The translations under genes and the position numbers were made by a program. The notes beneath the pieces were generated by a model. The model was not told the DNA's origin and searched no databases. It saw nothing but the letters and a program-made list of their open reading frames with translations. Shown here piece by piece: positions 1 through 64,000 of a stretch of 64,000 nt of DNA. How positions within the stretch are numbered: position 1 is the stretch's first letter; each line of letters starts with the position of its first letter. This DNA is from Saccharopolyspora thermophila (GTDB lineage: Bacteria; Actinomycetota; Actinomycetes; Mycobacteriales; Pseudonocardiaceae): the NCBI RefSeq assembly GCF_014646075.1, contig NZ_BMMT01000005.1, positions 1 to 64,000 of the forward strand, in the 5' to 3' direction.

Positions 1-2
1 AC

Positions 3-530
3 GTCATCCCGCAAGTTATGCCGCTGATCCGCGGGCAGTGGGAGACGTTCAACCCGGGTTCGGCGGCGGTGCACGCCATCATCCCGGTGATCGTCTACGG
101 CATCGCCGAGGTCATCCCGGTCATCCAAGCCCGGCAGCGACAGGTCCTCCTGCTGATCTACCAGGCCGCCGACACCGCCCACGTCGACGGCGACCAGGCC
201 GACGACACCACTGACGGCGACGAGGACCAGGCCGACGAGCACGACCGGGCCGACGTCGACCAGTCCCGACCGGTCGACCAAGCCCCGGCACCCGCGGTTC
301 CGGCACCGGCGCAGGAACCGCCGGCGGTGTCCCCGCCCCGGGTTCCGGGAACCGCGCTGCGACTGCCGCCGGACATGCTCCAGGCAGTCAAGGACGCCTA
401 CACCCGCGTCGCCAGCGAGGGCCGGGAGTTCACCACCGCCGACGTCCGCCAGGCCGCCCGGGTACCTGAACAGCTGGCGGAAAAGATCGTGGCCGAGTTC
501 CAGCTCCACAATGGCCACACCTTCGCCTGA
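3..530 (+). CDS. DUF2637 (Spd-like) protein of an integrative element, 5' end outside window
   Basis: The C-terminal 175 residues are visible and the frame is open to the window edge, so the start lies upstream; the first in-frame ATG at 18 falls inside the domain and is unlikely to be the real start. The visible part begins with the end of a hydrophobic DUF2637-type segment, continues with a long Asp/Ala/Pro-rich linker (about residues 60-115), and ends in a small helical region (about 120-175). In pSAM2-type AICEs such proteins lie just upstream of the Rep gene and are linked to plasmid spread in mycelium. The neighbours (Rep, Xis, Int) match that arrangement. The exact role is inferred from context. 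Confidence 0.7.
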   Translation, partial: VIPQVMPLIRGQWETFNPGSAAVHAIIPVIVYGIAEVIPVIQARQRQVLLLIYQAADTAHVDGDQADDTTDGDEDQADEHDRADVDQSRPVDQAPAPAVPAPAQEPPAVSPPRVPGTALRLPPDMLQAVKDAYTRVASEGREFTTADVRQAARVPEQLAEKIVAEFQLHNGHTFA

Positions 531-652
531 AAACCGCTACGACACAACTGAATACGCGATCCGTTCCACCACGCTCGGCGGGCAGTACCGCACAGGGCAA
601 CGGGGCTCGGGCGGCTGCTGTCCGCCGGGCCTTGCTCCATGGAGGTCACTGC

Positions 653-2113
653 ATGGTGTTGCCCGCTGTCCCTGATGTGGACCGCATGAAGCGGCGCATC
701 CAATCCCCCGACTACCGCGACTGGCGCAAGAAGGTCGAAGACATCTACGGCTGCCTGCACCCGGTCCGGCTGACCGGGCTGTGGGAGATCGCGGACAAGA
801 CCTCCGGCGAAGTCCTCAAAAGCACCGGCGGGCACATCTTCGCCCCCTGCGGCAACCGCCGCGAGAGCGTCTGCCCCGCCTGCTCCGACCGCTACGCCGC
901 CGACGCCTTCCACCTCCTACGGGCGGGCCTCTCGGGGGGCTCGAAGGGCATCCCGGTCGAGGTCGCGGACAAACCGCGGCTGTTCGTCACCCTCACCGCC
1001 CCGAGCTTCGGCCCGGTGCACAACCGCCGGACTCGTCACGGCAAGCTCCTGCCTTGCCGCTGTGGCCGGTACCACCACGAGCACGATCCGCTGATCGGCC
1101 AGCCGGTCGACCCCGAGTCCTACGACTACGTGCGGCACGTGCTGTGGCAGGCGCACTCCGGCAAGCTCTGGAACCTGTTCACCAAGGCGCTGCGGCGTCA
1201 GATTGCCCGGGCCGCGGGGATCACCGTCCGCGAGTTCGGCGCCCACGCGCGGCTGTCTTACGCCAAGGTGGCGGAGTTCCAGCGGCGGGGCGTCATCCAC
1301 TTCCACGCCGTGATCCGCCTCGACGGCCCCGACGGTGCGGTCGACACCACCCCAGCATGGGGCACGACCGAGTTGCTCGCCGACGCTGTGCGGGCCGCCC
1401 ACGCGGTCACCGAGGTCACGATGAAGACCTTCACGATCGACGGGGCACCCGTGCGGTTCACCTGGGGTGACCAGGTCGACGTCCGGCCGATCCGGGCTGC
1501 CGATGCCCACCAGGTCGAAGAGGCCGACGGCACGATCAGTGATGACCGGATCGCCTCGTACGTGGCCAAGTACGCCACCAAGGGCACCGGCAAGTCCGGA
1601 TCCGCCGACCGCCCGATCCGCTCCCGCGCCCAGATCGAGCGCCTGGCCACCACCGAACACCACAGGGAGATCATGCGCACCGCGTGGGACCTCGGCGCGC
1701 CGGTCGTCTGCCCGGACTGCCACCCCCACGGTCCCCACCAGGTCGACGGCTGCGGCTGCGCCGGGATCGACCACTGCGCCACCTGCGGCAACGGCGGGTA
1801 CATCCCCGGCCCGCTGGACGGGCTCAACCTGCGGCGCTGGTGCCACATGCTCGCCTTCCGCGGGCACTTCCTGTCCAAGAGCCGTGGGTATTCCACCACC
1901 TTCAAGCGGCTCCGCGAAGACCGGCAGATCTGGCGGTTTGAACAGAACCTCGCCGACCTCGGCCGCTCCGCCGACACGGTCACCGTGATCAACCACTGGG
2001 ACATGACCAGCGTCGGCCACCGCAGCGACGAGGAACGCGAGCTGGCAGCTGCCATCGCCGAACGCACCCGCGCCGCCCGCAAACACCGCTACCAGACCGA
2101 GAGGAAAGACTGA
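653..2113 (+). CDS. RepSA-like rolling-circle replication initiator of an AICE
   Basis: 486 residues. Initiates rolling-circle replication of the excised element. Visible signatures are a CxxC cluster near residues 70-75 (CPACSD), the HxH metal-binding Rep motif (VIHFHAVIRLDG, about 220-230), the Tyr-containing motif ASYVAKYATKG (about 300-310), and a Cys/His-rich zinc region near 350-385. The order matches RepSA/pSAM2-family initiators. ATG 653 is preferred over an upstream TTG at 632 because GGAGG lies 7-8 nt before it. The excisionase starts 2 nt after the stop, so rep, xis and int form one unit. Length and motifs look intact, suggesting a recently mobile element. Confidence 0.9.
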   Translation: MVLPAVPDVDRMKRRIQSPDYRDWRKKVEDIYGCLHPVRLTGLWEIADKTSGEVLKSTGGHIFAPCGNRRESVCPACSDRYAADAFHLLRAGLSGGSKGIPVEVADKPRLFVTLTAPSFGPVHNRRTRHGKLLPCRCGRYHHEHDPLIGQPVDPESYDYVRHVLWQAHSGKLWNLFTKALRRQIARAAGITVREFGAHARLSYAKVAEFQRRGVIHFHAVIRLDGPDGAVDTTPAWGTTELLADAVRAAHAVTEVTMKTFTIDGAPVRFTWGDQVDVRPIRAADAHQVEEADGTISDDRIASYVAKYATKGTGKSGSADRPIRSRAQIERLATTEHHREIMRTAWDLGAPVVCPDCHPHGPHQVDGCGCAGIDHCATCGNGGYIPGPLDGLNLRRWCHMLAFRGHFLSKSRGYSTTFKRLREDRQIWRFEQNLADLGRSADTVTVINHWDMTSVGHRSDEERELAAAIAERTRAARKHRYQTERKD

Positions 2114-2115
2114 CC

Positions 2116-2298
2116 ATGATCCGCAACCTGTGGGGCATCGAGGACGTCTCCAACTACCTCGGCGTGCCCGTGAACACCCTTTACCAGTGGCGCACCCGCG
2201 GCTACGGGCCGACCGGCCGCAAGATCGGCAAGTACCTCCGGTTCAAGCCCGATGACGTCGAACGATGGTTCGAGTCCCAGGCAGAGGGGGTGATCTGA
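2116..2298 (+). CDS. xis: Excisionase (MerR-like helix-turn-helix, Xis)
   Basis: A 60-residue protein that is essentially one winged-helix DNA-binding domain of the HTH_17/excisionase family (IEDVSNYLGVPVNTLYQWR, then GRKIGKYLRFKPDDVERWF). Such proteins bind near attachment sites and direct the integrase toward excision. It starts 2 nt after rep, and its stop codon overlaps the integrase start in a TGATG junction, implying translational coupling of Xis and Int. Size and position are typical of AICEs. Confidence 0.9.
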   Translation: MIRNLWGIEDVSNYLGVPVNTLYQWRTRGYGPTGRKIGKYLRFKPDDVERWFESQAEGVI

Positions 2299-3509
2299 TG
2301 GCCGGTCGACTCCCGCTTCCGCTGGGCGGCACGGGCGAGATCTCGGTGAAGAAGGTCGGCACCTCCTGGTCCGCCCGCGTCCGCTACCGCCGCGAGGACG
2401 GCACCTACTCCGACGTGCGCCGCCGGGGCCGGACCAAGGAACTGGCCAAGCAGGCCGTCCGGGATGCGATCAAGAACCTCGCCCCCTCGGCGGCTGCCGG
2501 TGCGCAGGTGACGGCCATGTCGCTGGTTGATGAGGTGGCGCAGTTGTGGCTGGCGCAGTTCCGGGCTGATGCGGAGAACGGGATCTACTCGCTCGGGTCG
2601 GTGGACACCTACAGCGACACCTACCGCAATCACGTCAAGCCCGCGCTGGGTCGCCTGCGGGTGTTCGAGGTGACGACCCCGGTTGTCGACAGGCTGTGCC
2701 AGGCGAAGCTGAAGGAGCACAGCGTGAGCCTCGCCAAGCACGTTAAGGCCGTGATCAGCCACATCATGACCTTCGCGATGCAGGCCGAAGCGATCGAGAG
2801 GAACCCGGTCCGCGGTATCGCCCCGTTGACGGAGCGGAAGGCCAAGACCAAGCGGAAGAAGGCGCGAGCCCTCACCAAGGACCAGGTGGTGGACTTGCTG
2901 GGCAAGCTCGATGCTGATGAGGAAGCCCGGCGGCGGGATCTGCCGGACCTGGTGCGGTTCTTCATCGCGACCGGAGAGCGGCGCGGGGAGGCGCTGGGCG
3001 CGCACTGGGAGGACTTCGACCCCGAGGCGAAGAAGCTTCGGATGAGCGGCAACATCATCCAGGCGCGCGGCAAGGGCGTTGTCCGCAACGACGGCAAGTC
3101 GGAGTCCTCGGCTCGGGACATCGCTCTGCCGGACTGGTGCGTGCAGATGCTCCTGGAGCGCATGGCCCGGCTGGGGGTCACCGACCTGTCCAAGCCGATC
3201 TTCACCAACACGCGGGGCGGCTACCTCAATTTCGCCAACGTGACCAACCGGGTGTGGCTGCCGTTCCGCACACGGGCCGGGTACGAGTGGGTGACCTTCC
3301 ACACACTCCGCAAGACGTTCGCGACCCTGCTCGATGAGGCCGGGCTGACCGCCCGCCAGGTGGCCGACCTGCTGGGGCACTCGCAGGTGTCGATGACGCA
3401 GGACAACTACTTCGGCCGGGGGCAGGAGTCCCGCGCGGGCGCTGAGGCGCTGGCCTTTCTGGAGGACTTCCAGGAGCCCGGCGAGCGACCGAGGAAAGTT
3501 GGCAATTAG
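2298..3509 (+). CDS. int: Tyrosine-recombinase integrase of the AICE
   Basis: 403 residues. Order: N-terminal AP2-like/Arm-binding region (about 10-60), SAM-like core-binding domain (about 75-175), C-terminal catalytic domain. Catalytic residues are visible: first Arg in ATGERRGEALGAHWED, the His-x-x-Arg box HTLRKTFATLLDEAG, a further His in LLGHSQVSMTQ and the nucleophilic Tyr in DNYFGRG. Start ATG 2298 overlaps the xis stop. The 3' end lies about 100 nt from the 3' end of tRNA-Arg(ACG), the usual spacing for an integrase using a tRNA attB site. No frameshift is seen. Confidence 0.95.
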   Translation: MAGRLPLPLGGTGEISVKKVGTSWSARVRYRREDGTYSDVRRRGRTKELAKQAVRDAIKNLAPSAAAGAQVTAMSLVDEVAQLWLAQFRADAENGIYSLGSVDTYSDTYRNHVKPALGRLRVFEVTTPVVDRLCQAKLKEHSVSLAKHVKAVISHIMTFAMQAEAIERNPVRGIAPLTERKAKTKRKKARALTKDQVVDLLGKLDADEEARRRDLPDLVRFFIATGERRGEALGAHWEDFDPEAKKLRMSGNIIQARGKGVVRNDGKSESSARDIALPDWCVQMLLERMARLGVTDLSKPIFTNTRGGYLNFANVTNRVWLPFRTRAGYEWVTFHTLRKTFATLLDEAGLTARQVADLLGHSQVSMTQDNYFGRGQESRAGAEALAFLEDFQEPGERPRKVGN

Positions 3510-3567
3510 TTGGCAACCGGGGCTTGAGCGGCTGGCAGCCGCCCGCCCGTTCAGGCCCCGGAAAAAC

Positions 3568-3595
3568 AAGAAACCCCCTGGTCAGGGGGTTTCTT
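3568..3595 (+). terminator. Intrinsic terminator after the integrase
   Basis: A perfect 13-bp inverted repeat (AAGAAACCCCCTG / CAGGGGGTTTCTT) with a 2-nt loop, 58 nt after the int stop. The A and T runs on either side make it able to act in both directions, which would insulate int from transcription across tRNA-Arg. Confidence 0.85.
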
Positions 3596-3612
3596 GCTGT
3601 CTCGACCAGACG

Positions 3613-3685
3613 CGCGCCCGTAGGGATTCGAACCCCAAACCTTCTGATCCGTAGTCAGATGCTCTATCCGTTGAGCTACGGGCGC
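3613..3685 (-). tRNA. tRNA-Arg(ACG), AICE attachment locus
   Basis: Read on the minus strand it folds as a standard cloverleaf: 7-bp acceptor GCGCCCG/CGGGCGC, D arm GCTC/GAGC, anticodon loop CTACGGA (anticodon ACG), T arm with GGTTCGAAT, discriminator G. CCA is not encoded. Its 3' end faces the integrase gene, so the att core most likely lies in the 3' half of this tRNA; the second att copy should be left of the window. Confidence 0.95.
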
Positions 3686-3726
3686 ATGTTCAGTTTTGGG
3701 CTCCCACCTGGCGGCGGGAACCGCTG

Positions 3727-3816
3727 CGGAGGCTCCGGGATTTGAACCCGGGAGGGGGCATAACCCCCAACCGCATTAGCAGTGCGGCGCCATAGACCAG
3801 ACTAGGCGAAGCCTCC
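3727..3816 (-). tRNA. tRNA-Ser(GCT)
   Basis: 90-nt class II tRNA on the minus strand: acceptor GGAGGCT/AGCCTCC, anticodon stem CCGCA with anticodon GCT, long variable arm with the GGGGGTT/CCCCC stem, T loop TTCAAAT, discriminator G. It lies 41 nt upstream (in its own sense) of tRNA-Arg, so the two were probably co-transcribed. Confidence 0.95.
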
Positions 3817-3918
3817 CGGCGTCCTTCGCGGCCACCGGTGAAAAGACTACACAACCCCGCAACCGCCCCGCACAGGGGGGTCGATATTGGGCCACCGCAG
3901 GGTCCCCACGGCGGCCGA

Positions 3919-5913
3919 TCACCTCGCCATCTCGGCTCTGAGCTGCACGAACGGCTCCAGGGCCGCCGGGTTCTGCAGGGCGTCGCGGCTGACCGCCCGC
4001 TCCGGCGGGGTGCCCGTGAGGATCTTCTTCACCGGCACCTCCAGCTTCTTGCCGTTGAGGGTGCGCGGCACCTCGTCGACGGTGACGAAGCGGTTCGGCA
4101 CGTGGCGGGGCGACAGCTCGGTGCGCAGGGCCGCCCTGAGCCGTGGCTCGACGTCCGCCAGCGCGGCGCCCTCGGCCAGCACCACGAAGCACAGGAGTTC
4201 ACCGTCGGTCTCACCGGCACCGGAGGTGTCGATCACCAGTGAGTCGACGATCTCGTCGAAGCCCTCCACCACCCGGTAGAACTCCGCGGTGCCCATCCGG
4301 ATGCCGCCGCGGTTGAGGGTGGAGTCGCTGCGGCCGTAGATCACCAGGGTGCCGCGGTCGGTGATCTTCACCCAGTCGCCGTGTCGCCACACGCCGGGGA
4401 AGGTGTCGAAGTAGGCGTCGCGCAGCCGGGAGCCGTCCGGGTCGTTCCAGAAGAACACCGGCATCGTCGGCATCGGCCTGGTCAGCACCAGCTCCCCGAC
4501 CTCGCCGTGCAGCTCCCTGCCGCGCTCGTCGTAGGAGGCCACCGCCGCGCCGAGCATCGGGCAGGAGATCTCACCCAGCCACACCGGCACGTCCGGGGCC
4601 GCGCCGACGAACGCCGTGCACAGGTCGGTGCCGCCGGAGACACTGGCGATCTGCACGTCCTCCCCCACCGCGTCGGCCACCCAGCGGAACCCGTCGGTGG
4701 TCAGCGGCGCGGCCGTGGAGCCGACCGCCCGCAGCGCGGAGAGGTCGAACTCGTCGCGCGGCCGCAGTTCGTGCTTGAGGCAGCTCTGGATGAACGGCGC
4801 CGAGGTGCCGAAATAGGTGACCCGGTGGCGCGCCGCCAGCTCCCACAACACGGACAGCGACGGGTAGCCCGGGCTTCCGTCGTACAGCACCAGCGCGGCA
4901 CCCGCGAGCAGGCCGCCGACCAGGAAGTTCCACATCATCCAGCCGGTGGTGGTGAACCAGAAGAACCGGTCGCCCGGCCCCAGGTCGCAGTGCAGCCCGA
5001 TGGCCTTGAGGTGCTCCAGGACCATGCCGCCGTGGCCGTGCACGATGCCCTTCGGCAGGCCCGTGGTGCCCGACGAGTACAGCACCCACAGCGGGTGGTC
5101 GAACGGCACCGGGTCGAACTCCAGCGGGGCACCGCGGTGGCGCGCCAGCAGCTCGTCCCACCGCTCGCTGCCGGCGAGCTCGGCACCTCGGCCGAGGTAG
5201 TCGATCAGCACCGTGGCCGCCAGGCCCGGCATCGCCGCGCGCAGCTGCTCGACGGTGGACCGGACGTCGAAGGTGCGGCCGCCGTAGCAGTAGCCGTCGA
5301 CCGCGATGAGCACCTTCGGCTCGATCTGCACGAAGCGGTCGGCCACCGCCCGCGCGCCGAAGTCCGGCGAGCAGGACGACCAGGTCGCGCCGAGACTCGC
5401 CGCGGCCAGGAACGCCACCAGCGTCTCCGGGCTGTTCGGGGCCAGCGCCGCCACCCGGTCGCCCGTCCGCACGCCCAGTTCCACCAGGGCGGCGCGGGCG
5501 GCGGCGACCCGGGCACGCAGCTCGCCGTAGGTGATCTCCTCGGTGCGGCCGTCCTCCCGCACGAAGATCACCGCGAGGTCGCCGTCCGCCTTGCCCTCGC
5601 CGTCGCGCAGCGCGTGCTCGGCGTAGTTCAGGGTCGCGCCCGGGAACCACTCCGTGCCCGGCATGACCTCGGCGACCAGCACCTGCTCGGCGCGGTCGTG
5701 GAAGCGGACGTCGAAGAAGTCCGCGACCGCACCCCAGAAGGCACTCAGATCGGACACCGACCACTGCCACAGCGCCCGGTAGTCCCGCAGGTCCAGGTCC
5801 CGTTCGGCGCGCAGCCAGGCGCGGAACGCCGCCATCCGGCTGGCCGCCGCGCGCTCCGGGCTCGGTTGCCAGAGCAGCTCGGGGGTCGGTTCTGGCTGTG
5901 TGCTCGACGTCAT
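3919..5913 (-). CDS. Acetoacetate-CoA ligase (acetoacetyl-CoA synthetase)
   Basis: 664 residues, the usual length of acetoacetyl-CoA synthetases. Activates acetoacetate with ATP and CoA in the cytosol. ANL-superfamily motifs are visible: the N-terminal ACAS_N region with the conserved Trp-rich segment (ALWQWSVSDLSAFWGAV), phosphate-binding loop YSSGTTGLPKGIVHGHGG, hinge region YGRSDSTLNRGGIRMG, and the C-terminal catalytic Lys in RTLNGKKLEVPVKK. ATG 5913 has a good Shine-Dalgarno (GGAAGAAG). It stands alone between the tRNAs and the hydrolase gene. Family assignment rests on length and motifs; acetyl-CoA or propionyl-CoA synthetase is less likely. Confidence 0.9.
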   Translation of the reverse strand: MTSSTQPEPTPELLWQPSPERAAASRMAAFRAWLRAERDLDLRDYRALWQWSVSDLSAFWGAVADFFDVRFHDRAEQVLVAEVMPGTEWFPGATLNYAEHALRDGEGKADGDLAVIFVREDGRTEEITYGELRARVAAARAALVELGVRTGDRVAALAPNSPETLVAFLAAASLGATWSSCSPDFGARAVADRFVQIEPKVLIAVDGYCYGGRTFDVRSTVEQLRAAMPGLAATVLIDYLGRGAELAGSERWDELLARHRGAPLEFDPVPFDHPLWVLYSSGTTGLPKGIVHGHGGMVLEHLKAIGLHCDLGPGDRFFWFTTTGWMMWNFLVGGLLAGAALVLYDGSPGYPSLSVLWELAARHRVTYFGTSAPFIQSCLKHELRPRDEFDLSALRAVGSTAAPLTTDGFRWVADAVGEDVQIASVSGGTDLCTAFVGAAPDVPVWLGEISCPMLGAAVASYDERGRELHGEVGELVLTRPMPTMPVFFWNDPDGSRLRDAYFDTFPGVWRHGDWVKITDRGTLVIYGRSDSTLNRGGIRMGTAEFYRVVEGFDEIVDSLVIDTSGAGETDGELLCFVVLAEGAALADVEPRLRAALRTELSPRHVPNRFVTVDEVPRTLNGKKLEVPVKKILTGTPPERAVSRDALQNPAALEPFVQLRAEMAR

Positions 5914-5962
5914 AGCTTCTTCCTAGCCCACGAACACCTCGTTCAGCCAGACTCCGCCGCGG

Positions 5963-6661
5963 TCAGCGCAGGTGCAGGTCGAACCAGTTGCGGGCGCGCT
6001 GCCACGCCTCCGCCGCGGCGTCGGGATCGCGGTCGAAGCGGTGCCCGACACCCGGGTAGCGCACCACGTCGGTGGCCACCGGCGCGGTGTCGGTGACCTC
6101 GCGGAGCTTGGCGACCTCGCCCGGCTCCAGCTCCCCGTCGCCGTACAGGCCCAGCCACGGGCAGGCCAGTTCGCCGGCGATCTCCACCAGCGGCGGCAGG
6201 GTCTCGGTCAGCGGGTCGAGGATGCCGCGACCGCCGATGCTGACCGCCGCGCCGATGGTGCGGCTGGCCGCCACCACCAGTGCGGCTGTCCCGCCGATGT
6301 CGAAACCGATGACGCCCTGCCGGTCGGCGGCCACGCCCTGGTCGGACAGCCACACGAAGGACGTGTCGGTGTCGGTCAGGATTGATTCGCCGGACAATCG
6401 CTGCACCTGGGCGTGCACGTGTTGCTCCGGGTGGTGGTCGGGGAACTCGTCGGTGCCGTCGCGGTGGTAGAGGTGCGGCGCGACGGTGAGCCACCCCTCC
6501 GCGGCGAGGGCGCTGCTCAGGCGACGCACCCGCGCGGTGACACCACGGGCCTCGTGCAGCACGACCAGCCCACCGCGGACCACCCCGTCCGGTTCGGCGA
6601 CGGTGAGCCGGAGCTGGTTTCCATCGGTGAGCGCAAGCGTCTCGGTCCGGGTCTGGGTCAT
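5963..6661 (-). CDS. Dienelactone-hydrolase-like alpha/beta hydrolase with Asp at the nucleophile position
   Basis: 232 residues, DLH family size. The elbow that carries the catalytic Cys in dienelactone hydrolases (G-x-C-x-G-G) reads GFDIGG here, so the nucleophile position is Asp. The other triad members look present: Asp in LYGDGELEPGEV and His in YPGVGHRF. A D-D-H set recalls epoxide hydrolases and dehalogenases more than classical DLH, so the substrate is open. ATG 6661 is chosen over an upstream start at 6865 because homology begins here and the extension is low-complexity and overlaps the divergent gene. It shares a 203-nt divergent region with the aminotransferase gene. Confidence 0.75.
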   Translation of the reverse strand: MTQTRTETLALTDGNQLRLTVAEPDGVVRGGLVVLHEARGVTARVRRLSSALAAEGWLTVAPHLYHRDGTDEFPDHHPEQHVHAQVQRLSGESILTDTDTSFVWLSDQGVAADRQGVIGFDIGGTAALVVAASRTIGAAVSIGGRGILDPLTETLPPLVEIAGELACPWLGLYGDGELEPGEVAKLREVTDTAPVATDVVRYPGVGHRFDRDPDAAAEAWQRARNWFDLHLR

Positions 6662-6864
6662 GCCGTGCAGGTAATCACGCCGAGATGAACACGAGACAAC
6701 GAGATCAGCCGGTTGGACGAGCGTTTTCCCTCGATGATCACCGAAACGAGGCCCCACATTCGCCTGTCCGACGGACAACGGTCGTCGAGGGTGCGGTGGT
6801 GCTCGACACCCCTGGGGCGAGCTACCGTCCCACTGCGGTGACCCACCGGAACTAGGAGATGCCA

Positions 6865-7926
6865 ATGAGCGTGCGCACCCGTGCCGACCTCGATCAGCTG
6901 CCCGCCTACGTCGCGGGACGCACCGTTCCCGGTTCGATCAAGCTGGCCAGCAACGAGGTCTCCGAGGGCCCGCTGCCCAGCGCGGTGGCGGCCATCAACC
7001 AGGCCGCGGGTGAGGTGCACCGCTACCCGGACATGGGCGTCGGGCGGCTGACCGAGGCGCTGGCGGCGAAGTACGACGTGCCCGTGGAGCGGATCGCCGT
7101 GGGCTGCGGTTCGGTGGCGCTGTGCGAGCAGCTGGTGCAGGCCACCTGCACCGCCGACGACGAGGTCGTCTTCCCGTGGCGGTCGTTCGAGGCGTACCCG
7201 ATCATCACCCAGGTCGTGGGCGCCAAGCAGGTCCGCGTGCCGCTGACCGGCGAGCACGCGCTGGACCTGGCGGCGATGGCGGCGGCGATCACCCCGGCGA
7301 CCCGGCTGGTGTTCGTGTGTACGCCGAACAACCCGACCGGCACCCTGCTGCGGCGCGCGGAGCTGGAGGCGTTCCTGGACCGGGTTCCCGAGGACGTGCT
7401 GGTGGTGCTGGACGAGGCGTACTTCGAGTTCGTCACCGACCCGGAGGCACCGGACGGTGTGGAGATCGCCAAGCGCCGCGGCAACGTCGCGTCGATGCGC
7501 ACGTTCTCCAAAGCCTATGGGCTGGCCGGGCTGCGGGTCGGCTACACCGTCGCGCCGGTGGAGGTGGCTGCGGCGCTGCGGAAGGTGTGCATCCCGTTCA
7601 GCGTCAACGCGTTGGCCCAGGTCGCCGCGATCGCATCGCTGGACGCCCAGGACGAGCTGCGCAAGCGGGTCGCCAACGTGGTGGCCGAGCGGGAGCGGGT
7701 GCACCGCGAGCTGGTCGCCCTCGGTTACGAGGTCCCCGAGACGCAGGCGAACTTCGTGTGGCTGCCGCTGGGCGAGCGCACCGCGGAGTTCAACAAGCAC
7801 TGCCTGGACAACCGGGTCGTGGTCCGCGCGTTCGCCGGCGACGGCGCGCGCGTCACCATCGGACGGCCCGAGGAGAACGACGCCTTCCTCGCCGCGGCCC
7901 GGTCGTTCCGCCGATCGGCTCGGTGA
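6865..7926 (+). CDS. pat: HisC-type aminotransferase (histidinol-phosphate/phenylalanine aminotransferase)
   Basis: 353 residues, fold-type I PLP enzyme. Visible motifs: substrate-side SNEVSEGPLP, CTPNNPTGT, DEAYFEF, PLP-lysine motif TFSKAYGLAGLRVGY and C-terminal Arg region ARVTIGRPEEND. It most resembles the actinobacterial Pat/HisC2 group (Rv3772 in M. tuberculosis), which acts on aromatic 2-oxo acids or histidinol phosphate. ATG 6865 is preferred: AGGAG lies 6 nt before it but directly abuts the alternative ATG at 6859. There is no his operon here. A strong hairpin follows the stop. Confidence 0.88.
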   Translation: MSVRTRADLDQLPAYVAGRTVPGSIKLASNEVSEGPLPSAVAAINQAAGEVHRYPDMGVGRLTEALAAKYDVPVERIAVGCGSVALCEQLVQATCTADDEVVFPWRSFEAYPIITQVVGAKQVRVPLTGEHALDLAAMAAAITPATRLVFVCTPNNPTGTLLRRAELEAFLDRVPEDVLVVLDEAYFEFVTDPEAPDGVEIAKRRGNVASMRTFSKAYGLAGLRVGYTVAPVEVAAALRKVCIPFSVNALAQVAAIASLDAQDELRKRVANVVAERERVHRELVALGYEVPETQANFVWLPLGERTAEFNKHCLDNRVVVRAFAGDGARVTIGRPEENDAFLAAARSFRRSAR

Positions 7927-7953
7927 TCGTGCGACGGATCGCCGATTCCGGTG

Positions 7954-8001
7954 CGGTGATGCCCGGCGAAGAGAGGGGGATTACTCCGCCGGGCATCACC
8001 G
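7954..8001 (+). terminator. Terminator hairpin after the aminotransferase gene
   Basis: 15-bp perfect inverted repeat (CGGTGATGCCCGGCG / CGCCGGGCATCACCG) with an 18-nt loop, 27 nt after the stop at 7926. No clear T-run follows, as is common in high-GC actinobacteria. Confidence 0.7.
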
Positions 8002-8090
8002 TTGGGGTGTGGTCGTCCGAGCCGAACCGACCACGTGGAGTGCGTAGCGATCTACGCAGCACCGGAATCTAGTGACGTCAGCCGGGGCCT

Positions 8091-8134
8091 GCCAGCGACA
8101 CTCGCGACCTGTCCCCCTTCGAGTGATCGCTGGC
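8091..8134 (-). terminator. Hairpin after the chaplin-like gene
   Basis: Inverted repeat GCCAGCGACACTCG / CGAGTGATCGCTGGC (one-base bulge), located 18 nt beyond the stop of the minus-strand gene at 8153. Likely its transcription terminator; with the hairpin at 7954-8001 it separates the two convergent genes. Confidence 0.6.
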
Positions 8135-8152
8135 CGGTCCTGCCCGGGTCGC

Positions 8153-8668
8153 TCAGCCGGTGACCGCGTGGTGCCCGCGGACCGCGACCGGCGTCGGAGC
8201 GGTCGGCACGGACGGGTCGGTCACCGACGATCCGGTGTCCCGGTCGTGCATCGGGGGCTGCCCGACGCCCGGGGGCTGCGTGCAGTGGTCCGGCCACTGG
8301 CCCCACTTGTCGTGCCACTGGCCCCACTTGTCCGACCACTGGCTGCCCGGCCACTGGATCGGCGCCCACTCCTCGCAGGTCGGAGGCGTCGGCGGCTTCG
8401 GGTCGTGCGTCGGCGGCTTCGGGGTGCTCGGGTGGTCGACGATCGGCGCGTTGCCGCAGTGGTTCAGCTGCGGCGAGAGCAGGGAGACGACCGCCCCGAG
8501 CACCGCGACGTTGTTGCCGCACAACTGGACCGGCAGCACGCTGAGGTTGTTGTCGTTGCCGATGTTGATGCCGTCGTTGTCGGCACTGTCGGCGAACGCC
8601 GGTGCGGCACCGGCGAGCACTCCGGCACTCGCGGCGACAACGCCCGCGAGGCCCACTGATTTCCGCAT
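8153..8668 (-). CDS. Chaplin-like secreted protein with a Pro/Trp-rich tail
   Basis: 171 residues. A signal peptide of about 28 residues (cleavage after PAFA) is followed by a short chaplin/DUF320-like segment of roughly 45 residues with the N-x-I-GNDN-x-x-S-x-LPVQLCGN pattern and two Cys about 25 apart. The C-terminal half is unusual: Pro-rich (KPPTHDPKPPTPP), then a Trp-rich repeat (QWSDKWGQWHDKWGQW, two DKWGQW units), then a Pro/Thr tail. Chaplins are surface-active amyloid-forming proteins; the single domain with no sortase signal resembles short chaplins. ATG 8668 has AGAAGGA about 10 nt upstream; a GTG at 8677 sits too close to that site. Function is inferred. Confidence 0.65.
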   Translation of the reverse strand: MRKSVGLAGVVAASAGVLAGAAPAFADSADNDGINIGNDNNLSVLPVQLCGNNVAVLGAVVSLLSPQLNHCGNAPIVDHPSTPKPPTHDPKPPTPPTCEEWAPIQWPGSQWSDKWGQWHDKWGQWPDHCTQPPGVGQPPMHDRDTGSSVTDPSVPTAPTPVAVRGHHAVTG

Positions 8669-8717
8669 CAATCGCACATCCTTCTCGTGTGTTCTTCGGG
8701 GGTTCCGCCAGCGGTGT

Positions 8718-9503
8718 TCACCGCAGGTGGACGAGGGTGCCCAGCGGCAGGGTGGCCAGCAGACGCAGTGCGTCGTCGGGCACCCGGACGCATCCGTCGC
8801 TGCTGGCCTTGCCGAAGACCGCGGGGTCGGGCCAACCGTGCAGGGCGACCGTGCCCGGGCCTCCGCCGTAGGTGCTGAAGGTGTCCGAGTGCGCGCCCAG
8901 CGGCAGGATGATCGGGCTGAACGTGGTCACGGTCTCCTGGATCGCCGCCATGATGTAGGTGCGTCCGCGGGGGGTCGGCGAGTCGGGTGAGCCGACGCCG
9001 ACGACCCATTCGCCGACGACCGCGCCGTTGTTGCGCACCACGAGCCGGCGCGCGTCGATGTCGACGTCGATGGCGTAGGGGGTGCGGGCGCGTTCGACGG
9101 CGCCGTCGGTGCGGATCCAGCCGGTGGAGCCGTTGGGGCGGGACGGCAGGAGCACCTGCGCCCATGGGCCGCGTTCGGCGATGACCGGCACCCAGGTGGG
9201 GTTGTCCAGCTGGGTGGCGGGCAGGCGCGCGAACACCGCGCCGTCGGGCGCGTCGTGCACGGCGATGTCCCGCGTGACGTGCAGGACGATGCCGTCGGTC
9301 CCGGCATCGGGTGCCGGGTCCCGCGGCGCGGCGGGGAAGTCCGCGAAGGTGGTGGCGGACGACTGCATGCCGAGGTCGGCGCGGGCCATCGCATGCGCCG
9401 GTGCGGGTGGCGGGGGCGTCGCGCAACCGGCGAGCGCCAGGCACAGCGCCCCGATCGCGGCCACCGCGGCGGCGCGTCTGGCACGACTCGTACGACGATT
9501 CAT
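8718..9503 (-). CDS. L,D-transpeptidase lipoprotein (YkuD domain)
   Basis: 261 residues. N-terminal lipoprotein signal with lipobox LALAGC (Cys near residue 26), an SH3-like middle domain (about 70-135), then a YkuD domain with the catalytic pattern HGWPDPAVFGK...SSDGCVRV, where His and Cys are the expected active-site residues. Such enzymes make 3-3 peptidoglycan cross-links or attach proteins to the wall, acting outside the membrane. ATG 9503 has AGGAG 7 nt upstream. It lies 49 nt before the chaplin-like gene on the same strand, so the two may be co-expressed. Confidence 0.88.
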   Translation of the reverse strand: MNRRTSRARRAAAVAAIGALCLALAGCATPPPPAPAHAMARADLGMQSSATTFADFPAAPRDPAPDAGTDGIVLHVTRDIAVHDAPDGAVFARLPATQLDNPTWVPVIAERGPWAQVLLPSRPNGSTGWIRTDGAVERARTPYAIDVDIDARRLVVRNNGAVVGEWVVGVGSPDSPTPRGRTYIMAAIQETVTTFSPIILPLGAHSDTFSTYGGGPGTVALHGWPDPAVFGKASSDGCVRVPDDALRLLATLPLGTLVHLR

Positions 9504-9778
9504 GATCGGCTCCTGGCCCGAGTGGCATACCTGGTTTGGGCAGCGTCCGGCGAAGGCCGCGAAGCACCTGTTGCGGACGACCTGACCTGGGAGATCAAGT
9601 GCCGAACGGAAGCTAACGCGGGCCCCAGGCCCACCCGGCCACCGCCAGCGCTGCGGGACAGACCGGTGCAGCGGGTCTGATCAGGACAAACGAGTCAGAA
9701 AACCTGTCGACTGTGGAGTGTTACACAAAGTCGGTCACTCGATGGTGTGGGGTTTTTACCTCTGTTGAGCGACAAAAA

Positions 9779-9820
9779 GCCGGGCCGACCGAGTCGAGGG
9801 GACGCCTCGGACGGCCCGGC
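9779..9820 (-). terminator. Rho-independent terminator of the ABC exporter operon
   Basis: 15-bp stem with one mismatch (GCCGGGCCGACCGAG / CTCGGACGGCCCGGC). On the minus strand it is followed by TTTTT, so it most likely ends the permease transcript that stops at 9936. The whole gap 9504-9935 (432 nt) otherwise holds only the promoter side of the L,D-transpeptidase gene; no convincing gene is seen. Confidence 0.75.
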
Positions 9821-9935
9821 TCGGACCGCGTCACCTCCGGATGGCGACGGTGACGTCGGTGCCCGGCGGAACGCGAAAACCCGCTTCCACCGGGTGCTCG
9901 CGGAGCCGGAGTCGGCGCTGCGGTGAACGGGCTGG

Positions 9936-10706
9936 TCAGTCCAGCGCCCGGCGGAGGAAGAACCGGATGCCGAGTGCGCCGAAGACCACGCACGACGCCA
10001 GCAGCGCCAGCACACAGATCCACGGCGGCATGTGCGGGACGTCCGGCAGGAGCGCTCCGCGCATGCCCTCGCTGACGTAGGTCAGCGGGTTGATCGCGCA
10101 CAGGACCTGGAACCAGCGCAGGTGCTCCAGCTGGGCCCACGGGAACTGGGTGGCGCCGGTGAACATCAGCGGCGCGAGGATCACCGCGAACATGATGTTG
10201 ATGCGCCGCGGGGGCACCGCCGCCCCCACCGTCAGCCCCACCGCCGCACCGGCCAGCGACCCCAGCAGCATGCACAGCAGGGCGAACGCCAACCCGCCGA
10301 GGTGCCAGTCGATCTCGCCGAGCATCACCATGCCGATCGGCACCATCAGCACCGCGGCCAGCAGCCCGCGCAGCGCGCCGAACAGCATCTTCTCCACCGC
10401 CACCCAGCTGATCGGCAGCGGCGCGAGCAGCCGGTCCTCGATCTCGCGGGAGTAGGAGAAGTCGAGCACCAACGGGAACGACGTGTTCTGCAGCGACACG
10501 AGGAACGCGTTGAGCGCGATCATCCCGGGCAGCAGGATCTGCGCGTAGCCGGGTTGGGCGTAGCCGAGTTCGCTGAGGACCTTGCCGAAGATGAACAGCA
10601 GGGCGACCGGCTGCACCAGCACCTGCGCCAGGAAGCTCGGCAGTTCCCGGCCGGTCACGAAGACGTCGCGGCCGAGCACGGCCGTGAACGCGCGAACCGG
10701 ACTCAT
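9936..10706 (-). CDS. ABC-2 type exporter permease
   Basis: 256 residues with six predicted membrane segments, typical of ABC-2 (DrrB-like) permeases. The conserved motif region before the last helices is present (INPLTYVSEGMRGALL). Pairs with the ATPase whose stop overlaps this ATG by 4 nt (ATGA), so they are translationally coupled. The MarR gene upstream of the ATPase suggests drug or lipid efflux under local repression. Substrate unknown. Confidence 0.88.
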   Translation of the reverse strand: MSPVRAFTAVLGRDVFVTGRELPSFLAQVLVQPVALLFIFGKVLSELGYAQPGYAQILLPGMIALNAFLVSLQNTSFPLVLDFSYSREIEDRLLAPLPISWVAVEKMLFGALRGLLAAVLMVPIGMVMLGEIDWHLGGLAFALLCMLLGSLAGAAVGLTVGAAVPPRRINIMFAVILAPLMFTGATQFPWAQLEHLRWFQVLCAINPLTYVSEGMRGALLPDVPHMPPWICVLALLASCVVFGALGIRFFLRRALD

Positions 10707-11686
10707 CGCAGTTCCCTCCCGGTCAGGTCGATGAAGACGTCTTCGAGCGTGGCGGTGCCCAGCGACAGGTCGGTGACCGCCACCTGCCGCTCGTGCAGGG
10801 CCTGCGCGACCGGCCCGAGCAGACCCGCGGGCTCGCCGCCCACGTAGAGCCGCAGCCGCAGCTCGGCGGCGCCGTCCGGGGTCGTGTTCGCCGCGATCTG
10901 CTCGACCCGCTGCACGCCGCGCACCTCGGCGAGCAGGTCGGAGATCTTCGCGGCGTCGTAGCCGTCGGGCCGCAGCGTGGCGTCCACCGTGCCGCTGCCC
11001 GGTAACGCCCGGATCAGCGCCTCGGGAGTGTCCAGGGTCAGCAGCTTGCCGTGGTCGACGACGCCGACCCGGTCCGAGAGCTTCTCGGCCTCGTCCATGT
11101 CGTGCGTGGTGAGCACGATGGTGACGCCCTCGGCGCGCAGTTCGTTGATGCGGTCGTGGACGAACAGCCGCGCCTGCGGGTCCAGTCCGGTGGACGGCTC
11201 GTCCAGGAACAGCACCTCCGGGCGGTGGATCAGGGCGCGGGCGATCATCAGCCGCTGCGCCTGCCCGCCGGAGAGTTCGTCGACGCGGGCCTTCGCCTTC
11301 TCCCCCAGGCCCATGCGCTCCAGCAGCTCGTCGGCCCGCCGACGCCGCTCGGCGCGCGGGACGCCGTGGTAGGCGGCGTGCCAGAGGAGGTTCTGCCGCG
11401 CGTTCAACGACCGGTCGAGGTTGACCCGCTGCGGCACCACGGCGACCTTGCTGCGTGCGCCGACCGGATCGGCGGCCACGTCGACGCCCGCGACGCGGGC
11501 GGTTCCGCTGGTCGGCAGCACCCGGGTGGTCAGGATGCCGACGGTGGTGGTCTTGCCTGCGCCGTTGGGGCCGAGCAGGCCGAAGATCTCGCCGGCGGCG
11601 ACCTGGAAGCTCAGGCCGTCCACGGCGTTGGTGGAACTCTTGGGGTACCTCTTGACCAGGTCGATCACTTCAACCGCTGGGGTCAC
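10703..11686 (-). CDS. ABC exporter ATP-binding subunit (DrrA-like)
   Basis: 327 residues. Walker A GPNGAGKTT, signature LSGGQAQRLMIARAL, Walker B VLFLDEPSTGLDPQ and H-loop LTTHDMDEAEK are all present, plus the extra C-terminal domain of DrrA-type drug-exporter ATPases. GTG 11686 is chosen because a purine-rich Shine-Dalgarno (GGAAGAAGG) lies about 5 nt upstream; an ATG at 11713 would extend the protein by 9 residues and overlap the MarR gene further. Overlaps the MarR gene by 17 nt and the permease by 4 nt, so marR-ATPase-permease is one operon. Confidence 0.88.
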   Translation of the reverse strand: MTPAVEVIDLVKRYPKSSTNAVDGLSFQVAAGEIFGLLGPNGAGKTTTVGILTTRVLPTSGTARVAGVDVAADPVGARSKVAVVPQRVNLDRSLNARQNLLWHAAYHGVPRAERRRRADELLERMGLGEKAKARVDELSGGQAQRLMIARALIHRPEVLFLDEPSTGLDPQARLFVHDRINELRAEGVTIVLTTHDMDEAEKLSDRVGVVDHGKLLTLDTPEALIRALPGSGTVDATLRPDGYDAAKISDLLAEVRGVQRVEQIAANTTPDGAAELRLRLYVGGEPAGLLGPVAQALHERQVAVTDLSLGTATLEDVFIDLTGRELR

Positions 11687-12143
11687 ATCCGCCTTCTTCC
11701 TCGTCCAGTCCACTCAGGACGGCAAGCAGGTACTTCCTGATCACGTCCGCTTCGGCCGGGTTGATCTCCGGCTCGATCCGGTGGAACTCCGCCCCCACCC
11801 CCTGCCACGCGGAGTGCAGCGCCGCGCGCCCCGCCGGAGTGATGCGCAGCCGCACGACGCGCCGGTCAGCGGTGTCGCGCTGCCGGGTGAGCAGCCCGTC
11901 GGCCTCCAGGGCGTCGATGACCGGGGTGAGCGTCGCCGGGCGCACCCAGCAGTGCTGCGCGACCTCGCGGTGCGTCCGACCGTCCTGCTCGTCGACCGCG
12001 GTGAGGGCGATCAGCGCGGTGCGGCTGAGGTCGGTGCTGCGTGCCACGGCCCGTTCCCAGTGCTGCGTCAGGCGCCGTCCGACCAGTGCGACCAGTCCGG
12101 TCAGCGGCATCCGCCGCGGATCGCGCTCCAGGAACCCGGCCAC
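11670..12143 (-). CDS. MarR-family regulator of the ABC exporter operon
   Basis: 157 residues with the MarR winged-helix pattern: HTH around WVRPATLTPVIDALEADGLL, wing RQRDTADRRVVRLRITPAGRA. First gene of the exporter operon, hence a likely ligand-responsive repressor of it. The start is set at GTG 12143 because TACGAT lies 6 nt upstream (leaderless pattern); a GTG-free upstream extension to 12209 would cross the intergenic promoter. Divergent from another MarR gene, with an 88-nt shared region that includes an A/T-richer patch (about 12165-12190) suitable for an operator. Confidence 0.85.
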   Translation of the reverse strand: MAGFLERDPRRMPLTGLVALVGRRLTQHWERAVARSTDLSRTALIALTAVDEQDGRTHREVAQHCWVRPATLTPVIDALEADGLLTRQRDTADRRVVRLRITPAGRAALHSAWQGVGAEFHRIEPEINPAEADVIRKYLLAVLSGLDEEEGGCDPSG

Positions 12144-12149
12144 ACCGAG

Positions 12150-12155
12150 ATCGTA
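12150..12155 (-). promoter_or_regulatory. -10 hexamer of a leaderless promoter (marR-ABC operon)
   Basis: TACGAT on the minus strand, 6 nt before GTG 12143; matches TAnnnT and implies that transcription begins at or next to the start codon. Confidence 0.6.
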
Positions 12156-12219
12156 GCCGGAAAGAATGGTTAGGTGGCAAATCGTTTTTCGCTCGCGGCG
12201 AAGAGGCACCCAGTGCCGG

Positions 12220-12225
12220 TAACCT
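12220..12225 (+). promoter_or_regulatory. -10 hexamer of a leaderless promoter (second MarR gene)
   Basis: TAACCT, 6 nt before GTG 12232. This supports GTG 12232 over ATG 12244 as the start of the MarR gene. Confidence 0.6.
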
Positions 12226-12231
12226 GATCGA

Positions 12232-12708
12232 GTGACCGAGGTGATGGGGCAGCGGACCCATTGGCTGGACGACTGCGAAATGGCCTCCTGGCGCGCCTAC
12301 ATCGTCGGCAGCGCGCTGCTGGAGTACCGGCTCAACCGCGAACTGCAGCAAGCCCACGGCCTGTCGCTCGCGGACTACGAGATCCTGGTCCGCCTGTCCG
12401 AGCGACCCAACCGCCAGATGCGGATGAGCGAGCTGGCCAAGGACATCGCGCACTCCAAAAGCCGCATCTCGCACCAGATCCGCCGGATGGAGTCGGCGGG
12501 CCTGGTGCGCCGCGACGATTGCCCCAGCGACGGCCGCGGAGTCCTCGCGGTCCTCACGGACACGGGGATGACCAAGCTCCGGGAAGCGGCCCCCACGCAC
12601 GTGGCGGGCGTCCGAGCGCACATGATCGACCTTTTGGCGCCGGAGGAGCAGAAGGTCCTGGCGAGGGTCTTCGAACGTCTGACCGACCACCTCCGTGGTA
12701 TCGACTGA
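12232..12708 (+). CDS. MarR-family transcriptional regulator
   Basis: 158 residues. MarR fold: helix region LSLADYEILVRLSERPN, recognition helix SKSRISHQIRRMESAGLV, wing RDDCPSDGRGVLAVLTDTG. Monocistronic, running divergently from the marR-ABC operon and toward tRNA-Ser. With a leaderless-type -10 just upstream and a shared divergent region, cross-regulation of the two MarR genes is plausible but inferred. The target and ligand are unknown. Confidence 0.85.
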   Translation: MTEVMGQRTHWLDDCEMASWRAYIVGSALLEYRLNRELQQAHGLSLADYEILVRLSERPNRQMRMSELAKDIAHSKSRISHQIRRMESAGLVRRDDCPSDGRGVLAVLTDTGMTKLREAAPTHVAGVRAHMIDLLAPEEQKVLARVFERLTDHLRGID

Positions 12709-12757
12709 CCCCGACCGGCTGTCGGCGGACGCTCCCGCGTTGGCTACGCTGCGGCGT

Positions 12758-12842
12758 GGAAGCGTGGCAGAGCGGCCGAATGCACTCGCCTTGAAAGCGA
12801 GCGTCCCGAGAGGGACCGCGGGTTCGAATCCCGCCGCTTCCG
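12758..12842 (+). tRNA. tRNA-Ser(TGA)
   Basis: 85-nt class II tRNA: acceptor GGAAGCG/CGCTTCC, anticodon loop CTTGAAA (anticodon TGA), long variable arm with CCCGAGAGGGA, T loop GGTTCGAATCC, discriminator G. It is followed by an integrase remnant, so it probably served as an attB site. Confidence 0.95.
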
Positions 12843-12848
12843 CTACAC

Positions 12849-12882
12849 CGCCCCTGACCTGCGCGAACGCCGGTCAGGGGCG
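12849..12882 (+). terminator. Terminator after tRNA-Ser(TGA)
   Basis: 11-bp perfect inverted repeat (CGCCCCTGACC / GGTCAGGGGCG) with a 12-nt loop, 7 nt past the tRNA 3' end. Confidence 0.75.
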
Positions 12883-12962
12883 ATCTTGTTGGTACTGAGC
12901 TGAGCGAGCACAACGCTCGCAGAACGCTCGCCTGGTGACCTTTCGACACCAGGATTGAGATC

Positions 12963-13457
12963 ATGAAAGGCCAGTACAAGTACGCCCCCGGCGAGTGGGG
13001 GACGCTGGCACGGGAGTACCGCCGCTCCCTCGAAGCTGACCACAAGTCACCCAACACGATCCGCATCTATCTCGGTGTGGTGTACCAACTCGGCTCGTGG
13101 GCGGCTTCGCTGGATGAGCCCGTCGACCCCTACACGATCACCAAGTCGGAGCTCCGCGACTACATCAGCAAGGTCCTCAAGGAGACCAGCGCAGGCAACG
13201 CGCACAACCGCGACCAGCACGGCCCGTCCGTCTCGGTGCGGGCGCATGTCGAGGACTCCCGCCGACTGGTTCGCTCGACCAGCGGCGAGGAACGGACACG
13301 TCACGGATCGTGGCAAAGCAGAGCTTGCCGCCGGTGCGGTAGAGCAGGACGCGACCGGCCACACCAACCCGCTCGCCGGTGTACTCGTCCGGGCCGAGGT
13401 GACCGTGTTTCTCGCGAACCTCGCCGATGGACACCGTGCGCGGTGAGCGCTCCATGA
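12963..13457 (+). pseudogene. Tyrosine-recombinase remnant (N-terminal core-binding domain only)
   Basis: The first about 84 residues (12963-13215) look like a SAM-like phage-integrase N-terminal domain: SPNTIRIYLGVVYQLGSW, then a helix YTITKSELRDYISKVLKETS, ending at GNAHNR where integrases normally continue into the next helix and the catalytic domain. The rest of the open frame to 13457 runs antisense through a lysS-like fragment and is Arg/Pro-rich noise. No Arg/His/Tyr catalytic residues exist. It starts 120 nt from the tRNA-Ser 3' end, the normal place for an integrase, so this is probably the scar of an excised or decayed integrative element. Confidence 0.7.
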
Positions 13458-13560
13458 AGGGGTCGACCCCGGCTGCGCGGAGCCGGTCAAGCTTGCGACG
13501 ACGGACTCGTACCTGTTCGGGAAGGTCCGCGTAGTCGTCGGCGTGATGCGCGTGAGTCAC
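13177..13560 (-). pseudogene. Lysyl-tRNA synthetase N-terminal fragment
   Basis: An open frame of 127 residues whose first about 87 resemble the N-terminus and OB-fold start of class II LysRS: LPEQVRVRRRKLDRLRAAG, then EVREKHGHL, then VGVAGRVLLYRTGGKLCFAT followed by IRD. After residue 87 (about 13300) similarity stops and the frame runs antisense into the integrase remnant. The catalytic domain is gone, so it cannot charge tRNA. The promoter side survives: TACGCT lies 7 nt before GTG 13560. It may be the stub of a second lysS carried or disrupted by the lost element. Confidence 0.65.
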
Positions 13561-13567
13561 GGAGAGC

Positions 13568-13573
13568 AGCGTA
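13568..13573 (-). promoter_or_regulatory. -10 hexamer upstream of the lysS fragment
   Basis: TACGCT on the minus strand, 7 nt before GTG 13560. Its preservation suggests that the fragment may still be transcribed as a leaderless message. Confidence 0.5.
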
Positions 13574-13690
13574 TCCAGCCTGCGGAAACGCCTGTCGGTG
13601 ACCCTATGTGATCACTCCTCCGTTCCCGGCTCCATCGTGAGCAGCCCGGCCACGCGGCAAGCGGCCAAGGAACGCAGTCAGCGGCGGTAG

Positions 13691-14191
13691 CTATGCGTCG
13701 GGGTCCGGGGTGGCTTCGTGGCCTGGGAAGGGTTCGCCGTGCCGGTCGACGGTTCGCTCGCGTTCCTTCATCTCCGCTTCGTAGACGTGGCGCCTTCCCG
13801 CCAGGAGGGCTTCGCGGGTTTCTCGTTCCAGGTTCCGGAAGCAGGTCCAGTAACCGTCGTCGAACTCTTCCACGATCTGGAACGTCCAACGGCCGGGGAG
13901 GACGTTCCGACCCACCAGGTCCCGGTCGATCCGGTCCGCCAGGTCGGCGTGGCCCGCTCGGCGGAGCTGCCCGACCGCCTCGCACAGGGCTGCGTCTCCC
14001 GAGCCGATCAGTTGGTGGAACTCGTAGAGGTGCCCTCGGGCTCTCTCCACCGTCTCGAGCGCCTCCGCCAGCTTGCCCACCGCCTCGACCGTCAGGTCGT
14101 CCACGCCCTCCGGGCGGCGGTGCTGCGGTGCCGGGCAGTCCGCGCGCTCGTTGTTGGTCGCTGTTCGCCTGGGCAGGCCGTCGGTGTTCAC
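13691..14191 (-). CDS. Conserved actinobacterial hypothetical protein
   Basis: 166 residues, not recognised as a named family. Mostly helical and charged: an N-terminal helix (VGKLAEALETVERARGHLYE), a central segment that reads like a folded core (DRDLVGRNVLPGRWTFQIVE, then FDDGYWTCFRNLERETREAL) and a basic/acidic C-terminal helix. No signal peptide or membrane segment, so probably cytosolic. GTG 14191 is used; CAGAAT lies 6 nt upstream and resembles the leaderless -10 seen elsewhere. From memory similar proteins occur in many Pseudonocardiaceae and Streptomyces. No function is proposed. Confidence 0.7.
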   Translation of the reverse strand: MNTDGLPRRTATNNERADCPAPQHRRPEGVDDLTVEAVGKLAEALETVERARGHLYEFHQLIGSGDAALCEAVGQLRRAGHADLADRIDRDLVGRNVLPGRWTFQIVEEFDDGYWTCFRNLERETREALLAGRRHVYEAEMKERERTVDRHGEPFPGHEATPDPDA

Positions 14192-14331
14192 ACGGCGATT
14201 CTGCGGGACTTCGGCAGCCGCCGCGAACGCTCGCCGTTTCGCGATCTCCGCTGGCGGGAAGACACGACGTGACCCTTCTCCCCGGCCGCTCGCCGCCGGG
14301 GGACACCGACTCGACGACCAGGGGGCTGGCC

Positions 14332-14556
14332 ATGTTGCACATGGTGCGGAAGTGGGGAATCACCTCGAACCACATGTTCGCCGCCGGAATCGCCTCGATC
14401 GGGCTTTCGGTGCTGAGCTGGCTGACGTCGCTGCGGGCCGAGGGCGTCTCCCGGGCCGACCGGTGGGGCATCTTCGTTGGCGAGTGGGCGCCCACGTTCT
14501 TCGCGCTGGGCGTGGGGTTGCGACTGGACGAGCAGGAGAACCCGAAGCTCAAGTAG
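14332..14556 (+). CDS. Small two-helix membrane protein
   Basis: 74 residues starting at ATG 14332, preceded by AGGGGG about 7 nt upstream. Two hydrophobic segments are visible: about residues 15-32 (FAAGIASIGLSVLSWLTS) and about 48-64 (FVGEWAPTFFALGVGL), with a charged linker (RAEGVSRADRW) and an acidic tail. The WAPTFFALGVGL segment looks conserved in actinobacterial small proteins as I recall them. Isolated gene, function unknown. Confidence 0.65.
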   Translation: MLHMVRKWGITSNHMFAAGIASIGLSVLSWLTSLRAEGVSRADRWGIFVGEWAPTFFALGVGLRLDEQENPKLK

Positions 14557-14624
14557 CGGCGTCGTTCCGCAAACCCGCTCGCCACCTTCGGAAGATTGGG
14601 ACGCAGGGCCTGGGTGGTCGCCGG

Positions 14625-15785
14625 TCAGACCAGTAGGTCTGTCCAGACCAGGTGGTGGTCGGAAGTGGTGTTCAGACGGGCCAGCGGGTCCTGTGAGGTT
14701 GGCCAGAACACCCCGGCGCGCAGCGGGATCAGCGGCGCGGCGGGCAGGACGTAGTCGACCCGCAGGTTGCCCGGGGCCTCGTCGCCGAAGTCCCCGGTGT
14801 CCAGGAACGGGTTGCCGCGCTGGTCCGCGTTCGCGCCGCCCTGGGTTGTGCCGGCCTCGACCGCTCCCGCGCTGCCGGGGCGCGGGTCGATCACCCGCGG
14901 CGCGTGCAGGATCTGGTTGGCCCCGGTGCTGTCGCCGTCCACCGGGTCGGAGTTCTGGTCGCCGGCGATGACGAACCGCGCGCCCGGCTCCAGCCCTCCG
15001 CGCACGCCCGCGTCGTCGTAGAGGTAACCGCCGCGGCCCGGCGTCACGTAGTCCGCCCAGAAGCGGATCTCGTCCTGGTTGCGTAGGCCGTTGCGGTCCT
15101 CCGGCCCGTCGAAGGCCGGCGGGGTCGGGTGTGAGACCAAAAGGTGCACGATGCGGCCGTCGACGTCAATCGGCAGGTCCCAGTGGGACTTCGACGACAA
15201 CCGCAGCGACTCCAGCTCCTGCGGCGAGTACCAGTCCGCCGGTTGCGGGGTCGCCGGGTCGTCGGGCAGCCGCGCACCGGGCAGATCGACCCAGCGGAAC
15301 AGCTGGAACGTGCGGGCCTGACCGATCGGGTACTTCGACAGCACGAGCATGCCGTACTGGCCGGGGAACTGCCCGAAGCCGTAGGCGTCGTTGGCGCCGC
15401 CGACGGTGCCGTCGTTGTCCAGGTCCATCCCGGACGGCACCCCGGTGTTCACCGGAGCCGTGTAGGCGTACGGGTAGTCGATCGGGGCGGCGCCGTTCTG
15501 CCCGATCGCCAGGTAGTTCGCCAGGAAGGCGCCGACGGCCCCGCCGGTCCGGTCATAGTCGAACTCGTTGAGCACGAGGACGTCCGGCCGCACCCGCTGC
15601 ACCACCTCGGCGACCTGCCTGGCCTGCGGGTCGTCCGGTGTGGACAGATCGGCGAGCAGCTCCCCCTCGGCGGCCCGGTTCAGCGACGCGTTGAACGTCG
15701 CGAAGCGGACCGGCTCGGCGGCGTCCGCCGCCGGCACCACCAGAGCGGCGATCACTGCCGCGACGGCCAGGACGGCACGTTTCAC
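14625..15785 (-). CDS. Secreted endonuclease/exonuclease/phosphatase-family protein
   Basis: 386 residues with a cleavable signal peptide (about 1-22, ending ADAAEP). EEP-fold motifs are present: FATFNASLNR at the start, DVLVLNEFDYD with the metal-binding Glu, LLVSHPTPP, IAGDQNSDPVDG with the Asp/Asn pair, RVDYVLP, and the final TTSDHHLVW with the catalytic His. Such proteins are extracellular nucleases or phosphodiesterases. GTG 15785 has GGAGGA 5-7 nt upstream. It lies 60 nt after a secreted peptidase gene on the same strand and may serve nutrient scavenging with it. Confidence 0.88.
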   Translation of the reverse strand: MKRAVLAVAAVIAALVVPAADAAEPVRFATFNASLNRAAEGELLADLSTPDDPQARQVAEVVQRVRPDVLVLNEFDYDRTGGAVGAFLANYLAIGQNGAAPIDYPYAYTAPVNTGVPSGMDLDNDGTVGGANDAYGFGQFPGQYGMLVLSKYPIGQARTFQLFRWVDLPGARLPDDPATPQPADWYSPQELESLRLSSKSHWDLPIDVDGRIVHLLVSHPTPPAFDGPEDRNGLRNQDEIRFWADYVTPGRGGYLYDDAGVRGGLEPGARFVIAGDQNSDPVDGDSTGANQILHAPRVIDPRPGSAGAVEAGTTQGGANADQRGNPFLDTGDFGDEAPGNLRVDYVLPAAPLIPLRAGVFWPTSQDPLARLNTTSDHHLVWTDLLV

Positions 15786-15845
15786 GATGTCTCCTCCCCG
15801 GGGGAGGTGGCCGTCCCGGTGCGGGCCGGGACGACCACCCGCGGA

Positions 15846-17360
15846 TCAGGCGCGGTCGAGGTGGCCGATGTGCTCGGCCGCGGCGAGGCGCTGCGCCATC
15901 AGCCCGATCTGTGCGGAACGCAGCTTCGCGCGCTCCGCGCGGCTCTGCATCCCGTTCACCGCCTCGGTGCTCTGCGCGTAGCCCTCGATGACCGTCGCGA
16001 GCGCCTTCACGTTGCGCTCCAGGGCGACCCGGTCCACATTGGCCAGGTTGTCCTGCGTGGTGTGGTAGTTCGGGTCGAACGCCACGCCCGCGGTGCCGCC
16101 CCACTTGGCGGCCTGCTCCTCGGTCTTGAGGTCCTCGACACCGGTGTGCAGCCCACCGGACGGGATGCCGACGGCGATGAACTCGCCGTAGTCGGAGCGG
16201 CCGTCGAAGTCGTCGCCCTCCACCTCGATGCCCTGCGCGGCCATCGCGGCGATGAAGTCCTGCTCGATCTGGCCGGAGCCCTGCGGGCCCGGACCGGCGC
16301 CGACACCGTCGGAGTTGTCGCCGTCGTAGGTGAAGTAGCCGGCGTTCGGGGAGCCGATCATGTCGAAGTTCAGGTACAGGGCGATGTCGAGCTGCTGCTC
16401 GAAGGTGAGGCCCTGCACGTACTTGGTGGAGCCGACCAGGCCGGACTCCTCCGCGCCCCAGAACGCGAACCGCACCGCGTTGTTCACCTTCGGGCTGCCG
16501 CCCATCCGCAGCGCGGTCTCCAACAGACCGGCGCTGCCGGTGCCGTTGTCGTTGATGCCCGGGCCCTCGGGGACGCTGTCCAGGTGTGCGCCGGCCATCA
16601 CGACGTTGTCGGTGCGACCGGTCCTCGTCTGGGCGATGACGTTGCGGGTGGTCACGGTCTCCAGGCGGGCCTGGATGTCCAGTTTCACCTCGGCCCCGGC
16701 CTGCCCGGCCAGCGCCTCACCCACCTGCTTGGTGACCCCGGCGGTCGGGATGCGTGCCGCCTCCGGGTCGCCGAGGGTGCCGTTGAGCGAACCGTCGACG
16801 TTGTTGTAGATGATCGCGGCGGTGGCTCCCCGCTCGGCCGCGACCTGCTGTTTCTGCGCGAACGTGCAGGAACCGCGCTGGATCAGCACCACCTTGCCGG
16901 TCACGTCGGTGCCGTCGTAGTCGGTGGCCTCGCAGCCCGGGGTGTCGTCCACCGGCGCGACGACCAGCGGCGCGGTGAGCCCGCCCTGCGGCGTGGCCGG
17001 GGAGTACTCCATGACGTCGCCTTCGACCGGCTGGCCGGCCACCGCCAGGCTGAAGGAGTCGAGGAAGTATGCCTGGTAGGTGAATTCCGGGGTGGTGACG
17101 TCGAATCCGGCGCGGCGCAGCTTGCCCGCAACGTAGTCCACGCTGGCCTCGTAGCCCGGGTGCCCGGACGCGCGGTTGCCGCCGTTGGCGTCGGCGATCC
17201 GCTGGAAGGCGATGAGGTGGCGGTTCACCGCGTTGGCGGTGATCGTCGAGCCGAGGTCGGCCGGAGCCGCGGTGGCCGGGGCGACCGTGAACAGCGCGGC
17301 CGCGCAGGTGGCGGCGAGAGCCGTGGCCGAACGCCTGGATGTGATGGTTCGCGAACTCAT
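15846..17360 (-). CDS. Secreted M28 aminopeptidase with PA domain
   Basis: 504 residues. Signal peptide (about 1-32, ending ATAAP); PA domain about 130-230 (APVDDTPGCEATDYDGTDV, GKVVLIQRGSCTFAQKQ); M28 catalytic domain from about 245 with the di-zinc ligands visible: His in GAHLDSVPEGPG, Asp in NDNGTGSAGL, catalytic Glu pair in WGAEESGLVGS, Asp in NFDMIGSPN, and His in DPNYHTTQDN. It resembles Streptomyces aminopeptidase S-type enzymes, with a C-terminal helical tail. ATG 17360 is chosen over 17363 by spacing to GGGGAG. Acts outside the cell. Confidence 0.92.
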   Translation of the reverse strand: MSSRTITSRRSATALAATCAAALFTVAPATAAPADLGSTITANAVNRHLIAFQRIADANGGNRASGHPGYEASVDYVAGKLRRAGFDVTTPEFTYQAYFLDSFSLAVAGQPVEGDVMEYSPATPQGGLTAPLVVAPVDDTPGCEATDYDGTDVTGKVVLIQRGSCTFAQKQQVAAERGATAAIIYNNVDGSLNGTLGDPEAARIPTAGVTKQVGEALAGQAGAEVKLDIQARLETVTTRNVIAQTRTGRTDNVVMAGAHLDSVPEGPGINDNGTGSAGLLETALRMGGSPKVNNAVRFAFWGAEESGLVGSTKYVQGLTFEQQLDIALYLNFDMIGSPNAGYFTYDGDNSDGVGAGPGPQGSGQIEQDFIAAMAAQGIEVEGDDFDGRSDYGEFIAVGIPSGGLHTGVEDLKTEEQAAKWGGTAGVAFDPNYHTTQDNLANVDRVALERNVKALATVIEGYAQSTEAVNGMQSRAERAKLRSAQIGLMAQRLAAAEHIGHLDRA

Positions 17361-17513
17361 CATGCTCCCCGCTTCGGGTGGATTCTGTGCTGGTTAGCCT
17401 CGAAAGATCACTCTGCGAAGTCAAGAGCGCACAGGTAAGCGTGAAACCAGGAATCTTTCCCGTTTTTCCCGCATTGTCTGGCTGCTGGGTGCGTCCCGCA
17501 CATGCGGTACTAC

Positions 17514-17519
17514 TACCGT
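17514..17519 (+). promoter_or_regulatory. -10 hexamer of a leaderless promoter (quinone oxidoreductase)
   Basis: TACCGT, 7 nt before ATG 17527; no Shine-Dalgarno is present. Confidence 0.6.
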
Positions 17520-17526
17520 CGCGGAC

Positions 17527-18504
17527 ATGTACGCGATCGCGATCCGAGAGCCGGGCGAACCGGACGTGTTGGAATGGACCGAGCATCCCGACCCGCGGCC
17601 GGGTCCGGGCGAGGTGCTCATCGAGGTCGTGGCCAGCGCGGTCAACCGCGCGGATCTGCACCAGCGGCAGGGAAACTACCCGCCGCCGAAGGGCGCGAGC
17701 CCCATCCTCGGGCTGGAGTGCTCCGGAACCATCGCCGAACTCGGCGAGGGTGTCGAGGGCTGGCAGGTCGGCGACGAGGTGTGCGCGCTGCTCGCCGGCG
17801 GAGGTTACGCCGAACGAGTGGTGGTCCCGGCGGCGCAGGTACTGCCGAAACCCGTTGGGGTGGACCTGGTCGAGGCGGCCGGGCTGCCCGAGGTCTGCTG
17901 CACCGTGTGGTCCAACGTGGTCATGGAGGCCGGGCTCCGCAGTGGACAGCTGCTGCTGGTGCACGGCGGCTCCGGCGGCATCGGGACGTGCGCGATCCAG
18001 GTCGGCCGGGCGCTGGGCGCGCGGGTCGCCACCACCGCCGGGTCGGAGGCGAGCCGCCGGCTGTGCCGCGACCTCGGCGCGGACCCGGTGATCAGCTACC
18101 GGGACGAGGACTTCGTCGCGGTGGTCAAGGAACTGGGCGGCGCGGACGTCATCCTGGACAACATGGGGGCGTCCTATCTGGACCGGAACCTGTCCGCGCT
18201 GGCCCCGGACGGGCATCTGGCGATCATCGGCATGCAGGGCGGCCGCAGAGCCGAGCTGGACCTGGGCAAGATGCTGGTCAAGCGGCTGCGGGTGTCGGTG
18301 CTCGGGCTACGTGGGCGGCCGGTGGAGGGCCCGCACGGTAAGGCGGCGATCGTCGCCGACGTGCGGCAGCGCCTGTGGCCGCTGATCGAGTCGGGCCAGG
18401 TGCGGACCCTGGTACACGACCGGGTGCCGATGCGCGAGGCGGCGCGGGCGCACGCGATGCTCGAAGCGGGCGACGTGCGCGGCAAGATCCTCCTGGTTCG
18501 CTGA
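17527..18504 (+). CDS. NAD(P)H quinone oxidoreductase (PIG3-like, zinc-independent MDR)
   Basis: 325 residues, medium-chain dehydrogenase/reductase without the structural zinc Cys cluster. NADPH-binding motif HGGSGGIGTCAIQVGR (about 147-162), N-terminal ANRADLHQRQGNYPPPKG-like signature typical of the PIG3/TP53I3 group (here VNRADLHQRQGNYPPPKG), and C-terminal GDVRGKILLVR. Probably reduces quinones or enals. The gene corresponds by type and position to M. tuberculosis Rv3777, next to the Rv3778c homologue, although here the two are convergent with a hairpin between them. Confidence 0.9.
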   Translation: MYAIAIREPGEPDVLEWTEHPDPRPGPGEVLIEVVASAVNRADLHQRQGNYPPPKGASPILGLECSGTIAELGEGVEGWQVGDEVCALLAGGGYAERVVVPAAQVLPKPVGVDLVEAAGLPEVCCTVWSNVVMEAGLRSGQLLLVHGGSGGIGTCAIQVGRALGARVATTAGSEASRRLCRDLGADPVISYRDEDFVAVVKELGGADVILDNMGASYLDRNLSALAPDGHLAIIGMQGGRRAELDLGKMLVKRLRVSVLGLRGRPVEGPHGKAAIVADVRQRLWPLIESGQVRTLVHDRVPMREAARAHAMLEAGDVRGKILLVR

Positions 18505-18533
18505 CCAGCACCGGCGTCCGGGGGACTCCTCGG

Positions 18534-18570
18534 GTGACGGAGCCCGGCCTACCCGGCTGCGCTCCGTCAC
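18534..18570. terminator. Bidirectional hairpin between convergent genes
   Basis: 10-bp perfect inverted repeat (GTGACGGAGC / GCTCCGTCAC), 30 nt after the oxidoreductase stop and 47 nt from the stop of the minus-strand aminotransferase homologue. Confidence 0.6.
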
Positions 18571-18616
18571 CGCACCACCGCGGTGCGCGCGCATTCCGAC
18601 CAGGTTTCCGAGGACG

Positions 18617-19816
18617 TCAGCCGAGTTCGGCGACGGCGCGGATGAGCTGGTCCACTTCGGAGGCGTTGGTGTAGTGGGCCAGGCCCACGCGGACCGCTCC
18701 CCCCACCTCGCCGACGCCCAGGACCGCGAAGACGCCGTGCGTGCCGGGGTCGGCGAAGGCGCACACCCCGCGCTCCGCGAGGTGCTCGACGGCGTCCACC
18801 GCCTTCACCCCGTTCACCGTGAACGCCATGGACGGCACCCGGCGCATCGCGTCGCCGATCACCATCACGTGCCGCATCCGGCGCAGCCCGTTCGTCAGGT
18901 TCGCCAGCAAACCGGCCTGGTACGACTTTACCGAACCCAGCGAGGTCAGCAGCCGCTCGCGGCGCGGCCCCACGGCCGCGTCGTCCAGCCCGGCCAGGTA
19001 GTCCACCGACGCGACCAGCCCCGCCAGCAGCGGGTAGGCGTGCGGGCCCAGCTCCAGCCGCTCCGGACCCCGGGCACCTGGCTCCAGCGCCACCGACGGC
19101 AGCTGGTCGAGCATCGCCGGGTTCCGGAACACCAGGGCTCCCACGGGCGGCCCGCCCCAGGCCGAGGCGTTCACCGCCACCACGTCGGCGCCCATCGCGG
19201 TGATGTCCAGCGGCACGAACGGCGCGGCGGCCGCGGCGTCGACCACCACCAGCGCGCCGTGCTCGGCCGCCGCCTCGGCGGCCGCCCGGACGTCCGGGCG
19301 GGTGCCGACCGCCCCGGACGCGGCGGTGAGCGCGACGACCTTGGTGCGCGGCGTCACCAGCTCCTGGTACTGCCAGGTCGGCAGCTCGCAGGTCTCGATG
19401 TCGACCTCGGCCCAGCGCACGGTGCCGCCGGAGCGCTGCGCGGCGCGCTGCCACGGCGCGACGTTGGACGGGTGGTCCAGCCGGGAGACGACCACGTCGT
19501 CCCCGATCATCCAGCCGTCGCCGAGCGCGTCGGCAAGCCGTTGCAGCAGCACGGCCGAGTTGGGGCCGAGCACCACCCCGGCCGGGCTGGCACCCACCAG
19601 ATCTGCGATAGCGCGCCGGGCGGCCTCCACGATCGCCTCGGCGCGCTGCGACGCGGGGAAGATCCCGCCCGGCCCGGAGACGGGGGCCCGCAGCGCCGTG
19701 GAGGCCGCAGTCGCCACTTGTTCAGGTACCTGCATGCCTGCCGGAGCGTCCAGGTGCACCCACCCGTCGCCGAGCGCGGGGAAGAGCCCGCGAACCGCCG
19801 CGACGTCGAACGCCAT
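18617..19816 (-). CDS. Class V aminotransferase/cysteine-desulfurase homologue lacking the PLP lysine (Rv3778c type)
   Basis: 399 residues with the fold of SufS/NifS-like enzymes: LDAPAGMQVP near the N-terminus, DHPSNVAPW, VVVDAAAAAPF. The segment that should carry the Schiff-base Lys (SxHK in desulfurases) reads VNASAWGGPPVGAL, with Trp at residue 220, so normal PLP chemistry is not expected. As I recall it, M. tuberculosis Rv3778c shares this AWGGPP motif, so it is a family trait rather than a local mutation. The start is ATG 19816: TACGGT lies 7 nt upstream (leaderless), whereas the alternative GTG 19825 overlaps that hexamer. Role unknown. Confidence 0.85.
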   Translation of the reverse strand: MAFDVAAVRGLFPALGDGWVHLDAPAGMQVPEQVATAASTALRAPVSGPGGIFPASQRAEAIVEAARRAIADLVGASPAGVVLGPNSAVLLQRLADALGDGWMIGDDVVVSRLDHPSNVAPWQRAAQRSGGTVRWAEVDIETCELPTWQYQELVTPRTKVVALTAASGAVGTRPDVRAAAEAAAEHGALVVVDAAAAAPFVPLDITAMGADVVAVNASAWGGPPVGALVFRNPAMLDQLPSVALEPGARGPERLELGPHAYPLLAGLVASVDYLAGLDDAAVGPRRERLLTSLGSVKSYQAGLLANLTNGLRRMRHVMVIGDAMRRVPSMAFTVNGVKAVDAVEHLAERGVCAFADPGTHGVFAVLGVGEVGGAVRVGLAHYTNASEVDQLIRAVAELG

Positions 19817-19823
19817 GCCTGAC

Positions 19824-19829
19824 ACCGTA
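19824..19829 (-). promoter_or_regulatory. -10 hexamer of a leaderless promoter (Rv3778c-type gene)
   Basis: TACGGT on the minus strand, 7 nt before ATG 19816; excludes the upstream GTG 19825 as start. Confidence 0.6.
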
Positions 19830-20044
19830 CGGACAACCCGTCTGGATCTCGCTGCCGGGTGTTCGATATCGCATCATTCCGCCGCCTCCGGACCGCACGG
19901 AACGTACCGGCAGGTGGGTTGACGTACACCATCGCGCGGTACCGTCAGTCGAGCGGTGAAGCCGCTGGCCACCAGGCGCGCACAGCGACCACGCACGGTG
20001 ACCGCGCTGGGCGATACGCAGTACCCGTGAGCCAGGATGGAGAC

Positions 20045-20575
20045 ATGACCCACGATCCGAGTGAGGGCAGGCCGCAGGTGTTCGTGGTCGGTGAGGACGG
20101 CAAGCCGATCGGGGCCGCCTCGGGCGCCGAGGAGCAGGCGGAGCGCGGCGAGGACATCAACGACCTGGTCGAGCAGCCGGCCAAGGTGATGCGCATCGGC
20201 ACGATGATCAAGCAGCTGCTGGAGGAGGTCCGCGCGGCGCCGCTGGACGAGGCCAGCCGCACCCGTCTGAAGGAGATCCACCAGTCGTCGATCCGTGAGC
20301 TGGAGCAGGGCCTGGCCCCGGAGCTCGTCGAGGAGCTGGAGCGGCTGTCCCTGCCGTTCGCCCAGGAGTCCACGCCCTCGGAGGCGGAGCTGCGGATCGC
20401 CCAGGCCCAGCTGGTGGGCTGGCTGGAGGGCCTGTTCCACGGCCTGCAGACGGCCCTGTTCGCCCAGCAGATGGCGGCCCGCGCCCAGCTGGAACAGATG
20501 CGCCGGGGACTCCCGATGGGTACCAGCGGCGAAGCCGACCACGGCCACGGCCGAGGCACCGGCCAGTACCTGTGA
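20045..20575 (+). CDS. bpa: Bacterial proteasome activator Bpa (DUF2587)
   Basis: 176 residues. Bpa forms an ATP-independent ring that docks on the 20S proteasome. Visible: N-terminal QVFVVGEDGKPIG, a long helical core (INDLVEQPAKVMRIGTMIKQ through LVGWLEGLFHGLQ) and the C-terminal GQYL, the HbYX-like docking tail known from Rv3780. ATG 20045 with GGAG a few nt upstream is chosen; a GTG 18 nt earlier is possible. Position between the Rv3778c homologue and the wall-export genes matches M. tuberculosis. Confidence 0.92.
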   Translation: MTHDPSEGRPQVFVVGEDGKPIGAASGAEEQAERGEDINDLVEQPAKVMRIGTMIKQLLEEVRAAPLDEASRTRLKEIHQSSIRELEQGLAPELVEELERLSLPFAQESTPSEAELRIAQAQLVGWLEGLFHGLQTALFAQQMAARAQLEQMRRGLPMGTSGEADHGHGRGTGQYL

Positions 20576-20663
20576 CGTTCGGTGGGCATGGGCGCGCTCG
20601 ACGCCTCCGCAGGGGCGACGCCATCGAGTGATGCCCAGCCCTGGGCCACGGATGGGCGATCGG

Positions 20664-20669
20664 TACTCT
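20664..20669 (+). promoter_or_regulatory. -10 hexamer of a leaderless promoter (wzm-wzt-glfT1 operon)
   Basis: TACTCT, 8 nt before GTG 20678; no Shine-Dalgarno precedes that GTG. Confidence 0.6.
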
Positions 20670-20677
20670 GACGCACT

Positions 20678-21529
20678 GTGCAGGCCACAAGCACGGTAGA
20701 CAGCCCCCCAACGCCCACCGATATCTCGTCGCGGTCCTGGCGCAGGGCGTTTAAGGACATCCACGACGGGCTGCGGCAGCGGCAGCTGTGGGCGCACCTC
20801 GGCTGGCAGGACATCAAGCAGCGTTACCGGCGATCGGTGCTCGGACCGCTGTGGATCACCATCGGCATGGGCGTGACCGCCGGTGGCCTCGGTCTGATGT
20901 ACTCCACGATCTTCGGGCAGGACCCGGGCAAGTACGTGCCGTACATGACCGTCGGGTTCATGATCTGGTACTTCATCCAGGGCTGCCTGCTGTCCGGCAC
21001 CGAGGTGTTCATCCACAACGAGGGCCTGATCAAGCAGCTCCCTGCGCCGATCAGCGTGCACGTGCTGCGCACGGTGTGGCGGGAGTTCCTGCTCTTCCTG
21101 CACAACCTCGTCATCTACCTGCTGATCCTGGCGATCTTCCAGCCGCCGGTGTCGTGGACGGTGATCACCGCGGTCCCGGCCATCTTCCTGCTGCTGCTCA
21201 ACGGTGGCTGGGTGGTCCTGCTGTTCGGCGTCGCGAGCACCCGGTTCCGGGACATCCCGCCGGTCATCAACAGCTTCATGCAGCTGCTGTTCTTCATGTC
21301 GCCGATCGTCTGGCCGATCGACGTGCTGGAGCAGAACGCCGGGCCGCGCGCGTGGCTGGCCCAGCTCAACCCGATCTATCACTTCGTGGAGATCGCGCGG
21401 GCGCCCATGCTCGGCACCAACCAGTCCTGGCACCACTGGGTGGTCGTGGTGGCCTTCACCGTGGGTGGCTGGCTCGTGGCGCTGCTGGTCCTGCGCAACT
21501 ACCGCGCACGCGTCCCCTACTGGGTCTGA
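20678..21529 (+). CDS. wzm: Wzm-like ABC-2 permease for galactan lipid export
   Basis: 283 residues, six membrane segments, polysaccharide-export ABC-2 permease: amphipathic N-terminal region with the LAHLGWQDIKQRYRRSVLGP-like motif (here HLGWQDIKQRYRRSVLGPLW) and late motif QLNPIYHFVEIARAPMLG. With Wzt it should flip the lipid-linked galactan precursor across the membrane (Rv3783 type). First gene of wzm-wzt-glfT1 (18-nt gap to wzt). GTG start with leaderless-type -10. Confidence 0.9.
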   Translation: MQATSTVDSPPTPTDISSRSWRRAFKDIHDGLRQRQLWAHLGWQDIKQRYRRSVLGPLWITIGMGVTAGGLGLMYSTIFGQDPGKYVPYMTVGFMIWYFIQGCLLSGTEVFIHNEGLIKQLPAPISVHVLRTVWREFLLFLHNLVIYLLILAIFQPPVSWTVITAVPAIFLLLLNGGWVVLLFGVASTRFRDIPPVINSFMQLLFFMSPIVWPIDVLEQNAGPRAWLAQLNPIYHFVEIARAPMLGTNQSWHHWVVVVAFTVGGWLVALLVLRNYRARVPYWV

Positions 21530-21546
21530 TCGGGAGCTGAGGAACT

Positions 21547-22365
21547 GTGGTCAGCATCGACGTCTGGAACGCCGCGGTCGACTTCCCGATCTTCGACGCG
21601 AAGTCGCGATCGCTGAAGAAGGCCGTGCTCGGCAAGGCCGGGGGCAAGATCGGCACCAACAGCCGGGTGCCGATCATCGAGGCCCTGCACGACATCAACC
21701 TCTCGCTGCGGCACGGCGACCGGGTGGCCCTGGTCGGTCACAACGGCGCGGGCAAGTCCACGCTGCTGCGTCTGCTCAGCGGCATCTACGAGCCGACCCG
21801 GGGCAGCGCCCGGGTGGTCGGCAAGGTCGCGCCGGTGTTCGACCTCGGCGTGGGCATGGACCCGGAGATCTCCGGCTACGAGAACATCATCATCCGTGGG
21901 CTGTTCCTCGGCATGACCCGCAAGGAGATGGAGAAGCGGGTCGACGAGATCGCCGAGTTCACCGAGCTCGGCGACTACCTGGCGATGCCGCTGCGCACCT
22001 ACTCCACCGGTATGCGGGTGCGGCTGGCGCTGGGCGTGGTCACCTCCATCGACCCGGAGATCCTGATCCTCGACGAGGGCATCGGCGCCGTTGACGCGGA
22101 GTTTCTGGAGAAGGCCCGTGACCGGCTGCACGACCTGGTCCGGCGCTCGGGCATCCTGGTCTTCGCCTCGCACTCCGACGAGTTCCTGATCGAGCTGTGC
22201 AGCAGCGCCATCTGGATGGACAAGGGCGGCATCCGGGAGCAGGGGTCACTGCGCGAGGTCCTGACCCACTACAAGGGGTACGACCCCTTCGAGCACCTGA
22301 GTGAGGAAACCCTGGCCCGGATCGGCGAGTCCGCGGCCACGATCGGGAGCAAAGAAGGCGCATGA
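21547..22365 (+). CDS. wzt: Wzt-like ABC ATPase for galactan lipid export
   Basis: 272 residues. Walker A VGHNGAGKSTLLRLL, polysaccharide-exporter Walker-region features (FDLGVGMDPEISGYENI), signature TYSTGMRVRLALGV, Walker B EILILDEGIGAVD and H-loop FASHSDEF. It is shorter than O-antigen Wzt proteins with C-terminal carbohydrate-binding domains, as in mycobacterial Rv3781. GTG 21547 has GAGGA just upstream. Overlaps glfT1 by 4 nt. Confidence 0.92.
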   Translation: MVSIDVWNAAVDFPIFDAKSRSLKKAVLGKAGGKIGTNSRVPIIEALHDINLSLRHGDRVALVGHNGAGKSTLLRLLSGIYEPTRGSARVVGKVAPVFDLGVGMDPEISGYENIIIRGLFLGMTRKEMEKRVDEIAEFTELGDYLAMPLRTYSTGMRVRLALGVVTSIDPEILILDEGIGAVDAEFLEKARDRLHDLVRRSGILVFASHSDEFLIELCSSAIWMDKGGIREQGSLREVLTHYKGYDPFEHLSEETLARIGESAATIGSKEGA

Positions 22366-23276
22366 GCACCGACTCCGCACAGCAGCTTCCTGCCGGGTCC
22401 GTAGTCGCGGTGATCGTCACCAGGCACCGTCGCGAGCTGCTGGCCGAGTCCCTGAAGGTCATCGCGAGCCAGACCCGGGTGCCCGACCACCTGGTGGTGG
22501 TGGACAACGGTCCGGACGAGCCGGCGGCCGATGTCGTGGCCGACTGCCCGGTGCCCTCGACGTACCTGCCGTCGCAGCGCAACCTCGGTGGCGCGGGCGG
22601 GTTCGCGCTGGGCATGCTGACCGCGCTGTCGCTGGGCGCGGAGTGGGTGTGGCTGGGCGACGACGACGGCCGCCCGGCCGACGAGCACGCGCTGGAGACG
22701 CTGCTGGAGGTGGCCCGCAAGCGGCGGCTGGCCGCGGTGTCGCCGGTGGTGGTCAACATCGACGAGCCGGACCGGCTGGCGTTCCCGCTGCGCCGCGGCC
22801 TGACCTGGAAGCGGCGGGTCAGCGAGCTCGGCGTGGGCGACTTCCTGCCAGGTATCGCGTCGCTGTTCAACGGGGCGCTGTTCCGGGCGAGCACGCTGGA
22901 CGTGGTGGGCGTGCCGGACTACCGGTTGTTCTTCCGCGGCGACGAGGTGGAGATCCACCGGCGGGTGGTGCGCTCCGGGCTGCCGTTCGGCACCACGCTG
23001 CGCACCCGGTTCCTGCACCCGGACGGTTCGGCGGAGTTCAAGCCGATGCTGGGCGGCCGGTTCCACGCGCAGGACCCGTCGGACGCGGTGAAGCGCTACT
23101 ACACCTACCGCAACCGCGGCTACCTGCTGTCGCAACCGGGCATGCGCCGGATCGGCGCCCTGGAGGTCCTGCGGTTCGGGTTGTACTTCATGGGGCAGCG
23201 GCGCGATCCGAAGGCGTTCCGGGAGTGGCTGCGGCTGGTGCGCCAGGGGCAGCAGGAGAAGTTCTTCCGGCGCTGA
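22362..23276 (+). CDS. glfT1: Galactofuranosyltransferase GlfT1
   Basis: 304 residues, GT2 family. GlfT1 adds the first two Galf residues to the decaprenyl-PP-GlcNAc-Rha linker in the cytosol. Visible: QRNLGGAGGFALGML, the DDD metal-binding triad in WVWLGDDDGRP, acceptor region FFRGDEVEIHRRV and FLHPDGSAEF. Overlaps wzt by ATGA, so synthesis and export of galactan are coupled at operon level, as in M. tuberculosis (Rv3782). Assignment follows motifs plus context; it is much shorter than GlfT2. Confidence 0.92.
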   Translation: MSTDSAQQLPAGSVVAVIVTRHRRELLAESLKVIASQTRVPDHLVVVDNGPDEPAADVVADCPVPSTYLPSQRNLGGAGGFALGMLTALSLGAEWVWLGDDDGRPADEHALETLLEVARKRRLAAVSPVVVNIDEPDRLAFPLRRGLTWKRRVSELGVGDFLPGIASLFNGALFRASTLDVVGVPDYRLFFRGDEVEIHRRVVRSGLPFGTTLRTRFLHPDGSAEFKPMLGGRFHAQDPSDAVKRYYTYRNRGYLLSQPGMRRIGALEVLRFGLYFMGQRRDPKAFREWLRLVRQGQQEKFFRR

Positions 23277-23474
23277 CCGGACCGCGCGGGGATCGCCACC
23301 CGCGGTCTCCGCGCAGTCGATCCGGCCGGAATCGGATGCCGCCGAATTGGTCACCGCGGGGTCACGGAATACTGAGAACGGCCTGAGAGCAACCTGAGTT
23401 CGCAGCTCACGGCGTTGGCCAGGGTGGCCATTCGCACACCCGCGGAATGCCGCGAAAAGGCCCGGACCAGCGAC

Positions 23475-23480
23475 TACTAT
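23475..23480 (+). promoter_or_regulatory. -10 hexamer of a leaderless promoter (first emb gene)
   Basis: TACTAT, 9 nt before GTG 23490. It rejects the longer reading from TTG 23415, which would put the promoter inside the coding region. The intergenic stretch 23277-23489 shows nothing else notable. Confidence 0.65.
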
Positions 23481-23489
23481 TCTCCACCC

Positions 23490-26400
23490 GTGCTCAGTGG
23501 CCAGGAAGAAAGCCGCCGAACGGACGATGCTTCGGCGCACGCCGAGATCAACCGCCCGCAGCAGTCGGCCAGGCGCCTGAAGCTTTTCGCGACGGTCCTC
23601 GGTCTGCTCGGCACGGTGTTCGCGCTGGCGGTGCCGTTCCTCCCGGTCAACTACAACATCACCACGCTGAAGTGGCCGACCGCCGAAGGCACCAAATCGG
23701 TGTCCGCGCCGCTGGTCAGCTACTCGCCGGTCTGGTTGACCGCCTCGGTGCCGTGCGCCTCGGCGCGCAGCCTCGACGCCCGCACCAACGGCCCGGGCAT
23801 CCTGCTGAGCACGAACCCGCCGTCGTCGGACTACGGCAACCTGACCGGTCTGGTGCTGCAGGTCGACAACGGCCACCTGACCCTGCTCACCAAGGGCCAG
23901 CAGGTGGGCACCGTGCCGCTGCCTGCCGGGGACTGCTCGATCGCGCTGCACTCCGACGCCTACGGCACCACGGCCAGCGTCGGTGACGAGTCGCTGGCGA
24001 ACCTGCGCGGCGACCAGCGCCCGCAGCTGACCGGGATCTACTCCAGCCTCGACGACGCCATCGACGACGTGCGCGGCCTGTCCTTCCAGGCCCGCGTCGA
24101 CAACCGCTACGAGAGCACCGCCACCGCCGTGAAGGTCGTGGTGATGGTTCTGGCGGTGCTGGCGTTCATCGGTTCCGTGGTGTGCCTGCGGCGGCTGGAT
24201 GTGCGGGCCGGTCGCCGCCCGCCGAAGCTCGTCCCGCGCGGCTGGTGGAAGCCGACGTTCCGGGACGTGTCGGTGATCGGCGCGCTGCTGGTCTGGTGGG
24301 TCATCGGCGCGATGACCTCGGACGACGGCTACATCCTGACCATCGCGCGGGCGCGCGAGAGCTTCGGCTACATCAGCAACTACTACCGCTGGTTCGGCGT
24401 GCCCGAGGCGCCGTTCGGCTGGTTCTACGAGCTGTACTCGGGGTGGGTGCAGATCTCCACGGCCACCCCGTGGGTGCGGTTGCCCGCGCTGCTGATGGGC
24501 ATCGTCAGCTGGCTGCTGATCAGCCGCGAGGTGCTGCCCCGGCTCGGCCAGCAGGTGCGGCGCAGCAACGCCGCCGGCTGGGCCGCTGCCGCCGTGTTCC
24601 TGGCGTTCTGGCTGCCCTACAACAACGGCCTGCGCCCGGAGCCGGTCGTGGTGCTGTTCTCGCTGCTCGCGCTGTGCGCCGTGGAGCGGGCGGTGGCCAC
24701 CGGGCGGCTGATGCCCGCCGCGCTGGGCCTGGTCGTGGCGGCGCTGTCGGTCGGCGCGAACCCGCACGGCATGGTGTCGGTGCTGCCGTTCATCGCCGCG
24801 CTCAAGCCGCTGTACCGGCTGGTGCGCAAACGGGCGAGCGAGTTCGGGTGGCTGCCGGTGCTGGCCCCGATCTCCGCGTCCGGGTTCGTGATCCTGACGC
24901 TGGTGTTTTCTGACCAGACCTGGCAGTCGGTCATCGACGCCACCGAGCTGCGCACCGACCTCGGCCCCAGCCAGAGCTGGTACGAGGAGCTCAGCCGCTA
25001 CAACCTGCTGTTCAGCCCCACCCCGGACGGCTCGATGACGCGGCGCTTCCCGGTGATGCTGGTGCTGCTGTGTCTGGCCACCTGCGCGGTGGTGCTGCTG
25101 CGGCGCGCCCGCATCCGCGGCGCGGCGCTCGGCCCGAGCCGGCGGCTGCTCGCGGTGACCGCGCTGTCCTTCGGCGTGCTGGTGCTGACCCCCACCAAGT
25201 GGTCCCACCACTTCGGCATCTTCGCCGCGTTCGGCGGCGCGCTGGCGGCGCTGACCGCGTTGGCCACCAGCAGCACGGTGCTGCGCTCCAAGCGCAACCG
25301 CGCGGCGTTCTTCGCGATGCTGATGGTGATTCTGGCGTTCGCCGCCACCGGTCCCAACGCCTGGTGGTACGTCTCCGGCTGGGGTGTGCCGTGGTTCAAC
25401 ATGCCGCCGCAGCTGGGCGGCCACCACCTGAGCACCGGGTTTTTGATCATCGCGGCGATCGCGTTGATCGTGGCGTTCATCGAGCACCTGCGCATCGACG
25501 AGAACAACCCGAAGGTCGTCGACGAGCGCTTCGGGCGGCAGGAGAAGCGCAGCCGGGCGCTGCGGCTGGGTACCGCTCCGCTGTCGATCCTGTGCGCGCT
25601 GCTGGTGCTGTTCGAACTGGCGAACTTCGGCAAGGTCATCCAGAAGCAGTGGGGCAGCTACAGCCTCGGCGCGGACAACATCAAGCAGATCGTCGGCTCC
25701 AGCTGCGGTCTGTCGGACTACATCTACGTCGAGACCAACCCGCAGGTCGGCATGCTGCGGGTGTCGGCGGAGCAGCCGAGCAAGGCGGCGCCGTCCGAGG
25801 ATCCCAACATCGGCATCCCGCCGAAGCGGCTGCGCGGCAAGGAGGACGCCGACCAGTACATGCGGGCCAAGATGGTTGGCTTCAACCGGCCCGGCCTGCC
25901 GCCCGGCGACGGCTCCGACCCGCAGGAACCGGACTGGAAGCCGCCGCACCAGTTCGGCAACGACAACGCGCCGGTGTGGGGCAGCTACGACGAGGCCGGC
26001 ATCGGCACCGGTGAACTGCGCACCCAGTGGTACGACCTGCCGGAGCGGGCGAAGACCGGCGAGGTGCCGGTGGTGATCTCGCTGGCCGGCGCGGAGCTGG
26101 GCGCGAACTCGATCGCCCTGGAGTTCGGTCACGACACCGACCACGGGTTCCTCATCACCGAGCGCAAGTACGTGGTGCAGGGCCCCGGGCCGGCCTGGCG
26201 CGACTTCCGGTTCACCGTCGGCGGCAAGTCCGAGGGCGCCACGAAGGTGCGCGTGGTGGCGGTGGACAACTCGCTCGGCCCCAACGGCTGGGTGGCGGTC
26301 AGCGCACCGCGCGCCCCGCAGCTGGTGAACATGACGGACTTCGTCGGGGACCAGCCGACGTTCGTGGAGTGGACGACCGCGCTGGTGCACCCGTGCCTGC

Positions 26401-26792
26401 AGATCCCGGGCGTGCACAACGGCATCGCGGAGATTCCGAAGTTCCGGGTGGCGGCCGGTGCGGAGGTGCGCGAGATCGGGCAGGGCTGGTCGTCGCCGGA
26501 CGCGGGCGGGCCGTTCGGTTGGCTCAACGTGGCGACCAGCATGCGTGAGCTGCCGACGTACCTGAAGAACAACATCCACCGCGACTGGGGTTCGCTGTAC
26601 GCGGTGGACCCGTACGAGCCGGACGCCCTGCCCGCGCAGGCGGCGATGGACGTGCACACCGAAACGCACTGGGGAACCTGGACCCCGGGTCCGCTGTCCA
26701 AGACGGTCCAGTTGCCGGGCGACGTGCCCAGCAGCGACGACCGCAACGACGTCAAGGGCTTCGACGTGGAGGAAGAACAACCCGAACAGTAA
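23490..26792 (+). CDS. Emb-type arabinosyltransferase (copy 1)
   Basis: 1100 residues, the usual length of EmbA/B/C. GT-C membrane enzyme that transfers arabinofuranose from decaprenyl-phospho-arabinose to arabinan outside the membrane. N-terminal TM then an extracytoplasmic jelly-roll domain (about 50-210), the Asp-Asp catalytic loop TSDDGYILTIAR (Asp278-Asp279), NYYRWFG, a conserved PTKWSHHFG in the TM core, and a C-terminal carbohydrate-binding domain with NGIAEIPKFR. This last motif and the loop make it the most mycobacterial-like of the three Emb copies here. Residue 285, aligning with EmbB Met306, is Ile. It stands apart from the other two Emb genes, downstream of glfT1. Confidence 0.93.
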   Translation: MLSGQEESRRTDDASAHAEINRPQQSARRLKLFATVLGLLGTVFALAVPFLPVNYNITTLKWPTAEGTKSVSAPLVSYSPVWLTASVPCASARSLDARTNGPGILLSTNPPSSDYGNLTGLVLQVDNGHLTLLTKGQQVGTVPLPAGDCSIALHSDAYGTTASVGDESLANLRGDQRPQLTGIYSSLDDAIDDVRGLSFQARVDNRYESTATAVKVVVMVLAVLAFIGSVVCLRRLDVRAGRRPPKLVPRGWWKPTFRDVSVIGALLVWWVIGAMTSDDGYILTIARARESFGYISNYYRWFGVPEAPFGWFYELYSGWVQISTATPWVRLPALLMGIVSWLLISREVLPRLGQQVRRSNAAGWAAAAVFLAFWLPYNNGLRPEPVVVLFSLLALCAVERAVATGRLMPAALGLVVAALSVGANPHGMVSVLPFIAALKPLYRLVRKRASEFGWLPVLAPISASGFVILTLVFSDQTWQSVIDATELRTDLGPSQSWYEELSRYNLLFSPTPDGSMTRRFPVMLVLLCLATCAVVLLRRARIRGAALGPSRRLLAVTALSFGVLVLTPTKWSHHFGIFAAFGGALAALTALATSSTVLRSKRNRAAFFAMLMVILAFAATGPNAWWYVSGWGVPWFNMPPQLGGHHLSTGFLIIAAIALIVAFIEHLRIDENNPKVVDERFGRQEKRSRALRLGTAPLSILCALLVLFELANFGKVIQKQWGSYSLGADNIKQIVGSSCGLSDYIYVETNPQVGMLRVSAEQPSKAAPSEDPNIGIPPKRLRGKEDADQYMRAKMVGFNRPGLPPGDGSDPQEPDWKPPHQFGNDNAPVWGSYDEAGIGTGELRTQWYDLPERAKTGEVPVVISLAGAELGANSIALEFGHDTDHGFLITERKYVVQGPGPAWRDFRFTVGGKSEGATKVRVVAVDNSLGPNGWVAVSAPRAPQLVNMTDFVGDQPTFVEWTTALVHPCLQIPGVHNGIAEIPKFRVAAGAEVREIGQGWSSPDAGGPFGWLNVATSMRELPTYLKNNIHRDWGSLYAVDPYEPDALPAQAAMDVHTETHWGTWTPGPLSKTVQLPGDVPSSDDRNDVKGFDVEEEQPEQ

Positions 26793-26795
26793 CCC

Positions 26796-26899
26796 CCACC
26801 CGGGAGGCGCCCTCCGACTTCCGGCAAACCCGGAAGGCGCCACCCAAGTTTCGGCGAACCTGGGAATCCCCCCGGCACCCACGTTTCGTGGCGGGGGTT
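26796..26899. repeat. Imperfect tandem repeats and hairpins after emb copy 1
   Basis: Three diverged units of about 30 nt share the core GACTTCCGGCaAACC / AGTTTCGGCGAACC / CGTTTCGTGG. Two hairpins overlap them: TTCCGG/CCGGAA with flanking GGCGCC copies (about 26804-26841), and AATCCCCCC...CCACG / CGTGG...GGGGGTT (26865-26899), the latter a probable terminator. The whole gap 26793-27102 carries no convincing gene. Confidence 0.5.
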
Positions 26900-27102
26900 G
26901 GTACGCGGTGAGCGAAAGGGGCTGGTGGGGGTGGGCGGTGGGGTCCGCTGAGGGTGAAACCGGGTGTCGGTGGGGCTCCGGGCGTGGTGTGTTGGGGATG
27001 CGGGAGTCAGTGCTCGCCCGCGTTGGGGGCGGGAGCTGGTGCCCGCACGCAAGGAACCCGAGACCCGTCCTGGCGTTGGGGCGGCCGACCGTGGGAGATC
27101 TC

Positions 27103-27372
27103 ATGCCCGACACGCGACCCGGATTGGTGCTGCACCTGGCTGGGGTCAGCCAGCCGCTGCACGTGGCCCTCGACAACGCCGAGGCCGACGCGCTGCGCGA
27201 CGTGCTGGCCGACCTGATGGCCAACGGCCAGACCAAGGCGCTCACCACCGCCGACGGCGGGAGCTTCGCGGTGAACTTCGCGCACGTGGCGACCGCGCAC
27301 ATCGAGACCACGCGCTCGGACGCGAACGCCTACGGCGCGCCGGCCCGCGGCACCGGCTTCGGCCGCAACTGA
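27103..27372 (+). CDS. Small conserved hypothetical protein
   Basis: 89 residues from ATG 27103, with GGAG 6 nt upstream. The sequence looks like a compact alpha/beta domain: LVLHLAGVSQPLHVALDN, a helix with ADALRDVLADLMANG, a strand FAVNFAHVATAHIET and a disordered Gly-rich tail. No signal peptide or membrane segment. I recall similar actinobacterial proteins with the NFAHVA-x-AH motif but no function. A longer in-frame reading from 26908 is rejected because it crosses the repeat/hairpin region. Confidence 0.65.
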   Translation: MPDTRPGLVLHLAGVSQPLHVALDNAEADALRDVLADLMANGQTKALTTADGGSFAVNFAHVATAHIETTRSDANAYGAPARGTGFGRN

Positions 27373-27521
27373 CCGGCGGGTGAGGGACACCGGTCACCGA
27401 GGAACGCCGGTGTCGGTGCCCCTTCCCGGCGCACGCCTCGCGCGATGCCGGCTCACACCACTCCAGCGTGACACGGATCCTCCGACGGGTGATGGTCGTG
27501 ACACGCGGGAGTGTCACCTGG

Positions 27522-27959
27522 TCAGTCGCGGAAAATCAGAACCCTGAGCATGATGAAGTTGATCAGGGTGCCGAGGCCCTGCGCGATGACCCAGAACAGT
27601 GTGAACTGCCACGGCTCCTGCGCGTCGAACACCACGCACAACACCTGGTTCGAGCCCATGTTCACGAAGAACGTGATGGTGTAGAGCAGGGCGAACGCGC
27701 CCGCCTTGGCCTTGGTGTTGCCGGTGTTCGCGCCGCTGAAGGTGAACTTCCGGTTGATCAGGTACGACGCCGTGGTGCCGAAGATGAACGAGATCGACTT
27801 CGACAACCACACCGGCCAGCCGAGGACGCCCAGCAGCAGCGAGTAGGTGCCGAAGTCGATGACAGCGCAGCCACCACCGATGACGATGAAGCGGAACAGC
27901 TGGTTGAAGACGCCCAGGCGCTTCGGTTCTGCGGGGGCTGCGGATTCGGCCACGGCCAC
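27522..27959 (-). CDS. GtrA-family small membrane protein (Rv3789-like)
   Basis: 145 residues, four membrane segments, GtrA fold: FIVIGGGCAVIDFGTYSLLL, then TASYLINRKFTFSGAN, then FWVIAQGLGTLINFIMLRVL. GtrA proteins move or organise polyprenyl-phosphate sugars; Rv3789 next to dprE1 is linked to decaprenyl-phospho-arabinose use. Here it is divergent from dprE1, with 170 nt between them. GTG 27959 is chosen because GAGGTG lies 5 nt upstream; a start at 28088 would run into the dprE1 promoter and adds 43 Arg-rich residues. Confidence 0.88.
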   Translation of the reverse strand: MAVAESAAPAEPKRLGVFNQLFRFIVIGGGCAVIDFGTYSLLLGVLGWPVWLSKSISFIFGTTASYLINRKFTFSGANTGNTKAKAGAFALLYTITFFVNMGSNQVLCVVFDAQEPWQFTLFWVIAQGLGTLINFIMLRVLIFRD

Positions 27960-28116
27960 TGGTTCACCTCGAAGCTCGACGACAGGGCCACCGGGGACGC
28001 GCGGGTGCCGCCACCGCGAACCGACCACGCACACGTCCCGAGCGAGTGTAGCGACGACCCGCCGCACACCGCCGAGGACCGCACGCACCCGCCCGTGTTG
28101 GCCCCGTCCGCGCAGA

Positions 28117-28122
28117 TAGACT
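28117..28122 (+). promoter_or_regulatory. -10 hexamer of a leaderless promoter (dprE1-dprE1-dprE2 operon)
   Basis: TAGACT, 7 nt before GTG 28130, with no Shine-Dalgarno. It would drive all three coupled genes to 31598. Confidence 0.65.
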
Positions 28123-28129
28123 CGGCTGG

Positions 28130-29494
28130 GTGGGATCGGTAAAGGACGAGCTTCAGACGCTGACCGGCTGGGGGCGCACCGCGCCCACCAGGGCGCACGT
28201 CGTGAGCACCCCGGACGTCGAGGCGATCGCCAGGGCGGTCCGTGAGGCCGGTGAGCGCGGCGTCATCGCGCGCGGTCTGGGCCGCAGCTACGGCGACCCG
28301 TCGCAGAACGCGGGCGGCACGGTCATCGACATGACCGCTCTCAACCGGGTGCACCGCATCGACGTCGACGAGGCGACCGTGGTCGTGGACGCCGGCGTGT
28401 CCCTGGACACGCTGATGCGCCGGCTGCTGCCGTACGGGCTGTGGATCCCGGTGCTGCCGGGCACCCGGCAGGTCACCATCGGTGGCGCGATCGGCTCGGA
28501 CATCCACGGCAAGAACCACCACTCGCAGGGCTCGTTCGGCAGCCACGTGCTGTCGCTGGATCTGCTCACCGCGGACGGCGAGATCCGCACGCTCACGCCG
28601 GACGGCGAGGACGCCGAGCTGTTCTGGGCGACCGTGGGCGGCATGGGCCTGACCGGCATCATCCTGAACGCGACGATCAGGCTCAAGCGCGTGGAGACCG
28701 CATACTTCCTGGTCGACAACGTGCAGACGAAGAACCTGGACGAGCTGATCGAGCATTTCACCGACGGTTCGGACGACAACTACGTCTACTCGGTCGCCTG
28801 GTTCGACTCGCTGGCCCGCGGCGACCAGATGGGTCGCGCGCTGCTGACCCGCGGCAACTCCGCGAAACTGGAGGACCTGCCGAAGAAGCTGCGCAAGGAC
28901 CCACTGAAGTTCAACGCGCCGCAGCTGATGACCGCCCCACCGATCTTCCCCAACGGCCTGGTGAACAAGTTCACCATCACCGCCTTCAACGAGCTCTGGT
29001 ACCGCAAGGCGCCGACGCGGTACGGGCTGGTGCAGAACATCACCCAGTTCTTCCACCCGCTGGATCTGGTCGGCGAGTGGAACCGGGTGTACGGCCCGAA
29101 CGGTTTCCTGCAGTACCAGTTCATGGTGCCCTTCGGGCAGGAGGCGATGTTCCGCCGGTCCATCGACAGGATCAGCTCGTCCGGTCACGTGTCGTTCCTC
29201 AACGTGCTCAAGACGTTCGGCCCGGGCAACCAGGCGCCGATGTCGTTCCCGCGCGAGGGGTGGACGCTCACCGTCGACATCCCGATCACGCCCGGCCTGG
29301 ACCGGTTGTGCACCGAGCTGGACGAGATGGTGCTGGAGGCGGGCGGCCGCCTGTATCTGGCCAAGGAGTCGCGCACCACGCCAGAGATGATCGAGCGGAT
29401 GTACCCGCGGATCGAGGAGTGGCGCAAGATCCGCGCGACGGTCGACCCGGAGGGCGTGTTCCGCTCCGACCTGTCCCGGAGGCTGAGCCTGTGA
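28130..29494 (+). CDS. dprE1: DprE1-like decaprenylphosphoryl-ribose oxidase, copy 1 (Thr at the Cys387 position)
   Basis: 454 residues, FAD-dependent oxidase of the VAO family. Oxidises the 2'-OH of decaprenyl-phospho-ribose; DprE2 then reduces the keto product to the arabinose donor. FAD-domain motifs [26 protein letters not shown] and [12 protein letters not shown] are intact, as is the active-site Lys in YLAKESR. The segment that in M. tuberculosis carries the benzothiazinone-reactive Cys387 (WNICVDF) reads WTLTVDI here, with Thr381 in place of Cys. It overlaps the second dprE1 copy by 4 nt (GTGA). Probably functional given the intact motifs, but whether it still uses decaprenyl-phospho-ribose is inference. 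Confidence 0.9.
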
Positions 29495-30846
29495 CCATCA
29501 CCGTGAAGACCCTGACCGGCTGGGCACGCACCGCGCCAACCCGTGCCCGGGTGCTCAGCACCCCCGATGTGGACGCGATCGCGGAGGCGGTGCGCACCGC
29601 CGACGAGCGCGGCGTCATCGCCCGCGGCCTGGGCCGCAGCTACGGCGACACGGCGCAGAACGCGGGTGGCGTGGTCATCGACATGACGCCGCTGAACCGC
29701 ATCCACCGCATCGACCCGGACACGGCGGTCGTGGACGTGGACGCCGGGGTGAGCCTGGACCAGCTGATGAAGGCCGCGCTGCCGCACGGCCTGTGGGTTC
29801 CGGTGCTGCCGGGCACCCGGCAGGTCACCGTGGGCGGCGCGATCGCCAACGACATCCACGGCAAGAACCACCACAGCGAGGGCAGTTTCGGCAACCACGT
29901 GCTGTCGATGGACCTGCTCACCGCGGACGGCCAGGTCCGCGAGATCACCCCGGACGGCCCGGAGTCGGAGCTGTTCTGGGCGACCGTCGGTGGCATCGGC
30001 CTGACCGGCATCATCCTGCGCGCCCGGGTCCGGATGATCCGGACCGAGACGGCGTACTTCGTCGCGGACCTGGACCGCACGGACAACCTGGACGAGACGA
30101 TCGAGCTGTTCAAGAACTCCGACGACAACTACACGTACTCGTCGGCGTGGTTTGACTCGATCTCCACCGGTCCGCGGCTGGGCCGGGCCGCGTTCGGCCG
30201 CGGCTCGCTGGCCACAGTGGACCAGCTGCCGCCGAAGTTGCAGGCCGATCCGTTGAAGTTCGACGCGCCGCAGTTGGCGACGCTGCCGGACATCTTCCCG
30301 AACGGGCTGGCGAACAAGCTGACGTTCAGCGCGATCGGCGAGCTGTACTACCGGAAGACGCCCAAGAAGGCGCACGGCAGGATCCAGAATCTGACGCAGT
30401 TCTACCACATTCTGGATCTGTTCGGGGAGTGGAACCGCGCCTACGGGTCGAAGGGTTTCCTGCAGTACCAGTTCATCGTGCCGCTGGCCGCGGAGGACGA
30501 GTTCCGCCGTATCGTGCGGCGCATCGCGGAGTCCGGCCACGTCTCGTTCCTGAACGTGATCAAGAAGTTCGGTGCGGGCAACCAGGCGCCGCTGTCGTTC
30601 CCGATGCCGGGCTGGAACATCTGTGTGGACTTCCCGATCAAGCGCGGGCTCGGCGAGTTCTGCCGGGAACTGGACGCACGCGTGCTGGAGATGGGCGGTC
30701 GGCTGTACACCGCGAAGGACTCGCGGACCACGGCGGAGACGTTCCACCGGATGTACCCGCGAGTCGACGAGTTCCGCAAGATTCGCCAATCCGTTGACCC
30801 CGAAGGCATTTTCGCCTCAGACATGAGCCGGAGGCTTGAGCTGTGA
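29491..30846 (+). CDS. dprE1: DprE1 decaprenylphosphoryl-ribose oxidase, copy 2 (Cys retained)
   Basis: 451 residues. Paralogue of the gene just upstream, closely similar over the N-terminal FAD domain ([40 protein letters not shown]). It keeps the mycobacterial-type segment [11 protein letters not shown] (Cys378) and [19 protein letters not shown] with the active-site Lys, so it is the closer match to Rv3790. GTG 29491 sits inside the stop of copy 1, and the DprE2 gene overlaps its own stop in the same GTGA fashion; the three proteins are therefore translationally coupled. Confidence 0.93.
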
Positions 30847-31598
30847 TCGACGCCGTTGGAAACCCGCAGTCCTTGCTCGTCCTCGGCGGGACCTCCGACA
30901 TCGCGCTGGCGACCGCCGAGAAGTACGCGGCACAGCGCCCGCTGCGGATCGTGCTCGCCGCTCGCCCGTCGGAGCGGCTGGACGCCGCGGCCGAGCGGCT
31001 GCGCAGGACCGGCAGCACCGTGACGACGGTGCCGTTCGACGCACGCAAGCCGGAGACGCACGGCGAGGTGATCGAGAAGGCGTTCGCCGAGGGCGACGTG
31101 GACGTCACGCTGGTGGCGTTCGGCATCCAGGGCGACAACGAGCAGGGCTGGACGGATGTCGAGGCCGCTCGCGAGGTCGCCGAGGTGAACTATGTGGCGC
31201 CGATGACGCTGGGCGTGCGGCTGGCCGAGCGGCTGCGCAAGCAGGGCCACGGCCGCCTGGTGGCGATCTCGTCGCCGGCCGCCGAGCGGGCCCGCCGCTC
31301 GAACTTCGTGTACGGCTCGTCGAAGGCCGGGATGGACGCGTTCTACACGGGGCTGACCTACGCGCTGGCCGACTCCGGGGTGAAGGTCACCGTGGTGCGG
31401 CCGAACTTCGTGCACACCAAGCTGACGCAGGGCATGAAGCCCGCGCCGATGGCGCAGACGCCGGAGCAGGTCGCCGAGGTGATCGTGGACGCGGTGCGCC
31501 GGGGCAAGGAGCAGGTGTGGGCGCCGGCGCAGATGCGCTGGGTGATGATGGTGCTGCGGCACCTGCCGCGGGTCATCTTCCGCCGCCTGCCGTTCTGA
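30843..31598 (+). CDS. dprE2: DprE2 decaprenylphosphoryl-2-keto-pentose reductase (SDR)
   Basis: 251 residues, short-chain dehydrogenase. NAD-binding motif [18 protein letters not shown], second-site NYVAPM, catalytic Ser in [14 protein letters not shown] and Tyr-x-x-x-Lys in [13 protein letters not shown]-terminal [12 protein letters not shown] is typical of the family. Works with DprE1 to convert decaprenyl-phospho-ribose to decaprenyl-phospho-arabinose, the Emb donor. Starts in a GTGA overlap with DprE1 copy 2. In M. tuberculosis aftA follows; here a hairpin and an accessory island follow. Confidence 0.93.
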
Positions 31599-31612
31599 TC
31601 GGCTTTCCAAGT

Positions 31613-31644
31613 CGGGCCGCCGGGGCGATAACTCCGGCGGCCCG
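31613..31644. terminator. Convergent terminator after dprE2
   Basis: Perfect inverted repeat CGGGCCGCCGG / CCGGCGGCCCG with a 10-nt loop, 14 nt after dprE2 and 6 nt beyond the stop of the minus-strand gene at 31651; serves both. Confidence 0.75.
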
Positions 31645-31650
31645 CACGGT

Positions 31651-32010
31651 TCAGGACACGACGAAGCTCGGGCCCGGGATGCCGCGGACCTCGGCGCCGC
31701 GCTGGCCGTTGTAGATGGCCGAGCCCAGGTAGCGGTCCCCGGTGTAGACGTCGAACTGCTCGTTGGTGGTGCCGCGGAGCCGGTGTGTCACGCAGGTCAC
31801 CTTGCCGGGGACCTTGCCGGTGGTGATGGTGAGGCCCCCGCGGCCCGGGAACGTCACCCTGAGCGGGAAGTCCTGACCGCTGCAGATCGTCAGGTGTTGG
31901 GGGGTGGCGGCGGCCTGCGCGGACCCGGCGAAGGCCAGCGTGGCCGCCACGCCCACCGCGCCGATCGTCCCCGCCGCCTTGGCGATCCGGCCCTTCAGCG
32001 CCTTACGCAT
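31651..32010 (-). CDS. Small secreted protein, unknown function
   Basis: 119 residues. Signal peptide about 1-31 (RIAKAAGTIGAVGVAATLAF, ending AQAAA), then a short beta-rich domain of about 85 residues with two Cys (ICSGQDFPL, KVTCVTHR) that could form one disulfide, and a Tyr/Gly-rich end (FDVYTGDRYLGSAIYNGQRG). ATG 32010 is chosen because AAAGGA lies 9 nt upstream; that site abuts the other ATG at 32019. Family not recognised. It opens the accessory island that splits dprE2 from the aft/emb genes. Confidence 0.65.
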   Translation of the reverse strand: MRKALKGRIAKAAGTIGAVGVAATLAFAGSAQAAATPQHLTICSGQDFPLRVTFPGRGGLTITTGKVPGKVTCVTHRLRGTTNEQFDVYTGDRYLGSAIYNGQRGAEVRGIPGPSFVVS

Positions 32011-32303
32011 CTCGTTCATTCCTTTCGGCCGTGTGGTCTTACGGACGGACATCGTCTTTGGTACGCGGCGTTATGCCGCGTGTCCGCTCCATCGGGCCGT
32101 TCGGGGTAGAGGTGGGTCTGATTCCTGCCCGAAAGTCCGCCGCTGCACAATTCGGGGCAACTTCGCCGTTCCCAGCAACGTTCGGGGGCGCTGCGGCGAT
32201 CAGAGTGGTGAGGACGTCGGTTCCGGCGTGTGACTTCCCGCAGCGCTACGCGCCCAAGGAAGCACGGATGCCTGGTGAAGTGGGGTTCTCCGGGTGTCCG
32301 TGG

Positions 32304-32349
32304 TCCGTGGGTCCTCCTCCTGCCCAGTTCGTTCGGGAGGACCCACGGA
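32304..32349. repeat. 14-bp perfect inverted repeat upstream of the first DUF397 gene
   Basis: TCCGTGGGTCCTCC / GGAGGACCCACGGA with an 18-nt loop, flanked by a further GTCCG/CGGAC pair. It lies 93 nt before the DUF397 gene in the 431-nt gap 32011-32441, which has no other feature. It could be a terminator, an attenuator or an operator; there is no T-run. Confidence 0.6.
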
Positions 32350-32441
32350 AATCCGGACGAATGCTGTTGCTTCCCGCGAAGCGGGGTTCATCGCACGAAC
32401 GGGCGATCCACGAGTGCAGGGACCAACGAGAGGATGCTCGG

Positions 32442-32651
32442 ATGGACCACAACTTTTCGGGCACGACGTGGCACAAATCCAGCTACAGCAATGCTTACGG
32501 CGGCGACTGCGTGGAAGTCACCTTGACGCCCACGGCAGTCGGTGTCCGGGACAGCAAGAACCGACAGGGAGGCATACTGGTCTTCAGTCGTGACCAGTGG
32601 CGCGCCTTCCTCGGCAGCCGCAGGACTTACCGCAGTGCTGCTGGGGGATAA
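32442..32651 (+). CDS. DUF397 protein (first copy)
   Basis: 69 residues with the complete DUF397 pattern: TWHKSSYSNAYGGDCVEV, then GVRDSKNRQGGILVFSRDQW and AFLG. DUF397 proteins pair with XRE/DUF5753 regulators in actinobacteria (BldB/WhiJ-type circuits). Here no XRE gene is adjacent on the same strand; the nearest is 33413, with its own DUF397 partner. ATG 32442 has AGAGGA about 9 nt upstream. Its 3' end overlaps the convergent membrane-protein gene by 25 nt. Confidence 0.85.
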   Translation: MDHNFSGTTWHKSSYSNAYGGDCVEVTLTPTAVGVRDSKNRQGGILVFSRDQWRAFLGSRRTYRSAAGG

Positions 32652-32968
32652 CAGACGTCCATCGGTAGCGGGAAGCGTCGGCGGCCTTGGCCGCCGTGTT
32701 CGACGATGGCCGTGGCTATGCGGTGGCAGAGCATGTCGACGTTGACCATGCGATGTCGGCCGGTGTCCGGATCCTCGTCCGGCCACACGATGTCCTCCGG
32801 CTCCGCGATGTCCTGCTGCGCGGCGATCACCTCGCGGAGCCGCCAGACGTCCACGGTGCCGGGCCCGGCATGCGCGTGCTGCCCGTTTCCGCCGCGCAAC
32901 GGCATCACCCCCACCAATGCTGCGAAAACCACGAGTGCAGCAAGGAAAATCCACACCGCTCCGGTCAT
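32627..32968 (-). CDS. Small membrane-anchored hypothetical protein
   Basis: 113 residues: one N-terminal membrane segment (about 4-24, VWIFLAALVVFAALVGVMPL), a His/Gly linker, then an acidic helix-rich cytosolic or external domain (VDVWRLREVIAAQQDIAEPE, DPDTGRHRMVNVDMLCHRIA). GGAGGAG lies 7 nt before ATG 32968. Starts in an ATGA overlap with the upstream zinc-ribbon-like gene, so they form a pair. Family not recognised; homologues of this pair seem linked to DUF397 loci, which is an impression and not tested. Confidence 0.6.
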   Translation of the reverse strand: MTGAVWIFLAALVVFAALVGVMPLRGGNGQHAHAGPGTVDVWRLREVIAAQQDIAEPEDIVWPDEDPDTGRHRMVNVDMLCHRIATAIVEHGGQGRRRFPLPMDVCYPPAALR

Positions 32969-33201
32969 TTCTTACTCCTCCGATCCCTCTCGTCGCGCAG
33001 TTGCCGCGCCTTGTCCATGCACGTCGGGCACGTCGGATCCAACCAGTCCACTTCGGACGGATCAGTGAGCGTGATGGTGCTGCCGCACACGGTTTCCCGC
33101 GTCTGACCCGCACGAGGGAGTTCCGGCGGCCACAACGCGTGCCGCAAACCGCCGTGCGGCCGCCAGTACACCACAGGTCCAAGCGACGACATCGGCAACA
33201 T
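32965..33201 (-). CDS. Small Cys-containing (possible zinc-binding) protein
   Basis: 78 residues, with a VYWRPHGGLRHAL opening and the Cys set ETVCGSTITL...CPTCMDKARQL, which could bind zinc through Cys/His. Ends in a basic tail (RDERDRRSKK). GGGAGG lies 5 nt before ATG 33201. Coupled by 4-nt overlap to the membrane protein gene and divergent from the XRE/DUF5753 gene. Function unknown. Confidence 0.65.
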   Translation of the reverse strand: MLPMSSLGPVVYWRPHGGLRHALWPPELPRAGQTRETVCGSTITLTDPSEVDWLDPTCPTCMDKARQLRDERDRRSKK

Positions 33202-33412
33202 CCCAGCCTCCCAAAGGGAAAATCATTCGGAAAGGGCGGCGGCCCGGTCGGGGGAAGGGGTTGCGAAATCTCGGGCCGCCACCTAGATCAACAGTAGAGG
33301 CTGTAGTTTCCCGAACGCATTTACACAGTAGGGTGATCATTGTTGCCACCTTGCAGGAAACTGCCGAAAAATTGGTACTTGCAGGGAAACCAAATCCGAA
33401 AGGCCCTCTCCC

Positions 33413-34252
33413 ATGCCGATAACCACTCCTCCTGTCGCACGAATCCAACTCGGCCAACTGCTGCGCAAGCTGCGGGAGCAAGCTGGGAAGACGCAGGAAG
33501 CGGCGGCCGAGGCCCTCGAATGCCAGAAACCGCGCATCAGCAAGATCGAGACCGGCAAGGCCACGATCAGCGCCGGTGACGTCCGCTTGCTGATCGACCT
33601 CTACGGCGCGGACGAGGCCACCGGCCAGACGGTCGTCCAACTCGCCCGTGAAGCCCGCAAGCGCGCCACGGCGCGCATCCCGGACTGGGCCCAGCGCTAC
33701 GTGGCGCTGGAAACCATCGCGTCAGCGATGCAGGTCTACGAACCCGAACTCGTCCCAGGACTGCTCCAGACGGAGGACTACGCCCGAGCCATCACCCGCG
33801 CGACAGATCCAACGCCGACCGAAGAGGAAGTCGAACGGCTCGTGGTCACGCGTATGGAACGAACCGCTCGCATCCACAGCGGCAACCCATTGCACCTCTC
33901 AGTTGTGCTGAACGAGGCAGTTCTCCGTCGTCCGGTCGGCGGTGCCAAGGTCATGGCGGACCAACTTCGCTACCTCCGCGAGGCGACTGAACTGCCGAAT
34001 GTCACGCTGCAAGTCCTGCCCTTCAGCGCAGGCGCGCACGTCGCAATGGGGTCGTCCTTCTACATCCTCGAAATCGAGCATCCTGCGAAGGCAACCGTCG
34101 TCTACGTCGAATGCCTGACCAGCGGCGACTACGTCGACAACGCTGCTCAGATCGAGCGATTCGTGTCTGCCTTCAAACAGCTTCAGGTTTCCTCTTCCAA
34201 GGAAACCGAAACTGCCGCTACACTCGAACGGGCGATGAGAGACCTCACCTGA
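33413..34252 (+). CDS. XRE regulator with DUF5753 domain (Scr1/WhiJ type)
   Basis: 279 residues. HTH_31/XRE DNA-binding domain about 10-70 (LGQLLRKLREQAGKTQEAAA, CQKPRISKIETGKATIS), then DUF5753 about 95-275 (YEPELVPGLLQTEDYARAI, VVLNEAVLRRPVGG, LQVLPFSAGAHVAMGSSFYI). Such regulators act with a neighbouring DUF397 protein in development-linked or toxin-antitoxin-like circuits. The DUF397 gene starts 15 nt later. No good Shine-Dalgarno; TAGGGT at 33329-33334 may be a -10 giving a leader of about 75 nt. Confidence 0.9.
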   Translation: MPITTPPVARIQLGQLLRKLREQAGKTQEAAAEALECQKPRISKIETGKATISAGDVRLLIDLYGADEATGQTVVQLAREARKRATARIPDWAQRYVALETIASAMQVYEPELVPGLLQTEDYARAITRATDPTPTEEEVERLVVTRMERTARIHSGNPLHLSVVLNEAVLRRPVGGAKVMADQLRYLREATELPNVTLQVLPFSAGAHVAMGSSFYILEIEHPAKATVVYVECLTSGDYVDNAAQIERFVSAFKQLQVSSSKETETAATLERAMRDLT

Positions 34253-34267
34253 CGAGGGAGGCGCGCA

Positions 34268-34465
34268 GTGCAGGACTACGACTTATCGCGTGCAGCGTGG
34301 CGCAAATCCAGCCGAAGCAACGGCTACGGCGGAGCCTGTGTAGAAGTAGCGGTGATGCCTGAAGTCATCGGCGTACGCGACAGCAAAGACCGAGACGGCG
34401 GCACCCTGACCTTCGGTCCTGAGCAGTGGCGCGCCTTCCTCAACAAACTCAACGACAGCATGTGA
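34268..34465 (+). CDS. DUF397 protein (second copy), partner of the XRE/DUF5753 regulator
   Basis: 65 residues, full DUF397 pattern (AWRKSSRSNGYGGACVEVAV, VRDSKDRDGGTLTFGPEQWR, AFLNKL). GTG 34268 with GAGGGAGG about 7 nt upstream. Lies 15 nt downstream of the XRE gene as in canonical pairs. Compared with the copy at 32442 it lacks the extended tail. A strong hairpin follows. Confidence 0.9.
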   Translation: MQDYDLSRAAWRKSSRSNGYGGACVEVAVMPEVIGVRDSKDRDGGTLTFGPEQWRAFLNKLNDSM

Positions 34466-34473
34466 GCTGCTGG

Positions 34474-34514
34474 GTGAGGGCCCTTCACCAAGATACTTGG
34501 CGAAGGGCCCTCAC
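34474..34514. terminator. Bidirectional terminator between DUF397 and STAND genes
   Basis: An almost perfect 41-nt palindrome: GTGAGGGCCCTTC A CCAAG ATA CTTGG C GAAGGGCCCTCAC, i.e. 18 paired bases with one mismatch and a 3-nt loop. It sits between two convergent genes 54 nt apart. Confidence 0.9.
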
Positions 34515-34519
34515 CTACG

Positions 34520-36613
34520 TCAGAGTCGCGCTAGATCCTGCCGCACCTCGTCGGTCTCCGGGTCACGGAGTTCCTCGAAGATGGCCAGGGCTTGTTGCCA
34601 AGCCCGTCTCGCACCGTCGTTGTCACCCTCTGCGTGACAGGCAGCGCCCAACCCTCGGAGGCTTTGGGCGTGTCCTGGACGATTGCCGATCTCGGCCCGC
34701 AGATCGGCGGCTTGCCGGTACAGGCTTGCCGCTTCAGCTGCTCGACCAGCGCTGAGTGCGATCTCTGCCAGGTGGTGCAAGATGAAAGCTTCGCCGAACT
34801 TCTCGCCGGCCCGACGGTAGAACGCCAAACCTTCGGAGAAGATCTCCGTCGCTTTCTCGGGCTCACCGCGACGAACGTGCAGCACTCCCAGCACGGTGCA
34901 CGCGTAGCCCTGACCGTGGCTGTCGTTGAGCTGTCGCTGGATTTCCAGCGCTCGTGACGCTGACTGGTACGCGGCGTCGTACGACTGCAACTCGATGTAG
35001 TCCTCAGCCAACGCGGTAAGAGCGGTGCCGGTCGAGTATTGATCACCAGCAGCCTCGAACAAGCCAAGCGCCTGTTCCTGGAAGTGCGCCGCCGTCTCGA
35101 ACTGCTTGCGGGCGAAGTACGGGATTCCCAGTTCGTAGAGCAACTGTGCTCTGGCGGCGTCGTCTCCGAGCTCGCCGGCCGCAGCGATCGCCAGCTCGTA
35201 GCTGCTGATCAGGTCGTCCAGGTGTCCGCGGAGGCGGAGGAAGTACATCAGCGAGTAGGCGAGTTGCCAGGTGCGCTGGTGCTCGTGGGTGGCCGCCGCT
35301 TGGCGGACCGCGGCCACCAGGTTCGCGTGCTCCGTATCCCACCAGGCCAGCATCTGGTCGTCATGCTCGAAGGAGAGGCCGGTGATCGACGACTCCGGCA
35401 ACCGGGGTGCGAACTTTCGGGAATGGCCGACCAGGTGCCGGTCGATCGCACTGCTTGTCCGCAGGTAGTGGTCGAGCAATCGGCGTACGGCCGCTTGGCG
35501 GGCTGCTGGTTCCTCGTCGGCTGCTGCGCATTCGGCCGCGTAGGCGCGGATCAGGTCGTGGAACTGGTATCGGCCCGGTTTGTACTGGTCGAGCAGGTTG
35601 GCTCGGGTCAGTTCCGCCAGGAGGGTTCGGGCCTCCCGCTGTGGCAGTCCGGCGAGGTCCGCTGCCGCCGCGAGGCCGATGTCCGGGCCGGTGGGGAGGC
35701 CGAGGAGGCGGAACATGCGGGCCGCTTCCGAGGTCAGGGAGCGGTATGACCAGGAGAACACCGCTCGGACGCCCGTCACGCCGCCCCCGTCGAGGGCGTC
35801 CAGACGGTCTCGTTCGTCCTGGAGTTCCGCGACCAGTTCGTCCAGCGGGAAGTCCGGGTTCTCCGCCGCGCGCACGGCGGCGATGCCGAGCGCGAGCGGC
35901 AGTCCGGCGCAGTGCCGGACCAGAGCCCGCACCGCGACCCGCTCGGTCGCCACCCGGTCGTCGCCGAGATAGCGGGCGAGCAGGTGCTCCGCCTCGTCGG
36001 GGTCGAGCACGTCGAGCGCGATGCGGGTCGCTCCTTCGCGGACCACCAGCTCGTGCAGCTGGTTCCGGCTGGTGACCAGCACCAGGCAGGTCGGGCTGCT
36101 CGGCAACAGCGGCCGCACCTGGTCTGCCGTGCGCGCGTTGTCCAGCAGGATCAGCATGCGTTTGTCGTGCACCAAACTGCGGAACAGCGCCGCCCGGGCC
36201 TCGGTGTCCTGCGGCATGCGCTCGCCCGAGACGCCGAGCGCCGCCAAGAACGACGCGAGAACGTCGGCAGGCTTCACCGGCTCGGCCGCCGGGTCGAAAC
36301 CTCGGAGGTTCGCGTACAGCTCGCCGTCCGGGAAGCAGTCGCGCACTCGGTGCGCCCAGTGCACCGCCAGGGTCGACTTGCCCACCCCGGCGACCCCGTC
36401 GACCGTCGAGATCAGCACGAAACCTTCGGTGTTCGCGCCGTTCAGCAGGGTCGTCAGTGCGTCCAGCTCCACTGCCCGGTTGACGAAGTGCCGAGCCGCG
36501 AGTGGCAGTTGGCGCGGCACGACCCGCTCCTCCGGTGCGCGGTGGAAGTGCACGTCACCGTGAATCTCCCCCGCCTGCACGCTGTCGCCGCCGACCACCG
36601 ACTGGTTGTGCAC
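34520..36613 (-). CDS. STAND ATPase: NB-ARC with C-terminal TPRs
   Basis: 697 residues. N-terminal short motif of the kind seen in actinobacterial STAND proteins (SVVGGDSVQAGEIHGDVHFH, residues 5-24); NB-ARC domain with Walker A DGVAGVGKST (72-81), Walker B KRMLILLDNA, LVLVTSRNQL sensor, GLPLALG; winged-helix region to about 390; then five or so TPRs to the end (LYELGIPYFARKQFETAAHF, TVLGVLHVRRGEPEKATEIF). It lacks the SARP DNA-binding domain of AfsR. GTG 36613 with GGGAG 8 nt upstream is preferred to GTG 36679. Such proteins are signal switches; some serve phage defence, but no effector domain is recognisable here. Confidence 0.88.
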   Translation of the reverse strand: MHNQSVVGGDSVQAGEIHGDVHFHRAPEERVVPRQLPLAARHFVNRAVELDALTTLLNGANTEGFVLISTVDGVAGVGKSTLAVHWAHRVRDCFPDGELYANLRGFDPAAEPVKPADVLASFLAALGVSGERMPQDTEARAALFRSLVHDKRMLILLDNARTADQVRPLLPSSPTCLVLVTSRNQLHELVVREGATRIALDVLDPDEAEHLLARYLGDDRVATERVAVRALVRHCAGLPLALGIAAVRAAENPDFPLDELVAELQDERDRLDALDGGGVTGVRAVFSWSYRSLTSEAARMFRLLGLPTGPDIGLAAAADLAGLPQREARTLLAELTRANLLDQYKPGRYQFHDLIRAYAAECAAADEEPAARQAAVRRLLDHYLRTSSAIDRHLVGHSRKFAPRLPESSITGLSFEHDDQMLAWWDTEHANLVAAVRQAAATHEHQRTWQLAYSLMYFLRLRGHLDDLISSYELAIAAAGELGDDAARAQLLYELGIPYFARKQFETAAHFQEQALGLFEAAGDQYSTGTALTALAEDYIELQSYDAAYQSASRALEIQRQLNDSHGQGYACTVLGVLHVRRGEPEKATEIFSEGLAFYRRAGEKFGEAFILHHLAEIALSAGRAAEAASLYRQAADLRAEIGNRPGHAQSLRGLGAACHAEGDNDGARRAWQQALAIFEELRDPETDEVRQDLARL

Positions 36614-36808
36614 CCCGTTTGCTCCCGACAATCCTTGCGCTCGTTGATCACTGCGACGGAGGTTGGCAGAAGCGCGCACGCTGCGCTACCGCCAGACGTG
36701 CGCCATGAGCGTGACGCAGACCGCTCCGGTCAGACCGGCACGCTGGGCCGACGCCACGGTCGAAAAGCGGCAGGCCCGGAATCAGGGTGGTGCGTACCTT
36801 GGTGCGGC

Positions 36809-36930
36809 ATGGAGGACCGCGACGACCGGCTCCGCGCCCTTCGCGAGGTCGCCGCGTGCTGCCGCCCGGCGGAATCCTGTTCGCCGCGGTGGTTTCCCGC
36901 TACGCGTCCACACGGATCGCATGCAGCCGC
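36809..36930 (+). pseudogene. Fragment of a SAM-dependent methyltransferase
   Basis: Two short pieces in different frames join into a methyltransferase motif: EDRDDRLRALREVAA (36812-36855) and VLPPGGILFAAVVSRYAS (36856-36909). Together they match the common L-REA-RVLRPGG-L-FAAAISRYAS stretch of class I enzymes, with a frameshift at the join and nothing recognisable on either side. The rest of the 378-nt gap 36614-36991 is empty apart from the STAND gene promoter side. A relic, probably of the same island. Confidence 0.5.
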
Positions 36931-36991
36931 CCTTCGGGGCACACCGCAGTGCACCCCACCGACGCCGAGCCACTCGGTCGGGAGTGCGCCT

Positions 36992-38482
36992 TCACTCCGA
37001 CGTTTCCGGTTCGGGTTCGCCCGGTAGGAGGGCGAGGTGGGCGGGTTCCGCCCACGTCGTGCCGATCCGCCAGAGCGGGTCCGGGCCGGGGCCCGGCTCG
37101 CGGCGCAGCACGTAATCCACCCGGAGCGGCTCGGTCGGCTGGAAGTGGCGGTAGTTGAGCTCCAGCAGCGCGCGGGTCAGCGGCGACGCGTCGGCCAGGC
37201 GCTTCTCCAGCTGGGCCGCCAGGTAGCCGCGGTCAGAGAAGGTGTCGACGATCGCGCAGTCGCAGAAGTACGCGAGCGCGCCGATCTCCCCCGGGCTGGC
37301 GACCGTGCCCGTGCCGACCACCCGGCCGAGCTCCGCACCGATGCGGGCGTAGTCGGCCGAGGTGGCCCAGTTCGTCGTGATCGCCGCCTCCCGCCACGGC
37401 AACCCGTGCTGCAGCGCGAACCAGCCCTGCGCGCCGAAGACCGCGCAGCCCGCCAGCACCGCGGGCACCACCAGCCGACGCGACGCGAGTAACCCGACAC
37501 CACCGACCAGCAGCACCGTCAGGCCGATCAGGCTCGGCCCGTAGTACCAGTGGTACGGCGGCACGCCCATGAGCGTGTAGACGTAGTAGTGCGCGACAGC
37601 GCCCAACCCGATCAGCGCCCACGGCCACACCCGCGCGGCCCGGCGGAACAGCCGCAGCACGCACAGCCCGACCAGGCACACCAGCCCGAGCACCGCCGGG
37701 ACCAGCGAAATCACCACCGCGGTCGGGAAAACCTGGTGGTAGAGCTGCAGGCCGTTGTGGAAGTCCCAGTCACCCCACGACCGCTGCACCTGCTTGATGA
37801 CCAGCGTGTCCGGCACCGCCGAACCGAAGTAGAACCAGCTGAAGACGAACCACGGCAGCGCCGTCACCGCCGCCGCCAGCAGCCACCGCCACCAGCCGCG
37901 CCACAGCCCCGGTCGACCGATCAGGACCGCCAGCACGAACACCCCGAGGTCCAGCCGCGTCAGCGCCAGCAGCCCGGCGGCCACGCCGAACAGCACGTAT
38001 CGCCGCCGCACGGCGGCGAACAGCAGCATCCCCAGCAGCGCCGACGCGAGCGTCATCTCCAGCCCGACCGTGGACAGCAGCAGCGGGTTGGCCGCCACCA
38101 GCAGCGCCCCGAGCGGCCCGATCCAGCCGGGCAGCCCGCTCGCCCGCGCGGTGGCGTGCAGGAACACCGCGAGCGCGACGTTGGCCAGCACGAACACGAT
38201 GCCCAACGCGAGCACGGGATGCCGGACCACGGCCGTCACCGCGGCCAGCACCAGCACGTTCAGCGGCGCGGTCGCGGAATTCGAGACCTCGGCGGTGATC
38301 AACCCCCAGTGACCGTAAAACGCCAGGTTCCGGGCGTAGCTCAGCGTGATGTAGCTGTCGTCGATCAGTGAGCCGCGCACCAGCCAGAACAACCCGGCGG
38401 ACAACACCGCCGCCACCCCGGCCGACCAGCCATACCGCGACCATCGCGGCCGGTCGGCCGCCATCCCGTCGGAAACGAACAC
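36992..38482 (-). CDS. GT-C membrane glycosyltransferase, AftB-like
   Basis: 496 residues with about 10-12 membrane segments. An Asp-Asp motif in the first extracytoplasmic loop (SLIDDSYITLSYARNLAFYG) is in the position of the catalytic acids of GT-C enzymes; later stretches (STVGLEMTLASALLG, ALTRLDLGVFVLA, YFGSAVPDTLVIKQ) run parallel to AftB (Rv3805c) as I recall it, but the protein is about 130 residues shorter. If so it would add terminal beta-Araf residues. The C-terminal part is extracytoplasmic. GTG 38482 with CAGGAG 7 nt upstream is used; the upstream extension lacks membrane character. Divergent from the emb operon. Confidence 0.7.
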   Translation of the reverse strand: MFVSDGMAADRPRWSRYGWSAGVAAVLSAGLFWLVRGSLIDDSYITLSYARNLAFYGHWGLITAEVSNSATAPLNVLVLAAVTAVVRHPVLALGIVFVLANVALAVFLHATARASGLPGWIGPLGALLVAANPLLLSTVGLEMTLASALLGMLLFAAVRRRYVLFGVAAGLLALTRLDLGVFVLAVLIGRPGLWRGWWRWLLAAAVTALPWFVFSWFYFGSAVPDTLVIKQVQRSWGDWDFHNGLQLYHQVFPTAVVISLVPAVLGLVCLVGLCVLRLFRRAARVWPWALIGLGAVAHYYVYTLMGVPPYHWYYGPSLIGLTVLLVGGVGLLASRRLVVPAVLAGCAVFGAQGWFALQHGLPWREAAITTNWATSADYARIGAELGRVVGTGTVASPGEIGALAYFCDCAIVDTFSDRGYLAAQLEKRLADASPLTRALLELNYRHFQPTEPLRVDYVLRREPGPGPDPLWRIGTTWAEPAHLALLPGEPEPETSE

Positions 38483-38671
38483 CTTCTGACTCCTGTCTGC
38501 TCCACACGGAGCACGCCGTTGCGGCCCGGTTCGTTGCCCTGCGGCGGCAACCTCATACGTTGCCTGGGTCGTCAATCGGCCGGTTGAATCTAACGCGCCG
38601 CCGTTACTGGGCGCACTGGGTGTTCGCGAGGATGATCCGGGACACACCTTCGTCTCCCCCCAGGAGTGCGG

Positions 38672-41600
38672 TTGAGGCACTGGAACAGCACCGCGCAGCT
38701 CGACATGCCCGCCGAAACCCGGCTACCCGGCGGGGAAGGCCGGCAACCGTCCCGGCTCGGCGCGTGGCTGGCGCACCTGCTGTCGGTGTGCGTCGGGGTC
38801 GCCGGGCTGGTCTGCGCGGTGGCCCTGCCGTTCGCCCCGGTGTGGCTGGACCGGACGGAGGTGCGCTGGCCGTCCGGGCCCGCCGAGTCCACGACGGCAC
38901 TGTTCACGCCCTACCGGCCCGCCGTGTTCGACGCGTCCGTGCCGTGCCCGGTGCTGCGGGCCGCTCTCGCCCGCCCCGGCCGGACCACCGTGCTGTCCAC
39001 CCTGCCGCCGGGCAGCGACCGCGAAGGCATGGTGCTCACCACCCGCCTCGGCAGACCGGAACTCGTCCTCGGCCAGCACCAGGTGCCGCTGCCGCCGCTC
39101 GGGTCCGCCTGTGACCTGCGGGTGCACGCCGACTCGCAGCGGTCCGTCGTGACCTTCGGCGACCACCCGCCCGTGGAGCTGCCCGGCATCGCCGCGCCGG
39201 AGATCTTCACGTTCAGCACCGACCTGCCGCCACCGCTGACCGGCGGGCTCGCGGTCACCGCCACCACGTTCTCCTGGTTCGACACCGCGCCCACGGAGTT
39301 CAAGAGTGCGCTGATCAGCGCCGCGCTCGTGCTGGCGTTCGTCTCGCTGGTCCTGCTGTTCGCGCACGCGCCGCCCGCGCTGACCACCGTGCGGATCTCC
39401 GCGCCGCTGCTCGTGGTCGACGCCGCGGTGCTCGGGGTGCTCGCCGGGTGGCTGATCATCGGGCCGCTCACCGACGACGACGGGTTCGCGATGATGACCA
39501 TCCGCAACTACGACGTCGCCGGCGACATCGGCAACTACTATCGCTGGTTCAACGCGTCCGAAACCCCGTTCACCCTGGTCCAGCACCTGATGCGCGTGGT
39601 GGCGGAGCACAGCCTCGCGCCCGCCTGGCTGCGGGTGCCCAGCGCGGTGGCCGGGCTGGTCACCTGGCTGCTGGTCAGCCGCGGCATCGTCAGCCCGGTC
39701 TGCCGCGGCACCCGCCGGTTCCCGCTGCACCTGCTCGCGGCGGTGTTCTTCCTGGCCTGCTGGTTGCCGTACGGGCTGGGTATTCGGCCCGAACCGTTCG
39801 TCGCGCTGGGCACCACCGCGCTGGTGGCGGCGCTGCTCAAGCTCGGCCGGACGCGCGCGCCGCACTTCTGGCTGGGTGTGGCCGCGCTGGCCGGCGGCCT
39901 CACCGCGGCCATCACGCCGACCGGCGTCAGCGCCCTGATCATCGTCGCGGTCTTCACGCCGCGCATTACCCGCGTGCTCGGGCAGGCCGGGCCGGTGCCC
40001 CGGTGGATCGCGGTGCCGACGCGCGTCGCGCTGGTCGGCAGCGTGGCCGCGGTGGGGCTGGTGGCGATGTTCGCCGACTCCACCTGGAACGGGCTGCGGG
40101 CGGCGACCGCGATCCACCACGAGTTCGGGCCGAGCTTCGGCTGGTACCAGGAGATCGAGCGCTACACCGGGCTGCTGGGCACCACCATCTGGGGCGCGTC
40201 CGGCAAGCGGATGGCGGTGTTTCTGGTGGTGGCCGGGGTGCTGATCGCCGCGGCGTGCGCGGTGCGGCAGGTGCACCGCTGGGTGGGGATGACCGACCTG
40301 CCGGTGGTGGTCGGCAGCGCCGCGGCCGTGCTGGCCGGGCTGTGGCTGACGCCGTCGAAGTGGTCCCACCACTTCGGGGCCCTGGCCGGGGTGGGATCCG
40401 CGCTGCTCGCGGTCAGCGTCGTGCTGCTGGTGCGCATGGGCCGGCACGCGCCAGCCGGGCGTGAGGCCGTGCTGCTCGGAATCTTCGGCGGCATCGGTGC
40501 CTCGGTCGCCGCGGCGCTGTCGTTCATGGGCCCGAACGTGTGGCCGATGCAGTCGGATTTCGCGATGCCGTGGTCGGACACCCCGGTGGAGCCCGGCCTG
40601 CCGTTGCCCGACCCGCTGCTGTGGATGGCCGCCGGGGCGGCCAGCGGAGTGCTGGTGTTCGCCGTGGTGCGCCTGCGGGCACTGGTCAAGCACGTCGAGC
40701 CGGGTCCCCGGAATCTCGTGTGGACGGTCGTGCCGGCGTCGGTGCTGGGGCTGGCCGCGCTGGCGTCGGTGCTGGTGCTGCTCGGGTCGTTCCTGGCCGC
40801 GCCGCGCACCATGGGCGACCGGTTCTCCATCGCGAGGATGAACAAGCAGAGCATCCGGGCCAGCACCTGCGGGCTGGAAAGCGACGTCGAGACGCTGCCG
40901 ATCGCCACCCGCCTGACACCGGTGGACGGCGTCGACGAACTCGACGGGTTCACCCGCGGCGGCGACCCCCCGCAGGAGGCGGACCTGCGCGAAGGCAACC
41001 CCGGGGAGCCGCTGCGGGTGCCGACCGACGACCCCGAGTCCGACGAGGTGCAGGCCACCACGTCCAGCCAGTACTCCTGGACCAGCCAGGTCGGCGGACC
41101 GCAGACCACCGGCACGCTCACCTCCGCCTGGTTCGGCCTGCCGCAACTCACCAGCGACCAGGCACTGTCGTTGTGGGTCGCCGGGCGGCCGGAGCAGGGG
41201 AACTCGCTGGCGCTGGAGTTCGGTACCGCCGCGGGTCCACTGGAGGTGCGGGAACTGCGCGACCCGCCGCCGACGGAACTGCCGTTCGACGACCCGCGCC
41301 ACGGCCGCCCCATCGACTGGCGCGACTTCCGCGGCTGGCGGCTGCTCACCATCGACGCGCACGACCTGCCCGCCGCGGCCGACCGCGTGCGGGTGCGCGC
41401 CGAGGACCGCACCAGCGACGAGCAGGGCTGGCTGTCGATCAGCGGCCCGGCGGTGCGCGACGTGGTGCCGCTGCGGCAGGCCCTCAACGCGCTGCCGCCC
41501 GCGCTGATCGACTGGCCAATGAGCTTCGTGTTCCCGTGCTGGTACGCATATCCGCAGGTCGGGCACGGTCTCGCGGGCAGCCCGCGGCTGCTGGTGACGC

Positions 41601-41842
41601 CGCCCGCCGGGGAGGCGTCGATGGCGTACGCGCGCGAGTGGGGTGGGGTGTTCGCGGGCGTGCCGATGCAGTCCCGCCGCCTGGAACTGCCCAGTCGTCT
41701 GCGCGACGCCCCCGGCCACACCTGGGGCCACCTCTACGCGGTGCGTTACGAGATCGACCGCGACGCCTACACCACGACCCAGCGCCGGGAGCTCATCGGC
41801 GGCGCCCACGGCGACCCGCCCTACCCCTTCGAGGAGCACTGA
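38672..41842 (+). CDS. Emb-type arabinosyltransferase (copy 2)
   Basis: 1056 residues. Same architecture as copy 1: N-terminal TM, jelly-roll domain (RWPSGPAESTTALFTPYRPA), catalytic loop PLTDDDGFAMMTIRN (Asp268-270), GNYYRWFNASETPF, WLTPSKWSHHFG in the TM core, C-terminal carbohydrate-binding domain (TTGTLTSAWFGLPQL, FVFPCWYAYPQVGHGLA). The loop diverges from the DDGYIL form of copy 1. TTG 38672 is the best start by AGGAG spacing (5 nt), but GTG 38666 and ATG 38705 remain possible. First gene of the emb-emb-GT2-gtrA-FAD cluster. Confidence 0.9.
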   Translation: MRHWNSTAQLDMPAETRLPGGEGRQPSRLGAWLAHLLSVCVGVAGLVCAVALPFAPVWLDRTEVRWPSGPAESTTALFTPYRPAVFDASVPCPVLRAALARPGRTTVLSTLPPGSDREGMVLTTRLGRPELVLGQHQVPLPPLGSACDLRVHADSQRSVVTFGDHPPVELPGIAAPEIFTFSTDLPPPLTGGLAVTATTFSWFDTAPTEFKSALISAALVLAFVSLVLLFAHAPPALTTVRISAPLLVVDAAVLGVLAGWLIIGPLTDDDGFAMMTIRNYDVAGDIGNYYRWFNASETPFTLVQHLMRVVAEHSLAPAWLRVPSAVAGLVTWLLVSRGIVSPVCRGTRRFPLHLLAAVFFLACWLPYGLGIRPEPFVALGTTALVAALLKLGRTRAPHFWLGVAALAGGLTAAITPTGVSALIIVAVFTPRITRVLGQAGPVPRWIAVPTRVALVGSVAAVGLVAMFADSTWNGLRAATAIHHEFGPSFGWYQEIERYTGLLGTTIWGASGKRMAVFLVVAGVLIAAACAVRQVHRWVGMTDLPVVVGSAAAVLAGLWLTPSKWSHHFGALAGVGSALLAVSVVLLVRMGRHAPAGREAVLLGIFGGIGASVAAALSFMGPNVWPMQSDFAMPWSDTPVEPGLPLPDPLLWMAAGAASGVLVFAVVRLRALVKHVEPGPRNLVWTVVPASVLGLAALASVLVLLGSFLAAPRTMGDRFSIARMNKQSIRASTCGLESDVETLPIATRLTPVDGVDELDGFTRGGDPPQEADLREGNPGEPLRVPTDDPESDEVQATTSSQYSWTSQVGGPQTTGTLTSAWFGLPQLTSDQALSLWVAGRPEQGNSLALEFGTAAGPLEVRELRDPPPTELPFDDPRHGRPIDWRDFRGWRLLTIDAHDLPAAADRVRVRAEDRTSDEQGWLSISGPAVRDVVPLRQALNALPPALIDWPMSFVFPCWYAYPQVGHGLAGSPRLLVTPPAGEASMAYAREWGGVFAGVPMQSRRLELPSRLRDAPGHTWGHLYAVRYEIDRDAYTTTQRRELIGGAHGDPPYPFEEH

Positions 41843-42049
41843 CCGGCCGAGCATGCGCCACCGGGAGCCCGACCGCGGGGCCGGTGACGCTCGGCGACCG
41901 TGCGGGGTAGGGCGTCACCCGGTGGTGGCGCGTTTGTCGTGCGGTGGCGCGGGTTTCCGGGCACGGGGTGCAGGCGCTGCGGGATCGGTGGTTTTCCCCG
42001 AGACTTGGATTCGCCGCAGACCAGCCACGTGACCAGGGGGAACGTTTCG

Positions 42050-45000
42050 GTGCCGGACGGGATCGGACAGACCGCAGCACAGCTGTGCGACCCCGCGCCC
42101 GCCCAGATCGACGCGCCAGGCCGCCGACGACTGTCCACTGTGGTGCCCGTGCTCGTCGGAATGCTCGGCGTGCTGGCGGCGGTCGCGGTGCCCCTCGCGC
42201 CGGTGGTGACCCAGCAGGTCACCGTCACGTGGCCAAAGGCCGGGGAACTCCCCGAAGGAACCCTCGCGTTCGTCGTCCCCTACGAGCCGCCCGAGGTGCA
42301 CGTGCGCGTGCCCTGCGCGGTGGTGCGGGCAGGGCAGCAGCGCGGCGTTCCCACCACACTGGTCGCCAGCCGCCTGCCCGGCCAACCCACCGAGGGCTTC
42401 GCGGTCACCACGGCCCGCGACCACGTCATCGCCCTGGTCGCGGGCCGCGAGGCGCTGCGTGCCCCCATCGGGCCGGGCTGCGACGTCGCCATCGACGCCG
42501 ACAGCGCAGGCAGCCGGGCCAGCATCGGGGCGCAGGTCGCCGAACTGCCCGGCGCGCGGGTGCGCGACATCGTCGCCTTCACCACCGACCTGACGCCACA
42601 GCAGGCCGCCGGCCTGCACGTGCGGGTCACCACCGCCACCTGGTTCGAAAACTCCCCCACCGCCACCAAACAGGCCCTGATCGCCGCCCAGCTCCTGCTG
42701 GTCGCGGTGGCGTTCGCGCTGCTGCTCGCCCGCGACCGCGGCCGCCACGCCGCGCGCTCGCCGAGGCGTCCCGGGATGCGCCACCTGGTCGACGCCGGGG
42801 TCGTCGTGGTGCTCGGCGGCTGGTGGGTGCTCGGACCGACCACAGCGGACGACTCGTTCGCCGCGATGACCATCCGCAACGCCCTGGACACCGGCGACGT
42901 CGGCAACTACTACCGCTGGGAGAACGCCTCCGAAGCGCCGTTCGCGCTGGCGCAGCAGCTGCTCGAACCGGTCGCCGCGCTCAGCACCACCCCGCTGGTC
43001 ATGCGCATCCCCAGCGTCGTGGCGGCCGTGCTGACCTGGCTGGTGCTCAGCCGCGGCATCCTCGGCGCGGTGCTGCCGGAACACGGGCGGCGCAGCGCCG
43101 TCCGGCTGCTGGCGGCGGTGAGCTTCCTGGCCTGGTGGTTGCCCTTCGGGCTCGGCGTCCGCCCCGAACCGTTCGCCGCGCTCGGCCTGGCCGCCGTGCT
43201 GGCCTGCGTGCTGCGGGCCGTGCGGACCGAGCGCGTCACCTGGCTCGGGCTGGCGGCGCTGGCCGCCGGGCTGTCGGTCGCGGTGACCCCGATGGGCATC
43301 GCCGCCCTCGCCCCGTTCGCCGTGCTCGCCCCGCGGATCCGGCACCTGCTCAGCACGCCGGTGGTGGCGCTGCTGGCGGGCATCGCCGCCACCGGGATCG
43401 TGGCGATGTTCGCCGACCAGTCCCTGTTCGGCGCGCGCAGGGCCACCGCGCTGCACACCCTGTACGGGCCCGACGTGCCGTGGTTCCAGGAAATCCTGCG
43501 CTACCAGTACCTGCTGGGCTTCGACCTGCAGGGCGACCTGGCCCGCCGCGCCCCGGTGCTGCTGACCTTCGTCGTGGCCGTCCACACCGGACTGCTGTTG
43601 CTGCGCGGGGCGGGTCGGCTGCCGGGGCTGCGGTGGGCGCACGTGCCGCCGCTGTGCCTGGCGGTCAGCGTCGCGCTGATGACCCTCACCCCGTCGAAGT
43701 GGACGCACTACTTCGGCGCGCTGACCGGCGTCGGAGCCGCTACCGTGACCGCAGGCGTGGTGCTGATCACCGCAACGGCCCGGCAGGTGTCGCGTGATCG
43801 GGTGGTTGTGCTGGCCGGCCTGCTGGGCACGGCGATGGCCGCGGTGGCGGCGGCGTTGGTGTTCGCCGGAAAGAACAACTGGTTCCTGCACTCGCAGTAC
43901 GGGGTGCCCTGGGGAGAGCAACCGCTCCGGCCGCTGAACAGCCCGCTGCCGTGGTTGCTGGTCGCGGTGGTGCTGCTGCTGGTGCCCGGCCGCTCCCGGC
44001 AGATGCTCGTGCGGATGCCCGCGGTGATCGGTGCGGGAGCAATGGGGGTGACGGTGGCGGTCGTGCTGTCCTCGTTCGTCGTCGCACCCGTGCGCCAGGC
44101 CGGCGGCTACTCCATCGGCGGGCAGAACCTCACGGCTGGCTGTGGCATCGCGGACCACGTGGTGGTCACCCCCGACGTCCCCGGCGGCGCACTGACCAGC
44201 CACGACGACGCCCACGCCGCCGGATTCGCGGCCGGTCGCGGACACGCGCCGGGGTTCGACCCGCCGCCGGGCATACGCGAGTTCTGGGGCAGCCTGGACG
44301 GCGGCCAGATCTCCACCGGCACGCTGACCACCGGCTGGTACGCGCTGCCCGCGCTTCGCCCGGACCAGGAGCTCGCCGTGGCCGTGGCGGGCCGCAGCGG
44401 CGACGGCAACCGCGTCGTCCTGGAGTTCGCCTCGCCCACCGGGACCGTCGGCGAACGGGTCCTCGACGACACCTGGCTGGACACCGACGAGCGCCCCGCC
44501 TACCCCAGCGACCACGTCGTCCAGGACCGGCCGCAGGACCACCCGGCCTGGCGCGACCTGCACGTCCCCGCCCGCGACGTCCCGTCCGGGGCCGACCGGG
44601 TGCGGATCCGCGCGGTCGACGCCACCACCGACGCGGCGGGCTGGGTCGCCGTCGCCGGCCCGCGCGTGCGCGACGTCATCCCGCTGGCGCGGTACCTGCG
44701 CGGCCGGGCGCCGATCCTCGTCGACTGGTCGATGACCTGGAACGCACCGTGCCTGCGCGAGATGCCGCGGGTGGCGCACGGCCTGGCGGAGCCGCCCGCG
44801 TACCTGCTGAACCCGCCCGCGGCGCTCGGTTTCGGCGGCACCGCCGCCTACGAACGCGGGATCGGCGGGACGTTCGCCGGAGTGGCTGAGGTCGGCACCC
44901 AGGAGGAGGTGCCCACCCGGCTGGTCGGGGCCGAGCGAACACCCGACTACGCCGAGTGGGGGCACCTGATCGCGGTCCGTTACCCGCTGCCGGGCAACCG

Positions 45001-45052
45001 CTTCGACGTACGGAGCGTGTCCGTTCCACGGTGGGGTTGGCGAGGGGAGTGA
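42050..45052 (+). CDS. Emb-type arabinosyltransferase (copy 3)
   Basis: 1000 residues, slightly short for the family. Catalytic loop TTADDSFAAMTIRN (Asp267-Asp268), GNYYRWENASEAPF, MTLTPSKWTHYFGALTG and a C-terminal domain with STGTLTTGWYALPAL and CLREMPRVAHGLAEPP. It shares the -MTIRN- loop with copy 2, so copies 2 and 3 are sisters and probably arose by tandem duplication. GTG 42050 has AGGGGGA 8 nt upstream. The 207-nt gap before it has no obvious terminator. The GT2 gene starts 2 nt after its stop. Confidence 0.92.
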   Translation: MPDGIGQTAAQLCDPAPAQIDAPGRRRLSTVVPVLVGMLGVLAAVAVPLAPVVTQQVTVTWPKAGELPEGTLAFVVPYEPPEVHVRVPCAVVRAGQQRGVPTTLVASRLPGQPTEGFAVTTARDHVIALVAGREALRAPIGPGCDVAIDADSAGSRASIGAQVAELPGARVRDIVAFTTDLTPQQAAGLHVRVTTATWFENSPTATKQALIAAQLLLVAVAFALLLARDRGRHAARSPRRPGMRHLVDAGVVVVLGGWWVLGPTTADDSFAAMTIRNALDTGDVGNYYRWENASEAPFALAQQLLEPVAALSTTPLVMRIPSVVAAVLTWLVLSRGILGAVLPEHGRRSAVRLLAAVSFLAWWLPFGLGVRPEPFAALGLAAVLACVLRAVRTERVTWLGLAALAAGLSVAVTPMGIAALAPFAVLAPRIRHLLSTPVVALLAGIAATGIVAMFADQSLFGARRATALHTLYGPDVPWFQEILRYQYLLGFDLQGDLARRAPVLLTFVVAVHTGLLLLRGAGRLPGLRWAHVPPLCLAVSVALMTLTPSKWTHYFGALTGVGAATVTAGVVLITATARQVSRDRVVVLAGLLGTAMAAVAAALVFAGKNNWFLHSQYGVPWGEQPLRPLNSPLPWLLVAVVLLLVPGRSRQMLVRMPAVIGAGAMGVTVAVVLSSFVVAPVRQAGGYSIGGQNLTAGCGIADHVVVTPDVPGGALTSHDDAHAAGFAAGRGHAPGFDPPPGIREFWGSLDGGQISTGTLTTGWYALPALRPDQELAVAVAGRSGDGNRVVLEFASPTGTVGERVLDDTWLDTDERPAYPSDHVVQDRPQDHPAWRDLHVPARDVPSGADRVRIRAVDATTDAAGWVAVAGPRVRDVIPLARYLRGRAPILVDWSMTWNAPCLREMPRVAHGLAEPPAYLLNPPAALGFGGTAAYERGIGGTFAGVAEVGTQEEVPTRLVGAERTPDYAEWGHLIAVRYPLPGNRFDVRSVSVPRWGWRGE

Positions 45053-45054
45053 CC

Positions 45055-46056
45055 ATGGCCGACGCGATGCGCCAGCGGGTCCCGGTTCCACGACGACACA
45101 CCCACCAGTCCGGTACGCCGCCGCTGATCTCCTACGTGCTGCCGGTCTACAACGAGGCGGCGGGCATCCGCCGCTTCCACACCGAGCTGACCGCGGCCAC
45201 CGCCACCCGGCCCGAGTTCGGCTACGAGTTCATCTACGTCAACGACGGTTCGGCCGACGGGTCACTGGAAATCCTGCAGGACCTGGCCAAGAACGACCCG
45301 CGGGTGCGGGTGGTGGACTTCGCCCGCAACTTCGGCCACCAGATCGCCATCACCGCCGGGCTGGACCACGCCGGGGGCGACGCGGTCATCGTGATGGACA
45401 CCGACCTGCAGGACCCGCCGCAGGTCAGCCTGCAGCTGATCGACGAGTGGCTGGCCGGCGCGGAGATCGTGTCCGCGCGCCGCCGCACCCGCCGCGACAG
45501 CGCGTTCAAGCGGTTCACCGCGCACACCTACTACCGGCTGCTGCGGCGCTGCGCCGAGGTGGATATCCCGGTGGATACCGGGGACTTCCGGCTGCTCGAC
45601 CGGCGAGCCGCGGAGGAGCTGCGCGGATTCCGGGAACGCAGCCGGTTCATCCGCGGCATGGTCGCCTCGATGGGCTTCCACCAGCGCGAGGTGCTGTTCG
45701 ACCGCGACGAGCGGATCGCCGGCGAGACGAAGTACCCGATGCGCAAGATGCTGCGGCTGGCCGCCGACGGCGTCACCAGCTTCTCCACCGTGCCCCTCAA
45801 GCTCATCACCCGGATGGGCTTCGCGGCGTTGGCGCTGGCGCTGCTCGGCATCGTCTATGCGGTGACGCTGCGGCTTTTCTTCCCGGCCGTGACCGTGTCC
45901 GGGTGGACCATGCTGATGGTCGCGATGCTGTTCCTCGGCGGGCTGCAGATGCTGTCGCTGGGCGTGATCGGCAGCTACGTCGGCCGCATCTACCAGGAGG
46001 TGCAGCAACGACCGCTGTACATCGTGCGGGACGTGATCCGGCATGACCAGGACTGA
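45055..46056 (+). CDS. GT2 polyprenyl-phosphate glycosyltransferase (GtrB/DPM-like)
   Basis: 333 residues. N-terminal GT2 domain: SYVLPVYNEAAGIRRF, FIYVNDGSADGSLEIL, FARNFGHQIAITAGLDHA, DXD-type VIVMDTDLQDPP and the GDFRLLDRRA motif, then two C-terminal TM helices (about 255-325) as in GtrB. Predicted to load a sugar from a nucleotide donor onto polyprenyl phosphate at the inner face. ATG 45055 has GGGGAG 6 nt upstream. Coupled to emb copy 3 (2-nt gap) and overlapping gtrA by 14 nt, so its product probably feeds the same wall assembly. Sugar unknown. Confidence 0.9.
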   Translation: MADAMRQRVPVPRRHTHQSGTPPLISYVLPVYNEAAGIRRFHTELTAATATRPEFGYEFIYVNDGSADGSLEILQDLAKNDPRVRVVDFARNFGHQIAITAGLDHAGGDAVIVMDTDLQDPPQVSLQLIDEWLAGAEIVSARRRTRRDSAFKRFTAHTYYRLLRRCAEVDIPVDTGDFRLLDRRAAEELRGFRERSRFIRGMVASMGFHQREVLFDRDERIAGETKYPMRKMLRLAADGVTSFSTVPLKLITRMGFAALALALLGIVYAVTLRLFFPAVTVSGWTMLMVAMLFLGGLQMLSLGVIGSYVGRIYQEVQQRPLYIVRDVIRHDQD

Positions 46057-46444
46057 ACAGCTGCGCGCACCGCTGGGCAGCGGTTCGCTGGTGCGCTACG
46101 CGGCGATCGGCGCGAGCGGCGTGGCGCTGGACTACCTGCTGTTCCTGCTGCTGTTCAACCTCGCGGGCCTGCACGAGCAGCTGGCGAACGCGATCAGCAC
46201 GACTGCCGGCATCACCAACAACTTCGTGCTCAACGCGCTGTTCAACTTCCGCAGGCGGGACCGGATTCTGGTGCGGCTGCTGCGGTTCTACGCGGTGGGC
46301 GTCGCCGGGATCGGGTTGACGTTCCTGCTGCTGCAGGTGTTCTCCGGCTGGCTGGGCGTCGACCCGAACCTGGTGAAGGCCGGGTCGCTGCCGGTCGTGC
46401 TGGTCTTCCAGTACACGATCAACAAGAAGTGGAGCTTCGGATGA
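46043..46444 (+). CDS. GtrA-family membrane protein (second copy)
   Basis: 133 residues, four membrane segments (YAAIGASGVALDYLLFLLLF, NNFVLNALFNFRRRDRILVR, LVFQYTINKKWSFG). GtrA proteins are proposed to flip or stabilise polyprenyl-phosphate sugars made by GtrB-like GT2 enzymes. Overlaps the GT2 gene by 14 nt and the FAD gene by 4 nt (ATGA). It is distinct from the Rv3789-like GtrA at 27522, implying two separate lipid-sugar supply lines. Confidence 0.9.
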   Translation: MTRTEQLRAPLGSGSLVRYAAIGASGVALDYLLFLLLFNLAGLHEQLANAISTTAGITNNFVLNALFNFRRRDRILVRLLRFYAVGVAGIGLTFLLLQVFSGWLGVDPNLVKAGSLPVVLVFQYTINKKWSFG

Positions 46445-47721
46445 GGGTGGGTGTGGTCGGGGCCGGGGCGACGGGGCTGACCGCCGCGTTCGACGCGGTG
46501 AAGGCCGGGCACGACGTGACGGTGCTGGAGGCGTCCGCGGAGCTGGGCGGGCTGGCGGCGTCGATCGAGGTCGGCGGCACCCCGCTGGAGCGGTTCTACC
46601 ACCACAGCTTCCGCACCGACCGGGCGATGATCGAACTGGTCGAGGAGCTGGGCCTGGGCCACCGGCTGCGCTTCCACAGGCCCCGCACCGGGGTGTATGC
46701 GGACGGCCGGTTGTATGACTTCGGCACTCCGCGCGAGATGCTGATGTTCCCGAAGTTCTCGCTGCTGGACCGGGTGCGCTTCGGCGCGTCGTCGGCGGTC
46801 CTGAAGGCGATCCGCGACGGGCAGCGGTTCACCTCGGTGCGGGCGCTGGACTGGATGCGTCGCTGGGCGGGGCCGCGGGTGACCGGGATGATCTGGGAGC
46901 CGCTGCTGGTGGGCAAGTTCGGGGCCAGTGCGGAGCGGATCTCCATGGCGTGGCTGTGGGCGCGCATCCACTACCGCACGTTCGAGCTGGGGTACGTGCA
47001 CGGCGGGTACGAACAGGTCTACCGGGCACTGCTGCACGCGGTGACCGAACGCGGCGGGAAGGTGGAGTTCGGCAAACCGGTGTCGACGATCCGCCAGCCC
47101 GGCGCGGCCGTTGAGATCGGTGCCGGGGACGGCAGCAGCTACGCCTTCGACCACCTGATCGTGACGGTGCCGCAGCCGGTGTTCGCCGAGGCGGCGGGCG
47201 TGCCGACGGACCACGTGCTGTGGCGCAACCAGTACCTGGGGGCGACGTGCTTCGTGCTGGAGTGCGACCGCAGCGTCATCCCGTACTACTGGCTGAACAT
47301 CAACGACCCGGCGTTTCCGTTCCTGGCGGTCGTGGAGCACACCAACATGGTCGACCGCAGCGAGTACGGCGGGCGCCATGTGGTCTACGTCGGCAACTAC
47401 GTGTCGCGCGACGACTGGCGCTTCACCACCGACCCGGCCGAGCTGCTGGAGCGCTACCTGCCGTGGCTGCGCAGGCTGAACCCGGACTTTGACCGCTCCT
47501 GGATCAACAACTGGCACTTTTCCAGGGCGGGCTTCGCCCAGCCGATCGTGACGCCGGAGTACCGGGCGCTGATCCCGGGCCACCGCACGTCGATGCCGGG
47601 CGTCACGCTGGCCACGATGTCCCAGATCTACCCGCAGGACCGGGGCCAGTCCTACGCGATCCAGATGGCCCACGACGTGGTCGACCGCCTGGGCCTGAAC
47701 CGGGACCTGGAACGCACCTGA
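46441..47721 (+). CDS. FAD-dependent amine-oxidase-like oxidoreductase
   Basis: 426 residues. FAD Rossmann motif VGVVGAGATGLTAAFDAVKA at the N-terminus, then ELGGLAASIEVGGTPLERFY, LIVTVPQPVF and a late FAD motif region (TMSQIYPQDRGQSYAIQMA). Resembles the protoporphyrinogen-oxidase/UDP-galactopyranose-mutase-like proteins often coded beside GtrA and GT2 genes. ATG 46441 overlaps the gtrA stop. Genetic coupling suggests it modifies a sugar or its lipid carrier in the emb pathway; the reaction is not deducible from sequence. Confidence 0.8.
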   Translation: MRVGVVGAGATGLTAAFDAVKAGHDVTVLEASAELGGLAASIEVGGTPLERFYHHSFRTDRAMIELVEELGLGHRLRFHRPRTGVYADGRLYDFGTPREMLMFPKFSLLDRVRFGASSAVLKAIRDGQRFTSVRALDWMRRWAGPRVTGMIWEPLLVGKFGASAERISMAWLWARIHYRTFELGYVHGGYEQVYRALLHAVTERGGKVEFGKPVSTIRQPGAAVEIGAGDGSSYAFDHLIVTVPQPVFAEAAGVPTDHVLWRNQYLGATCFVLECDRSVIPYYWLNINDPAFPFLAVVEHTNMVDRSEYGGRHVVYVGNYVSRDDWRFTTDPAELLERYLPWLRRLNPDFDRSWINNWHFSRAGFAQPIVTPEYRALIPGHRTSMPGVTLATMSQIYPQDRGQSYAIQMAHDVVDRLGLNRDLERT

Positions 47722-47750
47722 GGTCCCCAAAATCGGTGGACTCCGCGGCG

Positions 47751-47775
47751 CGGCGCGCGGTGGGGCCGCGCGCCG
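47751..47775. terminator. Convergent terminator between the emb operon and phoD
   Basis: Perfect 10-bp inverted repeat CGGCGCGCGG / CCGCGCGCCG with a 5-nt loop, 30 nt after the FAD gene and 10 nt beyond the phoD stop. Confidence 0.75.
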
Positions 47776-47784
47776 CCTCGGGGG

Positions 47785-49353
47785 TCAGATCCTGTTGAGG
47801 CCCGGCCTGCCGTCCTCGATCACGAAGGACGCCAGCGTTTCCACCGGCGCTCCCGGCCTGGAGACGTACGGCAGGACCCGGTAGTCCGCGCGCAGCCCGC
47901 CCGGGGTGATCTTCGTGCTGATGTAGCCGCGCTGGTTGCTGTACAGGCGGACGTGCGGGTTCTCGCGGAGGTAGGCCCGCTCCTTGTCCGTCAGGTTCGC
48001 AGAACCGTCGCCGCCGCTGGTGATCGAGGTGGTGGTCAGCTCGGTGCCCACGATCCGGTCGCCGTCGTGGATCTCGTTGGCCCAGTGGGTGTGCACGTCG
48101 CCGGTGAGCACCACGGGGTTGCGGGTCTTCGCCTGCTGCCAGCCCTGCATGACGCGCTGGCGGGACCCCACGTAGCCGTCCCAGGCGTCCGGGTTGTAGC
48201 CCCGCTCCTCGCCGTTGCGGTAGTCGATCTCGGCGAACATGACCTGCTGGCCGAGGATGTCCCAGCGGGCGTTGGACTGGTGCAGGCCCCTGAGCAGCCA
48301 GCGCTCCTGCTCCGCGCCGGTGAGGCTGCGCTTCGGGTTCAGCCGCTGCGGGTCCTGCGTCGGGAACCTGTCCCCACCCACCTGGTCGTCGCGGTACTGG
48401 CGGGTGTCGAGCATGTGGAAGGTGGCCAGTCGGCCCCACCGGACGCGCCGGTACAGCCGCATGTCGATGCCGCGCGGGATCTGCGCGCGGCGCAGCGGCA
48501 TGTTCTCGTAGTACGCCTGGAAGGCGGCCCTGCGGCGCTCCAGGAAGTTCGGTTGCGGGATCTCCGGCTTCTCGTAGACCTCGTCGGCCCAGTTGTTGTC
48601 GACCTCGTGGTCGTCCCACACCACGACCCACGGGGCCATCGCGTGCGCGTACTGCAGGTCCGGGTCGGTCTTGTACTGGGCGTGCCGCTGCCGGTAGTTC
48701 GCCAGCGTCACGGTCTCCGGGCCCTGGTGGTCGCGCGGGTTGCCGCCCGGCGCCACGTAAACCCCGGCCTCGTACTCGTACTGGTAGTCGCCGAGGTGCA
48801 GCACCAGGTCCGGGTGCTCGTCGGCGAGGCGCCGGTAGGCGGTGAAGTAGCCGTGCTCGTACTGGGAGCACGACGCGAACGCCATCGCCAGGTCGGTCAT
48901 CGCGCCCGGCAGCGGCGCGGTGCGGGTGCGGCCGGCCGGCGACAGCGACCCGGCGGCGCGGAAGCGGTAGAAGTACTCGCGGTCGGGGCGCAGGCCCGTC
49001 AGCTCCACGTGCACGCTGTGGCCCAGCTCCGGCGCGGCCTGCGCCTCGCCGCGCTGCACCACGCGCGTGAACCGCTCGTCCTCGGCGACCTCCCACTGCA
49101 CCGGCACGGCCTTGTTCGGCATGCCGCCCATGCCGTCCTCGGCCAGCGGGTTCGGCGCCAACCGGGTCCACAGCACGACCCCGTCCGGCGTCGGGTCGCC
49201 GGAGGCGACGCCCAGCGTGAAGACCTCGCCGCGCGGGGCCACCCCGGCGCCCGGCAGCGCAGCCGCCGCCGGAATGGCTGCAGTGGACAGTGCTGCGGCG
49301 CCGGCGAGGGTGCCGCCCAGCAGCACGCTCCGCCGCGAGACGCGTTCAGGCAC
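47785..49353 (-). CDS. phoD: PhoD-family alkaline phosphatase, Tat-exported
   Basis: 522 residues. Twin-arginine signal SRRSVLLGGTLAGAAALS (about 5-30), PhoD_N domain (EVFTLGVASGDPTPDGVVLW), then the metallophosphatase core: FASCSQYEHGYF, HLGDYQYEYE, VVWDDHEVDNNWADE, QQVMFAEIDYR, VVLTGDVHTHWANEI. Acts outside the membrane on phosphate esters or diesters with Fe/Ca. GTG 49353 has GGAGG 5 nt upstream; an ATG at 49365 is less well placed. Confidence 0.93.
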   Translation of the reverse strand: MPERVSRRSVLLGGTLAGAAALSTAAIPAAAALPGAGVAPRGEVFTLGVASGDPTPDGVVLWTRLAPNPLAEDGMGGMPNKAVPVQWEVAEDERFTRVVQRGEAQAAPELGHSVHVELTGLRPDREYFYRFRAAGSLSPAGRTRTAPLPGAMTDLAMAFASCSQYEHGYFTAYRRLADEHPDLVLHLGDYQYEYEAGVYVAPGGNPRDHQGPETVTLANYRQRHAQYKTDPDLQYAHAMAPWVVVWDDHEVDNNWADEVYEKPEIPQPNFLERRRAAFQAYYENMPLRRAQIPRGIDMRLYRRVRWGRLATFHMLDTRQYRDDQVGGDRFPTQDPQRLNPKRSLTGAEQERWLLRGLHQSNARWDILGQQVMFAEIDYRNGEERGYNPDAWDGYVGSRQRVMQGWQQAKTRNPVVLTGDVHTHWANEIHDGDRIVGTELTTTSITSGGDGSANLTDKERAYLRENPHVRLYSNQRGYISTKITPGGLRADYRVLPYVSRPGAPVETLASFVIEDGRPGLNRI

Positions 49354-49558
49354 AACGACCTCCATCGTTCGGCAACGAGCCCACTCTCACCCCGAACGAT
49401 GAAGGGCTTCTGCCCTCCGGGTGATCAGCGCATGAACACGCCGCCACTCACCGCGGCAGCAGGTGAGCCGGGTCGATCTCCAGCTCGGCCGATGTGTGCA
49501 GCCACATCGTGGTGGATTTTCCGCGGGTGGCGCACCCGGAATCCGGGCCGGACAGCGC

Positions 49559-49591
49559 AACGCCCCCGGCCAGGGGGTGGCCGGGGGCGTT
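49559..49591 (-). terminator. Terminator of the glf-glfT2-PAP2-ubiA operon
   Basis: 13-bp perfect inverted repeat AACGCCCCCGGCC / GGCCGGGGGCGTT with a 7-nt loop, 12 nt beyond the ubiA stop at 49603. The rest of 49354-49602 is empty. Confidence 0.8.
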
Positions 49592-49602
49592 GGTTGGTGT
49601 GG

Positions 49603-50823
49603 CTACAGGTAGAACGCCAGGAACAGGCAGCCCGCGAGGATGACGCCGAGGACCATCAGGACCTTGTCCTTCAGCACCACTTCCTCGGGCTCGCCCGCGA
49701 CACCCTTGTCGATGTCCACCGCGTATCGCAGGATCGCGATCACCATCGGGATGATCGAGATCAGGCCCCAGCGGGAGTACACGTCCTCCTGGATGCTGTA
49801 GGCCCACAGCGAGTACGCCATGATCGTGATCGCCGCCGCGATGGCCCACACGAACCGCAGGTAGGACGGCGAGTACGCCTTCAGCGACTTGCGGATCTTC
49901 GCGCCGGTCTCCATCGCCAGCTTCACCTCGGCGTAGCGCTTGCCCGCCACCATGAACAGCGAACCGAACGCCACGACCAGGTAGAACCACTGCGTGATCC
50001 GCAGGTCCGCGGCCGCACCACCGGCGATGGCGCGCAGCAGGAACCCGGACGCCACGATGCACAGGTCGATCACCGGCTGGTGCTTGAGGCCGAAGCAGTA
50101 GCCCAGCTGTACCGCGATGTAGACCGCCATCACCACCAGCAGCGGCCCGCTGGTCAGCCCCGAGATCAGCAGCGACCCACCGAGCAGCAGCACGCACACC
50201 ACGTAGGCGACCGGTACCGGGATCAGTCCGGCGGCGATCGGCCGGTTCCGCTTCGTCGGGTGCTGCCGGTCCGCCTCGACGTCGATCGCGTCGTTGACGA
50301 AGTAGATGCCCGACGCGGCCATCGAGAACACCACGAACGCGATGACCGAGTGCCACAGGATGCCCGGGTCCAGGATCCCGCCCGCCGCGAACGGCACGGC
50401 CAGCACCAGGATGTTCTTCACCCACTGCTTGGGGCGCAGCTCCTTGACCAGGCCGGTGACCAGGCCCGCGGTGGTGCCCGCCTTGGCGGTGACCTTCGCG
50501 TGGTAGGCGTCCGAGGACTTGTCCTTGACGTCGTCGGACCTCTTCGGCTCCGCCTCCAGCACCTCGTCGCCGAACTCGGCGCCGATGGTGCCCTCCGCGT
50601 CCGCCTCGATCTCGGTCTGCTTGGGCCGCGCGGCCCCGGTGTCCGCCCGGTCGGTCACCTCGCCGGACTTGCCGGTCGCGCCGTCCTCGGACACCGCGGC
50701 CTTCTCGGCCGCTCCGGCGTCCATCAGCACCGCGTCACCGACGTGGGCACCGTTGGCCGCGTCGGCCTCGGCCGAGACATCGGGATTTCCGGTCTCGGCC
50801 TCGGTTTCCTTCTTGTCAGCCAC
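49603..50823 (-). CDS. ubiA: Decaprenyl-phosphate phosphoribosyltransferase (UbiA, Rv3806c type)
   Basis: 406 residues. UbiA-superfamily prenyltransferase that joins PRPP-derived ribose-5-phosphate to decaprenyl phosphate, the first step to decaprenyl-phospho-arabinose. About nine membrane segments from residue 125; first Asp motif NDAIDVEADRQHP, second motif KRYAEVKLAMETGAKIRKS. Unusual: residues 1-110 form an acidic, disordered Ala/Glu/Asp extension absent from the about 300-residue mycobacterial enzyme. GTG 50823 has GGAGG 4 nt upstream and overlaps the PAP2 stop by 8 nt. Confidence 0.93.
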   Translation of the reverse strand: MADKKETEAETGNPDVSAEADAANGAHVGDAVLMDAGAAEKAAVSEDGATGKSGEVTDRADTGAARPKQTEIEADAEGTIGAEFGDEVLEAEPKRSDDVKDKSSDAYHAKVTAKAGTTAGLVTGLVKELRPKQWVKNILVLAVPFAAGGILDPGILWHSVIAFVVFSMAASGIYFVNDAIDVEADRQHPTKRNRPIAAGLIPVPVAYVVCVLLLGGSLLISGLTSGPLLVVMAVYIAVQLGYCFGLKHQPVIDLCIVASGFLLRAIAGGAAADLRITQWFYLVVAFGSLFMVAGKRYAEVKLAMETGAKIRKSLKAYSPSYLRFVWAIAAAITIMAYSLWAYSIQEDVYSRWGLISIIPMVIAILRYAVDIDKGVAGEPEEVVLKDKVLMVLGVILAGCLFLAFYL

Positions 50824-51397
50824 GGTTCCTCCGCCGTCTCATGAATCGCCGCACGCCCCACGCCACGACTCCGCCGAGCGCCGAGCCGGCGACCACATCG
50901 CTCGGATAATGAACCCCCAGGACAAGACGGCTGACCATCATCGGCGGCACCAGCACCGGGGTCAGCTTCCTGCCCGTCAACCCGCCGTAGAGCACCGCCG
51001 CAGCCGTCGTGGACGTGGCGTGCGAGGACGGGAAGCTCAACTTGCTCGGGGTGCCCACCAGCACCTGCACCTCGGGGTCGGCCGGCCGGCGGCGCCGCAC
51101 CACCCGCTTGACGGCGATCGACGCCGCGTGGGCGGCGGCCACCCCGGCGGCGGCGGTCAACCACTCGCCGCGGCGCCTGCGGTCCACCAGCGCGCCGAGG
51201 GCACCGATGGCCAGCCAGCCGCCGGCGTGTTCGCCGAACAGCGACATCGCCTGGGCGGTCCTGACCACCGCGGGTTTGGCGAGAGCGGCCTGCACTCTGC
51301 GCAGCGCGATCGTCTCGGGGGTGACCGCCGTCGGCGCTCCGTCGGTTTCGGCGGCGACCGGTTCTTCGGGGGCGGTCGCCGTCGTCAGCTCTGCCAC
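50816..51397 (-). CDS. PAP2-family phosphatase (Rv3807c type)
   Basis: 193 residues with the three PAP2 signatures: KRVVRRRRPADP, LSFPSSHATSTTAA, SRLVLGVHYPSDVVAG, the His and Asp residues being catalytic. Expected to remove the 5-phosphate from decaprenyl-phosphoryl-5-phosphoribose made by the adjacent UbiA, giving the DprE1 substrate. 22 nt after glfT2 and overlapping ubiA by 8 nt. The N-terminal about 40 residues are a low-complexity leader. Confidence 0.92.
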   Translation of the reverse strand: MAELTTATAPEEPVAAETDGAPTAVTPETIALRRVQAALAKPAVVRTAQAMSLFGEHAGGWLAIGALGALVDRRRRGEWLTAAAGVAAAHAASIAVKRVVRRRRPADPEVQVLVGTPSKLSFPSSHATSTTAAAVLYGGLTGRKLTPVLVPPMMVSRLVLGVHYPSDVVAGSALGGVVAWGVRRFMRRRRNRG

Positions 51398-51419
51398 ATC
51401 GTCTCCGGTTGGTCGGGGG

Positions 51420-53381
51420 TCACTTTCGGTCGAAGACCTGCTTCCAGGACTCCGCGCTGGTCAGCTCGGGCAGGGCCGCCCGGTAGGCGGCGCGCAGTCG
51501 CGACCACTCCCTGCCGAGCCGCTTGTAGTTGGCCACGGCGCGCAGGCCGAGGCGGCGGAACTCCTCGGGGTCGCGGCGGCGGAACGCCACGCCGCTGCCG
51601 TCGGCGTTGGACACCGTGGCGCTGTCCAGGTTGCCCAGCAGGAACCACCGGGCGCTGGCCGCGGGCACGTTCAGCTGCGGCCGGTCCGCGGCCTCCTTCG
51701 ACGGCTCCTTGAGGTTGTGCAGGAGCGCCTTGGAGGCACGGGCCGCGATGACCGCCGGGTTCACCGGCGGCTTGAGCAGGCCCTCGGCCATGATCGGGTC
51801 CGCCGACGGCGGCGGGAACTCGCGCGCCGAGGGCAGGGTCCGGGCGTCGTCGTAGTGCTTGCGCAGCTCGCGGACCTCCGGCAGGGCCGTGCGGAGGCTG
51901 TCGAACAGTCCCTCCGGACCCGCCATGAAGTCCTCGAGTGCCTTCTGCTGGACCGCGACCGTGGAGTACTCCATCGACAGCAGGTGCCGGAGGGTGAGCT
52001 TGAGGCCCTGCTTGATGATGTTGGTGCGGACCTCCTCCGGGCTGTGCAGGGCGGCCAGGATCAGCCGGTTGCGGGTGTGGAAGTAGGCGGTCCAGTCCGT
52101 GGCGTCGTTCTTGTCGGTCCACGGCATGTGCCAGATCGCCGCACCCGGCAGCGTCACCGTCGGGAAGCCGTGGCCACCCGCGCGCAGCGAGTACTCGGAG
52201 TCGTCGTGCTTGATGAACAGCGGCAGTGGCAGCCCGGTGCGCTCGATGACCTCGCGCGGGAACAGGCACATCCACCAGCCGTTGTAGGTGGAGTGGATGC
52301 GCTGGTGCAGCTTGGGGGTCTTGCGCAGCGGTTTCTTGGCGAAGTCGTGGTCGGTGACCGCGCCCGGCGCGGCCCGCCAGTTGCCCTGCGCCAGGTCCAC
52401 GACCTCACCCATCGTGTGCAGTCGCGAACGGGCCTGGAGGTTGAGCATCTGGCCGCCGACGATCACCGGCTGCGAGGCGGCGCGGGCGAACGCGTTGGCC
52501 CGCAGCACGGCGTCCGGCTCCAGCGCGATGTCGTCGTCGATGACCATGACCTGGGCGGCGTCGGAGTTGTAGACGCCCTCGTACATCACGCGGGTGAAGC
52601 CGCCGGAACCGCCGAGGTTGTCCTGCTCGATGACCTGCAGCTTGTCGCCGAGTCGCCGGGCGGCCTCGTCGAAGCCCTCGGTGTCGCGGATCTTCTGCGG
52701 GCCCTGGTCGGCCACCACGACCCGCTCCACGACCGCCATGACCTGCGGGTCCTCGCCCAGTGTCCGCAGCGCCAGCACGCAGTCGGCGGGACGGATGGTG
52801 GTGGTGCCGATGACCACCTGCTGCTTGGGCAGCGGCAGGTCGGTGGTCCACGCCGCGTCGTCGATCTCCAGCGCGGCGTCGTTGGTGAACACGTCGAACC
52901 AGATCCACCCGCCGTCCTCGAACGGCGTCAGCGCCACCCGGAACTCCAGCGAGGTCCAGTCCTGGCTGGCCACCGGCGTGCCCTGCAGGTGGACGCTGTC
53001 ACCGTTGGCCTTCGAGCGGTAGACGTCGAGCCGACCGGCCCCCCGGACCTTCAGCCGCAGCACGACCTCCTCCACCCGGGTCCACCGCTTCCAGTAGCTG
53101 GCCGGGAACGCGTTGAAGTAGGACGCGAAGGAGATCCTGCTGTGCGCGGGCACCAGGACGTGGCGGCGGGACACCACGGTCGCGGTACTGGTCAGCGCCG
53201 CGGGCTCGTCGATGTACAGCGGCCGGACGTCCAACGGGTCCTCGTCGCGCGGGAACACCACGCGCTGCAGCACCTGCTCGGGCGCCGCATCAGCGGTCCC
53301 GGCGCGCACCGAAGTCACGTCGCTGAGCTTGCTCTCGCCCGCGGCGGCGGAAGGGGCCTCTCGGGGGGTCCGGTCGGTCAC
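51420..53381 (-). CDS. glfT2: Galactofuranosyltransferase GlfT2
   Basis: 653 residues (mycobacterial GlfT2 is about 637). Bifunctional GT2 polymerase that extends the galactan with alternating beta-1,5 and beta-1,6 Galf. N-terminal beta-sandwich (about 40-190), GT-A domain with VIDDDIALEPD (DXD triad near residue 278), FIKHDDSEYSLRAG (near 391-395) and IWHMPWTDKNDATDW with the metal-binding His near 415, then a helical C-terminal domain. Separated by 1 nt from the glf stop, so the donor-making mutase and polymerase are co-translated. Confidence 0.95.
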   Translation of the reverse strand: MTDRTPREAPSAAAGESKLSDVTSVRAGTADAAPEQVLQRVVFPRDEDPLDVRPLYIDEPAALTSTATVVSRRHVLVPAHSRISFASYFNAFPASYWKRWTRVEEVVLRLKVRGAGRLDVYRSKANGDSVHLQGTPVASQDWTSLEFRVALTPFEDGGWIWFDVFTNDAALEIDDAAWTTDLPLPKQQVVIGTTTIRPADCVLALRTLGEDPQVMAVVERVVVADQGPQKIRDTEGFDEAARRLGDKLQVIEQDNLGGSGGFTRVMYEGVYNSDAAQVMVIDDDIALEPDAVLRANAFARAASQPVIVGGQMLNLQARSRLHTMGEVVDLAQGNWRAAPGAVTDHDFAKKPLRKTPKLHQRIHSTYNGWWMCLFPREVIERTGLPLPLFIKHDDSEYSLRAGGHGFPTVTLPGAAIWHMPWTDKNDATDWTAYFHTRNRLILAALHSPEEVRTNIIKQGLKLTLRHLLSMEYSTVAVQQKALEDFMAGPEGLFDSLRTALPEVRELRKHYDDARTLPSAREFPPPSADPIMAEGLLKPPVNPAVIAARASKALLHNLKEPSKEAADRPQLNVPAASARWFLLGNLDSATVSNADGSGVAFRRRDPEEFRRLGLRAVANYKRLGREWSRLRAAYRAALPELTSAESWKQVFDRK

Positions 53382-53382
53382 G

Positions 53383-54630
<1,248 letters not shown>

Positions 54631-54837
54631 CTACACATCGCTACAGGGCGTGTCGATAACACCTCGATGGGCCGCGATTCCGCGTGTGCGCTGGAAGTTT
54701 ACCCCCACAAGGGGTGACACGCTCAGTACTGCCCGGAGTCGGTTGCGCGCCCGCGGCGCCCTCATCAGGGGACCCGCCCGGCGAGTCGGGACCGGTAGCA
54801 TCGCCACGGCGTTGACGCGCCCCGTTTCCGCCGCTCG

Positions 54838-56115
54838 ATGCAGGTGTCCGGCGGTGTGCGGGCACTGTTTTCCAGGGTGGTGAGCATTAGGTTGGCACGG
54901 GCTCACGTAGGCCGGTTTCTGCTGGTCGCGGCGGTCATCATGGAGATCCTGGCGATCTGGTTCGTGCACTGGATCGACACCCGCGGCTACATCGATACCG
55001 AGATTTATCGGCTTGGTGCCCGCGCGTGGCTGAACGGTTACCAGGTGTACGGCGACGACCTCACCCCGGAATCTCCGGACACCGCCACGTTGCCGTTCAT
55101 TTACCCGCCGTTCGCCGCGCTGCTGTTCGTGCCGCTGACCTGGCTGTCGTCGGACGGGGCGGTCGTGGCGATGACCGTGCTGTCGCACCTGGCGATTCTT
55201 GTCACGGCCTACGCGCTGGCCCGCTCCTCGCGGTACCTCGCGCCGCGGGCCGGGCACGTGGCGGTGGCGACCGCGCTGCTGATGCCGTGGTTCACGGTGA
55301 TCGAACCGACCCGGGAGACGATCAACTACGGGCAGATCAACCTGGTGCTGATGGCGCTGGTCGCCGCGGACTGCCTGCTGCCGCGCACCCGGTGGCCACG
55401 CGGGCTGCTGGTGGGCCTCGCGGCGGCGATCAAGCTCACGCCGCTGGGCTTTTTGCTGCTGTTCCTGCTGCGCCGGGACTTCCGGGCGCTGGCCGTGACG
55501 GTCGGGACGTTCGCCGCCACCGTGGTCATCGGGCTTCTCGCCGCGCCGCGGGACTCGGCGGACTGGTGGCTGGACAAGATGCTGTCCACAGCGGACTCCT
55601 TCGGCACCGTCTACGCCGGCAACCTCACCCTGCGCAGCCTGCTGGCCAAGCAGGAGCTGACCGGGGTCACGCTGAACTCGCTGTGGGTGCTCGGCTCGGT
55701 GCTGCTGCTGGTGCTGACCGTGCTCGCCATGCGGTACGCGCTGGCCGCAGCGAACACGCCGCTGGCTCTGGTGTGCAACGCGGTGTGGGTGCTGTTGGTG
55801 TCGCCGATCTCCTGGTCGCACCACTGGGTCTGGGCCGGCCCGACGCTGGCGCTGCTGTTCGCGATGGCCGTGCGGCACCGCTGGTACGGGGTGCTGCTGA
55901 CGGTCGGGCTGGGCGCGCTGACCGTCCTGGTGGGTCCGCAGTGGTATCTGCCGAACACCGACAACCGGGAGCTGGACTGGACGTTCTCGCAGCAGGTGGT
56001 CGGCAACGCCTACACGCTCATCGGAATCGGGTTCCTCGTCGCGGGAGCGGTCGCCTACCTCCGCTTCCGCCCGCGCTGCCGGCAGCCGGTCCCGGTGTCC
56101 ACAGCAGACGCATGA
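54838..56115 (+). CDS. GT87 (DUF2029) membrane glycosyltransferase
   Basis: 425 residues, about 9-10 membrane segments. DUF2029/GT87 pattern: an early Asp/Glu in the first loop (RGYIDTEIYRLGARAWLNG), FIYPPFAALLF, ETINYGQINLVLMALVAADC, LAAAIKLTPLGFLLLFLL and a His-rich ISWSHHWVW loop. Family members are polyprenyl-phosphate-mannose dependent alpha-mannosyltransferases (PimE, MptC-like) or related arabinan enzymes. The start is uncertain: ATG 54838 is used, with TAGCAT at 54796-54801 as possible -10; GTG 54879/54882 are alternatives. Divergent from glf, convergent with the HAD gene. Confidence 0.85.
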   Translation: MQVSGGVRALFSRVVSIRLARAHVGRFLLVAAVIMEILAIWFVHWIDTRGYIDTEIYRLGARAWLNGYQVYGDDLTPESPDTATLPFIYPPFAALLFVPLTWLSSDGAVVAMTVLSHLAILVTAYALARSSRYLAPRAGHVAVATALLMPWFTVIEPTRETINYGQINLVLMALVAADCLLPRTRWPRGLLVGLAAAIKLTPLGFLLLFLLRRDFRALAVTVGTFAATVVIGLLAAPRDSADWWLDKMLSTADSFGTVYAGNLTLRSLLAKQELTGVTLNSLWVLGSVLLLVLTVLAMRYALAAANTPLALVCNAVWVLLVSPISWSHHWVWAGPTLALLFAMAVRHRWYGVLLTVGLGALTVLVGPQWYLPNTDNRELDWTFSQQVVGNAYTLIGIGFLVAGAVAYLRFRPRCRQPVPVSTADA

Positions 56116-56190
56116 TCGAGCGCGCCGGCCGCGACAGGTGGTCACGCTGACCCGGCGGGCGATATCAACCCCGGCCCCGCGTCGAACCGG

Positions 56191-57003
56191 TTACCACCAG
56201 CGGGCGAGGAGGTGGGCCACGCCGTCCTCGGCGTTCGTCGTCGTCACCTCGTCCGCCGCGGCCAGGGCCGCCGGGTGCGCGTTGCGCATCGCCACGCCGC
56301 GGCCCGCCCACTCCAGCATCGGCACGTCGTTGGGCATGTCGCCGAAGGCGATCACGTCCGCCTGATCCACCCCCAGTTCCTCGGCCACCGCCGCCAGCCC
56401 GGTCGCCTTGTCCACGCCCGGTGCGGACAGCTCGATCAGACCGGCGCTGGTCGAGTAGGTGAGCTGAAGCTGCGAGCCGATCACCGCCTTCGCCGCGGTG
56501 GCCATCTCCGCGCTGGTCATGTGCTCGTGCAGGACCAGCAGCTTCACCGCGGGACAGCCGGTCAGCTCGCCGACCCCGGCCACCCGGATGTCGGAGTTCG
56601 GCCAGATCCGGCGGAAGTCCGACTCGGCAAGGCACTGCTCGTGCACCCGGTCGAGCGCGCCGTCGGTGGTCCGCTCCACCGCGAAGGCGCAGCCGGGCAG
56701 CTCGCGGCGCAGCTCGTGCACCACGTCGTGCAGCAGCAACGCGTCGATGACATGGCTGTGCAGCACCCGGTCGGTGGCCGCGTCGTAGCGCACCGCGCCG
56801 TTCGCGCAGACCGCGATCCCGGCCACGCCGAGCCCGTCGAACACGCTCGGCATCCAGCGCGGCGGACGGCCCGTGACCAGCACGAACGGCGTCCCCGAGG
56901 CCACCACACGCTGCACCGCGCGCGCGGTGCGCGGGCTCACCCGCTCCAGGGGATCGAGCAGGGTCCCGTCCACGTCGGATGCCACCAGTCCAGGTCTGCG
57001 CAC
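56191..57003 (-). CDS. HAD-superfamily Cof-type phosphatase (Rv3813c type)
   Basis: 270 residues, HAD IIB (Cof) subclass: motif I VASDVDGTLLDP with the nucleophilic Asp, motif II FVLVTGRPPRW, motif III Lys in PGVDKATGLAAVAEEL, motif IV IAFGDMPNDVPMLEWAG. Cytosolic sugar- or nucleotide-phosphate phosphatase of unknown substrate. GTG 57003 chosen; GAAGGGG lies next to it and CAGGAT 6 nt upstream resembles the leaderless -10. The M. tuberculosis counterpart sits in the same neighbourhood. Confidence 0.9.
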   Translation of the reverse strand: MRRPGLVASDVDGTLLDPLERVSPRTARAVQRVVASGTPFVLVTGRPPRWMPSVFDGLGVAGIAVCANGAVRYDAATDRVLHSHVIDALLLHDVVHELRRELPGCAFAVERTTDGALDRVHEQCLAESDFRRIWPNSDIRVAGVGELTGCPAVKLLVLHEHMTSAEMATAAKAVIGSQLQLTYSTSAGLIELSAPGVDKATGLAAVAEELGVDQADVIAFGDMPNDVPMLEWAGRGVAMRNAHPAALAAADEVTTTNAEDGVAHLLARWW

Positions 57004-57186
57004 CCCTTCATCCTGCCTGGTAGAAGACCTACGCGGGGCCGGACAGCGGGGCGCTGCCCGCCGGCGGCCCGGGGCACCCGGGCGGCACGGTCGGGTGGCG
57101 CGGTTCGTCGGCGGATCGGGCGGGGTGGTGACCACGTCCGAGCGGGGTCTCACTCGATCGGGTCGAAAGCGGTGGGGGCCGACCAG

Positions 57187-57192
57187 TACGGT
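57187..57192 (+). promoter_or_regulatory. -10 hexamer of a leaderless promoter (LLM gene)
   Basis: TACGGT, 6 nt before GTG 57199; no Shine-Dalgarno. Confidence 0.6.
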
Positions 57193-57198
57193 CGACAC

Positions 57199-58071
57199 GT
57201 GCGAGTTGGGATCGTGATTCTGCCCGAACACCGGTGGTGGGCCGCCGAGCCGCTGTGGCGGATGGCCGAGGAGTACGGCTTCGCCCATGCCTGGACCTAC
57301 GACCACCTCGGTTGGCGGTCCCTTGTGGACAAGCCCTGGTTCGACGCGGTGCCGACGCTGACCGCGGCCGCCATGGCCACCTCCACCATCCGGCTGGGCA
57401 CCCTGGTCGCCTCGGCGAACTTCCGGCACCCGGTGCACTTCGCGCGGGAGCTCACCGCGCTCGACGACATCGCCGACGGGCGGATCACCCTCGGCGTCGG
57501 CGCGGGCGGCGGCGGCTTCGACTCGGTGGTGCTCGGCCAGCCCGCGCTGTCCGCCCGGGAACGCGTCGACCGGTTCACCGAGTTCGTCGAACTGCTGGAC
57601 CTCATCCTCACCCAGGACCGCACCGACTACACCGGCACCTACTACTCGGCCGTGCAGGCCCGCCGCGCACCCGGCTGCGTGCAGCAGCCGCGGCTGCCGT
57701 TCGTGATCGCCGCCAACGGGCCGCGCTCCATGCGGTTGGCCGCCCGCCACGGCCAGGGCTGGGTGACCACCGGGCGGCAGTCCGAGAGCCTGGACAGCTG
57801 GTGGCGGTCGGTCGGCGAGCTGTCCCTGCGGTTCGACGCGGTGCTCGCCGAGCAGGGCCGCGATCCCACGGAGGTCGACCGCTACCTGCAGGTCGACGCC
57901 GCCCCGGTGTTCTCGATGTCCAGTGTGGAGTACTTCCGGGACGTGGTGGGCCGGGCCGCCGAACTCGGCTTCACCGACGTCATCACCCACTGGCCGCGCG
58001 CCGACGGCCCGTACGCGGGCAAGGAGTCCACCGTCGAGGAAGTCGCCTCGGAGGTCCTGCCCGAGCTGTAG
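57199..58071 (+). CDS. LLM-class F420-dependent oxidoreductase
   Basis: 290 residues, bacterial luciferase-like TIM barrel: VGIVILPEHRWWAAEPLWRM, AHAWTYDHLGWRSLVDKPWF, STIRLGTLVASANFRHPVHF, LTLDDIADGRI-like (here LTALDDIADGRITLGVGAG) and FVIAANGPRSMRLAARHGQG. Likely binds F420 (or FMN) and reduces or oxidises a small molecule. Start GTG 57199 with leaderless-type -10. Its stop is 1 nt from the stop of the convergent XRE-cupin gene. Confidence 0.88.
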   Translation: MRVGIVILPEHRWWAAEPLWRMAEEYGFAHAWTYDHLGWRSLVDKPWFDAVPTLTAAAMATSTIRLGTLVASANFRHPVHFARELTALDDIADGRITLGVGAGGGGFDSVVLGQPALSARERVDRFTEFVELLDLILTQDRTDYTGTYYSAVQARRAPGCVQQPRLPFVIAANGPRSMRLAARHGQGWVTTGRQSESLDSWWRSVGELSLRFDAVLAEQGRDPTEVDRYLQVDAAPVFSMSSVEYFRDVVGRAAELGFTDVITHWPRADGPYAGKESTVEEVASEVLPEL

Positions 58072-58072
58072 T

Positions 58073-58678
58073 TCAGCCCTCGCAGCGCGGCGAGTTGAGC
58101 AGCGCCGCGCCGACCGCCAGGAACTCCGCGGGCCGGTCGCCCAGGGCGGACAGCCGGTGCGGGACGCGCGCGCTGAAGCTGACGCTGTCCCCGGCGCGCA
58201 GCGTGGTCGACTCGTGGTCGAACTCCACGTGCAGCTTGCCGTCGAGCACGTACAGCCAGTCGTGGCCCTCGTGTCGCACCGGCCGGACACCGGACGTCGT
58301 CGGCAGGATCCGGTAGCGCGCCGCGTACAGGCCGGGGATCACCGAGCGCGGGGTGAGGACCTGCAGTGCCATGCCCCCGGAGTCCACCGTGGGCACCTCG
58401 TTGCCGCGCAGCACCACCACCGCCGGGCCCGGTTTGATGTCGCTGAACAGCTCCGACAGCCCGACGTCCAGCGCGGTCGCCACCTGCGCGAGCACGTCCA
58501 GCGACGGCGTCGCGTCACCGCGCTCGACCTTCTCCAGGTGCTCTGCGTCGAGTTCGGCGTGCTCGGCGAGTTCGACCTGGTCCATCCCGCGCGCCACCCG
58601 CAGGCGGCGAATCCGGTCACCGAGACCGGCCAGCGCGAGGGACCTCGCGTCGCGGGGGGCATCCGGTCGATTCGGCAC
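58073..58678 (-). CDS. XRE-cupin transcriptional regulator
   Basis: 201 residues. XRE HTH about 20-75 (LGDRIRRLRVARGMDQVELA, HLEKVERGDATPSLDVLAQV), then a cupin_2 domain about 120-190 (VRHEGHDWLYVLDGKLHVEF, LRAGDSVSFSARVPHRL). Typical small-molecule-responsive regulators of nearby catabolic or oxidoreductase genes, so control of the convergent LLM gene is possible. GTG 58678 is chosen: TATGGT lies 7 nt upstream, and GGGGGA could also act as Shine-Dalgarno; an ATG at 58690 overlaps that hexamer. Confidence 0.88.
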   Translation of the reverse strand: MPNRPDAPRDARSLALAGLGDRIRRLRVARGMDQVELAEHAELDAEHLEKVERGDATPSLDVLAQVATALDVGLSELFSDIKPGPAVVVLRGNEVPTVDSGGMALQVLTPRSVIPGLYAARYRILPTTSGVRPVRHEGHDWLYVLDGKLHVEFDHESTTLRAGDSVSFSARVPHRLSALGDRPAEFLAVGAALLNSPRCEG

Positions 58679-58685
58679 GTCCCCC

Positions 58686-58691
58686 ACCATA
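58686..58691 (-). promoter_or_regulatory. -10 hexamer of a leaderless promoter (XRE-cupin gene)
   Basis: TATGGT on the minus strand, 7 nt before GTG 58678. Confidence 0.55.
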
Positions 58692-58736
58692 GGCCCGGTG
58701 GCGCGGCTGCGCCGCGACGATCGCCCAGGTCACGTG

Positions 58737-58762
58737 GGCGGTCCGCCCCGCAGCGGACCGCC
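58737..58762 (-). terminator. Terminator after serS
   Basis: 10-bp perfect inverted repeat GGCGGTCCGC / GCGGACCGCC with a 6-nt loop, 8 nt beyond the serS stop. Confidence 0.75.
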
Positions 58763-58770
58763 TCACGGCG

Positions 58771-60033
58771 TCACTTCGGTTCCAGGACCTCGCGGCCGCC
58801 GAGGTACGGGCGCAGCGCCTCGGGAACCCGCACCGAGCCGTCGGGCTGCTGGTGGTTCTCCAGGATGGCCACGATCCAGCGGGTGGTGGCCAGGGTTCCG
58901 TTGAGCGTGGCCGCGATGCGGGTGCGGCCCTCCTCGTCGCGGTAGCGGGTGTTCAGCCGCCGCGCCTGGAAGGTGGTGCAGTTCGAGGTGGAGGTCAGCT
59001 CGCGGTAGGTCTGCTGGCTGGGCACCCACGCTTCGCAGTCGAACTTGCGGGCCGCGCTGGCGCCGAGGTCGCCGGCCGCGGTGTCGATCACCCGGTAGGG
59101 CACCTCGATCTTGGCCAGCATCTCCTCCTCCCAGGCCAGCAGGCGCTGGTGCTCGTCGCGGGCCTCCTCCTCGCGGCAGTAGACGAACATCTCCAGCTTG
59201 TTGAACTGGTGCACCCGGATGATGCCGCGGGTGTCCTTGCCGTAGGACCCGGCCTCGCGGCGGAAGCAGGTGGACCAGCCCGCGTAGCGCAGCGGGCCGT
59301 CGGAGAAGTCCAGGATCTCGTTCGCGTGGTAGCCGGCCAGCGGAACCTCGGAGGTGCCGACCAGGTAGAGGTCGTCCTCCTCCAGCCGGTACACCTCAGT
59401 GGCGTGCGCCCCGAGGAACCCGGTGCCGTCCATGATCTCCGGGCGGACCAGCACCGGCGGCACGACCAGGGTGAACCCGGCGGCGGTGGCCTGGGCGGCG
59501 GCCAGGTTCAGCAGCGCCAGCTCCAGCTGGGCACCGACGCCGGTGAGGAAGTAGAAGCGGGCGCCGGACACCTTCGCGCCGCGTTCCATGTCGAACGCGC
59601 CGATCGCGGTGCCCAGCTCCACGTGGTCCCTGATCTCGAAGTCGAACTCCGTCGGCACCCCGACGTGCTTGAGCACCGCGAAGTCGGCCTCGCCACCGGG
59701 CGGGGTCTCGGGCTCGATGATGTTGGAGACCGCCTTGTGCGCCAGCAGGAGCTCCTCGTCGGCTGCGGCCTGCTCGGCCTCGGCCTCCTTGACCTGCGCG
59801 GCCAGCTCCTTGGCCTTGGCCAGCAGGGCCTCGCGCTCCTCACCCCTGGCCTTGCCGACCTGCTTGCCGAGCTGCTTCTGTTCGGCGCGCAGCGTGTCCG
59901 CACGGGACACCGCGGACCTGCGACGCTCGTCGGCGGACAGCAGCGCATCCACCAGGGACGCGTCCTCACCCCGGGCGCGCTGCGATGCGCGCACGGCTTC
60001 CGGGTCATCGCGTAGCGTCTTCAGGTCGATCAC
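58771..60033 (-). CDS. serS: Seryl-tRNA synthetase
   Basis: 420 residues, full length. N-terminal antiparallel coiled-coil arm (about 30-105: [20 protein letters not shown]) and class II catalytic domain with motif 2 [20 protein letters not shown] and motif 3 [19 protein letters not shown]. Charges tRNA-Ser; two of the tRNA genes in this window are its substrates. GTG 60033 with TAGGCT 8 nt upstream and no Shine-Dalgarno. Corresponds to Rv3834c. Confidence 0.97.
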
Positions 60034-60041
60034 AGCAGGTC

Positions 60042-60047
60042 AGCCTA
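60042..60047 (-). promoter_or_regulatory. -10 hexamer of a leaderless promoter (serS)
   Basis: TAGGCT on the minus strand, 8 nt before GTG 60033. Confidence 0.6.
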
Positions 60048-60087
60048 GTCGCCCTGGCAAGCACCCCCAACGCTGGGGCGGCGTCCA

Positions 60088-61257
60088 TCACGAACCGGCG
60101 GGGATGCGGTGCGGGACGAAGGCCGCGCCGTCGTCGGTGATCAGGCCCGCGGTCTCGCGGATACCCAGGCCCGCCGCGGCGTCCCCGACGACCCACGCGC
60201 CCAACGCCGGGCGCATCCCGTCGAACTCCGGCAGCGGGTCGAACGCCTGGTAGACGTAGCCCTCCTCGCCGTACACGCCGCCGGTCCGGGTCTCCCAGCC
60301 GGGCGCGACGATCGTGATGTTGTTGCCCTCCCGGCCGAGCCGCGGCTTGCGCACGTACTCGGTGAGCAGCCCGGGCTGGTCCAGGAACGTGGGCAGCAGG
60401 TTCGGGTGGCCGGGGTGCATCTCCCACAGGATCGCCAGCAGCGCCTTGTTCGACAGCAGCATCTTCCACAGCGGCTCCACCCACTGCGTGGCCGGCAGCC
60501 CGTTCACGGCGTGCGTGCCGAACTCGTCGTCGACCATCCACTCCCAGGGGTAGATCTTGACGACGGAGTTCATCGGCGCTTCCTCGAGGTCGACGAACCG
60601 CTCCAGCAAGCTGTCCCAGCCGATCTCCTCGATCGCCAGCCCGACCGTGTCCAGTCCGGCCTCCGCGGCGGTCTCCTGCAGGTAGGCGGCAGTCAGGTTG
60701 TCCTCGCCGGTGACGTCGGCCGCGGACCAGGTGAAGTGCACCTCGTTGGTGGCCAGCTGCGACTTGATCTCGCCCCAGCGCTCGACGAGCTTCTCGTGGA
60801 TGGAGTTCCACTGGTCGTCGCCCTCGTGGCACTCGGTGAGCCAGTGCCACTGCACCACCGCGGCCTCCAGCAGGGAGGTCGGGGTGTCGGCGTTGTACTC
60901 CAGCAGCTTGGCCGGGCCCGTGCCGTCGTAGCGCAGGTCGAACCGGCCGTACAGGTGCGGGTCGTGGCGCTTCCAGGACTCGGCGATGTGCGGCCACACC
61001 CACTCGGGGATGCCGAAGTCCCGGTAGCGCTCGGTGGTGACCACGTGGTCGACGGCGTCCAGGCACATCGAGTGCAGCAGTTCGACGTCGGCCTCCAGCG
61101 ACAGCACCTCGTCGAGGCTGAACTCGTAGTGCACGCCCTCGTCCCAGTAGGGGCGCGCCGAGCCGTCGGCCATGCGCGCGGGCGTGCCGAAGACGAGCCC
61201 GAGCTTTTCGACCTTGGCCTGCCAGTCCGGCCGTCGTGGGGTTGTTCTGCGCCGCAC
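60088..61257 (-). CDS. Glutathionylspermidine synthase-like ATP-grasp protein (YgiC type)
   Basis: 389 residues, GSP_synth C-terminal ATP-grasp fold. Visible: opening PYWDEGVHYEFSLDEVLSLE, RFDLRYDGTGPAKLLEYNAD, NDTPTSL-type substrate strand (here ADTPTSLLEAAVVQW), VKIYPWEWMVDDEFG and KPRLGREGNNITIV, which hold the ATP and metal ligands. It lacks the amidase half of E. coli Gsp, as YgiC/YjfC do; those proteins have peptide-spermidine ligase-like folds but unclear substrates. GTG 61257 lies 3 nt after the YgiB-like gene, so the two are an operon. Confidence 0.88.
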   Translation of the reverse strand: MRRRTTPRRPDWQAKVEKLGLVFGTPARMADGSARPYWDEGVHYEFSLDEVLSLEADVELLHSMCLDAVDHVVTTERYRDFGIPEWVWPHIAESWKRHDPHLYGRFDLRYDGTGPAKLLEYNADTPTSLLEAAVVQWHWLTECHEGDDQWNSIHEKLVERWGEIKSQLATNEVHFTWSAADVTGEDNLTAAYLQETAAEAGLDTVGLAIEEIGWDSLLERFVDLEEAPMNSVVKIYPWEWMVDDEFGTHAVNGLPATQWVEPLWKMLLSNKALLAILWEMHPGHPNLLPTFLDQPGLLTEYVRKPRLGREGNNITIVAPGWETRTGGVYGEEGYVYQAFDPLPEFDGMRPALGAWVVGDAAAGLGIRETAGLITDDGAAFVPHRIPAGS

Positions 61258-61260
61258 TCG

Positions 61261-61944
61261 TCAGCTCCCGCTGCTGCCCGACTTGCTGTTGATGCCGAAA
61301 CCACCGCGCTGGATGGTCTTACCGCTGGTGTCCTTAATCGTCGTCCCGGTCGGCTTGGTGAAGCTGGAGCCGGGCACCGTGCTGCCGACGCTCGGGGGAG
61401 GTGCTCCGGGCGCGGTGTAGGCGTAGCGGTACTGCGGCACCGGAGGGCCGCCGATGAACAGCGGCATGAAGATGAAGCCCGAGTCGTGATCGATGTACCC
61501 GCCGTGCGAGGTCACGTAGGTCTCGTCGCACTTCTCGACGTCCGCGACGACGGCCTGCCCGTTCTGTTCGGAGGCGCAGTACCGGGTGACGGCGTTGGTC
61601 TCGTTGCTGATCTCCGACGCCGAGTACATCGCCGCGACCAGCGCCACGACGCCGACGGTCGCGCCGCCGCCGATCATGACGCGGCGCCGCTTCTGACTCC
61701 GGCGCTCGGCGGCCTCCAGCTCGGCGCGTCGCTGCTCCTCGCGGCGCTTCTCGGCCGCGATGCGGGCGCGCTGCTCCGCCAGCGTGGGTTCACGCGGTGT
61801 GGTGTGCTCGGGGTCCTGGTAGCGGATCCGACCGCGAACCGCGTCGCTGGTCTGTTCCGCAGGCTGCTGGGCCGACTCGAGCGGGGTCGCCTCGTCCCGC
61901 CGCGGCCGCTCGTCGTCTGCCAGTGGCTTGCCATTCTCCGTCAT
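61261..61944 (-). CDS. YgiB/DUF1190-like membrane protein
   Basis: 227 residues. N-terminal 70 residues are charged and disordered with a predicted coiled-coil (RARIAAEKRREEQRRAELEA), one TM helix (about 94-112, MIGGGATVGVVALVAAMYSA), and an external domain with two Cys (RYCASEQ, VEKCDET), FIFMPLFIGGPPVPQYRYAY and the C-terminal RGGFG box. The Cys pair, the MPL segment, the long Pro/Thr linker and the RGGFG end parallel E. coli YgiB (DUF1190), whose gene also precedes the ATP-grasp gene ygiC. The assignment is from memory of YgiB and its context. Confidence 0.7.
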   Translation of the reverse strand: MTENGKPLADDERPRRDEATPLESAQQPAEQTSDAVRGRIRYQDPEHTTPREPTLAEQRARIAAEKRREEQRRAELEAAERRSQKRRRVMIGGGATVGVVALVAAMYSASEISNETNAVTRYCASEQNGQAVVADVEKCDETYVTSHGGYIDHDSGFIFMPLFIGGPPVPQYRYAYTAPGAPPPSVGSTVPGSSFTKPTGTTIKDTSGKTIQRGGFGINSKSGSSGS

Positions 61945-62053
61945 AACCCCACTCCCGGTAGCCACAGTACCCAGACAAGCGACGCGCCCGGCAACCAATC
62001 GGTTCCGAAGGCATGGGCGGGGTCTCGCGCAACCGGGTCCGTGGCGGGGCATG

Positions 62054-63058
62054 ATGACATCGATGGCCCCGCCCGAACCCACCCCCCGCCCGAGCCGGAC
62101 AAGGTCGAAGCTCCGGCTCGTGATGATCTCGGCCGCCCTCGGCGCCCTGGTCATCCTGGTGATCAGCGTGCTGACCTGGCCCAGCCGGAACTCCGGCGTC
62201 GGCGGGTCCGGCCGGGTCGGTTCCGCCCCGGCACCGCAGGTGGTGTTCGACGCCCCGGCGGGCACCTGCCTGAACTGGACGGAGCCGGACGCGACCGACA
62301 TCAGCCAGGTCACCTGCGCCGAACCGCACCTGTTCGAGGTGACCGGCAAGACCGACCTGCGAGCCGAGTTCGGCGACGGCGCTCCGTTTCCGAACACCGA
62401 GCAGTGGCAGCAGCTCAAGCAGCAGCGCTGCATCGACGTGTCCAGGCAGTTCCTGGCCAACCGGTTCGACCCGTACGGCCGGTTCAGCGTCGGCGCGTTC
62501 ACCCCGAGCGAGGAGGGCTGGGAGGCCGGCGACCGGACGCTGCACTGCGGCCTGCAGCAACCGGGACCGTCCGGCAAGCTGTACCGGACCACCGGCAGCG
62601 CGGCCAGCGTCGACCAGTCCAACACCTACGAGGTGGGCCGCTGCCTGGGCATCAACGGCACCGCGGTGTGGGACCCGGTGAGCTGCGACCAGCCGCACGC
62701 GGTGGAGATCACCGGGCTGGTCGACCTGGGCGAGCAGTTCCCCGGCGGATACCCGCCCGAACCGGACCAGGACGGCTTCCTGGCCACCCGGTGCGCCGAC
62801 CTCACCGCGCAGTACGCGGGCGCGCCGACGGCAGCCCGGGACAAGGGCCTGGTCACCTACTGGGACACCCTGGCGCAGGAGAGCTGGGACGCCGGGTCGC
62901 GCAAGGTGAACTGCAAGGTCAGTGCACAGCTGCCGGACGGCAGCGGGCTGGCGCCGGTGACCGGCAGTGTGAAGGGCCAGGTCACCGTGGGCCGCGAGCC
63001 CGCGCCGCAGGTCACCAGCCCGGAGCAACCGGGCGTTCCTGCCACCGAACCGCGCTGA
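62054..63058 (+). CDS. Membrane protein with two septum-formation (DUF4190-associated) domains, Rv3835 type
   Basis: 334 residues. Short basic cytosolic N-terminus, one TM helix (about 20-42, VMISAALGALVILVISVLTW), then two tandem extracytoplasmic repeats of the Septum_form type: first with GTCLNWTEPDATDISQVTCA / EPHLFEVTG, second with GRCLGINGTAVWDPVSCD / QPHAVEITG, each with conserved Cys pairs. Corresponds to Rv3835 by position next to the zincin gene. The role in septation is implied by the domain name only. ATG 62054 is used; 62051 and 62063 are possible. Confidence 0.82.
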   Translation: MTSMAPPEPTPRPSRTRSKLRLVMISAALGALVILVISVLTWPSRNSGVGGSGRVGSAPAPQVVFDAPAGTCLNWTEPDATDISQVTCAEPHLFEVTGKTDLRAEFGDGAPFPNTEQWQQLKQQRCIDVSRQFLANRFDPYGRFSVGAFTPSEEGWEAGDRTLHCGLQQPGPSGKLYRTTGSAASVDQSNTYEVGRCLGINGTAVWDPVSCDQPHAVEITGLVDLGEQFPGGYPPEPDQDGFLATRCADLTAQYAGAPTAARDKGLVTYWDTLAQESWDAGSRKVNCKVSAQLPDGSGLAPVTGSVKGQVTVGREPAPQVTSPEQPGVPATEPR

Positions 63059-63077
63059 GCTGGGGTAGAACGGGGTC

Positions 63078-63428
63078 ATGCCGGTGGAGATGACCCGCGC
63101 GCGGTTCGAGGAACTGGTGGCCGACGCCCTGGACCTGGTGCCCGCGGAGTTCGCGTCGGCGATGACCAACGTGGTGGTCCTGGTGGAGGACGTCAACCCC
63201 GACGACCCGTCGCTGCTCGGGCTGTACGAGGGCATCGCGCTGACCGAACGGGACCACACCTACAGCGGGGTGCTGCCGGACCGAATCACGATCTACCGGG
63301 AGCCGCTGCTGGAGATGTGTGACGACGAGGACGAGGTCGTCGACGAGGTGGCGGTGACGGTGGTGCACGAGATCGCGCACCACTTCGGCATCGACGACGA
63401 CAAGCTGCACGCCCTCGGCTGGGGTTGA
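63078..63428 (+). CDS. Small zincin-like metallopeptidase (Rv3836 type)
   Basis: 116 residues. HExxH zinc motif in TVVHEIAHHFGIDDDK, with a preceding acidic stretch (EMCDDEDEVVDE); MTRARFEELVADALDLVPAE at the N-terminus is typical of this minimal-gluzincin family (DUF1025-like). 19 nt after the septum-domain gene, so probably in one operon. TAGAAC 6 nt before ATG 63078 is a near-match to the leaderless -10. Substrate unknown. Confidence 0.9.
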   Translation: MPVEMTRARFEELVADALDLVPAEFASAMTNVVVLVEDVNPDDPSLLGLYEGIALTERDHTYSGVLPDRITIYREPLLEMCDDEDEVVDEVAVTVVHEIAHHFGIDDDKLHALGWG

Positions 63429-63495
63429 CCAGCGGGCTCTGCCCTGGCGGGGTTGCCGGGTTCGCCTGAATCTGGAAGCCTTCGCCCGCCCCGGG

Positions 63496-64000
63496 TCAGT
63501 GGTCGCAGGTGCACGCGTCCCAGGCGACGCAGGTCCAGCCGGTGGGCACGTCGGGGTCGGCCTCCAGCACGATCAGGCCCGTGTTCGGCAGGTGCGTCGC
63601 GTTGGCCAGGGCACCGGTCACGTCGGTGGCCAGGATGTTCGCCGCCAGGCGCAGCATCGCCCCGTGGCTCACCAGCACCACCGCCCCGTCCCCGGCGCCG
63701 TCGATGGCGGTCCGCACGCCGGCGACGAAGCGGCTCACCGCCTCGTACCCGGTTTCCCCGCCGGGCATCGGCACGTCCAACCGGCCCGCGTGCCAGCTGG
63801 CGTAAATCTCGTCGAACACGCGCAACGCCTCGGCGTCGCTGCGCCCCTCCAGCTCGCCGACGAAGACCTCGTGCGTGCCGTCGACGACCGTCACCGGCAG
63901 CTCGTGCCGCTCCGCCAGCGGCTGGGCGGTCTGCTGCGCCCGCAACGCGCGACTGGCGTGCACCGAGACGACCTTCTCCCCGGCCAGGCGCTGCGCCAAC
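63496..64000 (-). CDS. Histidine phosphatase (phosphoglycerate-mutase family), 5' end outside window
   Basis: The C-terminal 168 residues are visible; the frame is open to the window edge and the N-terminal RHG motif with the nucleophilic His is missing, so the start lies beyond 64000. Seen are ALRAQQTAQPLAERHELPV, the acid-base Glu region (VFVGELEGRSDAEALRVF) and the second catalytic His in VVLVSHGAMLRLAA, plus a CTCDH tail. Rv3837c type by position. Substrate unknown. Confidence 0.9.
   Translation of the reverse strand, partial: LAQRLAGEKVVSVHASRALRAQQTAQPLAERHELPVTVVDGTHEVFVGELEGRSDAEALRVFDEIYASWHAGRLDVPMPGGETGYEAVSRFVAGVRTAIDGAGDGAVVLVSHGAMLRLAANILATDVTGALANATHLPNTGLIVLEADPDVPTGWTCVAWDACTCDH

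Follow-up and report, generated by a model that had tools for sequence, protein, structure and literature searches.

The window analysed here is a stretch of 64,000 nucleotides of the Saccharopolyspora thermophila contig NZ_BMMT01000005.1, from a genome of 5.36 Mb. It carries two complete dprE1 genes in tandem ahead of dprE2, all three on the forward strand with a GTG start and a TGA stop: dprE1 copy 1 (28130..29494, 454 aa), dprE1 copy 2 (29491..30846, 451 aa) and dprE2 (30843..31598, 251 aa), the last encoding a decaprenylphospho-2-keto-pentose reductase (NF053786). The copy 1/copy 2 and copy 2/dprE2 junctions are both GTGA overlaps, and the initial annotation had thus read the arrangement correctly. 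Copy 2 and dprE2 are each preceded by bases that include CGGAGGCT, drawn from the final codons of the preceding gene, and these look like candidate ribosome sites. Divergent from copy 1 lies a gene for a GtrA/DPMS-TM protein (27522..28088, reverse strand, PF04138), which we take to be comparable to Rv3789, the gene adjoining dprE1. Further upstream, on the forward strand, is the gene of an Emb-type arabinosyltransferase of 1125 aa (23415..26792; PF04602, PF14896, PF17689). Emb-type genes flank the dprE1 pair on both sides, and the window encodes two further Emb-type proteins and one GT2.

Both dprE1 products match the curated DprE1 equivalog model NF053785 (773 bits for copy 1 and 800.7 bits for copy 2, with a cut-off of 500) over its full length (profile positions 2-449 of 449), and the dprE2 product scores 402.6 bits against NF053786 (cut-off 250). 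The two proteins are 68% identical to each other, both contain the FAD-binding domain PF01565 and the ALO-type C-terminal domain PF04030, and solved DprE1 structures align across nearly the whole length of each. In the multiple alignment, Tyr60, His132, Gly133, Lys134, Trp230, Gln336, Lys367 and Lys418 (M. tuberculosis numbering) are present in both copies, as are Gln334 and Asp389, which we take to be further pocket positions. Lys367, Lys418 and PF01565 bear out the annotation's claim that the active-site lysine and FAD motifs are retained in both. Moreover, the catalytic residues are retained in 35/35 copy-1-type sequences, and copy 1 is under purifying selection (dN 0.026, dS 0.285, dN/dS about 0.09 against its homologue in G008).

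The initial annotation also reported opposite residues in the two copies at the benzothiazinone (BTZ) position. Phmmer alignments to the M. smegmatis DprE1 (4aut), together with the multiple alignment, show that the column of M. tuberculosis Cys387 (M. smegmatis Cys394) is occupied by Thr381 in copy 1 and by Cys378 in copy 2, and for the window pair this claim is upheld: the residue characteristic of covalent-BTZ-sensitive DprE1 is absent from copy 1 and present in copy 2. We compared 17 published pocket positions, namely 14 non-covalent contacts (PMC6128881), Tyr60 (PMC6153800), Tyr314 (PMC3958311) and Cys387. With the M. smegmatis enzyme as reference, copy 1 (Val222/Phe308/Thr379/Thr381 in its own numbering) has a different residue at four of them (Val for Ser228, Phe for Tyr314, Thr for Asn385 and Thr for Cys387), and copy 2 (Ser218/Tyr305/Asn376/Cys378) at none of the 17. 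Among 189 distinct DprE1 sequences, picked by relatedness rather than as a random sample and including 15 from the outgroup, residue 387 is Cys in 91, Thr in 62, Ala in 22 and Ser in 14 (one short piece, L158, was excluded from all counts).

Among named sequences, copy 1 is most similar to those of Saccharopolyspora species (89-94% identity; L039, L040, L042, L044) and of Halosaccharopolyspora (88%; L041), which places its host in Saccharopolyspora or near it. A copy-1-type gene (at least 89% identical) adjoins a second dprE1 in 17 of the 22 genomes of the genus, the genome of the window included, and the tandem is therefore no accident or assembly artefact peculiar to this genome. The arrangement was also found in all eight genomes of genera g36 and g37 and, as an Ala+Thr pair, in G105, giving 26 genomes with a tandem: 18 Thr+Cys, six Thr+Thr, one Thr+Ser and one Ala+Thr. 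Opposite residues are thus not the rule in tandem pairs, six of the 26 being Thr+Thr.

Related genomes often hold a single type. The copy-1 type is the only DprE1 found in eight of ten g7 genomes and in G224 and G232, all of which have an Emb homologue; in seven of these ten genomes, those whose loci were read (L041, L132, L133, L136, L152, L154, L155), the gene is flanked by gtrA and dprE2, and emb lies upstream. The other two g7 genomes (G069 and G073) have no copy 1 but carry a copy-2-type gene with Thr, as does G225, where a DprE1-like gene at 64% is present in addition. Only copy 2 is found in G011, G016 and G017 of genus g1, and G006 has copy 2 together with a gene bearing an internal stop. 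A re-search of 22 genomes recovered DprE1 in 21; none was found in G013, possibly because of an assembly gap, although Emb homologues are present there. Wherever sole copies were read in g1, g7, g18 and g21, dprE2 is the next gene found (L041, L132-L136, L152, L154, L155, L160, L171). An RpoB tree of 30 genomes unites the genera with a tandem (g1, g10, g36 and g37) and those with a single copy (g7, g18 and g21) in one clade (100/99); some nodes within g1 are weak, and among the five g7 genomes included G069 and G073 fall apart. The simplest reading would be an ancient pair from which now the first and now the second gene was lost, repeatedly, and replacement in place may be an alternative. Under either scenario, the gene content indicates that each DprE1 type can be the only one in this operon.

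DprE1 homologues from other orders of the class were read as an outgroup: 55 genes from 54 of the 76 genomes with a match outside the order. Membership in this set was by homology rather than by a DprE1 family model, and some of the genes are distant, with identity down to 37% and one lacking Lys418; a dprE2 homologue lies near DprE1 in 14 of the 15 whose flanks were read. Residue 387 is Ala in 50 and Thr in five of the 55, and Cys in none. The pocket follows the copy 1 pattern (Val228 in 54, Phe314 in 51 and Thr385 in 52 of 55), copy 1 is the nearer window copy for 54 of the 55 genes, with one tie, and the later 40 genes agree with the first 15. Since the copy 1 pocket equals that of the outgroup, it looks old rather than newly specialised.

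An earlier tree comprised 96 of 160 distinct sequences after near-identical ones were thinned. The rooted tree comprises 78 rows thinned from the 189 distinct sequences, with 15 of the 55 outgroup genes as root and the residue columns removed. The initial annotation had suggested building an alignment and a DprE1 tree to see whether copy 1 belongs to an old clade, and it does group in a deep one: a 12-row clade (99/98) sister to a 49-row group that contains copy 2 and Mycobacterium. The node uniting the two lineages is supported at 97/77; 17 of the 75 inner branches are drawn open, and several outgroup rows are long and of unsure placement. Recent tandem duplication, with copies 1 and 2 as sisters, was strongly rejected (p-AU 2e-54), and the rooted tree rejects it as well. 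Within the 49-row group, cysteine is confined to a fork of 32 rows (84/89, not starred); a second, independent occurrence lies within the copy 1 clade (L149, L151, L162). On this rooting, Cys387 would most simply have arisen twice and, because the lineage of copy 1 branches deeply and those with Cys are nested, the BTZ-target cysteine looks like a derived feature. Residue 387 requires at least ten changes on the 78-row tree, which rules it out as a simple lineage marker.

Between the window and G008, identity is 94.7% for copy 1, 80.0% for copy 2 and 87.3% for DprE2; between the window and G015 the corresponding values are 93.0%, 73.1% and 92.4%. For the whole gene, a clade of the window copy 2 and three main Saccharopolyspora copy 2 rows was not rejected (p-AU 0.162), and this value led us to a sliding-window check, which revealed a mosaic; the mosaic structure would in turn account for the value. 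Compared with the other copy 2 genes of Saccharopolyspora, the window copy 2 is up to 93% identical around nt 226-450 and in its 3' terminal part, and only 69-78% over nt 826-1275, where G186 stands at 83-87%; its first 150 nt have no close match in this comparison. A three-sequence permutation test with G186 as donor delimited a segment at about nt 513-1203 (p <= 1e-5), and other donors gave nt 753-1203 or 787-1194 (each p <= 1e-5). In the window, the segment spans approximately 30003..30693 on the forward strand, groups with the DprE1 of G186 and G185 rather than with the remaining Saccharopolyspora copy 2 genes, and includes Cys378. The copy 2 genes of G004 and G007 carry a segment of their own at about nt 725-1161 (p <= 1e-5), and that of G021 one at nt 787-1029 (p <= 1e-4), whereas four negative-control alleles showed no segment in the same test (p 0.14, 0.24, 0.61 and 0.85). 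In a tree of the flanks, ten alleles of copy 2 fall together (94/88, not starred), and a tree of the middle region splits them three ways (p-AU 4e-56, not a blind test, as the regional limits were picked post hoc on the same data). No comparable break was seen along copy 1 sequences. These sequence comparisons show the window copy 2 to be a recombination mosaic whose cysteine-bearing segment matches other genera. Gene conversion between the two window copies gave no signal in the permutation test (p 0.12) and was rejected as a candidate. A single whole-gene origin for seven rows in the copy 2 slot was also rejected (p-AU 0.00065), and the copy-2 genes of G015 and G368-G373 differ along most of their length.

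On balance, we consider it probable that the locus encodes two genuine and functionally interchangeable DprE1 enzymes, one with the old and one with the mycobacterial-type pocket, which did not arise by recent duplication, and that BTZ resistance is a by-product. DprE1, DprE2 and the use of the arabinose donor by Emb enzymes form an established pathway. Both copies would encode decaprenylphosphoryl-ribose oxidases co-translated with dprE2 and feeding one arabinose-donor pathway: either enzyme would oxidise decaprenylphosphoryl-ribose, DprE2 would reduce the product, and the Emb-type enzymes would use the resulting donor. Copy 1 would represent a deep, stably inherited DprE1 lineage with the old pocket (Val228, Phe314, Thr385, Thr/Ala387), and the copy 2 lineage would be the one in which the mycobacterial pocket (Ser228, Tyr314, Asn385, Cys387) arose, the pocket segment of the window copy 2 presumably being derived from another Pseudonocardiaceae DprE1. 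The copies look interchangeable because relatives retain either one alone in the same operon, although this is read from gene content and the loss of a copy could be compensated elsewhere. Retention of the tandem in 26 genomes suggests some benefit of having both.

The initial annotation had raised the possibility that the host is intrinsically BTZ tolerant, and this is plausible, since copy 1 is old, lacks the BTZ cysteine, keeps its catalytic residues and is under purifying selection. Covalent BTZ resistance should then be a by-product, because copy 1 offers no cysteine for the adduct. Cys387 is reported to be non-essential for DprE1 activity (PMC6128881), and in mycobacteria changes of this residue have been linked to BTZ resistance (PMC3206020, PMC6128881). 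As engineered cysteine replacements are reported to lower the catalytic efficiency of M. smegmatis DprE1 (PMC8776228), copy 1 may depend on its other pocket residues for catalysis.

The annotation had also proposed that copy 1 oxidises another lipid-linked sugar. Under such a specialisation, copy 1 would act on another polyprenyl-phosphate pentose, or supply a second arabinan that the additional Emb enzymes synthesise, and the main arabinose donor would be left to copy 2. The four pocket differences (Val/Phe/Thr/Thr versus Ser/Tyr/Asn/Cys) could shift lipid or sugar preference, and the two further Emb-type proteins and the GT2 in the window, as well as the retention of the tandem in 26 genomes, are consistent with it. 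However, a separate substrate becomes less likely because relatives hold only copy 1 or only copy 2: the copy-1 type is the sole DprE1 in the eight g7 genomes, G224 and G232, each with its Emb homologue, and copy 2 alone serves G011, G016 and G017. Moreover, G067, G069, G071, G072, G074, G076, G224 and G225 have a single Emb match (E <= 1e-30) with either DprE1 type, and a pocket equal to that of the outgroup looks old. We regard this specialisation as unlikely. That copy 1 is an inactive relic, surviving through its translation ahead of copy 2, is extremely improbable: apart from the missing cysteine, nothing speaks for it, whereas the intact catalytic residues of all copy-1-type sequences, the low dN/dS, the genomes in which this type is the sole DprE1 found and the reported dispensability of Cys387 (PMC6128881) speak against it.

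It is also conceivable that soil inhibitors of DprE1 select for an insensitive enzyme with the old pocket, paired with another DprE1 in which recombination exchanges the pocket segment. Two groups of copy 2 alleles (that of the window, and that of G004, G007, G019 and G021, the segment of G019 being seen in the copy 2 comparison only) carry foreign pocket segments between Saccharopolyspora flanks, copy 1 lacks such a break, and residue 387 changes at least ten times on the 78-row tree. In addition, avermectins, a natural-product family, are reported to inhibit M. smegmatis DprE1 in vitro with micromolar IC50 (PMC8776228). Nevertheless, the recombination may be neutral and the swapped segments keep the cysteine; the same report describes avermectin binding as not primarily through the cysteine and argues for DprE1-independent targets. 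We hold such selected insurance to be very unlikely. A broader version, in which the BTZ cysteine is a late invention of one main DprE1 lineage and hypothetical natural soil inhibitors select, in Saccharopolyspora and its kin, for a fixed insensitive enzyme with the old pocket alongside a second one repeatedly pocket-swapped between genera, appears distinctly doubtful.

DprE1 is essential in mycobacteria and is the target of clinical-stage tuberculosis drugs. Our data indicate that position 387 is Thr, Ala or Ser in many actinomycetes from the environment, in an otherwise complete active site, and the relatives in which this operon has retained just copy 1 or just copy 2 amount to a natural swap experiment on the tolerance of the pocket. 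The mosaic copy 2 suggests that pocket-bearing DprE1 segments move between genera of soil bacteria.

Among the matches listed from open-licence PMC, no paper was found that deals with a tandem DprE1 pair, with DprE1 of Pseudonocardiaceae, with the ancestral residue or derived origin of Cys387, or with a mosaic dprE1; dprE1 is reported to have served as a tree marker within mycobacteria (PMC4524478). A pair of Cys and non-Cys DprE1, with the same drug argument, is already known from Nocardia brasiliensis HUJEG-1, which is described as having, like the window, a Cys-type and a non-Cys DprE1 in one genome, and whose authors suggested this, among possible explanations, for the weaker effect of BTZ (PMC4608729). 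In contrast, the second residue of N. brasiliensis is Ser, whereas the window has a tandem, overlapping pair with Thr from a deeper lineage. We know the N. brasiliensis pair by its published description, and our own comparison covers the Ser-type genes of two other Nocardia (L059 and L069), which sit in another clade than the window copies and have no dprE2 homologue in the 17 kb stretch covered. M. avium, with Ala, and M. aurum, with Ser, are reported to have a naturally BTZ-resistant DprE1, described as a replacement of the conserved Cys; like copy 1, these enzymes have a natural non-Cys residue at the BTZ site (PMC3206020). Two Ala-type mycobacterial rows from other species (L097 and L102) nest in the Cys lineage and look like secondary losses, and copy 1 looks like an ancestral absence of the cysteine. 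Both window copies resemble the mycobacterial-type DprE1 (NF053785) in being full length, in their catalytic residues and in having dprE2 as a neighbour, but the locus differs from it in holding two copies per operon, the first with Val/Phe/Thr/Thr rather than Ser/Tyr/Asn/Cys in its pocket.

Across the Saccharopolyspora genomes compared with the window, dprE2 (30843-31598 in the window) fell into two groups according to its identity to the window gene: that of G001, G008, G010, G012, G015 and G018 shared 87-92% identity with it, and the remaining group shared 75-79%, in genomes of similar identity at copy 1, the first of the tandem dprE1 genes. One genome of the collection, G006, carries a DprE1-like gene (L158) that is interrupted by an internal stop codon, is 62% identical to copy 1 versus 69% to copy 2, and is apparently a decayed DprE1 copy.

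Downstream of the dprE operon, the window (38666-46056) also holds two additional genes for Emb-type arabinosyltransferases (38666-41842 and 41900-45052), followed by a GT2 gene (44956-46056). Both encoded Emb-type proteins are 28-29% identical to the upstream Emb (23415..26792, + strand).

A Pseudonocardiaceae-like gtrA-dprE1-dprE2 locus (L082) was found on a contig labelled Candidatus Melainabacteria, which is probably mis-binned.

Three DprE1s with Ala at the position of M. tuberculosis Cys387 (L144, L146 and L148, from G102, G104 and G103, respectively) have an active site that is odd as judged from its residues, with Lys134 replaced by Gly and Ser228 by Lys. No dprE2 homologue was found beside them in the locus stretch read, and each genome encodes another DprE1 elsewhere.

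Six DprE1s with Ser at that position (L059, L069, L073, L083, L089 and L115) form one clade in the tree, and no dprE2 homologue was found near their genes in the locus stretch read. Among neighbouring ORFs chosen by a simple script, those at L059 include P450 and KAS III domains, and one at L083 encodes an ACP/thioesterase protein; this gene context suggests a role in glycolipid or secondary metabolism. Considering all 14 Ser-type DprE1s, including the operon-borne ones, the position of M. tuberculosis Trp230 is occupied by Val in 13, and position 228 is Met, likewise in 13 of 14.
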